DNA from: a virus
Length of the DNA stretch: 32,412 bases
Strand: one strand, 5' to 3'
Virus record (IMG/VR): IMGVR_UViG_3300025141_014043
Coordinates: 1-32,412 of that record
The notes beneath the pieces are model-generated. The model did no database searches. It saw nothing but the letters and a program-made list of their open reading frames with translations, and was not told the DNA's origin. A program made the position numbers and the translations under genes. Shown here one piece after another: positions 1-32,412 of the stretch; position 1 is the first letter of the stretch; each line of letters opens with the position of its first letter.

Positions 1-13
1 GAAATGTTTTCAC
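1..13 (-). CDS. Possible start of the next gene, running off the left edge
   Basis: After the stop of the fibre-like gene at 38, the minus strand reads AGGAAGT and then GTG AAA ACA TTT (M-K-T-F) before the window ends. The AGGA is only about three bases from the GTG, which is short for a ribosome site. Only four codons are visible, so no product can be given. The tight packing of the other genes makes a start here plausible. Confidence 0.3.
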
Positions 14-37
14 ACTTCCTGAACTTTGTTCACAGAT

Positions 38-1021
38 CTATGATATGCTGCTATTTGTTGAATAATTTGCAAAAATTACACTACCAGATTCAGGCAGTGA
101 CCCAGTAGTAAAGTACATATTTGATCCCGTTACTGAGTAATCTTGATATCCTGCGCTGGTAATGGACGTAGCAGGTGCTTGGAAAATACCGTTAACGAAA
201 ACAGAGACATTCCCTACATTGTCGGGTTGATAATTGAATGTAAATTTTGTATTTGAACCATTGCTCATTCCAAGATATTCACTAAATACACAGCTCGGCG
301 CAGCTACTGTAATTGCACCTCCAGAAGCAGAGCTAACAGTTACAGCCCCTGACTGCTCTATAAAGCTCTTCCCGTCATGAAGTCTTGTAAGAGATCCAGA
401 TATTCCTAGTTCAAAGTATCCTTTATTTGTATATTCTCCGATATAGACATATGCGTCAATATATCTTGGATTTGTAGACTGATCTCCTGTTCCTGCTGGG
501 TCTTGTTGAAAAAATATACCATTAAAATAATCTAAACTCCAGTCCCTAGCGTCTAATACAGCAATCTGCGTCTCTCCGCTACCTGTATGATATACCTTTG
601 CTTCATAGTCTGAATCGAAGCTTGGCGGAATTAGCTGTAATGAACCTGTCGTTAGATATATCTCTCTTCCATTAGTAAAAGGATCTACTCCTTTTTTTGG
701 ATTCTTAGAGTGAGTAACATAGTCATCTGGTAGCTTTAAAGAGAATCCATGCCTTCCGCTTGATGTATCTGTTCCAGCTATAAACGATGCAGACAGCCTT
801 AAAAATTCTGCAACTGCAAATCCAGAAGAGCTTGAAAGTATATGATATTTTGATGCAGACCCTGTATGAGAAGGAATGGACTGAGCAAATATTGTATTTG
901 TCGATACAGTTAATCCAGATGAAAGTGATTCATTTGCAACATCTTTATCATTTGAAGTGTGCGCTTTTCCAACTAGCTTTTTTATTGATATTAAAGTTTT
1001 TGAGGTATCAGATAAAGCCAT
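38..1021 (-). CDS. Fibre-like structural protein
   Basis: This is a 327-residue protein with no catalytic motif that I recognise. It is rich in Ser, Thr, Gly and Asn, with many TGS/SGS turns (for example around residues 125, 148 and 310). The last 60 or so residues contain VFVNGIFQAP, then a DYSVTGSNMYF stretch and an SVIFANYS ending. This layout resembles the small beta-rich C-terminal domains seen in phage fibre and appendage proteins. It starts with ATG nine bases after the stop of the larger fibre-like gene upstream, so the two are probably translated from one message and may form one appendage. The fibre role is inferred from composition and neighbourhood. It could equally be a head decoration or neck protein. 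Confidence 0.55.
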   Translation of the reverse strand: MALSDTSKTLISIKKLVGKAHTSNDKDVANESLSSGLTVSTNTIFAQSIPSHTGSASKYHILSSSSGFAVAEFLRLSASFIAGTDTSSGRHGFSLKLPDDYVTHSKNPKKGVDPFTNGREIYLTTGSLQLIPPSFDSDYEAKVYHTGSGETQIAVLDARDWSLDYFNGIFFQQDPAGTGDQSTNPRYIDAYVYIGEYTNKGYFELGISGSLTRLHDGKSFIEQSGAVTVSSASGGAITVAAPSCVFSEYLGMSNGSNTKFTFNYQPDNVGNVSVFVNGIFQAPATSITSAGYQDYSVTGSNMYFTTGSLPESGSVIFANYSTNSSIS

Positions 1022-1030
1022 TTTTACACC

Positions 1031-3511
1031 CTACGACCACGACACTGTTATCTGGCTAACATATCCTGTAAATGAAGCATCAGCCTCTACTCGAATAGTA
1101 ATATATTCATCATCTGCAACGAACTGCGTTCCAAATGTTACTGTGTTTGTTGCATTAAGAGAGGAATCAAGTGATCCTTCAAGACATCCGTTATTATCTC
1201 CAACTTGACCTGTTGAAAATGCTTCAGCAAGATCCATCCACCCAGTCGACTGGCTGCCTCCGGTTGTGGGTAGTTTTACAAAAACTCTTATTCTAGATGC
1301 ATTAAGTGCAGTGTCACTAGATACTATAGTCCCTGAGCCGTTAATTGCTAGAGAGAATCCTGTCTTTGACCCTCCTGAATTGTTTTGAAAATATCTGTAG
1401 AATGTTCTCAGCCCACTAGAAATGCCGCTGTAATTAACATTATCAGAGGGTCCATTTGATATTCCTCCAAAATTGCTACTATTTGCACCCTGCTTAGGTG
1501 CGTAAAGTCTTTGATTATAAAACATTAATCCGTTTGCATGTGCTCCTGACCCAGACATGTGGATAGATCCATCCCATGTATTGTCGGAATGTGTTATACT
1601 AGCTTGATTTGCATATGTTCCAGATATTATTCTGTAATTTTCTCTTCTAAATGTTTCCTGCAAGACTGTTGAACTATTTGAATATGCCCACATTAAGATC
1701 CCAGATATTGACTGAGATCCTCCGCCAGAGATATTTGACTTAAGCGGGTGAGATACATTGACAGATGCAGAAATTGATCCGTTTAAAAGAGCGCTCGCAC
1801 TAATTGTTGCGCTTCCAGTCAAGTGTAGTATTTTATCCTCATCATTTCCAGCAGAAGGCATTGACTGATTTGATATCGTGCAATTTGTCTCGGTAAATGT
1901 TATATTTGATGTTGTATACACATTCTTGTACGCATTTGTCACTCTAACTCTATACTGAGCTGATCCTGCTGTATGATACCTAACACCAGATATCCTTAGA
2001 TCACCTGTCATTGATAGTGTGTCAAATGCAGCTCCAGCAGCAGCAAGAGCATTACTATCAGCATCATTAATCCACTCAACATAATTTGTTGTGACATCTC
2101 CGCTGTCTAGAGAGTGAACAACGCGTGCGTAATTCCATCCTGATCGCTGATCACTTGCAGCAATTGAATATCTTCCAGTCCTATGCTGAAACAAATCTAA
2201 TTCTGTTCCGTCGCTAAATACAGCACTGCCGGTTGCACTTAGATTTGTAAAGCCAGATCCGTTTGAATTAACTGAAGATCCTGTTCCGCTTCCTGGCACA
2301 CCTGCTCCTACGTGACCACCTCCATCGCTGCCTGTGATCACAACACTGTGAACCAAAGAGCCATTTACATATAGCTTAAGTGTTCCTGAGTCTGCGTCAC
2401 CGAAGGAATTTGCAACATAGTTTGTTTGATTACTAGCATGTGTATCAGCACTGACATCTTCGTTTAGATCACCAGTGACTGCTGTTGAACCTCCTAGAAG
2501 CCCAATTCTTACATTGTTTCCGCTTGTTGTTGAACTATATGTTCCATCAACATCTACAGCGCTAAAGCCTGCAGTTGTATTAGAGTTTGTGTACCCTGAT
2601 ACAGAATTGGATGAACCAAATGACAGTTTTCCTGACGCACCTGAATTGTTATTATCTACATCATCAAGAGATGGTGCAGGGCTTGGAGATAGAGCCTTTA
2701 ATATCTCATTGAATCTATCTACAGCAGTTCCAACGTGTGTGCTATTAGTAAAATCAGTAAACAATCCATCAGTGTATGCGCCATCTTCAGCAGGCCCAAT
2801 CGTCCCAGTTCCGTATATCGTTCCTGACACCATAAGATGTCCAGTTGCAACCTCATCAACTTCTACTACTTGCTTCTCTGCATATAGTGTTCCGCTAATG
2901 ACTACATCTCCTCCGAATAAAGCTGTCCCTCTCTTCAGGGTCTTATGTGAATCAATTGCCCCAGAAACAAATAAAAATACATTAGATCCTGGAGATTCAG
3001 CATTTGGATTACTCCCATGAAAGTGAATCTGGCCCTTTGATAAAAACTTAAGTCTTCTGTCTGTAGTTGTATTAGAGCCGGTTAAAAAGATCTTTCCAGC
3101 TGATGACCCACCAAGATCAATTAGTCGGATGAGACCATCATCTGATCCAATTTTTACCTCGTCTCTTGCAAAGATCTTAACACTTCCAGAAGGATTTTTT
3201 AGATCAGTTGTTCCACCGTCTGAGGTGATAAATTCTACCTCGCCTCCGAGCTTAAGGGGAGAGCCTCCATAAAGAGTTCCACTGATTGTAACATCTCCGC
3301 CGAAGACAGCAACTCCTGCATTTGTTGTGTCCTTAGAGTCTACGGCACCACTTACAAAGACAGCTACATCTTTACCTAGAAGAATGCTCTTTGCTATTCC
3401 TGAAGATGCTGTGTGATATAGAATGTTAGAGGGTGAAAATCCACCTGTTCCGTCTGATATCTGAAGTATTCCGACGGAGCCCGAGGACTCAGTAACTCTA
3501 ATGGCTGTCAT
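1031..3511 (-). CDS. Large fibre-like structural protein with duplicated module
   Basis: This is an 826-residue protein of low-complexity beta character, dominated by Gly, Ser, Thr, Asn and Val, without Cys clusters or enzyme motifs. A module of 33 residues occurs twice, at about residues 49-81 and 178-210, each ending in FGGDV(T/V)ISGTLY; a shorter related piece (MVSGTIYGTGTIG) follows. Such repeats are typical of trimeric fibre shafts. The middle and C-terminal parts (roughly 230-826) look like globular beta domains that could bind a receptor. The ATG is preceded by GAGGT at a good distance. It is the first gene after the intrinsic terminator at 3532-3575, so it needs its own promoter or read-through. 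Fibre or other virion-surface protein is an inference; the receptor cannot be guessed. Confidence 0.6.
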   Translation of the reverse strand: MTAIRVTESSGSVGILQISDGTGGFSPSNILYHTASSGIAKSILLGKDVAVFVSGAVDSKDTTNAGVAVFGGDVTISGTLYGGSPLKLGGEVEFITSDGGTTDLKNPSGSVKIFARDEVKIGSDDGLIRLIDLGGSSAGKIFLTGSNTTTDRRLKFLSKGQIHFHGSNPNAESPGSNVFLFVSGAIDSHKTLKRGTALFGGDVVISGTLYAEKQVVEVDEVATGHLMVSGTIYGTGTIGPAEDGAYTDGLFTDFTNSTHVGTAVDRFNEILKALSPSPAPSLDDVDNNNSGASGKLSFGSSNSVSGYTNSNTTAGFSAVDVDGTYSSTTSGNNVRIGLLGGSTAVTGDLNEDVSADTHASNQTNYVANSFGDADSGTLKLYVNGSLVHSVVITGSDGGGHVGAGVPGSGTGSSVNSNGSGFTNLSATGSAVFSDGTELDLFQHRTGRYSIAASDQRSGWNYARVVHSLDSGDVTTNYVEWINDADSNALAAAGAAFDTLSMTGDLRISGVRYHTAGSAQYRVRVTNAYKNVYTTSNITFTETNCTISNQSMPSAGNDEDKILHLTGSATISASALLNGSISASVNVSHPLKSNISGGGSQSISGILMWAYSNSSTVLQETFRRENYRIISGTYANQASITHSDNTWDGSIHMSGSGAHANGLMFYNQRLYAPKQGANSSNFGGISNGPSDNVNYSGISSGLRTFYRYFQNNSGGSKTGFSLAINGSGTIVSSDTALNASRIRVFVKLPTTGGSQSTGWMDLAEAFSTGQVGDNNGCLEGSLDSSLNATNTVTFGTQFVADDEYITIRVEADASFTGYVSQITVSWS
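2882..3367 (-). repeat. Two copies of a 33-residue module inside the fibre-like gene
   Basis: The copies lie at 3269-3367 and 2882-2980. They share the pattern FVSGA-x-DS near the start and FGGDV-x-ISGTLY at the end, with about 63 bp between the motif ends and variable residues between. The spacing from copy to copy is 129 residues. The pattern fits internal duplication of a fibre-shaft segment. Confidence 0.7.
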
Positions 3512-3531
3512 TTTTACCTCAAGCTGCTATC

Positions 3532-3575
3532 AAAAAAGATCACAGACGTTTCATAAAAGTACTGTCTCTGTGATC
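3532..3575 (-). terminator. Rho-independent terminator after the thioesterase gene
   Basis: On the minus strand a perfect 9-bp stem (GATCACAGA paired with TCTGTGATC) encloses a 20-base loop and is followed directly by six T residues at 3537-3532. It begins 15 bases after the thioesterase stop codon and ends about 20 bases before the ATG of the large fibre-like gene. It should end or attenuate the transcript carrying the reductase-to-thioesterase genes. Confidence 0.8.
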
Positions 3576-3590
3576 CATTGTTAAAAAAGC

Positions 3591-3995
3591 TTATTGTTTC
3601 TTCTCAGCTCTTCTATCTTGATAGTCAGACCTAATAGTCTTAATTGGAACAGGCTCACCATCTCCGTCTATTCTAACAAAAACCATGTCAACAGAGACAA
3701 CATTTCTCTGAGAGCCGTTATATACACTGTGCCTTCTAGCTTCTAGTCTAATTGTAATTGATGAAGTTCCAATTCTTATGACGTCTGCGTATATTTTAAT
3801 AATCTGTCCAGCTCTAACAGGCTTCTGAAAGACTACTTCTGAAATTGACTTAGTAACCATCTTGGGTGTTCCGCACACCTGCGCTGTGAAGGCAGCACCG
3901 GCTTCATCAAGCCAAGAGAGCATTACACCTCCGAACAGGTTTCCATGCATACCCAGATTTTGTGTCTTACAAATATGTGTTGATACAAGTTCCAC
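3591..3995 (-). CDS. Acyl-CoA thioesterase, hotdog fold (YciA-like)
   Basis: This 134-residue protein has the length of a single hotdog domain. The signature helix region is GMHGNLFGGVMLSWLDEAGA at residues 15-34, which matches the N-x-x-G-x-(L/I)-FGG-x-(L/V)-(L/M)-x-x-x-D pattern of the YciA/acyl-CoA hydrolase group, with Asp30 as the likely catalytic acid. The family hydrolyses acyl-CoA to free acid and CoA in the cytoplasm. The start is GTG at 3995; an ATG at 4008 is out of frame. The gene lies just downstream of the amidase and just before a strong terminator, so it is probably co-expressed with lysis-type genes. The substrate is unknown. The enzyme could adjust host lipids or CoA pools, or recycle fatty acids near lysis; both are inference. 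It is unusual cargo for a phage. Confidence 0.85.
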   Translation of the reverse strand: MELVSTHICKTQNLGMHGNLFGGVMLSWLDEAGAAFTAQVCGTPKMVTKSISEVVFQKPVRAGQIIKIYADVIRIGTSSITIRLEARRHSVYNGSQRNVVSVDMVFVRIDGDGEPVPIKTIRSDYQDRRAEKKQ

Positions 3996-4012
3996 TTTTA
4001 TTTCTCATAAAA

Positions 4013-4933
4013 CTATAAGCAATACATAGGCGACTGTCTTACGATTTGAAGATTTGATTCTAAATCAAGACCGGCACAGTCAATCTTTCTCTTTGTTAGA
4101 TGGTAGTGGTGAATAAATCCTTCAAATTTTCCCTTAGAGGCTTCTGCGGACACACCGGTCAGCATCTCACCGTCTCTCGTAGGGCATACTAGTGGGATTC
4201 CGTATCCGATGTGGATTGCTTTCCATAGTGCTCTGGCTGCCTCAATCTGTATTGGATAAAATCCGAGATGAGGCTTATGCTTATTCCCATGGGTCCATGA
4301 ATTCTCCAGAACTGGTCTAGCTCCCAGGCCATTTTTTTCATACCAGCTCTGATATTTTGTATAATATGCATTTGATATCTCCACACCGATAGACTTTTGA
4401 TTCCACTTTTGGCCACCTGCGTGCCATGCGCCGTGCTGAGTGTCCAGCAACTGATAAATTGTTCCATCATTGTCTATGCAAAAGTGAACAGAAGCTCCCC
4501 TTCTCTTTAGTACATTTGCACAAGATTCTGAAGATAGGCACACATCCCAGTGATTGACAAAGAATGTCGGCTTTCTTTCTGGCTTTCCTGAGTAGTCATA
4601 GTAATTTCCACTCTTTGTACCTAGCCCACCGTGCTCATCCCACAGGACAACCTTTTTCCACTCAATTGGTTTAAACTTTCCATTGTGAACAATCCATCTA
4701 TTAGAGTCAAATCTTCTATTGGCGGGCTTGAATGTAGATATTTTTGATTCTCTCTCTGTCCATAGTCTTCTATAGGTAGTCGGACCAACAAGCCCATCGG
4801 CTGTTAATCCATTTTCTCTCTGCCATTTTCTAACTGCCGATGTCAGAGTATCATCAAAGTATTCACACCCAAACCAGCTCGGGTCCCATCCAAGATTTGA
4901 TGCAGATGATTTATTATAAAATACCTTATCCAT
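4013..4933 (-). CDS. N-acetylmuramoyl-L-alanine amidase (probable endolysin) with N-terminal peptidoglycan-binding domain
   Basis: This 306-residue protein has two parts. Residues about 15-60 form a peptidoglycan-binding type 1 repeat (DDTLTSAVRKWQRENGLTAD, followed by GLVGPTTYRRLW). Residues about 95-290 form an Amidase_2 (zinc amidase, T7-lysozyme-like) domain. It has His128 in FVNHWD, His167 and His171 in QHGAWHAGG, IGVEISN at 182-188, and a C-terminal HHYHLTKRKIDCAG (275-288) whose His and Cys286 are the expected zinc ligands. The enzyme cuts the bond between muramic acid and L-alanine in peptidoglycan. No signal peptide or membrane segment is visible, so a holin elsewhere would be needed for lysis, or the protein could be virion-carried. 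The ATG lies three bases after the stop of the ClpP-like gene, which suggests translational coupling. Confidence 0.9.
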   Translation of the reverse strand: MDKVFYNKSSASNLGWDPSWFGCEYFDDTLTSAVRKWQRENGLTADGLVGPTTYRRLWTERESKISTFKPANRRFDSNRWIVHNGKFKPIEWKKVVLWDEHGGLGTKSGNYYDYSGKPERKPTFFVNHWDVCLSSESCANVLKRRGASVHFCIDNDGTIYQLLDTQHGAWHAGGQKWNQKSIGVEISNAYYTKYQSWYEKNGLGARPVLENSWTHGNKHKPHLGFYPIQIEAARALWKAIHIGYGIPLVCPTRDGEMLTGVSAEASKGKFEGFIHHYHLTKRKIDCAGLDLESNLQIVRQSPMYCL

Positions 4934-4936
4934 AAT

Positions 4937-5539
4937 TCACTCAAAATCTATGTCAACAGAGACGTTAATATTAACCTTGGGGACCCTTAGCTGGTTTGCC
5001 ATCCCGTGCTTTTTAGCCTCAGCAGCATCTAGAAACCAATCTGCATGACCTTTCTTGTGGACAATTTTAATAAAATAGTCATCTTTCTTTCTACAATTAC
5101 GTGCCATCATAGTGTAGACTTTTTGATTTAACCTGTCTGTCTCTTCAGCACTAACTTTAACTTCCTCAACTTTTCCCCATGCCATGCTTGAGACGTCGTG
5201 AATCATGACAGTGGCATCGGGATCCATAAATCTCATTCCTTGCTCTCCAAAGGAGAAAAGAATAGCACCGCAGGACATTGCCTTTCCCTCAACGATTGTT
5301 GCAACAGGAAGTTCTGAGTGATTTATAGCGCTTATCATAGACATTAGAGAATAGACCTGCCCACCGTATGAGTCAATAATCACAGGAATGACTTTCTGAC
5401 CTGTATTGTGTGCTTGAGCTACTTGCTGCTGAAATTCTTTTGCAGACTTTTCATCAAACTTATTTACAGTAATAATTACTGGATTTTTTCTTAACTCCAC
5501 TTCTTTAATAAGCGGAGATATCTTGGTTGTCCATTTCAT
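4937..5539 (-). CDS. ClpP-like serine protease (possible head-maturation protease)
   Basis: This 200-residue protein has the length and motifs of the ClpP/crotonase fold. PVIIDSYGGQVYSLMSMISAI (52-72) is the oxyanion/first helix region. KAMSCGAILFSFG (86-98) carries nucleophile Ser89, VMIHDVS (111-117) carries His114, and WFLDAAEAKKHGM (168-180) carries the usual Asp171. All three catalytic residues are therefore present. No ATPase partner (ClpX/ClpA) is encoded in the window. Phage ClpP-like proteins often act as prohead proteases, but here the neighbours are the reductase and amidase rather than head genes, so the target is uncertain. The start is ATG with AGAGGA upstream. The C-terminal tail (about 186-200) is short, acidic and beta-like. 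Confidence 0.85.
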   Translation of the reverse strand: MKWTTKISPLIKEVELRKNPVIITVNKFDEKSAKEFQQQVAQAHNTGQKVIPVIIDSYGGQVYSLMSMISAINHSELPVATIVEGKAMSCGAILFSFGEQGMRFMDPDATVMIHDVSSMAWGKVEEVKVSAEETDRLNQKVYTMMARNCRKKDDYFIKIVHKKGHADWFLDAAEAKKHGMANQLRVPKVNINVSVDIDFE

Positions 5540-5551
5540 TTTATTATTCCT

Positions 5552-8017
5552 CTAAGAGCACTTTGACCAGCCGCAAGACATGCACGTTACACAGCCCTCC
5601 TGGTATCTTAATGAATCTGTTGCATCGCAGCCTTCGCAGACATTTTTTCCTGGAGATGTTCCGTCTTGGATGTATGTTTTTAAGACTCTTGCAATTACTC
5701 TAGAAAATGAGAACATGTCCATCTCTCTATCTTTTTGAAGCTGTTCGACAACATAGTTAATTGGTGCTCCGTGTCTGAGTGCTAATGAAATTGTTCTTGT
5801 AAATCCTGCGTGATTTGGATTATCGAATACATCTACGATATCTTTTATAAGAATCTCATCTCCATTTCCACCAATTCTAAGGTCATATCTAGAATTCTTT
5901 GTCTTATAGTGATGCTTGATAATAGTTCCCTTTCTATACTTTTTAGGGATCTCTATATACTTCTGGAGGCCTCCCATGACTTCGTAAGGCCTTCCACCCA
6001 ATATGCCAACAAGAATGGTCCACGCCTCACCCTTGATTGTTGCATGATGAATTGAGCACTCAAGTTCTTCTGGCCTCTCTGGAGCTTCATGAGACTCAAA
6101 AGCACCTGCACTACCTTTGTCATCAGAAGAAATTAGAACACCAGTTCTACATCCGTCTCTGTATACAGTTACTCCCTTGCAACCCATTTCCCAGCCAGCT
6201 TCATAGATTTTCTTAACTTCTTCAACAGACACATCACTGGGAAGGTTTATAGTTGAAGATATTCCATGATCAATCCATCTTTGAGCAGCAGCCTGTAACT
6301 TTACTCTCGACTCCCAGTCAATTTGATTTGCAGTTGACATATGATATGGAGAGTCTTCAATCTCTGTGAGGCCGGTCTCATTCATCCAATTTTTAAATCC
6401 GTGATGATATACATCATATTCTTTCCATGAATCTCCAAGATCATCTATGAAATCTGCTTCAACGTCTTCTGATATCTGACTTATCTTTCTTCTTCTGGTG
6501 TACTTCAACATAAATGCAGGTTCAATTCCACTGGTAGTTTGTGTTAGGGTTGAAACTGATCCTGCTGGAGCAGTTGTTAGAATTGAAATATTTCTTCTTC
6601 CCACATTTCTGCTCATATCTCTAGTCTTTGTACATGCTGACCAGATTCTCTCTAAGAAAGGGTGGCCCTCTTCTCTAGCATGACTATGCACTGGAAAAGC
6701 ACCTCTTTCTGAAGCCATTATGCAAGAAGATCTATACGCGTATACGGCAAGTGTTTTGTATATTTTTTCAACTACGTCTATTGATTTTTCACTTCCGTAT
6801 CTTATACCAAGCGCTGCAAGTGTGTCTCCAATAGCTGTTACACCCAAACCTGTTCTTCTACCGTTTAAAGCCTTTTCTCTAATTGATTCCCAAAGATCTC
6901 TCTCTATCTTTTTTACATTTTTAGATTCTGGATCTCTTTTAATCTTCCTTAAAATCTTATCTATCTGTTCGACTTCAAGATCTATCATATCGTCCATTAG
7001 TCTTTGAGCATTAATTGTGCAATTCCCAAATTTTTCAAAATCAAATGATGCAGACTCTGTAAAGGGATCATCAACAAAAGAAATAAGATTGACAAGCATA
7101 AGCCTGCAGGAGTCATAAGGTGCAAGAGGCAGCTCAGAGCATGGATTTGTAGATGTTGTTCCGTAGCCCTCTTCTTCATAAACATCTGCCGGAGAGTTTC
7201 TAATCACTGAATCCCAAAAAATTAAACCCGGCTCCGCTGAATCATGAGCTGCATCCACAATTTCATCCCAAACTTCTCTTGCATCAACCCATTTTTCAAC
7301 AATATGGTCTGCATCTTTTTCAACAGGAAATCTTAAGTGAAAATCTTCTCCATTCTTAACTGCATTTAGGAATTCATCAGAAAGTCTAATTGATATATTA
7401 GCTCCAGTAACTTTCTTTCTATCTCTTTTAATGTTGATATAATCTTTAATTTGTGGGTGGTGAACAGAGATTGTTAGCATTAGAGCGCCTCTTCTTCCAC
7501 CTTGAGCAACCTCTCTAGTAGAATTAGAGAATCTTTCCATAAAGACTTCTATTCCATCAGTTGTTCTTGCTGCATTTCCTGTTGGAAGGCCTTTTGGCCT
7601 AAGTGTTGACATATCAAATCCAACACCGCCCCTGCGCTTTGCTATCTGGACAAGCTCTTGATCTGACTTTAATATTCCCCCATAGGAATCCCTAGGCGAC
7701 TCAATAACAAAGCAGTTTGAAATTGACTGAATTTGATTATTATTTCCAATTCCAGCCATTGGTGATCCCTGGGGTACAATATATTTAAAATCTTTAAAGA
7801 GATTATAGACCTCTTCCTCAGACAGAGGGTTGGGATATTTTGATTCAATTCTAGAAAACTCTCTTGCAAGCCTTCTATGCATATCGTCTGGAGTCTTTTC
7901 ATGATAGTCACCAGACTTATCACAAAGAGCATACTTTGTAGCAAATACAGATGCAGCTAAGTCATCGCCATCAAAATACTCTGTAGAAGATTTAATAACA
8001 TCTTCAAGTTTGTACAT
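5552..8017 (-). CDS. nrdJ: Class II (adenosylcobalamin-dependent) ribonucleoside reductase
   Basis: This 821-residue enzyme reduces ribonucleotides to deoxyribonucleotides in the cytoplasm for phage DNA synthesis. QSISNCFVIESPRDSYGGIL (97-116) carries redox Cys102. STNPCSELPLAPYDSC (289-304) gives Asn291, thiyl Cys293 and Glu295, with the second redox Cys at 304. The 11-residue gap between Cys293 and Cys304 agrees with what I recall for the Thermotoga class II enzyme. GLGVTAIGDTLAALG (392-406) and PAGSVSTLTQTTSGIEP are further family motifs. The last 28 residues hold Cys pairs (CEGC, CVTCMSC) that should form a zinc ribbon or carry reducing equivalents. No small subunit (NrdB) or activase (NrdG) is adjacent, as expected for class II. 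The start is ATG with GGAG upstream. It is followed within 12 bases by the ClpP-like gene. Confidence 0.93.
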   Translation of the reverse strand: MYKLEDVIKSSTEYFDGDDLAASVFATKYALCDKSGDYHEKTPDDMHRRLAREFSRIESKYPNPLSEEEVYNLFKDFKYIVPQGSPMAGIGNNNQIQSISNCFVIESPRDSYGGILKSDQELVQIAKRRGGVGFDMSTLRPKGLPTGNAARTTDGIEVFMERFSNSTREVAQGGRRGALMLTISVHHPQIKDYINIKRDRKKVTGANISIRLSDEFLNAVKNGEDFHLRFPVEKDADHIVEKWVDAREVWDEIVDAAHDSAEPGLIFWDSVIRNSPADVYEEEGYGTTSTNPCSELPLAPYDSCRLMLVNLISFVDDPFTESASFDFEKFGNCTINAQRLMDDMIDLEVEQIDKILRKIKRDPESKNVKKIERDLWESIREKALNGRRTGLGVTAIGDTLAALGIRYGSEKSIDVVEKIYKTLAVYAYRSSCIMASERGAFPVHSHAREEGHPFLERIWSACTKTRDMSRNVGRRNISILTTAPAGSVSTLTQTTSGIEPAFMLKYTRRRKISQISEDVEADFIDDLGDSWKEYDVYHHGFKNWMNETGLTEIEDSPYHMSTANQIDWESRVKLQAAAQRWIDHGISSTINLPSDVSVEEVKKIYEAGWEMGCKGVTVYRDGCRTGVLISSDDKGSAGAFESHEAPERPEELECSIHHATIKGEAWTILVGILGGRPYEVMGGLQKYIEIPKKYRKGTIIKHHYKTKNSRYDLRIGGNGDEILIKDIVDVFDNPNHAGFTRTISLALRHGAPINYVVEQLQKDREMDMFSFSRVIARVLKTYIQDGTSPGKNVCEGCDATDSLRYQEGCVTCMSCGWSKCS

Positions 8018-8052
8018 TCTAATTTCTCCAAGATTTTTAAAATTACTGTAGA

Positions 8053-9447
8053 CTAACTAGCACTGTTAATCTCCTTCCACTTATTCTTTAAAAGAGTCTT
8101 CATATCATTGTTATCTGATCGGAGAGCTTCGCTTAGTGTCATCTCATCATCACTGTCGACAACAAGGATTTTTGATCTAGCTGTATCCATTCTCATGGGG
8201 AATAAAATTCCATCTCTTCCGGCTCTATTTTTTGCAATAAATATTCTACCAAGTCCGCTTGATTTTTCAGTGGGCTTTCTAGAAAGTGAAATAACAACAT
8301 CTGCAACCATAGCCTTTCCGTATGCCTCTGACATGTTCTCAAGACCTACGATATCTGAATTTGCAGAATCTCTATTTGCCTGAGAAGCTGTCCAGACGGG
8401 AATGTTCATGTCCATTGCCAGATTTCTTAATTCTTCATATATCAACTTAAGCTCATGTCGAAGAGAGTCATACTTTCTTGAAGATCTCATAATATCAGCA
8501 TAGTCAATTACTATTAAGCTTGGTGCAAATCCTTTTAATGATAGCTTTTCTAAATGATTTCTAATCATCATTACTGTGGCAGATCCTGTAGGATATTCTT
8601 TAATAATTAGTCTACCGAGGTCTATTTCTTCGTATTTTTTAAGAACCTCATCCTTTCTATCTATAACTTCGTTGCTTGGAATGTTACAAAAATTAGAATC
8701 ATATCTTAGGCCCACAGCTGTCTCAGAAAGCTCAAAAGTATAGTGAACTACATTCTTCCCCCTTCTAAGGGCTTCAGCACCCACGCTAACAAGAAAATGG
8801 CTCTTTCCAACTCCTGTGTTGGCAGTCACAACTCCAATCTCTCCTCGACCCAGACCGCCGTTCAGTATGTCTTTCTTATCAAGCTGAGGAATTCCCGTAG
8901 GACATGCACGCCTGCTAATGTGAACAAATCTAGCTTCTGCATCTTCCATGAAATCATGCCCAATTGAAGCTGGCATTCCCACAGATAGTGCATGTCTCAT
9001 AAGACCCATCACCGACTCAAGTTTGCCATCTGAAATTCTTTCAACTGCCTCTTCAAGCGCTTCTTTCATTGCCTGCTGTTTGCAGAAATCAAGTGTCTTT
9101 TCTTTGACAAACTTAAGATCACCTACATCAGGGTTCATTCTAATTCTATGTAAGAATTCAACTATTTGATCTCTAAGAATTACATCCTTTCCCTCTCTTA
9201 GGTCATCACGAACTATAGTGATTAGAAGTGGGAGTGTAGGGAAGTCCTTATACTTGAGATAATAAGAAAAGTATTTGTCTGAGAGATATCTCAGATACTT
9301 TAAGTCAAAGTATGTCGGAGTCATAACCTCAGACATCTGTGTAGACCAATTTTTGTCAGTGATCAAGCACTGAAAGATCTTCTCCTGAAAGGATTTGCCA
9401 TATTGCTTAAAGTGTGCAAGTCCTTCAGAAGCATACTCATTTATCAT
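8053..9447 (-). CDS. DnaB/T4 gp41-like replicative DNA helicase
   Basis: The protein has 464 residues from ATG 9447. The N-terminal third is a helical domain. The RecA-like motor has Walker A ANTGVGKS (about 209-216), a TFELSE segment after the next strand, Walker B SLIVIDYAD (about 310-318), and WTASQANRD (about 352-360), typical of the DnaB/gp41 sensor region. It should form a hexamer that unwinds the fork. A TTG 15 bases upstream (9462) in the same frame has GAGG close before it and could be used instead, adding five residues. I prefer the ATG. The gene overlaps the end of the exonuclease gene by about 10 bases, so translation is probably coupled. No primase (gp61 or DnaG) is visible in the window. 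Confidence 0.9.
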   Translation of the reverse strand: MINEYASEGLAHFKQYGKSFQEKIFQCLITDKNWSTQMSEVMTPTYFDLKYLRYLSDKYFSYYLKYKDFPTLPLLITIVRDDLREGKDVILRDQIVEFLHRIRMNPDVGDLKFVKEKTLDFCKQQAMKEALEEAVERISDGKLESVMGLMRHALSVGMPASIGHDFMEDAEARFVHISRRACPTGIPQLDKKDILNGGLGRGEIGVVTANTGVGKSHFLVSVGAEALRRGKNVVHYTFELSETAVGLRYDSNFCNIPSNEVIDRKDEVLKKYEEIDLGRLIIKEYPTGSATVMMIRNHLEKLSLKGFAPSLIVIDYADIMRSSRKYDSLRHELKLIYEELRNLAMDMNIPVWTASQANRDSANSDIVGLENMSEAYGKAMVADVVISLSRKPTEKSSGLGRIFIAKNRAGRDGILFPMRMDTARSKILVVDSDDEMTLSEALRSDNNDMKTLLKNKWKEINSAS

Positions 9448-10414
9448 TACTACGTTTTCCAATGTTCCTCATTGATAGAAAAAGGTGATCGACATCAAGA
9501 TTTTGAATTCCATTTTTTATCATCATCCTGATTAGTGATATTTTATTTGGTAAAGGGCTAAAAGTATCAATTGAACTTTCAATCTTTTTAATTTGAGTTG
9601 CCGATATGTTTGAAGTATCTAGATAAGTTAATTTCCAGTTCATTCTAATTAGGTTCTCACTGACAGCTATTTCTTTAAAAATCTTGGGTGACTTCTTGTC
9701 TTTAGCTCTCTCTCTAGCCTCAGAAATTATGTCAAGTATTGTACAGTCATCCTCTGTAGATAGCATTGGGAATCTTTTTGAAATAGTCTTAAATCCTGCA
9801 CCCTTTACTCCCTTAATGTTATCAGATGGGTCACCACACATACACTTTGCAAGACAGAAATTTGTTGGACTTATTCCAAATTTTTCTATAACTTCTTTTT
9901 TATTGACAAACTTCTTCCAAGTGGGTGAGTAAATAACTGTCCTATTATCTAAAAGTTGATAATAATCTCTATCAGAGGAGATAATGACCTTTTTATCTTC
10001 TCTAAATTTATATCTAGAGAGATACCCTATTACATCATCTGCTTCGCAGCTATCAACATAGACCTGAATTACTGGGAGCTTTTTTAGTGAAGATATTAAA
10101 AAAGAAATTTGATCATTCCTGTTCTCAATTGTATTTGGAATATCGTCGCTTTCATAAAATCTATTCAGCTTCTGCGGTCTTCGGCTCATCTTGTATGTGG
10201 GAAGGATATCTCTACGCTTCTTAGATCCGCCTCCCTCCCATACTACGACAACTTCTCTTGGAGACATTTCAAGACATATTTTCTTTAACCCATTTAGAAA
10301 TCCCACTATTCCGCCAACATGATAGCCTTGTTCACTCATTGCAGGGTGTGCTACATAGTGGCGCATAAAAAGGTTAAATGCATCAACTAAAACTATTGGT
10401 CTTATCTTGCTCAA
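9437..10414 (-). CDS. 5'-3' exonuclease / RNase H (FEN-like)
   Basis: This 325-residue protein has the layout of phage FEN/RNase H nucleases. VLVDAFNLF (8-16) carries Asp11, and VVVWEGGGSKKRRDILPTYK carries Glu60 where an Asp is usual. CEADDVIGYLSR (123-134) supplies Glu124, Asp126 and Asp127, and IISSDRDYYQLL supplies Asp148 and Asp150. GDPSDNIKGVKGAGFKT (194-210) is the helix-hairpin-helix with Asp195 and Asp198. It should remove RNA primers and flaps. The TTG at 10414 is the only possible start because TAA lies directly upstream in frame and Asp11 must be included; GAG lies about nine bases before. It sits between recA and the helicase, eight bases after the recA stop. Confidence 0.9.
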   Translation of the reverse strand: MSKIRPIVLVDAFNLFMRHYVAHPAMSEQGYHVGGIVGFLNGLKKICLEMSPREVVVVWEGGGSKKRRDILPTYKMSRRPQKLNRFYESDDIPNTIENRNDQISFLISSLKKLPVIQVYVDSCEADDVIGYLSRYKFREDKKVIISSDRDYYQLLDNRTVIYSPTWKKFVNKKEVIEKFGISPTNFCLAKCMCGDPSDNIKGVKGAGFKTISKRFPMLSTEDDCTILDIISEARERAKDKKSPKIFKEIAVSENLIRMNWKLTYLDTSNISATQIKKIESSIDTFSPLPNKISLIRMMIKNGIQNLDVDHLFLSMRNIGKRSNDK

Positions 10415-10422
10415 TTAAAATC

Positions 10423-11565
10423 TCACTCAATCTCAAGAGCAATTGATCTTACTTCCTCGTACGAATCGATATCAACATCAGGATCTTCATTAAACTTTTT
10501 AACCATTGCTGCCTCTAGAAGATCATCAATATATTTTGAATACTCTGGATTGTTCATTATCTCATCAAACTTTGGTTTATGAAATTTCTTCTCAATTAGC
10601 TGTTCACCAGTATCGATATTAATTACTGTAAAGCACTTCCATGAGCCGGTTCCAGAGACTGTAATTTGTTTACCATTAATGACTGCAGGCCCATGCTTTC
10701 TGAGCAGGTCGAATACCTGTTCGTGCTCTTTTATCCCTACACCAAAATGTATTTCAAAGTTAATCTTTCTAAATGGAGGTGCAACTTTATTCTTAATGGT
10801 CTTTGCTGAGACATGTATTCCGATTACGTCTTCTCCGTCCTTTATTTGCTGACCCGCGCCCAGCTTTATCCTAGTTGAAGAATGAAATGGAATTGCTTTT
10901 CCGCCCGGAGTGGTATCAGGATCACCGTACATAACACCAATCTTAGTTCGAATCTGGTTGAGAATTACAAACAAGACATTCTGATTTGCTATGACACCTG
11001 TGATCTTTCTCATACCCTTAGAGATAGCCCGGGCTTGAAGCCCTATGGATTCTTTATCATAGTCTCCGAGTAGCTCTGCCTTTGGAGAAGACGCCGCAAC
11101 AGAGTCCCAGACAATGGTTACAGGTATATCTTTGTCCATTGCCTTTGCCTTCATAATTGTTGCCTCTGCGATTGATAGAACTTCTTCTGTGCAGTGTGTA
11201 TCAACGTAGACAAATCTCTTAGATACGTCGACCCCAAGCATGCCCAGATTCTCAACAGAAGTTGCGTTCTCAGTATCAATATAGACTACAATGCCACCCA
11301 TGTTCTGGGTTGTTCTTGCAATTTGTGTCGCTATGTGAGACTTTCCAATTGATGGTGGCCCAAATATCTCTACAATTCTGCCCTCTGGAAGACCCCCGTT
11401 TTTTCTGTTTGAGCAGATATAGTCAAGAAGCTTTGATCCTGTACTAATCCACCGATTAACATGAGTGGGAGATTCATCTTGACTTAAATTATATGCAACT
11501 CTGCTTCCATGTTCTTTATTAAGAGATTTAATTAGCTCACTAGTAAAATCATTCTTTTTTGGCAA
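10423..11565 (-). CDS. recA: RecA-type recombinase
   Basis: This 380-residue protein resembles cellular RecA more than T4 UvsX. Walker A is GPPSIGKS (69-76), close to the bacterial GPESSGKT, and GIVVYIDTENA holds the catalytic-Glu region. TIVWDSVAA (150-158) is Walker B. ILNQIRTKIGVMYGDPDTTP continuing to about 222 is a near copy of the RecA L2 loop, with the Gln that couples ATP to DNA binding (about 204). It should carry out strand exchange in repair and replication restart. The start is TTG with AGGAG six bases before it; a stop codon directly precedes the TTG, so no earlier start exists. It follows the ssb gene after a hairpin. The C-terminal part is acidic. Confidence 0.93.
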   Translation of the reverse strand: MPKKNDFTSELIKSLNKEHGSRVAYNLSQDESPTHVNRWISTGSKLLDYICSNRKNGGLPEGRIVEIFGPPSIGKSHIATQIARTTQNMGGIVVYIDTENATSVENLGMLGVDVSKRFVYVDTHCTEEVLSIAEATIMKAKAMDKDIPVTIVWDSVAASSPKAELLGDYDKESIGLQARAISKGMRKITGVIANQNVLFVILNQIRTKIGVMYGDPDTTPGGKAIPFHSSTRIKLGAGQQIKDGEDVIGIHVSAKTIKNKVAPPFRKINFEIHFGVGIKEHEQVFDLLRKHGPAVINGKQITVSGTGSWKCFTVINIDTGEQLIEKKFHKPKFDEIMNNPEYSKYIDDLLEAAMVKKFNEDPDVDIDSYEEVRSIALEIE

Positions 11566-11571
11566 ATTACA

Positions 11572-11576
11572 CTCCT
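11572..11576 (-). promoter_or_regulatory. Ribosome binding site that decides the recA TTG start
   Basis: The minus strand reads AGGAG, six bases, then TTG CCA AAA. An in-frame TAA is the codon just before TTG and the next in-frame ATG would remove Walker A, so this site fixes the start. Confidence 0.85.
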
Positions 11577-11583
11577 GATGTGT

Positions 11584-11617
11584 ATAAATGGGTGAGGGAT
11601 ATATTCTCCCTCACCCA
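11584..11617 (-). terminator. Hairpin between ssb and recA, probable partial terminator
   Basis: A perfect 11-bp stem (TGGGTGAGGGA with TCCCTCACCCA, at 11607-11617 and 11589-11599) closes a 7-base loop, eight bases after the ssb stop. The following minus-strand bases are TTTATA, a weak T tract. It could attenuate transcription so that the abundant SSB is made in excess of RecA, or act as an mRNA-stabilising end. The stem is certain; the role is inference. Confidence 0.7.
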
Positions 11618-11625
11618 GTATTGTA

Positions 11626-12405
11626 TTATTCCATCAAGTCTGCAAAAGCATCGTCTAGAGACTTATAGCCTGTTCCCTCCTTGGAGGATTCAGTGCTGGC
11701 TGTAGTGGTAGATGAACCACCCATAGAAGTTCCCATAGAGTCATCATCCATATCAGAGTTTAGCCAGTCATTGATGATCTTGCTAAGCTCATCGTACGAC
11801 TTACACTCATACATCTTTGACGGGTCTGTAATGTCAGACATCCACTCAGTTGCTTGAGACTTGTTTGTTGAAAGAGCTGTCTCCTTTCCTCGAGGCCTAA
11901 CAGTTGTAGTTGCCCACTTTCTTCCTGCCTCTCGAGTGCAAGTAACCTTGACATCCCTTCCCTCGAGTGGGTCTGTAATATCCCCATAGTCCTCATCAAG
12001 CATGATGTTAAGTAGAGACTGGTATACCATCTTTCCAAAACCCCAGATCTGGACGCCCTTGTCCTCCTCACCCCTCACGATGATTGGTGCGTAGACACGC
12101 ATCTTTGGATATAGCTTCTTTGCAAGCTCATATGACTCTCGAGCATCATCTCCTCTAAGTTTTGTGATCAGCTCCTGAATCGGATCTGGGTCACCAAACT
12201 GATATGGTGCTAAAAGACCTGGATTATTACCGATATTATAGTAAAACCAGAGCTCCTTGAAAGGCTGTCCATCATTGTCCGGAAAGGACAATAGCCTAAT
12301 AGTGGAATCCTCTCCCTCTGTTGGCCGCCAGGTAGCTGACTTCCTCTTTCTATTTCCGCTTAGTGCATCAAGCCTGCGCTGTAGCGCTTCTCTATCAAAT
12401 GCCAT
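11626..12405 (-). CDS. Single-stranded DNA-binding protein, gp32-like without zinc site
   Basis: This 259-residue protein coats ssDNA at the phage fork. The N-terminal region has a basic RKRKSAT patch (19-25), like the (K/R)3(S/T)2 motif of T4 gp32. It is followed by an OB-fold core (about 30-210) with STIRLLSFPD and KMRVYAPIIVRGEEDKGVQI (101-120). The C-terminal end is a Ser/Thr/Gly linker and an acidic tip (YKSLDDAFADLME), as expected for a protein-interaction tail. T4 gp32 has one His and three Cys binding zinc. Here only Cys156 and Cys201 occur, and the matching stretch reads APYQFGDPDPIQELI, so the zinc site is absent. The ATG has a perfect AGGAGG upstream, consistent with high expression. 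It is the first replication gene after a 117-base gap. Confidence 0.85.
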   Translation of the reverse strand: MAFDREALQRRLDALSGNRKRKSATWRPTEGEDSTIRLLSFPDNDGQPFKELWFYYNIGNNPGLLAPYQFGDPDPIQELITKLRGDDARESYELAKKLYPKMRVYAPIIVRGEEDKGVQIWGFGKMVYQSLLNIMLDEDYGDITDPLEGRDVKVTCTREAGRKWATTTVRPRGKETALSTNKSQATEWMSDITDPSKMYECKSYDELSKIINDWLNSDMDDDSMGTSMGGSSTTTASTESSKEGTGYKSLDDAFADLME

Positions 12406-12448
12406 TGTTAACCTCCTAAATTTTTAAACTGGTAAATTGGCAATATTT

Positions 12449-12470
12449 TTGTGATATAACGAGATCACAA
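12449..12470. promoter_or_regulatory. Inverted repeat upstream of ssb, possible operator
   Basis: TTGTGAT at 12449-12455 and ATCACAA at 12464-12470 form a perfect 7-bp dyad around an 8-base centre in the 117-base gap between the 380-residue gene and ssb. There is no T tract on the minus strand after it, so it is not an obvious terminator. A protein-binding site near an ssb promoter is a reasonable guess. I could not fit a good -35/-10 pair. A second weak repeat (AACAAT/ATTGTT at 12484-12501) lies nearby. Confidence 0.4.
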
Positions 12471-12522
12471 TTTAAATGTACTGCAACAATAGACAATTGT
12501 TCAGAAGTTAAAGAAAGAAATT

Positions 12523-13665
12523 CTAACTTAATTTTTTCTTATATCTTTTTGCAAGAATGGTCCATAGCTTCTTCTCTCTGGGCATAGGAGAGACATCACC
12601 CCTATGCCAAAAATAACCACCAAGTCCGGAGTTCTCATTTCCTGTTCCTCCTCCCCATCCGGCGTCGTCAACCTTTAAGTTGACAATCTTTCTCACCTTT
12701 TTCTTATCAATTCCTATCTCATCTGCCTTTGCAGAAAGCTTATCTATCAAGAGATTGATGCGGTCAAAATTTCCGTCAGAGAGCCAGGGTCCAGAGGGAG
12801 TTGCTGAGTCTACTTTAGAAAAGAATCCGTTTATATGCGACTTGATCTTTTCTGCCTTATTTCTATCTATTCCCTGTCTTATTGCACGAGCTACATTCCC
12901 TGCCTGCTTGTGAACTCCCTCCATTGTCTTCATATCGCGCCAGGGCTGAAGGATGTAAGCAAGGGTTCTTTTTGTAAGTACAGGCTTGTCTGTTGCAGGA
13001 ATGTCATGTCGCTCTGTGTCTCTTGGGTGCTTGCCTTTGTCAGGGTTCATGAGCTGGATAACATGAGTTGCATTATCATTCAGCAAGACATCCTGTTGAA
13101 GCCCATATAGTGGATTTTGCATGACTCCGCCCCTATCTATGTCTGTGAGGCCGGCCTGTGGCTCCTCTATATGCTCACCAACGTTTATTGGCTCGCGATA
13201 TCTTCTATGCATATCTATGATCCTCCAGTATGGATTATCAAGTGCTGCAAGGCTTTCAAATGTTAGCATCGGAATCTCAATAGCTGCCCAGATCAAAGCT
13301 GCAGGAAGTGCACCTCCGACCAGCTTAACTAGAGGAGCCTGTGCAGATGACTGGAGAACGTCTACTCCTGCATTTCTAATGTACTGCGTGGCTTTTCCGC
13401 TTTCTCCAGATGCAAATAACGCAGTAGCTACTGCAACATCTGCGACTGCTTCTGCCCTTCCTACTCGTCTGGACCATCGCGATGACATTTTTTCATCTAG
13501 ATCATTTCTAACGGAGTCTACAACTTGTTCCCAGCCTGAGCTATCCATTCCATCCGGAATATATTCGCCCATGTTCCTGCTTGCAAATCCCTCACTTAGG
13601 GCAAGATCACTATTAGAAAGTCGACTTGATATAATCTCACGAAGCTTAGCTTCTGATATTTTCAT
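12523..13665 (-). CDS. Unknown protein with KIS..LREII leader and hydrophobic segment
   Basis: This is a 380-residue protein of unknown function. It starts with ATG two bases after the upstream stop. The first residues, MKISEAKLREIISSRL, match the leader of the 209-residue protein at 16723 and two internal segments of the 590-residue neighbour. Residues about 90-140 are rich in Ala, Val, Leu and Ile (AEAVADVAVATALFASG, then VGGALPAALIWAAIEIPML). This could be a membrane-interacting or buried helical hairpin. The C-terminal part is charged, with WGGGTGNENSGLGGYFWHRG (338-357) and a basic tail ending in RYKKKLS. Position next to the 590-residue protein suggests a shared complex. A virion-internal or ejected protein is a guess based on the leader and the hydrophobic stretch. 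Confidence 0.7.
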   Translation of the reverse strand: MKISEAKLREIISSRLSNSDLALSEGFASRNMGEYIPDGMDSSGWEQVVDSVRNDLDEKMSSRWSRRVGRAEAVADVAVATALFASGESGKATQYIRNAGVDVLQSSAQAPLVKLVGGALPAALIWAAIEIPMLTFESLAALDNPYWRIIDMHRRYREPINVGEHIEEPQAGLTDIDRGGVMQNPLYGLQQDVLLNDNATHVIQLMNPDKGKHPRDTERHDIPATDKPVLTKRTLAYILQPWRDMKTMEGVHKQAGNVARAIRQGIDRNKAEKIKSHINGFFSKVDSATPSGPWLSDGNFDRINLLIDKLSAKADEIGIDKKKVRKIVNLKVDDAGWGGGTGNENSGLGGYFWHRGDVSPMPREKKLWTILAKRYKKKLS

Positions 13666-13667
13666 GA

Positions 13668-15440
13668 TTATGATCTTTTTTGGGGATATGTCATCCAGGA
13701 CGACTTTCTCTTTCCCCCGCCAAACCCTCTCTCATTGGCGTATATTGACCGTTCTCTGGCACCGTCATCGTCTCCGATTCCCCCGTCGGGACCTGTTCCA
13801 ATGGGTGTAACAACTCCACCTACAGCTCCTGCGCCGCTTGCCTCGTCCTGTTCCTCATCATCTTTTTTTTTTGATCTATCGTTGCTTAGTAGCTTTTTTG
13901 CCTCTTCACGAATTATTCTTCTAAGTGCAATCTCACTAAGATTTGTAGGTCGTGCGCTGTGTGCAGAATATCCCATATCACCCTTGTACGATGCAGCGTA
14001 TTCGTCAGAGATATCCTCTCTCTCTTCCTGCTCATCGTCGCATATGTATTCCTGTCCATACGGTAAGACATCGCTTGGAAGATAGCCTTCTCCACCATAG
14101 CGGCTTGGCATGTCTCGTGGTTCTTTCTCTTCTGACTCTCTTATCATCTCTCTAACGAACTGTCGTAACGTTGACTCAGACATTCCTAATTTCCTCATTA
14201 ACATATTATATCTATTCTCTAAAAGTAGAAACCTTGCTTCTGAAATTGGGCATGCACAGCCATCTGCCTCTGGAAAAAAAGAAGAATCTTCTGACTCGGG
14301 TATCGAAGTTAGAGGTGCTACAGCAGCTACTTCTTCATATTCTGACTCAGTGCCGTCTTCATCATGCATAGTGTCCTCTGACATTTCCCTCTCTGCCTCT
14401 TCAGATACGGGTAGGTCGTCAACTACACAAAGGCTGTCATCACCATTTAATCCTGCGTAGACTGAACCAAGCCTGGATAAAGAAAGTGCTGGGCTCTGAC
14501 GTATTGATACAAATATGGGACCAAATCCACTTTCAATTCTTTCTATCGAATCTTTATATCTTGGTGAAACTGACTCTAAGACTTCAGAAACTTCTATCAC
14601 TCCTACAAACATTCTTGCAAGCCTAGAAGATAAGTTGAAAATAAGTCTTTCGATCGGAAGCGCTCTTGTAAAAAATCCCCCAAGACCAGAAATAAAGTTT
14701 ACAGCCGGAAGTGTTATGGGCTCATCACCTGGTACTGGAATTGCAACAGCTACTACAAGAGAATCATATGCTTGAACAATTGTTATAATGGCATCTTTTA
14801 GTGAACCTAAAAATTCTCTAAATCTATCTCTTGCGTCTAGCCTGTCTTGAATTGATAGGGAGCATATCTTTTGAATAATTAAAACTGTGGGATCATCATT
14901 AGAATCCATTAGGGAGGCAGCAAGATCTTCTGGAGATATTCCAACTATTGAACACATTTCTTCAATAGCTATTTTGCCGTCTTCAGCCTCATTATCAAGA
15001 ATCATCTTTCCTATAAGGATATCTACTCCAGGAATTGACAATCCTGCACTTTTCAAAAAGTCTTCGACAAAATCAGGAATAAATCCTTCTTTAAGCGGAT
15101 TAAGGTCTGAACCTCTTCTTGGGCTAGAGCCTAAGGAATATACAGGAAGCTTTCTAGTTCTCAAGAAAAAATCATCCTCGTCCTCATCACAGGCCTGATC
15201 AGGAAACATTGGATCTATCTCTACTTCATCCTCATATCCCCTGTTGACTCTTGCAATTCCATCAACTGAAGAGAATCCGCTGTCTGCATACATTGATGGG
15301 CTTCCAGACGAACCTGAATATCTTGGACGCCTTGGCCTTCCTAGATATTGTGAGCCATCAGATGTAAATGCAGGCCCCATTGGGACCATTGCACCGTGAC
15401 TGGAATAATATCCAGACTTACTCTCGCCTTTATCTTTCAC
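13668..15440 (-). CDS. Large acidic unknown protein with two LR-x-(I/F)(I/V)RE helices
   Basis: This is a 590-residue protein of unknown function. The N-terminal 100 residues are Gly/Ser/Arg-rich and probably disordered (GRPRRPRYSGSSGSPS), followed by an acidic patch CDEDEDDFF (84-92). Residues about 115-330 look globular and helical, with hydrophobic stretches (IITIVQAYDSLVVAVAIPVP at 218-237). Residues 340-395 are again acidic linker. Two helix motifs follow: SESTLRQFVREMIRE (421-435) and LSEIALRRIIREEAKKLL (501-518), joined by a low-complexity Tyr/Gly/Asp region. The end is basic and Gly-rich. The start is GTG at 15440 with no clear SD. The domain-linker-motif layout suggests a scaffold or internal virion protein that docks partners, but this is inference. 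Confidence 0.7.
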   Translation of the reverse strand: MKDKGESKSGYYSSHGAMVPMGPAFTSDGSQYLGRPRRPRYSGSSGSPSMYADSGFSSVDGIARVNRGYEDEVEIDPMFPDQACDEDEDDFFLRTRKLPVYSLGSSPRRGSDLNPLKEGFIPDFVEDFLKSAGLSIPGVDILIGKMILDNEAEDGKIAIEEMCSIVGISPEDLAASLMDSNDDPTVLIIQKICSLSIQDRLDARDRFREFLGSLKDAIITIVQAYDSLVVAVAIPVPGDEPITLPAVNFISGLGGFFTRALPIERLIFNLSSRLARMFVGVIEVSEVLESVSPRYKDSIERIESGFGPIFVSIRQSPALSLSRLGSVYAGLNGDDSLCVVDDLPVSEEAEREMSEDTMHDEDGTESEYEEVAAVAPLTSIPESEDSSFFPEADGCACPISEARFLLLENRYNMLMRKLGMSESTLRQFVREMIRESEEKEPRDMPSRYGGEGYLPSDVLPYGQEYICDDEQEEREDISDEYAASYKGDMGYSAHSARPTNLSEIALRRIIREEAKKLLSNDRSKKKDDEEQDEASGAGAVGGVVTPIGTGPDGGIGDDDGARERSIYANERGFGGGKRKSSWMTYPQKRS

Positions 15441-15461
15441 ATAACTAAATATTCATTACAA

Positions 15462-16049
15462 TTAGCTATTACCCAGCTTGGATCTGTGAATAGTCATTGA
15501 TTTAGCTTGCTGAAGGGCTAGAGCAAGTGTAGGCTCTGAACCTACATAAAATCTATTCTCCTCAAAGTGTGATCCAGATGCAATCTGAATTGCTATCCAT
15601 TCATCATTTGTTAATTGAATATTAAATGACTGAAGTAGAAATAGCGATCTGTGTGAAATTGACATTTTTTCGAGATCTTCGTTAAATTTAAACATCTGCC
15701 CAAGTGTCTCACGATGCCAGTTAGAATCCTGTGAAACAAAGTAATCACGATCAAGATCGCCGATCTTTCCTAGATCATGAAATAGCCCGACTTTTAAAAT
15801 TGAAGATGTATCTAGCCCAAGATTGTGAGCTTCATTGATCTTTCTAAGTGATGAAGTCACATCAAGTACATGCTCAATAAGACCTCCAGGATACGCACCG
15901 TACATCGAAATTCTTGAACTTGCAGGACAAGTTGAAATTCTTTCTCCAAGTGCAGATAAGAGCTTGCTTAAGTTGTTGTCAGAAAACCTTTCACAAAGCT
16001 TTTCAAATACTGACCAGTTTTTCTCAATTTGATCTAGATTTAGACTCAT
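15462..16049 (-). CDS. HD-domain protein (putative phosphohydrolase)
   Basis: This 195-residue protein carries the HD signature. His60 lies in GGLIEHVLDV, and His91-Asp92 in VGLFHDLGKIGD. A further helix has His133 (SISHRSLFLL), and His161 lies in SGSHFEEN. HD proteins are metal-dependent phosphohydrolases acting on nucleotides or cyclic dinucleotides. The compact size is near that of phage HD hydrolases. Substrate cannot be told; dNTP/nucleotide control or removal of a host alarm nucleotide are both possible. The ATG has AGAGGT upstream. It lies between a KITR-leader gene and the 590-residue gene, with gaps of 44 and 21 bases. Confidence 0.75.
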   Translation of the reverse strand: MSLNLDQIEKNWSVFEKLCERFSDNNLSKLLSALGERISTCPASSRISMYGAYPGGLIEHVLDVTSSLRKINEAHNLGLDTSSILKVGLFHDLGKIGDLDRDYFVSQDSNWHRETLGQMFKFNEDLEKMSISHRSLFLLQSFNIQLTNDEWIAIQIASGSHFEENRFYVGSEPTLALALQQAKSMTIHRSKLGNS

Positions 16050-16093
16050 TTTATACCTCTATTAAATGTAGCAATACATTCATAGATTGTACA

Positions 16094-16723
16094 CTAAACC
16101 CTGACTATCATCATAAGATATTTTTCTTTTTTATCTTTATATCCGCATGGGCTAATTGCATATCTTCTATTAGTTCTAATCTTTTGATCCAGTAAGTTTC
16201 TCAATGCGCATGCTATCTGTTGATCTGTCGTCATTCTATTTGCTGGGTCTACAAGATGAACAGCTATCTGGGTACGTCCTGCTACTTCAATTTTATCTAT
16301 ACTTGATCTTAAGCCCGGTGATCCAGATCTAACATATCCCATAAGAGAGCTTGCAACAGCCTGAACATCATCACTTACAGTCCTACCCGGTGAGGTTGTA
16401 GCAATTCTATCTAATTCAATGGGCGGCATTTGCACCCTTTCTTTTGGCATCGCTGGTCTGGAAAAATCTACATCAGTGTCGACATTTATATTGTAGTGAC
16501 GCTGTATGTACCATGCTGACTGAGGTGTGATATCGCTTAGGAGCTGACCCTTTCGAAGGATTAGTTTTCCAAACATTGGATCTATTAGATCTGAAGATAT
16601 GGGTTCATCTGGATTGTCCATAATTGTTTGCATAATATACGCAAACTGACCCTTATTCCTAATATTAAGGACCTCTATTTCTTCGCTAATTATCTCTCTT
16701 AGCTCTTTTCTAGTGATTTTCAT
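16094..16723 (-). CDS. Unknown protein with KITRKELREIISEE leader
   Basis: This is a 209-residue protein that I do not recognise. Residues 1-16 form the charged amphipathic helix MKITRKELREIISEEI, the best copy of a motif shared with the genes at 12523 and 13668. The rest is mixed alpha/beta. Residues about 125-209 (VAVH-like strand in RTQIAVHLVDPANRM, then QIACALRNLLDQKI and a final strand KYLMMIVRV) look like a small ferredoxin-like or RNA-binding-type fold, but I see no clear motif. The ATG has AGGATAG upstream. It lies 23 bases after the polymerase gene stop. A role in the same complex as the other leader-bearing proteins is inferred from the shared helix only. Confidence 0.7.
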   Translation of the reverse strand: MKITRKELREIISEEIEVLNIRNKGQFAYIMQTIMDNPDEPISSDLIDPMFGKLILRKGQLLSDITPQSAWYIQRHYNINVDTDVDFSRPAMPKERVQMPPIELDRIATTSPGRTVSDDVQAVASSLMGYVRSGSPGLRSSIDKIEVAGRTQIAVHLVDPANRMTTDQQIACALRNLLDQKIRTNRRYAISPCGYKDKKEKYLMMIVRV

Positions 16724-16746
16724 AATCTATCCTAGAGATAAATATT

Positions 16747-17964
16747 TCACTGGCTGCTTATGATCTCAATAGAGACAGGAAAATTTCCCAGGAGTTGAGG
16801 TAGACTAATTGATTTTAAAATAAACTTTCTTAATCTATCTATATCATCATTGTTTATGTCAACTAATAGGGCATCATGTATAACGAATATAGGGCATGCG
16901 TCAATTTTCTCATCTTTCATTTGATCTATCATACTAGAAAATCCAAGAAGTGCTGCATCAGCAGCAGTTGATTGAATAAATCTGTTAACTAGTATGTGCT
17001 TAGATTCATCATCTATTTTCATAACTCTACCGTATACACTACTAATTGATCCTTCTAGCCTGACCTGTTTAGTGAGGTCTCTTTCTAGATCGGGTATTTT
17101 AAAATATCTCCTGATGGTTTGAAGTATTTTCTTAGTTAGTGATAGATCTGACTCCTTGATTGTTTCTGACATTCTCCTGGCAGACATGCCGTAAAGAGCA
17201 CTAATTGTAGCAATCTTTGCCACATCTCTTGTTACTTCACAGTTAAGAACTTCCCTTCTAATATACTCGTATACATCAGCTTCAGCCTCTCTATTTGCAA
17301 TTGAAAGTGCAACCCTCGGTTCAAGAGAAATAAAGTCAATCTGAACTATAGACCTTCCTAAGCATGCGGGCCTTAGAAGATGTCGCCTATCCTTTCTCAT
17401 TGTCAATATTGAGGGTCCTGATTTAATAGTTAGACGGCCACTGCAAGATGAAGTCTGATTATATATCGGAGCGCTAAGGAGCCCATCATCCAATGGAATA
17501 AATGTTCCCATAGATCCATTTCTCTGGCTATCATCATTCAGTATCTTTATCACTTCACCTTTATCAATTCCGCATCTTTTAAAACCCTGCAGAAACTGAC
17601 GTATTGTCACGAACTCATTTGCATAATATGAACTACCATATTTAGATAGAAGATCATCTATCTTTCTTACAAGCTGCTTTAAATGCTTATTTAGAGATGT
17701 CGACCCTAGTGAGTAGATGATAGGAACACCAGCCACCCCAGATGGCCTCAATACTGACCACATGTTGGCGTGAGAATCTGATGGCATTGTGCTTATCTCC
17801 ACTCCAGTTGCATTACACAGTGCCTCTATACTTCTAGGGTGAGATTCTGATAATCCTAGAAGCCAGTATGTGTCAGGTACAGATCTAATCCAGGAAAACT
17901 CTCCCTCTCTAAATGAAAGATGAAGGTCAGACCCGAGTACATCTTTGTGTATACAGAATGCCAT
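16747..17964 (-). CDS. Family A DNA polymerase, polymerase domain only
   Basis: This 405-residue protein covers just the Klenow polymerase region; there is no 3'-5' exonuclease domain. NQTSSCSGRL (169-178) matches the TGRLSS motif. Motif A is QIDFISLEPRVAL (208-220), with Asp210 and steric-gate Glu215. Motif B is TRDVAKIATISALYG (245-259), with Arg246, Lys250 and Tyr258. FIQSTAADAALL and motif C VIHDALLVD (361-369) follow, with His363 and Asp364. Spacing of these agrees with E. coli Pol I. Aligned without gaps, the Pol I F762 position is Ile254, the next residue is Ser in place of Gly, and the E883 position is Ala365. It should be the phage replicative polymerase, needing a separate proofreading nuclease. 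The ATG has no good SD nearby; AGAGG lies about 19 bases upstream, and no other standard start precedes it in frame. Confidence 0.88.
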   Translation of the reverse strand: MAFCIHKDVLGSDLHLSFREGEFSWIRSVPDTYWLLGLSESHPRSIEALCNATGVEISTMPSDSHANMWSVLRPSGVAGVPIIYSLGSTSLNKHLKQLVRKIDDLLSKYGSSYYANEFVTIRQFLQGFKRCGIDKGEVIKILNDDSQRNGSMGTFIPLDDGLLSAPIYNQTSSCSGRLTIKSGPSILTMRKDRRHLLRPACLGRSIVQIDFISLEPRVALSIANREAEADVYEYIRREVLNCEVTRDVAKIATISALYGMSARRMSETIKESDLSLTKKILQTIRRYFKIPDLERDLTKQVRLEGSISSVYGRVMKIDDESKHILVNRFIQSTAADAALLGFSSMIDQMKDEKIDACPIFVIHDALLVDINNDDIDRLRKFILKSISLPQLLGNFPVSIEIISSQ

Positions 17965-17990
17965 TAAATTTAATTTTAATGCCTCTTTAC

Positions 17991-18004
17991 AGTCTGTACA
18001 GACT
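17991..18004. promoter_or_regulatory. Perfect 14-bp palindrome upstream of the polymerase gene
   Basis: AGTCTGTACAGACT is its own reverse complement and sits in the 47-base gap between the 1252-residue hub-like gene (stop at 18012) and the polymerase ATG. It has no loop and no T tract on the minus strand, so a dimeric protein-binding site is more likely than a terminator. Its place at the border between tail and replication genes is suggestive. Confidence 0.45.
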
Positions 18005-18011
18005 ATTGTTA

Positions 18012-21000
18012 TCAGCGATTTCTAAATGCCTGCCAGCGCGACTGTGTCGGTTCAGTCTGCCCTTCAGTAGGTGTATCTGCTATCTCTACACCTGACCCAC
18101 CCCACGTTGTAGTTTTGGATAGATCATTAAGATCGACTAGCGTTGATATCATATTTGCCCTAATTGATTCAACTGTTGCATTTGCACCTGCAGGATAGAA
18201 GCTCACTGCTGTCTCAAAGCTTCCGGGACCTAGTGTGTGTGTTACATCTCTTACAGTAAAGATATTATCTGCAGTCGTGCCTGTCTTTAGGTCAAGATAA
18301 AATTGCTGACCGTAATGAAACATTGGATTTCCCAACCCAACAGCCTTTGCAGTAACAGGAACGACTGTGACTTCCTCTAGGCCTGTGTTAGACCCTTGAT
18401 CTGTCTGGGGATCGCTTCTATCTCTGAATGTTTCAGACAGGAGTGCATCAAAAAGTGCACCACTTGACATGCCTGATATGCTGACGTCTTTGAACGGACT
18501 GAACGCTGTTCCAAATTGAACTGTGGGAAGTTTTGACTTAATATACTCGTGAACGCTGTCTCTCTCCATAGCAGCAGCCAGGAATGAAAGACTATCTGAT
18601 GGATTACCAGCGCTGCTGCGGTTTGTCTGCTCTCGGACGACTCGGTCACCATCATCGTTCACTGCCTCTCTAGCACTTGCAAGTGCTTCTACAATTCCCC
18701 CCCTTCCTCCGAATGATTCGTTTCTTTGGTTGAATATCGCTGGCACACTTCCAGCAGTAAGTGAGTCTAATATAAGCTGATTTCCAGGATGTGCAGATGC
18801 ATTTGAATCAGATACATGTATTCTCAAGATTGTTTTTGATCTGTCTTTTTTTGAAGAGCCATTTATTCCATCTGGAAAGGTCAGTGCAGGAACAGATTCA
18901 AATACAAATTTCAGCCTTGGTATCTTAAATTTTGGAACCACGAGGCCTAGCTCATACATTCTTCTTGATACTTCATCCCTAATGTTAAAGCTTGACCTAA
19001 GACTATCCACTTGCGAAGTTGTACCGGACCCTGATTCAGCTTGTTGCTCAACAATCTCCTGTATTTCAGCATTTCTCTGGTGAAGGTCCAAAAATCCATA
19101 CGCCTGATGTGCACCGTTCCCAACGTGCTGTGATACAAATCTCTGAATTTTATTTGTTGATATGTTCGGATTTCTACGAATTGCATCAGTAATTTGATTT
19201 AATAGATTTGAAAATCTAATTGGAAAGTAAGCGACTGGTTCTCCAGCTAGCGCACCTGCACACTCATTAAAGCTATAGAAGAATATCTGTACCTCGTCGT
19301 ACCTTCCGGTCGAAGCTAGCGGTGCTCCAATAAGCCTTGTCACAACCTTCCCTAGAGAGACCCAGTCACCGGTACCAGGACCCGTATACTCTCTCTCCTG
19401 CGGGACTTCATTGCCGTCCTCATCGACAGGTTGAGGATCATTAATTCCGTATCCAGACCCTCCATTTCCGTCTGTTGGGCGTGCAGCAAGACTTGCAAAT
19501 AGAAGAGAATTTCTCCACGTCACGTCGGGTTCGATGACTGAGGTATTTCCAATTGGAAGATCTCTAATAAAGTAGTCATCTCCGCCTCGAACTCTGGGAT
19601 TTAAGTTATCAAGAATTGACGCCATTTGAGATGCAACTGATCTTTTTGGAACTATTGAAGCTCCACGCTCATGCCCTTCAATATTTTCTACAGCATTTTG
19701 AATTTGACCAATTGCCTCTGAAATACTGCGCCCGCACTGTGCTCCAGATAGCAGCTTTTGCTTTAAGCCCCTAAGTGAATCGTATACACCCCTCGTAATA
19801 AGTGTTCCAGTACCACCTGAATCTTCTGATGATACATACTGAATATCTCTTATTTCTTCTGTTACACCAAACTCACTTGAGATCTGTCTCAAGAGCATTG
19901 TTCTAATTTCTCTAATTAGTGAATTAACTAGTGTTGTGTGAACATATGATCCAGTGCAGGCATGTGTAGTCTTAGAGTCCTCTCCGCCGGTGGCTGCCAT
20001 CTCAAGTGTAATTTTGATCTGACCTGAGCTGTCCATGTTGTAGTTTCCCTTAATTAGCCTGTATTTTGATGTGTTTCTTAGTGAATTTAAAAATATTCCC
20101 CAAGGGCTTCCAATCGCAGGATCTGAATTTGGATGAGACCAGCCAAATTCTAAAATTGCAGATACGTTTCCAAATGATGCAGGAGCTATAAAGTGTGAAA
20201 CTTCTGCAAGCCTGCTTCTATCGTGAAGTGTAAAGTCGACTGTAGCCTTTTTAAATCCAATCAATCCATAGCCCGACTGATACTCTTTTACAGTGACGCT
20301 GTCAAGTGACATAAAAGGTTGTGTAGGGTCCAGGATTCTTCTACCGGAAGTTTCCTTGTTTATGTCCATGTTTACAAGAGTCTGAGGCGAGGTAAATACT
20401 TCCATGCCTGCTCTGCTTATTGATGATGTATTGAGATCTTCTTCTTCTTCATCACCAAAGATCCCACTTCTTGTTGTTCTTGTAAGACCGGGAATTTTTA
20501 GGCTAATTGAGCTATCAAAGTCGTCGGGAAGAGAATTTATCATCTCGTAATCAACATGTTGAACGTTGATCTTTCCGTTATTTAAAAATGATATTAAATT
20601 TCCTCTTGTGTTACCGTTCGAATCAACTGGCGGTGTATTTACAATAAAGCTAAGATTTAAATAGGGTGCACAAAGTGACATTTCTGTTGTCGGAGGACCA
20701 GAGCAAAAAAGAGCTGCCTGTCCGACATGCCTCATTGCAGGACTAAATGCAATATTTGGCATCACAATTACAGACAACCCGGGTGCGGACTGGCTGTTAG
20801 GGTTTTCTGGATCGCCATTTATGGTAAATGTTTCTGATATATCCTGAATTTGATTTGAATAGTTGCTAGGTAGACCATGCATGCGCTCGATTCCATCTGC
20901 TAGACCACTGAGCACGTCACATCCGATAGATATCTTATCTTCATCTGTTAGTTCCGCGGAGGTTCCAAAGTCTTCTATTTGCTGCATCGTGACACCCACA

Positions 21001-21770
21001 AGACCAGACGCTGTTGCACCACTTGAAGTGTTTACATCGTTGTCGACAAAAATTACCGATGCATACACTTCATCTGCTGGAGTGATGCCCTCGCCCAGCC
21101 CTCTATGCCCAGAGGTAATAAACCCACGACCCTCTGGGAGCCGAACTCTTAACTGTAACCCTTCAATGATTTGCTGATTTCCAAGCTCCCTGACCCTCTC
21201 CGAAAGAATCATAATGTGGTCAGCCCACAGATCTATATCTCTTACACTTGGTTGAAAAAATACACTTAGAAGCGATCTATTTAAAGATAGAGGACTTGAT
21301 GTATCTTCTCGACCAGAATCCATCATATTTCCCAGATGGACACCCGGTGCGACGTTATTTATATAGCCGACACCAGGCATGATGACACTCATTCCATGAT
21401 CATCATATGAGGGTTGAACTGAACCGAGTTCAACTCCAGATGCAGCCTCTGGCTCAAAGTAAACGGTTACAAGCCTGCCAAGGTCTTCTTCATTTGAAGA
21501 GCTTCCTTTGTATGCAGATAGAAATTGTGCAAAGTCATATGTAAACATTCCACCATTTGACATGTCAAGAAATAGTTCAAATAACTGCTGCAGCTCTCTC
21601 TCTGATGACACTAGTGTATCCTTTAGAAACATTGCTGCAAGCTTTCCAAAGAATCCTGGTGTGTTTACAGGTGCAGCCTCTTGAACAGGTTCGAATATTG
21701 CATTATTGTATGAGTAATACTTAAGCAGCTCCTGCATAGCTAGAAAAGATGTATTTGGATATTTAGGCAA
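18012..21770 (-). CDS. Very large baseplate hub-like tail protein
   Basis: This 1252-residue protein has no enzyme motif. About residue 498 begins GYGLIGFKKATVDFTLHDRS followed by a strand pair ending in LEFGWSHP. Near the C-terminus (about 1160-1210) is FHYGQQFYLDLKTGTTADNI, then FTVRDVTHTLGPGSFET. These segments resemble parts of baseplate hub proteins of the gp27/GpD fold, but that is pattern memory and was not checked. It is far longer than T4 gp27 (about 390 residues), so it probably carries extra domains or combines several hub functions. The start is TTG: an in-frame TAG lies nine bases upstream and GAGTG precedes the codon. The alternative is ATG at residue 12 (21737), which has no SD. 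The neighbouring LysM-like gene ends nine bases before it. Confidence 0.7.
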   Translation of the reverse strand: MPKYPNTSFLAMQELLKYYSYNNAIFEPVQEAAPVNTPGFFGKLAAMFLKDTLVSSERELQQLFELFLDMSNGGMFTYDFAQFLSAYKGSSSNEEDLGRLVTVYFEPEAASGVELGSVQPSYDDHGMSVIMPGVGYINNVAPGVHLGNMMDSGREDTSSPLSLNRSLLSVFFQPSVRDIDLWADHIMILSERVRELGNQQIIEGLQLRVRLPEGRGFITSGHRGLGEGITPADEVYASVIFVDNDVNTSSGATASGLVGVTMQQIEDFGTSAELTDEDKISIGCDVLSGLADGIERMHGLPSNYSNQIQDISETFTINGDPENPNSQSAPGLSVIVMPNIAFSPAMRHVGQAALFCSGPPTTEMSLCAPYLNLSFIVNTPPVDSNGNTRGNLISFLNNGKINVQHVDYEMINSLPDDFDSSISLKIPGLTRTTRSGIFGDEEEEDLNTSSISRAGMEVFTSPQTLVNMDINKETSGRRILDPTQPFMSLDSVTVKEYQSGYGLIGFKKATVDFTLHDRSRLAEVSHFIAPASFGNVSAILEFGWSHPNSDPAIGSPWGIFLNSLRNTSKYRLIKGNYNMDSSGQIKITLEMAATGGEDSKTTHACTGSYVHTTLVNSLIREIRTMLLRQISSEFGVTEEIRDIQYVSSEDSGGTGTLITRGVYDSLRGLKQKLLSGAQCGRSISEAIGQIQNAVENIEGHERGASIVPKRSVASQMASILDNLNPRVRGGDDYFIRDLPIGNTSVIEPDVTWRNSLLFASLAARPTDGNGGSGYGINDPQPVDEDGNEVPQEREYTGPGTGDWVSLGKVVTRLIGAPLASTGRYDEVQIFFYSFNECAGALAGEPVAYFPIRFSNLLNQITDAIRRNPNISTNKIQRFVSQHVGNGAHQAYGFLDLHQRNAEIQEIVEQQAESGSGTTSQVDSLRSSFNIRDEVSRRMYELGLVVPKFKIPRLKFVFESVPALTFPDGINGSSKKDRSKTILRIHVSDSNASAHPGNQLILDSLTAGSVPAIFNQRNESFGGRGGIVEALASAREAVNDDGDRVVREQTNRSSAGNPSDSLSFLAAAMERDSVHEYIKSKLPTVQFGTAFSPFKDVSISGMSSGALFDALLSETFRDRSDPQTDQGSNTGLEEVTVVPVTAKAVGLGNPMFHYGQQFYLDLKTGTTADNIFTVRDVTHTLGPGSFETAVSFYPAGANATVESIRANMISTLVDLNDLSKTTTWGGSGVEIADTPTEGQTEPTQSRWQAFRNR

Positions 21771-21779
21771 GTCGTCACT

Positions 21780-22076
21780 CTACCCTATAAATCTCATAGC
21801 ATCACCCGGTGAATCAGGTATCAAGAGAATAGTTCCAGCTGGAACTTGCAATCCCCACCCAATTCCAGAAGCAGCTGCTATAATCCACCAAAGACTTGGG
21901 CTTCCATATCTTTGACCAGCAATTATATCAAGCCTCTGGCTCTGTTTTAAGAGAACAGATGTCGTCTTAATTTTACCTGTTTGGACTGCATTTCTTATAT
22001 TTGCTGAAGTTTGGGTAGTTGCTATTCCCCTGCCCCCGTCAATTGTGCTGATTCCTGAATATCTACCTGTAGCCAT
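21780..22076 (-). CDS. LysM-like small baseplate protein
   Basis: This 98-residue protein has one LysM-like domain at about 48-88: QRLDIIAGQRYGSPSLWWII, then a short loop and LQVPAGTILLIP. This is the layout of LysM modules in tail proteins such as T4 gp53 and the P2 gpX group, which sit at the baseplate and hub. The N-terminal 45 residues are Gly/Thr-rich and probably extended. The ATG has AGGTGA seven bases upstream, and the gap to the previous gene is only eight bases. Structural rather than lytic use is favoured because both neighbours are large tail proteins and there is no catalytic domain. Confidence 0.8.
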   Translation of the reverse strand: MATGRYSGISTIDGGRGIATTQTSANIRNAVQTGKIKTTSVLLKQSQRLDIIAGQRYGSPSLWWIIAAASGIGWGLQVPAGTILLIPDSPGDAMRFIG

Positions 22077-22084
22077 GTTTTCAC

Positions 22085-25000
22085 CTAGTCATTTTTAAAT
22101 GTCTTTCTATGCTCAAAGTCATAAGTCTCTCTTGAAGACTGTCCGCCATCATCATAGGGGTCTCCTGCGACTGTTCTAGATAGATTGCCAACATTATATA
22201 TTGGTGCCCTGTTGAACCCTTCGCTGTCTAGCCCAGGTGGGATGTCGTGAATCGGTGTGAATCCAACATTTACCTTACAAAATATCGGTGCACGAGATCC
22301 CCAGTCTGTCTCCCACGTTGTGTTCTCACTTATCCAGTCAAACTTAAGAGAGGTCATAACACCAGCCAGTCCGCGTCCCCTAGTGCTCTCAAACCCTCTT
22401 GTTATTGAGTTTGTGTCTGACCCTAGAAACTTTCTAGACTCTGATAGCAGTAAGCCCAATGAGCTTGCGTCTATGCCGGCCATAGATGCACCTGCATTTG
22501 CTGCATCCTGTAAGACTGCTTTTGCAAATCCAAAAGGATTTAGAACGGGCATCATGACCCTTGCAAAAGAATCAGCTGGATCGTGATGAATGTCTGAGTG
22601 TGTGACCCTCATTGTTGCGCCAAAAAACCCGGTCGGAACATTATAGTCTATAATTTTTACTTTATACAGTGTTCCATGGCCCGATGGGCTTACTCTGTCT
22701 ACAACTATTCCCTTTACAGGCCTATTAAATCTAATCTTCTTTGGAGGTGAGAAGGATTCACCATCTTTTCCCACAACCTCGTATGATCTTGCCATACTTG
22801 GTTTAATGAAGACCTTCTTTCCAAACATCGCTGTCTTGCCTCTTGAGACATATCCTATTTTATTGTCTGTTATTTTAGACTGAAGTGCTGCAGAGGCATT
22901 TGCAGACTTGTTTCCTTTTGTCGCTACTGTTTCTGATGGGTCTGAATCGGGATCTATATACTGTCTAGTAACCAATTGAAGAATTGGGTTTGCAAATCCA
23001 TTCTTTAGCATCTTTGAGGCACCAGCCTCTATTGCTGAAAGCGCACCGGGAACACCTCCAAAGCCAACATTTCCAAAGAGCCCCCCTCCCTGAAGAAGGT
23101 CCATTGGACTTCCAAATACAACTAGAAAAGCCTGAAGAAAGAACTCATCTAGGCTGAATCCTAAAAGACCGCCCAGACTTCCCATGCTTGGCAATGCTCC
23201 AAAAAGTCCTTTTTTAGGTGGCTTTAGATCAGCATCTTTCTCGCCAGCGCCGAAGATTCTACCTAAGTTGAATTTTGAATAATTTCCCTTTATGACATCG
23301 CCAATCCTAAGCCTAATCAGAGGAGATGACCCTATAATCTGGCTAAAGGGTTGAATAAATTTTGCATCACCATCTCCAGATGATACAAAGTCTCCCTTTG
23401 TCCATTGAGGATAGACCATCGTAGTTAATTTATTTATCTTAAACCACATCTCATCAAAGTCTTCAGGGGATGTAGCAGCTATTGTAAATGAAAATCCAAT
23501 GTCTCTCTTTGTATCAGAGTATGTCTGGACTGCATCTAGTCTTCCGTATCCCTTTGATTCACTAAAGTTTGCAGTATATCCGTCTGATAGTGTGTCTAGG
23601 AATGCATGAAATGAAATTATTTCATTAGTTCGGATATCGTGAAAGTAAAATGGAACGTACTCTGAGTCGAGAATATCCTCTAGCCTCTTCACAACTGACC
23701 CTGGAATTCTTCCGCCTTCGCTAATTGAGGCTCCTGTGTATATCTTGTCTCCCATTGTAGACGCTAAAAGTCTTCCTGGATTCGAATCAGTTGAACTCAT
23801 ACCCAGCCTGCTTACAGCTCTAAGAACACCTACAGGAAGCACGTATGCTGAGGGTGTAGCTGATGTTCTCATAGACAGTGCAGATGCATTGTGACCATCT
23901 GATGTTCTGCTTTTTGAAACTCTTGTTGCAGGTCCATCTGGTAATTCATCAACATCCCAGCCGCCTTTTGTCTTTAAAAATCCAAAGTCTCCAGAGGCTG
24001 CGGTGTCTAATCCAAGTTTGATATCACCAATTATTGCTAGAGTGTTTAATATTCCGACAATTCTAGACTCGCCTATCTTCTTAATATTTTTTAGAGAGTC
24101 GCTCATCTCATTTTCACTTGTCTGTTCAGAAAATGCTGATGAAAGTGTGTGAACAGAGAGAATTATGGACCTTGCAAGAACTAAACTAAATCCCGGAGAC
24201 GTCTTAACAATCTTGCTCTTTTTTATCTTTGAGTTGTTAATTCCGCCGTAGTTTATTGACGATAGGTTTCCGTCAAGATTGAACATAAGTCTTGCGCCCT
24301 CATTGACACAATTTTCATATGAATCCTTTGTTGGGACTAGGATTGTGTTCATTATAATTGACATTGAAGATTCAATGTAGTGGGCGTTCTCACCCATCTT
24401 AAATGGACCCCTTGCTGTATCAACTCTTGAATTAGGGCCTCCTGAAACATCTATGATTGTGTTCTTAAACGTGTCAATTGCCTTAAGGGCTGATTTTATG
24501 GCAACTATCGCACGAGACTTAAGCATCTTGGTATTATTAGAGTCAAACTGCATCCCTCTTTCTGGGCTATTCATAGATCCAAATGACAGTGAAGACTCTG
24601 TCGGTGTCAGTGTAACAAAATCGCCCCTTCCTGCTCGAAGAGATTCTGGCTCCTCTCCACCTGTGTTTGGAAATCCCTCTGCATTTCTCGACCTAAGATC
24701 TTCTTGTGATATTCTGGTGATCTCACCATCTTGGCCTATCGCAACAGACAAAAGAGACTCACCTATCCTCGATATGCTATCTAGAGATGTTTTGTAGCTC
24801 TCTTTGTCATACTTTCCGAACTCCCGATGTACGCCAAGTGTGGGCTCACTTTCAAGCTGCTCATCAACCTTTCCCCGCTCAACAAAGGCATCTCCAGAAG
24901 TATCTCCTGCAGGTGAGAATCTATTGTTATTTCTGAGTATTTCAACTGATGAATTTATGAGACGCTTCTGTTTTATTCCCGATGGGGTGTCTGGGTATTC

Positions 25001-25510
25001 TATTATATTTCCAACAGATAGCTTTCCAGACGTATCTATGTCATCCCCTTCAACCCTATTTAAGAGATAGTGGCCATCTTCTCCAGACGTCTTGTCTATG
25101 TGCTCATTTAGATTTGCAGAAGTTTCATCAAATTTTCCACTATTTGAATATTCCAAAAGCCCCAGGGACTGGGGTGATGAAGTTGACATCTCAACAAAGA
25201 CCTTATCAGCACCCTGTAGATCAGCAGCTGGTAGTGGGTCACCCTTGACAGCTGATATTGACTGTGTATTACCAGGGCTTACGTTGAAGATGACATCAGA
25301 ATTCTCCTGTATGAAGTTTAAATAATCTCCAAGAAGACCCTTCTCATGATCTGATAGATCTAAAAGCTCCTTCCCTGTGTTGGGGTCAACACCGAGATCA
25401 TCTCCGATGCTAGTCCTTCCGTCTGAATTGTCGTCTCTGACATTATAGGATATTGAATCAGCAGATAGTCCGATTGACGATAGAAAATCCCTTAGCGTTT
25501 CTCTGGCCAC
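22085..25510 (-). CDS. Large baseplate-like tail protein with Gly-rich hydrophobic segment
   Basis: This is an 1141-residue protein. Residues about 660-700 (YSDTKRDIGFSFTIAATSPE, then MWFKINKLTTMVYPQW) and 727-750 (PLIRLRIGDVIKGNYSKFNL) read like the tube-like or barrel segments of phage baseplate proteins. A Gly-rich hydrophobic stretch follows at about 767-827, with FGALPSMGSLGGLLGFSLDE and FFLQAFLVVFGSPMDLL. Near the end FTPIHDIPPGLDSEGFNRAP (about 1083-1102) is a compact conserved-looking motif. The N-terminal half has no recognisable domain. The start is GTG with AGAGGTGAT just upstream, and it overlaps the end of the 88-residue gene by 19 bases. The role (tube cap, wedge or hub) cannot be fixed from the sequence. 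Confidence 0.65.
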   Translation of the reverse strand: MARETLRDFLSSIGLSADSISYNVRDDNSDGRTSIGDDLGVDPNTGKELLDLSDHEKGLLGDYLNFIQENSDVIFNVSPGNTQSISAVKGDPLPAADLQGADKVFVEMSTSSPQSLGLLEYSNSGKFDETSANLNEHIDKTSGEDGHYLLNRVEGDDIDTSGKLSVGNIIEYPDTPSGIKQKRLINSSVEILRNNNRFSPAGDTSGDAFVERGKVDEQLESEPTLGVHREFGKYDKESYKTSLDSISRIGESLLSVAIGQDGEITRISQEDLRSRNAEGFPNTGGEEPESLRAGRGDFVTLTPTESSLSFGSMNSPERGMQFDSNNTKMLKSRAIVAIKSALKAIDTFKNTIIDVSGGPNSRVDTARGPFKMGENAHYIESSMSIIMNTILVPTKDSYENCVNEGARLMFNLDGNLSSINYGGINNSKIKKSKIVKTSPGFSLVLARSIILSVHTLSSAFSEQTSENEMSDSLKNIKKIGESRIVGILNTLAIIGDIKLGLDTAASGDFGFLKTKGGWDVDELPDGPATRVSKSRTSDGHNASALSMRTSATPSAYVLPVGVLRAVSRLGMSSTDSNPGRLLASTMGDKIYTGASISEGGRIPGSVVKRLEDILDSEYVPFYFHDIRTNEIISFHAFLDTLSDGYTANFSESKGYGRLDAVQTYSDTKRDIGFSFTIAATSPEDFDEMWFKINKLTTMVYPQWTKGDFVSSGDGDAKFIQPFSQIIGSSPLIRLRIGDVIKGNYSKFNLGRIFGAGEKDADLKPPKKGLFGALPSMGSLGGLLGFSLDEFFLQAFLVVFGSPMDLLQGGGLFGNVGFGGVPGALSAIEAGASKMLKNGFANPILQLVTRQYIDPDSDPSETVATKGNKSANASAALQSKITDNKIGYVSRGKTAMFGKKVFIKPSMARSYEVVGKDGESFSPPKKIRFNRPVKGIVVDRVSPSGHGTLYKVKIIDYNVPTGFFGATMRVTHSDIHHDPADSFARVMMPVLNPFGFAKAVLQDAANAGASMAGIDASSLGLLLSESRKFLGSDTNSITRGFESTRGRGLAGVMTSLKFDWISENTTWETDWGSRAPIFCKVNVGFTPIHDIPPGLDSEGFNRAPIYNVGNLSRTVAGDPYDDGGQSSRETYDFEHRKTFKND

Positions 25511-25758
25511 TTTATCACCTCTGTTCCAATATTACTACCTATATCGCTCTCACCTATGGCAGACCCGATATCATTAATTAGGTTGATCACATCTTCCTCA
25601 CTATTAAGCTTTGACCTAATTGACTCAATAGACCTGCTAAAGTTATCAGATATTTGCTTCATCTCAAGAAGCAAAACGCTTCTCTCTTCTTCAGTAAGAC
25701 CCTCTAGTAGCTTTTGAATATCTGGATCTCTCTCAATCTGTAAGAATATATCTTTCAT
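25492..25758 (-). CDS. Small acidic tail-module protein
   Basis: This 88-residue, mostly helical, Glu/Asp/Ile-rich protein has no recognised domain. Its ATG overlaps the tape-measure stop codon as ATGA, and its 3' end overlaps the next gene by 19 bases, so all three are translationally coupled. Heptad-like spacing (LLEGLTEEERSVLLLEMKQI at 17-36) suggests a coiled coil. Candidates are a tape-measure chaperone or a small baseplate assembly factor; nothing in the sequence decides between them. Confidence 0.7.
   Translation of the reverse strand: MKDIFLQIERDPDIQKLLEGLTEEERSVLLLEMKQISDNFSRSIESIRSKLNSEEDVINLINDIGSAIGESDIGSNIGTEVIKWPEKR
25516..25522 (-). promoter_or_regulatory. Ribosome binding site for the GTG start at 25510
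   Basis: The minus strand reads AGAGGTG, five bases, then GTG GCC AGA. The strong match supports GTG as the start of the 1141-residue protein, inside the 3' end of the 88-residue gene. Confidence 0.75.
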
Positions 25759-27941
25759 GCTACTGTCTCCACCATAAAGTCAAGCCCACCGGCGTCACCT
25801 GCATTAATTAGCTCTTCCTTGAGTTGAAGGAGAGTTCTATCTGCTAGCCTTACATTGAGGCTGAGATTGATGGGTCTATTTTCAGCCGCTCTTTGGCCTG
25901 CTGCGGGAGCTAAAGTCTCACGGTCAGATGATAGTTGAATCGCCTCCTCAATGAGGCTTCTCTGTTGAGCCGCAAGCTCAGCTAGAACTACTCCTGACCG
26001 TTCAAACTCTCCCGGTGCCATAGCTTGGACCTGACTTAGAACTCCTTCACCAAACTGGTATATAGATCTTACTATAGGCCCTCCCTGCATTCCAATTAGG
26101 ACCTCGTCGCCCGCGTTGAGCGACATAGCAGACCCAACTTGCGGAGCGTAGACGTCATCAGCAGGTGTTGCAGGTGTTTCGACCGGTACCAGAAGATCTA
26201 GCCCGATTCTTTGCTCTAGAGCTCTTTGCGCTTCCTCAGAGATATCGATTTCTACGACTTCACCGCGCATGTTTATTGCTTCAATTCCTTCATTTTGAAT
26301 AATTCGGTAAAGCTGAGATGTTGTCTCATCATATATTGTCTGTGCACTTACATCGCCAGCAGCTATTAGACGGGCCTGACCCTCGGGGGAAGTCATTCCC
26401 TCTGCAATATACGTGATACCTGTCTGACCCATTTCTAGAAACTTCTGTGCACTGGCTTCTTGTGCCTCGCTACCAAACTGCTTAAAAGCTCTTCTAACTT
26501 GGTCGATCTCCTCGAGCATTTCTGGCGGGATTAGATTAGATTCGGAGAGATCTCTGGATGATAGGGCAAGCCTAGACATTGCGCTAGCTGCGAGAGCTGA
26601 CTCGTGAGCGAGCGCTGCAACATCCCGCTTTGCCATATTCTCATAGACAGCACTTGAGAAATCTGTCTGGAGGTTTGTGACTCTTCCCATTCCAGATTCT
26701 AGTTGCGCAATCGCCTCCTCAGTTGTCATTATACCGTCTGCAGAAGCCTCCTGCACAGCACCCTGAAGGTCTGACATGTCATTAAGAATGGCACTTGGAT
26801 CAAGAAGCCTCTGTGCCATCTCTGGCCCCAGCTGAAACTGTGATGCTAGAAGACTTCTCTGTTGCATTGTCAGATCCTCAAAAGACCTTCCTGTGTCGAG
26901 AAAGCCCTCTCTAAGCATCATCATTGCTTCAAACGGATCTTCAGACGCGGCCTCCATCATAGCCATTGTGTCAATTTGCATTCCGAACACTGTGTTTAGG
27001 TTTGCAAGAGACTCTGCAGCAGAATCAAAATTCATAAAGTGAGATGTGATTGACGAAAGGTCTTTAACCTCTAATCCGATGCTTCTCAGCCCTGCGACAG
27101 TGACTGCAGCCTGCTCTTCAGTAACCGTTCCAAAGGTCTCGAAGTCAGTCATTATCTCCATCATGCCTCGAGCAATGACCTTCTGAGAGTCTCCAGTTTC
27201 ACTGGCAACTGCATTTGAGAAAGTCGCCATCCTGAGCAGTGATTCTTCGTTAAATTCTCCCGACCTGGACATCGCAGCGTCCATGACATCCATCATCTCA
27301 GTTGCGTTATATCCGAGACCCCTGGCTATTATCGCAGAGTTGGCAACCATCGCATTGCCAGCCGCGGGATCCTCAGCAATCTGTGTGAGTGTGCGGTAAC
27401 CGGATCCAAATGACTCATATACCTGATCAGAGTACGCAGTAAAATCTTCCAGCTTTCCAAAGTATGTTGTCAAGTCCCTGTGTGCCTGGTTTTGAAATTC
27501 CCCTATGCCGTAATATGCATCATGCATAGTCCGGACCATTCCAACGGTCGATCGACCCATGTTAAAGCTTGAATCGTCAGCATCGGCTGCAAGATTTTGA
27601 AAGTCGTAGCCCAGACGAGTGTGAATCGCTGTATAATTATCTAGCAGCTCACCTCCAACCTCCATGTTAAGCCTGTAGTACGAGTCAAGTCCAGCAACAC
27701 CTTCGGTTGCTGCATATGTAAGACCCTCGATCATGGCAGTTGCAGAATTTACTCCTGTCACACCGAGTGAGCTCATTGCGCCAGAAGCTTGACCCGAGGT
27801 ATCCCTGAGCCGCTCGAGCTGGTAATTCAGCCCTTCGATCCTATCAGTCAGCTCATCGTACGCATCACCCTGCTCAGTGAGTGCATCTCGTTCCTCTCGA
27901 AGCGCTCTGATTCGTTCTTCTAATTGCTCTATACTAGACAA
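25755..27941 (-). CDS. Tape-measure-like tail protein
   Basis: This is a 728-residue, mainly helical protein. Residues 1-50 form a strong coiled coil (EERIRALREERDALTEQGDA then YDELTDRIEGLNYQLERLRD). Long Ala/Met/Glu-rich helices fill 55-600, and the C-terminal part has RPINLSLNVRLADRTLLQLK (about 690-709), common near the end of tape measures. At about 0.15 nm per residue it would set a tail near 110 nm, close to T4. It sits between the tail-assembly gene and the baseplate genes, as expected. TTG at 27941 must be the start: TAG lies two codons upstream, GGGAGAG is six bases before, and the next ATG is at about residue 56. Base composition is visibly higher in GC than in the replication genes. 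Confidence 0.8.
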   Translation of the reverse strand: MSSIEQLEERIRALREERDALTEQGDAYDELTDRIEGLNYQLERLRDTSGQASGAMSSLGVTGVNSATAMIEGLTYAATEGVAGLDSYYRLNMEVGGELLDNYTAIHTRLGYDFQNLAADADDSSFNMGRSTVGMVRTMHDAYYGIGEFQNQAHRDLTTYFGKLEDFTAYSDQVYESFGSGYRTLTQIAEDPAAGNAMVANSAIIARGLGYNATEMMDVMDAAMSRSGEFNEESLLRMATFSNAVASETGDSQKVIARGMMEIMTDFETFGTVTEEQAAVTVAGLRSIGLEVKDLSSITSHFMNFDSAAESLANLNTVFGMQIDTMAMMEAASEDPFEAMMMLREGFLDTGRSFEDLTMQQRSLLASQFQLGPEMAQRLLDPSAILNDMSDLQGAVQEASADGIMTTEEAIAQLESGMGRVTNLQTDFSSAVYENMAKRDVAALAHESALAASAMSRLALSSRDLSESNLIPPEMLEEIDQVRRAFKQFGSEAQEASAQKFLEMGQTGITYIAEGMTSPEGQARLIAAGDVSAQTIYDETTSQLYRIIQNEGIEAINMRGEVVEIDISEEAQRALEQRIGLDLLVPVETPATPADDVYAPQVGSAMSLNAGDEVLIGMQGGPIVRSIYQFGEGVLSQVQAMAPGEFERSGVVLAELAAQQRSLIEEAIQLSSDRETLAPAAGQRAAENRPINLSLNVRLADRTLLQLKEELINAGDAGGLDFMVETVA

Positions 27942-27947
27942 GTTCTA

Positions 27948-27954
27948 CTCTCCC
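27948..27954 (-). promoter_or_regulatory. Ribosome binding site deciding the tape-measure TTG start
   Basis: The minus strand reads GGGAGAG, six bases (TAGAAC), then TTG TCT AGT. The in-frame TAG between the site and the codon excludes an earlier start. Confidence 0.8.
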
Positions 27955-27974
27955 TGATTACTAAGTATTAAGGT

Positions 27975-28205
27975 CTAAAAATTTCTCTTAGAGGAGCCAA
28001 GAAGATTTACTGAAGGCCCTGTGTCCTGTGTGATGGTGTTGGTGCGGGATTCATTTGTCTTTTTAATGTCATCTATAATCCTCTCTATAAACCATCTCCT
28101 GTATCTTATTGGCATTCTTCTGCACTCATCGTAGCCAAGCTTCATATGCTTGATGATCTGGTATATCTCCTCGAGGATTTCCGCTCTACTAGATGTCTCT
28201 AGGCC
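27975..28205 (-). CDS. Second-frame small ORF behind the tail-assembly gene, possible frameshift extension
   Basis: From 28205 to the TAG at 27975 the frame one base forward of the upstream gene is open for 76 residues. It reads GLETSSRAEILEEIYQIIKH, then MKLGYDECRRMPIRYRRWFI and ERIIDDIKKTNESR, with a polar tail ending in SKRNF. This is a good amphipathic helix pair with a G-Y-x-E-x(3)-MPI-x-x-R-x-W pattern that I associate with small tail-assembly chaperone-type proteins. No ATG, GTG or TTG occurs before the ATG at 28145, which has its only GAGGAG about 21 bases away, too far for normal use. The helix clearly begins before that ATG. The frame could therefore be reached by slippage at the T7 tract, giving a protein of about 356 residues. 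If it starts at 28145 the product has 56 residues. Confidence 0.6.
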   Translation of the reverse strand, partial: GLETSSRAEILEEIYQIIKHMKLGYDECRRMPIRYRRWFIERIIDDIKKTNESRTNTITQDTGPSVNLLGSSKRNF

Positions 28206-29046
28206 AAAAAAAGCTTGCGCCCATGGGAAGGCTCACCTCCGATCTCCCACCACAGAAATTGCACTTCATCTTACCTGCCAGCCTAATCCCAGGTTCATTA
28301 TAATCCATGTACGACCTGAGCTTTCTTGAATCAAGAGCAGGCATATTCTCTACAAACTTGTTAATCTTAGATCTGTCAGCTATTCCGTCTATTGATATTA
28401 TAGATGCCTTTAGTCGCTGAGTGATCTGATTGTCTATCATTCTATCTGGAAACAGCCGTCGAAGCTTTTCTGACTCTACAGAAATTTGATCTGCGTCTCG
28501 TCCTGTTAGAAATTTAAACTCTACAATCTTCTTAGAGACAGGCAGTGCAAATTTAAATGAATTATCTCCCTGAACAGTGGGGTCTATCCTGAGCCTGTTT
28601 ATGGGCATATCTGCAAGATTAAAATTATACGTGTCAGACTTTCCGCATAGCTTGCATGGTGCGGTGCACCTATATTCTGGACCATACCCGGTGATTCTTA
28701 TTGCTACCATAATTGCATTTCGATCTCCAACAAGCATGTCTTCTACGACTACATCCCCATCTGTAACACAAGACCTAATAAGCTCGTTTATTACTGTTCC
28801 ATTAGCTATTAGAGCACGAGAAGTTAGGATGTCCTCCTCTCTTGCTGTCATTGCCTTTATATTAATAACCTTTTTTCCATACAGCGGGCTAGAAGGATGG
28901 TAAACAGCACCCTCAGATGGAACTGGAACAGCCTCAACAGGTACCTCCCAGTTAAAGTCATCAACCATTACGTTTCTTGTCGGAACACTCTGATCGTGAC
29001 CTTCAGCACTAAATATTTTATTTTTATCCTGTCTTTTATTTGACAC
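28189..29046 (-). CDS. Zinc-ribbon tail/baseplate assembly protein (T4 gp26-like)
   Basis: The protein has 285 residues from GTG 29046. It contains KAMTAREEDILTSRALIANG (about 64-83), then LVGDRNAIMVAIRITGYGPE (about 105-124). Paired cysteines at 131/134 (CKLC) and 262/265 (CNFC) should form a zinc ribbon. The end is SLPMGASFFWPRDI. The overall pattern matches my memory of the T4 gp26-type baseplate hub assembly family, but no search was run. It lies between the tube and tape-measure genes, where tail assembly chaperones are expected. An in-frame TTG at 29058 also exists, but GGAG lies over it and is well spaced for the GTG. The gene ends at TAG 28189, just after a T7 run where a shift into the next frame would add 76 residues. 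Confidence 0.75.
   Translation of the reverse strand: MSNKRQDKNKIFSAEGHDQSVPTRNVMVDDFNWEVPVEAVPVPSEGAVYHPSSPLYGKKVINIKAMTAREEDILTSRALIANGTVINELIRSCVTDGDVVVEDMLVGDRNAIMVAIRITGYGPEYRCTAPCKLCGKSDTYNFNLADMPINRLRIDPTVQGDNSFKFALPVSKKIVEFKFLTGRDADQISVESEKLRRLFPDRMIDNQITQRLKASIISIDGIADRSKINKFVENMPALDSRKLRSYMDYNEPGIRLAGKMKCNFCGGRSEVSLPMGASFFWPRDI
28206..28212 (-). other. T7 tract, candidate programmed ribosomal frameshift site
   Basis: The zero frame reads AGC TTT TTT TGG CCT and stops ten bases later at TAG. A +1 slip lets the Phe tRNA re-pair TTT on TTT and continue GGC CTA GAG; a -2 slip leads to the same frame. Directly after the tract is a 5-bp hairpin (CTAGA-GACA-TCTAG, 28189-28202) that contains the stop codon, and a 10-bp palindrome TCCTCGAGGA at 28168-28177. 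A homopolymer sequencing error (true length six) would also join the frames. Confidence 0.5.
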
Positions 29047-29052
29047 AGTTAT

Positions 29053-29056
29053 CTCC
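29053..29056 (-). promoter_or_regulatory. Ribosome binding site deciding the GTG start at 29046
   Basis: The minus strand reads GGAG, six bases (ATAACT), then GTG TCA AAT. The GGAG overlaps the alternative TTG at 29058, so it cannot serve that codon. Confidence 0.7.
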
Positions 29057-29093
29057 AAAACTAATTAAAACTAAACAAATCTATAAGAATCGT

Positions 29094-29124
29094 AAAATAA
29101 TTCAGACCCACACCAGTGGGTCTG
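29094..29124 (-). terminator. Terminator after the tail tube gene
   Basis: A perfect 9-bp GC-rich stem (CAGACCCAC with GTGGGTCTG) closes a 4-base loop at 29103-29124. On the minus strand it is followed by AATTATTTT. It begins 24 bases after the tube stop codon. The T tract is broken, so read-through is likely, which would make the abundant sheath and tube proteins in excess over later tail genes. Confidence 0.75.
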
Positions 29125-29148
29125 TATAAAGTTCTATAATAGTTTAAT

Positions 29149-29640
29149 TCAGTACTGAAGAACGCAGTTGTCAAATCTTATTGTAATATCAACAGCCATC
29201 ATTTCTGAGTCTGAGTTATAGTCAAGATCGCCAAACGCTGCCTTCTCTAAGAGACATCCCTTCATGTCCCAGAGCTCAACGACAGTTCCAACAGGATCTA
29301 GAAGCTTAAGCTGGCAATCACGCTTGTAAAAATCTGCATATCCTGCCCTACCTGACACTGACTCGTAGTGCGTCCTAATCCATTCCATCACCTGCTGAGC
29401 TCCTGATGGTGCAATTGGATCATGAAGAGAAACCTGAACAGTTTCAAATGTCTGCCTCCCTGCAAGATATCTAATTGAGTTAATGTATTTGATCTCTTCT
29501 GTGCTTATTGTGTACCCAGGTCTGCTTGCCGACTTTATCAAAAATGCATCAATTCCCTCAATAGCGAAAACCCATCGAAATTTTCTTTTGGGCTCAAACT
29601 TATTGGGAAGCATGTCGGTTACTGAGAGTGTTTCTGCCAT
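29149..29640 (-). CDS. Tail tube protein (T4 gp19-like)
   Basis: This 163-residue protein has the same length as T4 gp19. It has FRWVFAIEGIDAFLIKSASRPGY in two adjoining parts at about 21-43, YLAGRQTFETVQVSLHDPIA (58-77), a YADFYKRDCQLKLLDP stretch, and GTVVELWDMKGCLLEKAAFG (118-137), ending in VDITIRFDNC. This is the standard order of strands in myovirus tube proteins, which stack as hexameric rings inside the sheath and guide DNA. The ATG has AGGAG ten bases upstream. It directly follows the sheath gene and precedes a terminator, the expected order and a likely way to obtain high expression. Confidence 0.9.
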   Translation of the reverse strand: MAETLSVTDMLPNKFEPKRKFRWVFAIEGIDAFLIKSASRPGYTISTEEIKYINSIRYLAGRQTFETVQVSLHDPIAPSGAQQVMEWIRTHYESVSGRAGYADFYKRDCQLKLLDPVGTVVELWDMKGCLLEKAAFGDLDYNSDSEMMAVDITIRFDNCVLQY

Positions 29641-29695
29641 TTTAAAGTTTCTCCTAAGTGACGTACTATTCTAAGTATTCGTCAATTTTGTTTTT

Positions 29696-32412
29696 CTAGA
29701 TTTCTGCACCTGCATTTGTAACAACAAAGTCTAGAGCGATGAATTCTGCAGTTCTTGTGGGTTGTACGAATATCTTCCCTCTAATTGTATTGTTCTCTAT
29801 GTCAGCCTGCGTTGTTGTTGTTGTGTCTATGATGACCTTATACCTGTCTAGACCGCTCTTCTCCTGAACACTTTGTAAAATTGGATTTACAAGTCCTGAG
29901 AATTTCTCAAGTGTTGACTCTCTATTCGGTTCGAATAGAAGTGAGTTTGCTACAGCCCTTACCTTTCTTCTTATGTCTATTAGAAGCCTTCTAACATTAA
30001 CCCTGTCCAGTGCAGAGGCAGCTGCTAGAAGCGTCTTCTGCCCCCAGACGACCACACCCGTTCCGGGAAAATCTGTTATTGGGTTAATATCAGCATCATA
30101 AAGATTGTCTAAATTACCCCTGTTAAGATCGACAGATGCCTGAATAACTGATGAAAGTGCCCCTCGAGAGAATCCTGCAGGTGCAAACCACGGATGGCCT
30201 ATTGCATCATTTAGTGCAAATGCTCCAAGAACTGCAACAGTTGGAGGACATCTAACATTTGTCTTCCTGTACGGATCCTGAATCACAACATCTGGGAAGT
30301 ATGCTGCTGCAAATGATGAGTCAAGTGCACGATTCTTAAATGCTGTTACTGTGTCACTAACATTAATATTCTGAACTGATGATGTTACAACATTGTTAAG
30401 TACGTCTCTCTCCTCAATGTCCATGAGATATAGTGCATCAAATCTATTCTCCATAGCATCTGTTGCATAGTCAGTGATAGATTCATCTCTCATTCCAGGA
30501 ATCGCAAGCAACTTGATCTCAACATCTGACTTATTGCCCATGATGTCTACTGCCTTTCTAAACGATGCTACAGTTGGGCCGTCTTTTCCGCCTTGATTGT
30601 CAGAATCATCCATCTCTCTTTTGGCAGCATTATCTGTTAGCCTTGACTTATCCTTATTAAAGATGTTTGTTCCATTAAATCCTCCCTGGAGGAATAGTGT
30701 AAACTTTGCAAATCTTCTATTTCCTACAACACTAAGATCATCTACACTAAATGCCCTTGTCTTATTGTCCCTATTTACTGTAATTCCGCCAGCTCTCTTG
30801 TAGGATGCACTAACCCATTCCTTGGGATCTGCGTATGTATCAGATCCTGTCCTGATCTCGAGATTTTCTAAAGTAAACTTATTTTTATTAAATCTGTCTG
30901 AATCTAAAATTCCATTTGCAGCTGTGTCTGCCTTTCCATTATTATTTCCAACTGAGAATGCTTGATTGGATAGTGCAAAATCAGGAAAGTAGCTTGCATA
31001 TGATTCAAAAGAAGCGTTAAATAAGTCCGGCTTATTGGGTTCATCGACGTCTGTCTTTCTTGTGAACTGTGATCCCCAGTATAGATTTGCTGAGACTCTT
31101 TTCTTATTTCCTGTTCCAAAGTAAATGTGCTCTCTCATTGGAATCGGAGGCTCTATGAGCTCCTTCATAGATCCAGTGAGATCTTCCTCGAAGTTTGCAG
31201 CACCGTGACCTAGGGTTGCAACAATATCTGATCCTGAGGTGACGAGGTGATTAGGCCCTCTGTGGCCAAGTGGAAGTGATTCATCTGGAATTTCTCCTGA
31301 CTTTAATGAGTCAGAAACCTTAACCCTAATGTACTTCGACTGATTTACAAAGTCCCCATCGACAACAAGCTTTTGAGAGTCTGATGATTGATCGAAGTCA
31401 AAATATACCCTTTGATCACCAACCACTCTTGCAACATATCTGTCAGAGTCATTATCTAGACTTAATCCTCTAAATGACTCAAGAACAACCCTTTCATCAT
31501 CTGTGTCATAGAAGTCTCTTACGACTATGTCAAATTTTCCAAACTTATTGACATCAGAATTTGACTTAGCGAGATTTTCTATTGATATCTTAAACTTCGT
31601 ACTAGTTCCGGCACCGTCAGATATTGACTCAATCCTAAACAAGTCATAGTGTCTTCCACCGAATTTTTGAGATATGACATACGGCGACTTTGAATTTGAG
31701 AATCTGTCTTCCCAGCTTCTAAACTCTGGTATTGTTGAGCTTCCTCCAGCCTGTCCAACACCACTTAGCGATCCTGTTGTAATGAATAAGCAGTCGTTAT
31801 AGTCAGCGTGTGATGTCGCTCCTCCGCCAGAGATTCTCTCTGTTGCACCCGGAGTTAAGACGCCAGATCCTGTAGGTGTTGCCTGTGAAGAATGAATGGG
31901 ATAGTGTGCATATAGATAATGCCCCTTCTTTTCAATCATTTCAGGATCTGTATTAAAGACTCTTGAGACGTATGATGGAGAGTTTACATCAAATGATGCA
32001 GATAAGACTCTTGGGTATGCGCCTGTTCCCTTGTGACCATTAAGGAATACAACAAAGTCATGTGTTGAAAGCTGCATAGACCCAGATAAGCCTCCCCTAA
32101 GTGTGCCGTCACTTGTCCTTCCAATTGCAGTAGAGGCTGGGCCTGTCGAAGGGGCCGGTGTCTGGTAGTTTCCTGAAAGGAGTGGCATGACACCTGACGC
32201 TGACATAAGAACAGCTCTAAGAACCGGAATAGCGCGATTGTCATCAACACCTCCGGTAAATCCTGAGATTGTATAAATATTATCGGCTGTTACAACTGCG
32301 CGCGTAATCGTTTTATTACCTACGTATCCGCCCAATGCCTGTGTTAAAGTAAGAGTATCGTTTGCTGCATCTGCTGTTGACACTGCTATTGTGATTGCGC
32401 CGTTGTGCCCAT
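29696..32412 (-). CDS. Tail sheath protein, 5' end outside the window
   Basis: At least 904 residues are visible. The C-terminal half is a typical contractile sheath. It has VVLESFRGLSLDNDSDRYVA, then AAYFPDVVIQDPYRKTNVRC, AIGHPWFAPAGFSRGAL, VVWGQKTLLAAASALDRVNV, and the end FVQPTRTAEFIALDF. These match the conserved core that slides during contraction. A GTG at 32383 could be taken as the start, but the frame stays open to the window edge (reading GHNGAITIAV before that codon) in the same Ala/Thr-rich style, and no ribosome site is evident there. The gene is therefore most likely partial. T4 gp18 has 659 residues, so this one carries extra surface domains in its N-terminal half. Confidence 0.9.
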   Translation of the reverse strand, partial: GHNGAITIAVSTADAANDTLTLTQALGGYVGNKTITRAVVTADNIYTISGFTGGVDDNRAIPVLRAVLMSASGVMPLLSGNYQTPAPSTGPASTAIGRTSDGTLRGGLSGSMQLSTHDFVVFLNGHKGTGAYPRVLSASFDVNSPSYVSRVFNTDPEMIEKKGHYLYAHYPIHSSQATPTGSGVLTPGATERISGGGATSHADYNDCLFITTGSLSGVGQAGGSSTIPEFRSWEDRFSNSKSPYVISQKFGGRHYDLFRIESISDGAGTSTKFKISIENLAKSNSDVNKFGKFDIVVRDFYDTDDERVVLESFRGLSLDNDSDRYVARVVGDQRVYFDFDQSSDSQKLVVDGDFVNQSKYIRVKVSDSLKSGEIPDESLPLGHRGPNHLVTSGSDIVATLGHGAANFEEDLTGSMKELIEPPIPMREHIYFGTGNKKRVSANLYWGSQFTRKTDVDEPNKPDLFNASFESYASYFPDFALSNQAFSVGNNNGKADTAANGILDSDRFNKNKFTLENLEIRTGSDTYADPKEWVSASYKRAGGITVNRDNKTRAFSVDDLSVVGNRRFAKFTLFLQGGFNGTNIFNKDKSRLTDNAAKREMDDSDNQGGKDGPTVASFRKAVDIMGNKSDVEIKLLAIPGMRDESITDYATDAMENRFDALYLMDIEERDVLNNVVTSSVQNINVSDTVTAFKNRALDSSFAAAYFPDVVIQDPYRKTNVRCPPTVAVLGAFALNDAIGHPWFAPAGFSRGALSSVIQASVDLNRGNLDNLYDADINPITDFPGTGVVVWGQKTLLAAASALDRVNVRRLLIDIRRKVRAVANSLLFEPNRESTLEKFSGLVNPILQSVQEKSGLDRYKVIIDTTTTTQADIENNTIRGKIFVQPTRTAEFIALDFVVTNAGAEI

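Follow-up and report, generated by a model that had tools for sequence, protein, structure and literature searches.

The window analyzed here was the whole 32,412-nucleotide stretch of IMG/VR record IMGVR_UViG_3300025141_014043, which came from a virus of bacteria. Its minus strand carried a sheath-sized gene, a tail tube gene, a gp26-like gene, a reading frame without a start and a gene at the position of the tape measure (Table 1). No RNA families or tRNAs were found in the window.

Table 1. Features at the putative frameshift locus (positions in the window)
Feature	Position	Strand	Basis or remark
Tail tube protein (gp19-like), upstream neighbor	29149..29640	-	phrog_4542, 2e-27
gp26-like gene, putative short tail assembly chaperone (TAC-N)	28189..29046	-	285 aa from GTG 29046; PF12322, phrog_150
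Putative slip site TTT TTT TGG	28204..28212	-	sequence; P-site base pattern kept in 91 +1 relatives
0-frame tail of the short form, TGG CCT AGA GAC ATC TAG (WPRDI stop)	28189..28206	-	sequence
+1-frame extension, putative C-terminal domain of the long chaperone (TAC-NC), 76 codons	27975..28205	-	three predicted helices
Likely tape-measure protein, downstream neighbor, 728 aa	25755..27941	-	position and annotation in relatives

The gp26-like open reading frame (29058 to 28189) extended to a TTG at 29058; the likelier start was the GTG in Table 1, with GGAG six bases upstream. Its product scored 61 bits against PF12322 (the T4_baseplate, or gp26, family), above the curated cut-off of 24.5, which placed it in this family. 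A search of NCBIfam gave no match. The 728-aa gene started with a TTG preceded by GGAG. Its product matched no family in Pfam-type and PHROG profile searches, and a tape-measure annotation was present at the equivalent position in phages immuto, SP-15 and LIS04. It is likely to be the tape-measure protein, judged by position and these annotations. With this identity taken from the annotated relatives, the gp26-like gene lay between the tail tube and tape-measure genes, as expected of a tail chaperone pair. An 88-aa gene (25492-25758) shared four bases with the end of the gene at the tape-measure position. Its product weakly resembled ribosome recycling factor (E 0.002, short of the cut-off), probably by a helical coincidence.

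The gp26-like gene ended with GCA AGC TTT TTT TGG CCT AGA GAC ATC TAG. An earlier note on this DNA had described a run into seven T residues, and the run was indeed present at 28212-28206. The stop had been placed ten bases after it; the TAG (28191-28189) actually begins 14 bases after. The +1 frame ran from 28211 to 27975, starting with FFGLETSSRAEILEEIYQIIKHMKLGYDECRRMPIRYRRWF. After T28206 was skipped, it read GGC CTA GAG ACA TCT AGT ... and was open for the 76 codons claimed in the note, up to the TAG at 27977-27975. The claim that its first 20 codons contained no usable start also held: the first ATG (28145) was 20 codons past the slip and had no ribosome site. When the region was shuffled 5000 times with its dinucleotides kept, a +1 frame of such length survived 21 times. 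The -1 frame at the site (C TTT TTT T) closed after about four codons, and the X XXY YYZ pattern of -1 shifts was not present. Among the 10,346 codons of the genes in the window, TTTTTTTGG or TTTCTTTGG occurred in frame a single time, at the slip site.

The following mechanism is proposed. Most ribosomes would read TTT TTT TGG CCT ... to the TAG and make the short, gp26-like chaperone of about 285 aa. In a fraction of them, tRNA-Phe on the second TTT (28209-28207) in the P site, with the 0-frame TGG in the A site, would slip forward by one base, from TTT to TTT, skipping T28206. This slip had been predicted to need no mismatch, and the re-pairing at TTT T would be perfect. GGC would be read next, and 76 more codons would give a 356-aa long form, the junction of which would read ...GASFFGLETSSR... 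We infer that the ribosome itself shifts, how efficiently it does so and what the two forms do.

A first scan recovered four loci with identities of 100, 66, 40 and 32%, and the arrangement was identical in all four. The T tract was identical in a second assembly from the viral collection. The +1 arrangement was found in cultured phages of Microcystis (Mel-JY01), Flavobacterium (immuto), Bacillus (SP-15), Listeria (LIS04) and Streptococcus (GXN1), and also in Streptomyces BRock, pSt2308 and LuckySocke, and Rhodothermus RM378. An alignment scan of IMG/VR gave at least 592 relatives; nearly all of the 80 matches listed had TTT TTT TGG CCT or TTT CTT TGG CCT, with the conserved FFGL... domain in the +1 frame. 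Further relatives were contigs binned with Halobacteriovorax, Methylococcaceae and Flavobacteriales. The phase could be called in 180 loci, with the domain in the +1 frame in 107 and the -1 frame in 73. One locus (L182) was +1 by open-frame length and -1 on direct reading, and was taken as -1. For statistics, the +1 loci were clustered at 80% identity to 91 non-redundant relatives, which share ancestry, so that the counts below are not phylogenetically independent and overstate the evidence.

The sites of these 91 relatives were strongly biased. TTT TTT TGG was present in 66 and TTT CTT TGG in 10. The P-site codon was TTT in about 80 and CTT in 10 (two mis-located sites were corrected by eye). 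The sole exception, phage LR756508, had TTT CTA, at which the slip would be from TTT to TTC. TTC was never found in the P site (0 of 91), whereas TTC made up 263 of the 898 other Phe codons of those genes (29%, against 71% TTT). The ten Leu cases were all CTT, which makes up 26% of Leu codons in those genes. The A-site codon was Trp in 79 of the 91; in the rest of these genes, Trp was encoded by 1.5 per 1000 codons. If one base is skipped to make the long protein, the protein sequence does not constrain the third base of the P-site codon, as TTT and TTC both encode Phe, and the fixation of this base as T therefore points to the slip itself. The 0-frame stop came 3-6 codons past the P-site codon in 90 of the 91. 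The note had suggested asking whether the T tract and the overlap were conserved in homologues, and with 91 distinct +1 relatives the answer was clearly positive.

Substitutions in the +1 frame followed the order of codon positions 3 > 1 > 2 (10425, 6028 and 3611). The first 15 codons showed the same order (2812, 1366 and 974 at positions 3, 1 and 2). This pattern indicated that the +1 frame is under coding constraint, including these first 15 codons, which in many relatives are beyond the reach of a usual start. In one relative (L116), an in-frame stop interrupted gp26 upstream, and the +1 site and domain downstream looked intact; this may be an error or decay.

Taken from the sequence comparisons, a conserved programmed +1 frameshift very probably produces the long tail-assembly chaperone. 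Short and long forms sharing an N-terminus, with the 3' part in a shifted frame, are what a chaperone pair of this kind would have, and both the sequence and its conservation agreed with this.

The second frame could instead be a separate overlapping gene with its own start, initiated independently or by coupling. This is how annotators have treated it: the records of the cultured phages contained no shift annotation, and the second frame was called a separate hypothetical gene or left unannotated. Moreover, 43 of the 91 relatives had some ATG, GTG or TTG in the +1 frame ahead of the slip, and in those a separate product is possible. However, the other 48 had none there; their first start was 6-75 codons beyond the slip or absent, and one relative (L081) had no usual start at all in the frame. 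In the window, initiation at ATG 28145 would lose the conserved GLxxxxRxxILEEIY helix. The coding constraint on the first 15 codons and the fixed T of the P-site codon also argue against a separate gene, which we consider improbable.

Transcriptional slippage was considered next. Polymerase slippage on runs such as the seven T residues here is established, and mRNAs one T shorter would be read normally into the extension. However, the ten relatives with TTT CTT TGG had the +1 phase without a long run, as had those with TTC TTT TGG, TTC TTT CGT and CTG TTT CGC. These sites cannot be explained by slippage of the transcript, and this explanation appears very unlikely.

A -2 shift would lead to the same final frame as +1, and is known in the chaperone of phage Mu. 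The earlier note had left the direction as "+1 (or -2)". At TTC TTT TGG and TTT CTT TGG, a tRNA moved back by two bases would be mismatched at the middle or the first base of the codon. After a move of +1, the pairing at TTT T, TTT C and CTT T is perfect or of the RF2 type. The +1 direction was favored because sites such as TTC TTT TGG and TTT CTT TGG re-pair well at +1 but not at -2, and the -2 alternative carries even less weight than slippage of the transcript. An artifact of sequencing or assembly on the homopolymer of seven, or a decayed gene, has practically no credibility, as the arrangement recurred in a second assembly, in complete genomes of cultured phages and across about 90 diverged lineages.

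Known +1 sites also matched those of the relatives, which speaks for +1 and against -2. RF2 (prfB) shifts +1 at CUU_U, shared by TTT CTT TGG. Influenza PA-X shifts +1 at UUU_CGU (PMC3498833), shared by TTC TTT CGT of phage GXN1. In both, a P-site YUU re-pairs one base forward, as proposed here, and the RF2-like order of YUU followed by U, which would let the P-site codon re-pair, was found at the present site. Unlike those systems, the present sites had neither a stop codon in the A site nor a Shine-Dalgarno-like stimulator.

Candidate stimulators were searched for around the site. A Shine-Dalgarno-like element just upstream was present in 1 of the 91 relatives (background 1.9%), which did not make an RF2-like stimulator. 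The small hairpin noticed earlier behind the tract was no more stable than shuffles: the z values for the 40-60 bases after the site were positive in the window (+0.6 and +1.3). Over the 91 relatives the mean downstream z was -0.4 to -0.6, near the background inside the gene, and the hairpin was dropped as a stimulator. A rare A-site codon was also rejected, for TGG was common enough in the window (9 per 1000); the CGN variants are rare. The 60 bases upstream of the site folded slightly more stably in the +1 class (mean z -0.96, against about -0.3 elsewhere in the gene). It is possible that they hold an element.

The short form was homologous to the T4 gp26/gp51 family (PF12322), and the long form aligned along most of gp51. 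In an alignment of the joined +1 and -1 products with T4 gp51 (226 columns, E 1.8e-9), the FF junction fell opposite VFKLLVNPDEI of gp51. The C-terminal domain alone matched gp51 weakly (E 0.0001-0.002), with a score of 25.9 against a shuffled-column maximum of 14.9. T4 had two PF12322 copies (gp26 and gp51); each of the 11 other records with a match, several of which may be incomplete, had one. This single copy number, the conserved site and the conserved +1 coding domain were computed here. T4 uses two genes and no shift, whereas the window virus would use one gene and a +1 shift. In the Pfam search, the only hit of the extension was SWIB/MDM2, dismissed at a sub-cut-off E of 0.02.

An AlphaFold model of the joined window protein had a mean pLDDT of 87 (mostly 84-92 in the extension domain), with extension helices at 291-305, 309-314 and 317-343. 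With residues 34-129, the top of 995 solved chains was the HK97 tail assembly chaperone 2ob9_B (Z 5.4, a moderate value, over 82 residues). Foldseek on the chaperone model gave E 1.4, and a joined-profile sequence search of solved structures gave no match. The gp26-like gene is most likely a tail assembly chaperone with short and long forms TAC-N and TAC-NC. Its position and the analogy with lambda G/GT had been pointed out in the earlier note, and the T4 homology bears this out, with the moderate HK97 fold match pointing the same way. The long form would be the counterpart of gp51, and by analogy with G/GT would connect the tail tube with the complex of tape measure and chaperone.

The gp26-like protein contained two CxxC pairs, CKLC and CNFC. 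Weak structure matches of residues 127-280 included the solved zinc-ribbon chains ZPR1, NrdR and Tim15. Cysteines were lost in several relatives (L004, L005, L006 and L008), and the metal site therefore looks dispensable.

Shifts of -1 in tail chaperones are textbook knowledge, usually at X XXY YYZ, with -2 and +1 cases. Lambda G/GT and its kin resemble the window gene in position, short/long pair and presumed function, but shift -1 on a backward slippery site. A -1 shift at poly-T sites is reported for the Vandenendeviridae chaperone (PMC12846349), and a work cited there is given for such sites in T4-like phages. According to PMC10885494, which cites Vladimirov et al. 2022, some T4-like phages carry short and long gene copies instead of shifting. 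Forward sites are known for the chaperone of haloarchaeal HSTV-2 ("very likely +1"; PMC5009743) and in the SEA-PHAGES set (PMC10885494); direction and gene kind are as here. The earlier note had presented a +1 shift in a gene of the gp26 type as new to its author; +1 is known in other tail chaperones. Within the gp26/gp51 family, no earlier report was found in a literature search that excluded Vladimirov et al. 2022 (Virology 566:9) and the HSTV-2 papers.

The +1 shift would account for the long chaperone in T4-like phages that lack a gp51 gene, and would join the two-gene arrangement of T4 to the lambda-type frameshift. The public phage genomes checked would be mis-annotated at this locus.

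The jumbo phages RaK2, 121Q, PA5oct, Munch, Atu_ph07 and SCTP-2, and many contigs, share the gene family and the FF site with the window. Their gp26, however, ended with T TTT TTC, and the domain was in the -1 frame. The -1 and +1 domains were homologous (98.5% probability, E 1.7e-15). On a gp26 tree, built without the trait columns as a quick tree with weak deep branches, the phase required 5 changes, against 32 in shuffles (4 with L182 counted as -1, the tree test not being repeated). Two -1 groups were nested inside the +1 clade. L039 and L106 (AAT TTT TTC TGG, a textbook -1 heptamer) were sister to the +1 locus L037 (SH-aLRT 94). L107, L110 and L091 (AAT TTC TTC or TTC TTT TGG, not such a heptamer) formed the other (SH-aLRT 100).

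We lean towards the reading that T4-like phages have solved the homologous chaperone gene in three ways. A large, mostly marine lineage would shift +1 at YUU_UGG without a stimulator, jumbo phages would shift -1 at U_UUU_UUC, and T4 has two genes. At least two reversals to -1 would have taken place within the +1 lineage, all at the same two Phe codons. If true, these phages would provide a natural series for the evolution of frameshift direction. The +1 sites, which come from about 90 lineages with several codon variants and have no obvious stimulator, form a large natural collection. It suits the question of what makes a ribosome slip forward or back, because some -1 relatives differ by a single synonymous base (TTT TTT TGG versus TTT TTC TGG).

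In L107, L108, L110 and L091, the -1-phase site T TTC TTC TGG or T TTC TTT TGG was followed by a conserved CC(T/C)TCCCGGTA. In phage OLIVR5 (2184-2324), a 46-aa "baseplate hub assembly catalyst" was annotated 3' of gp26. It looks like a remnant, begun at an internal ATG, of the -1-phase domain that follows T TTT TTC.
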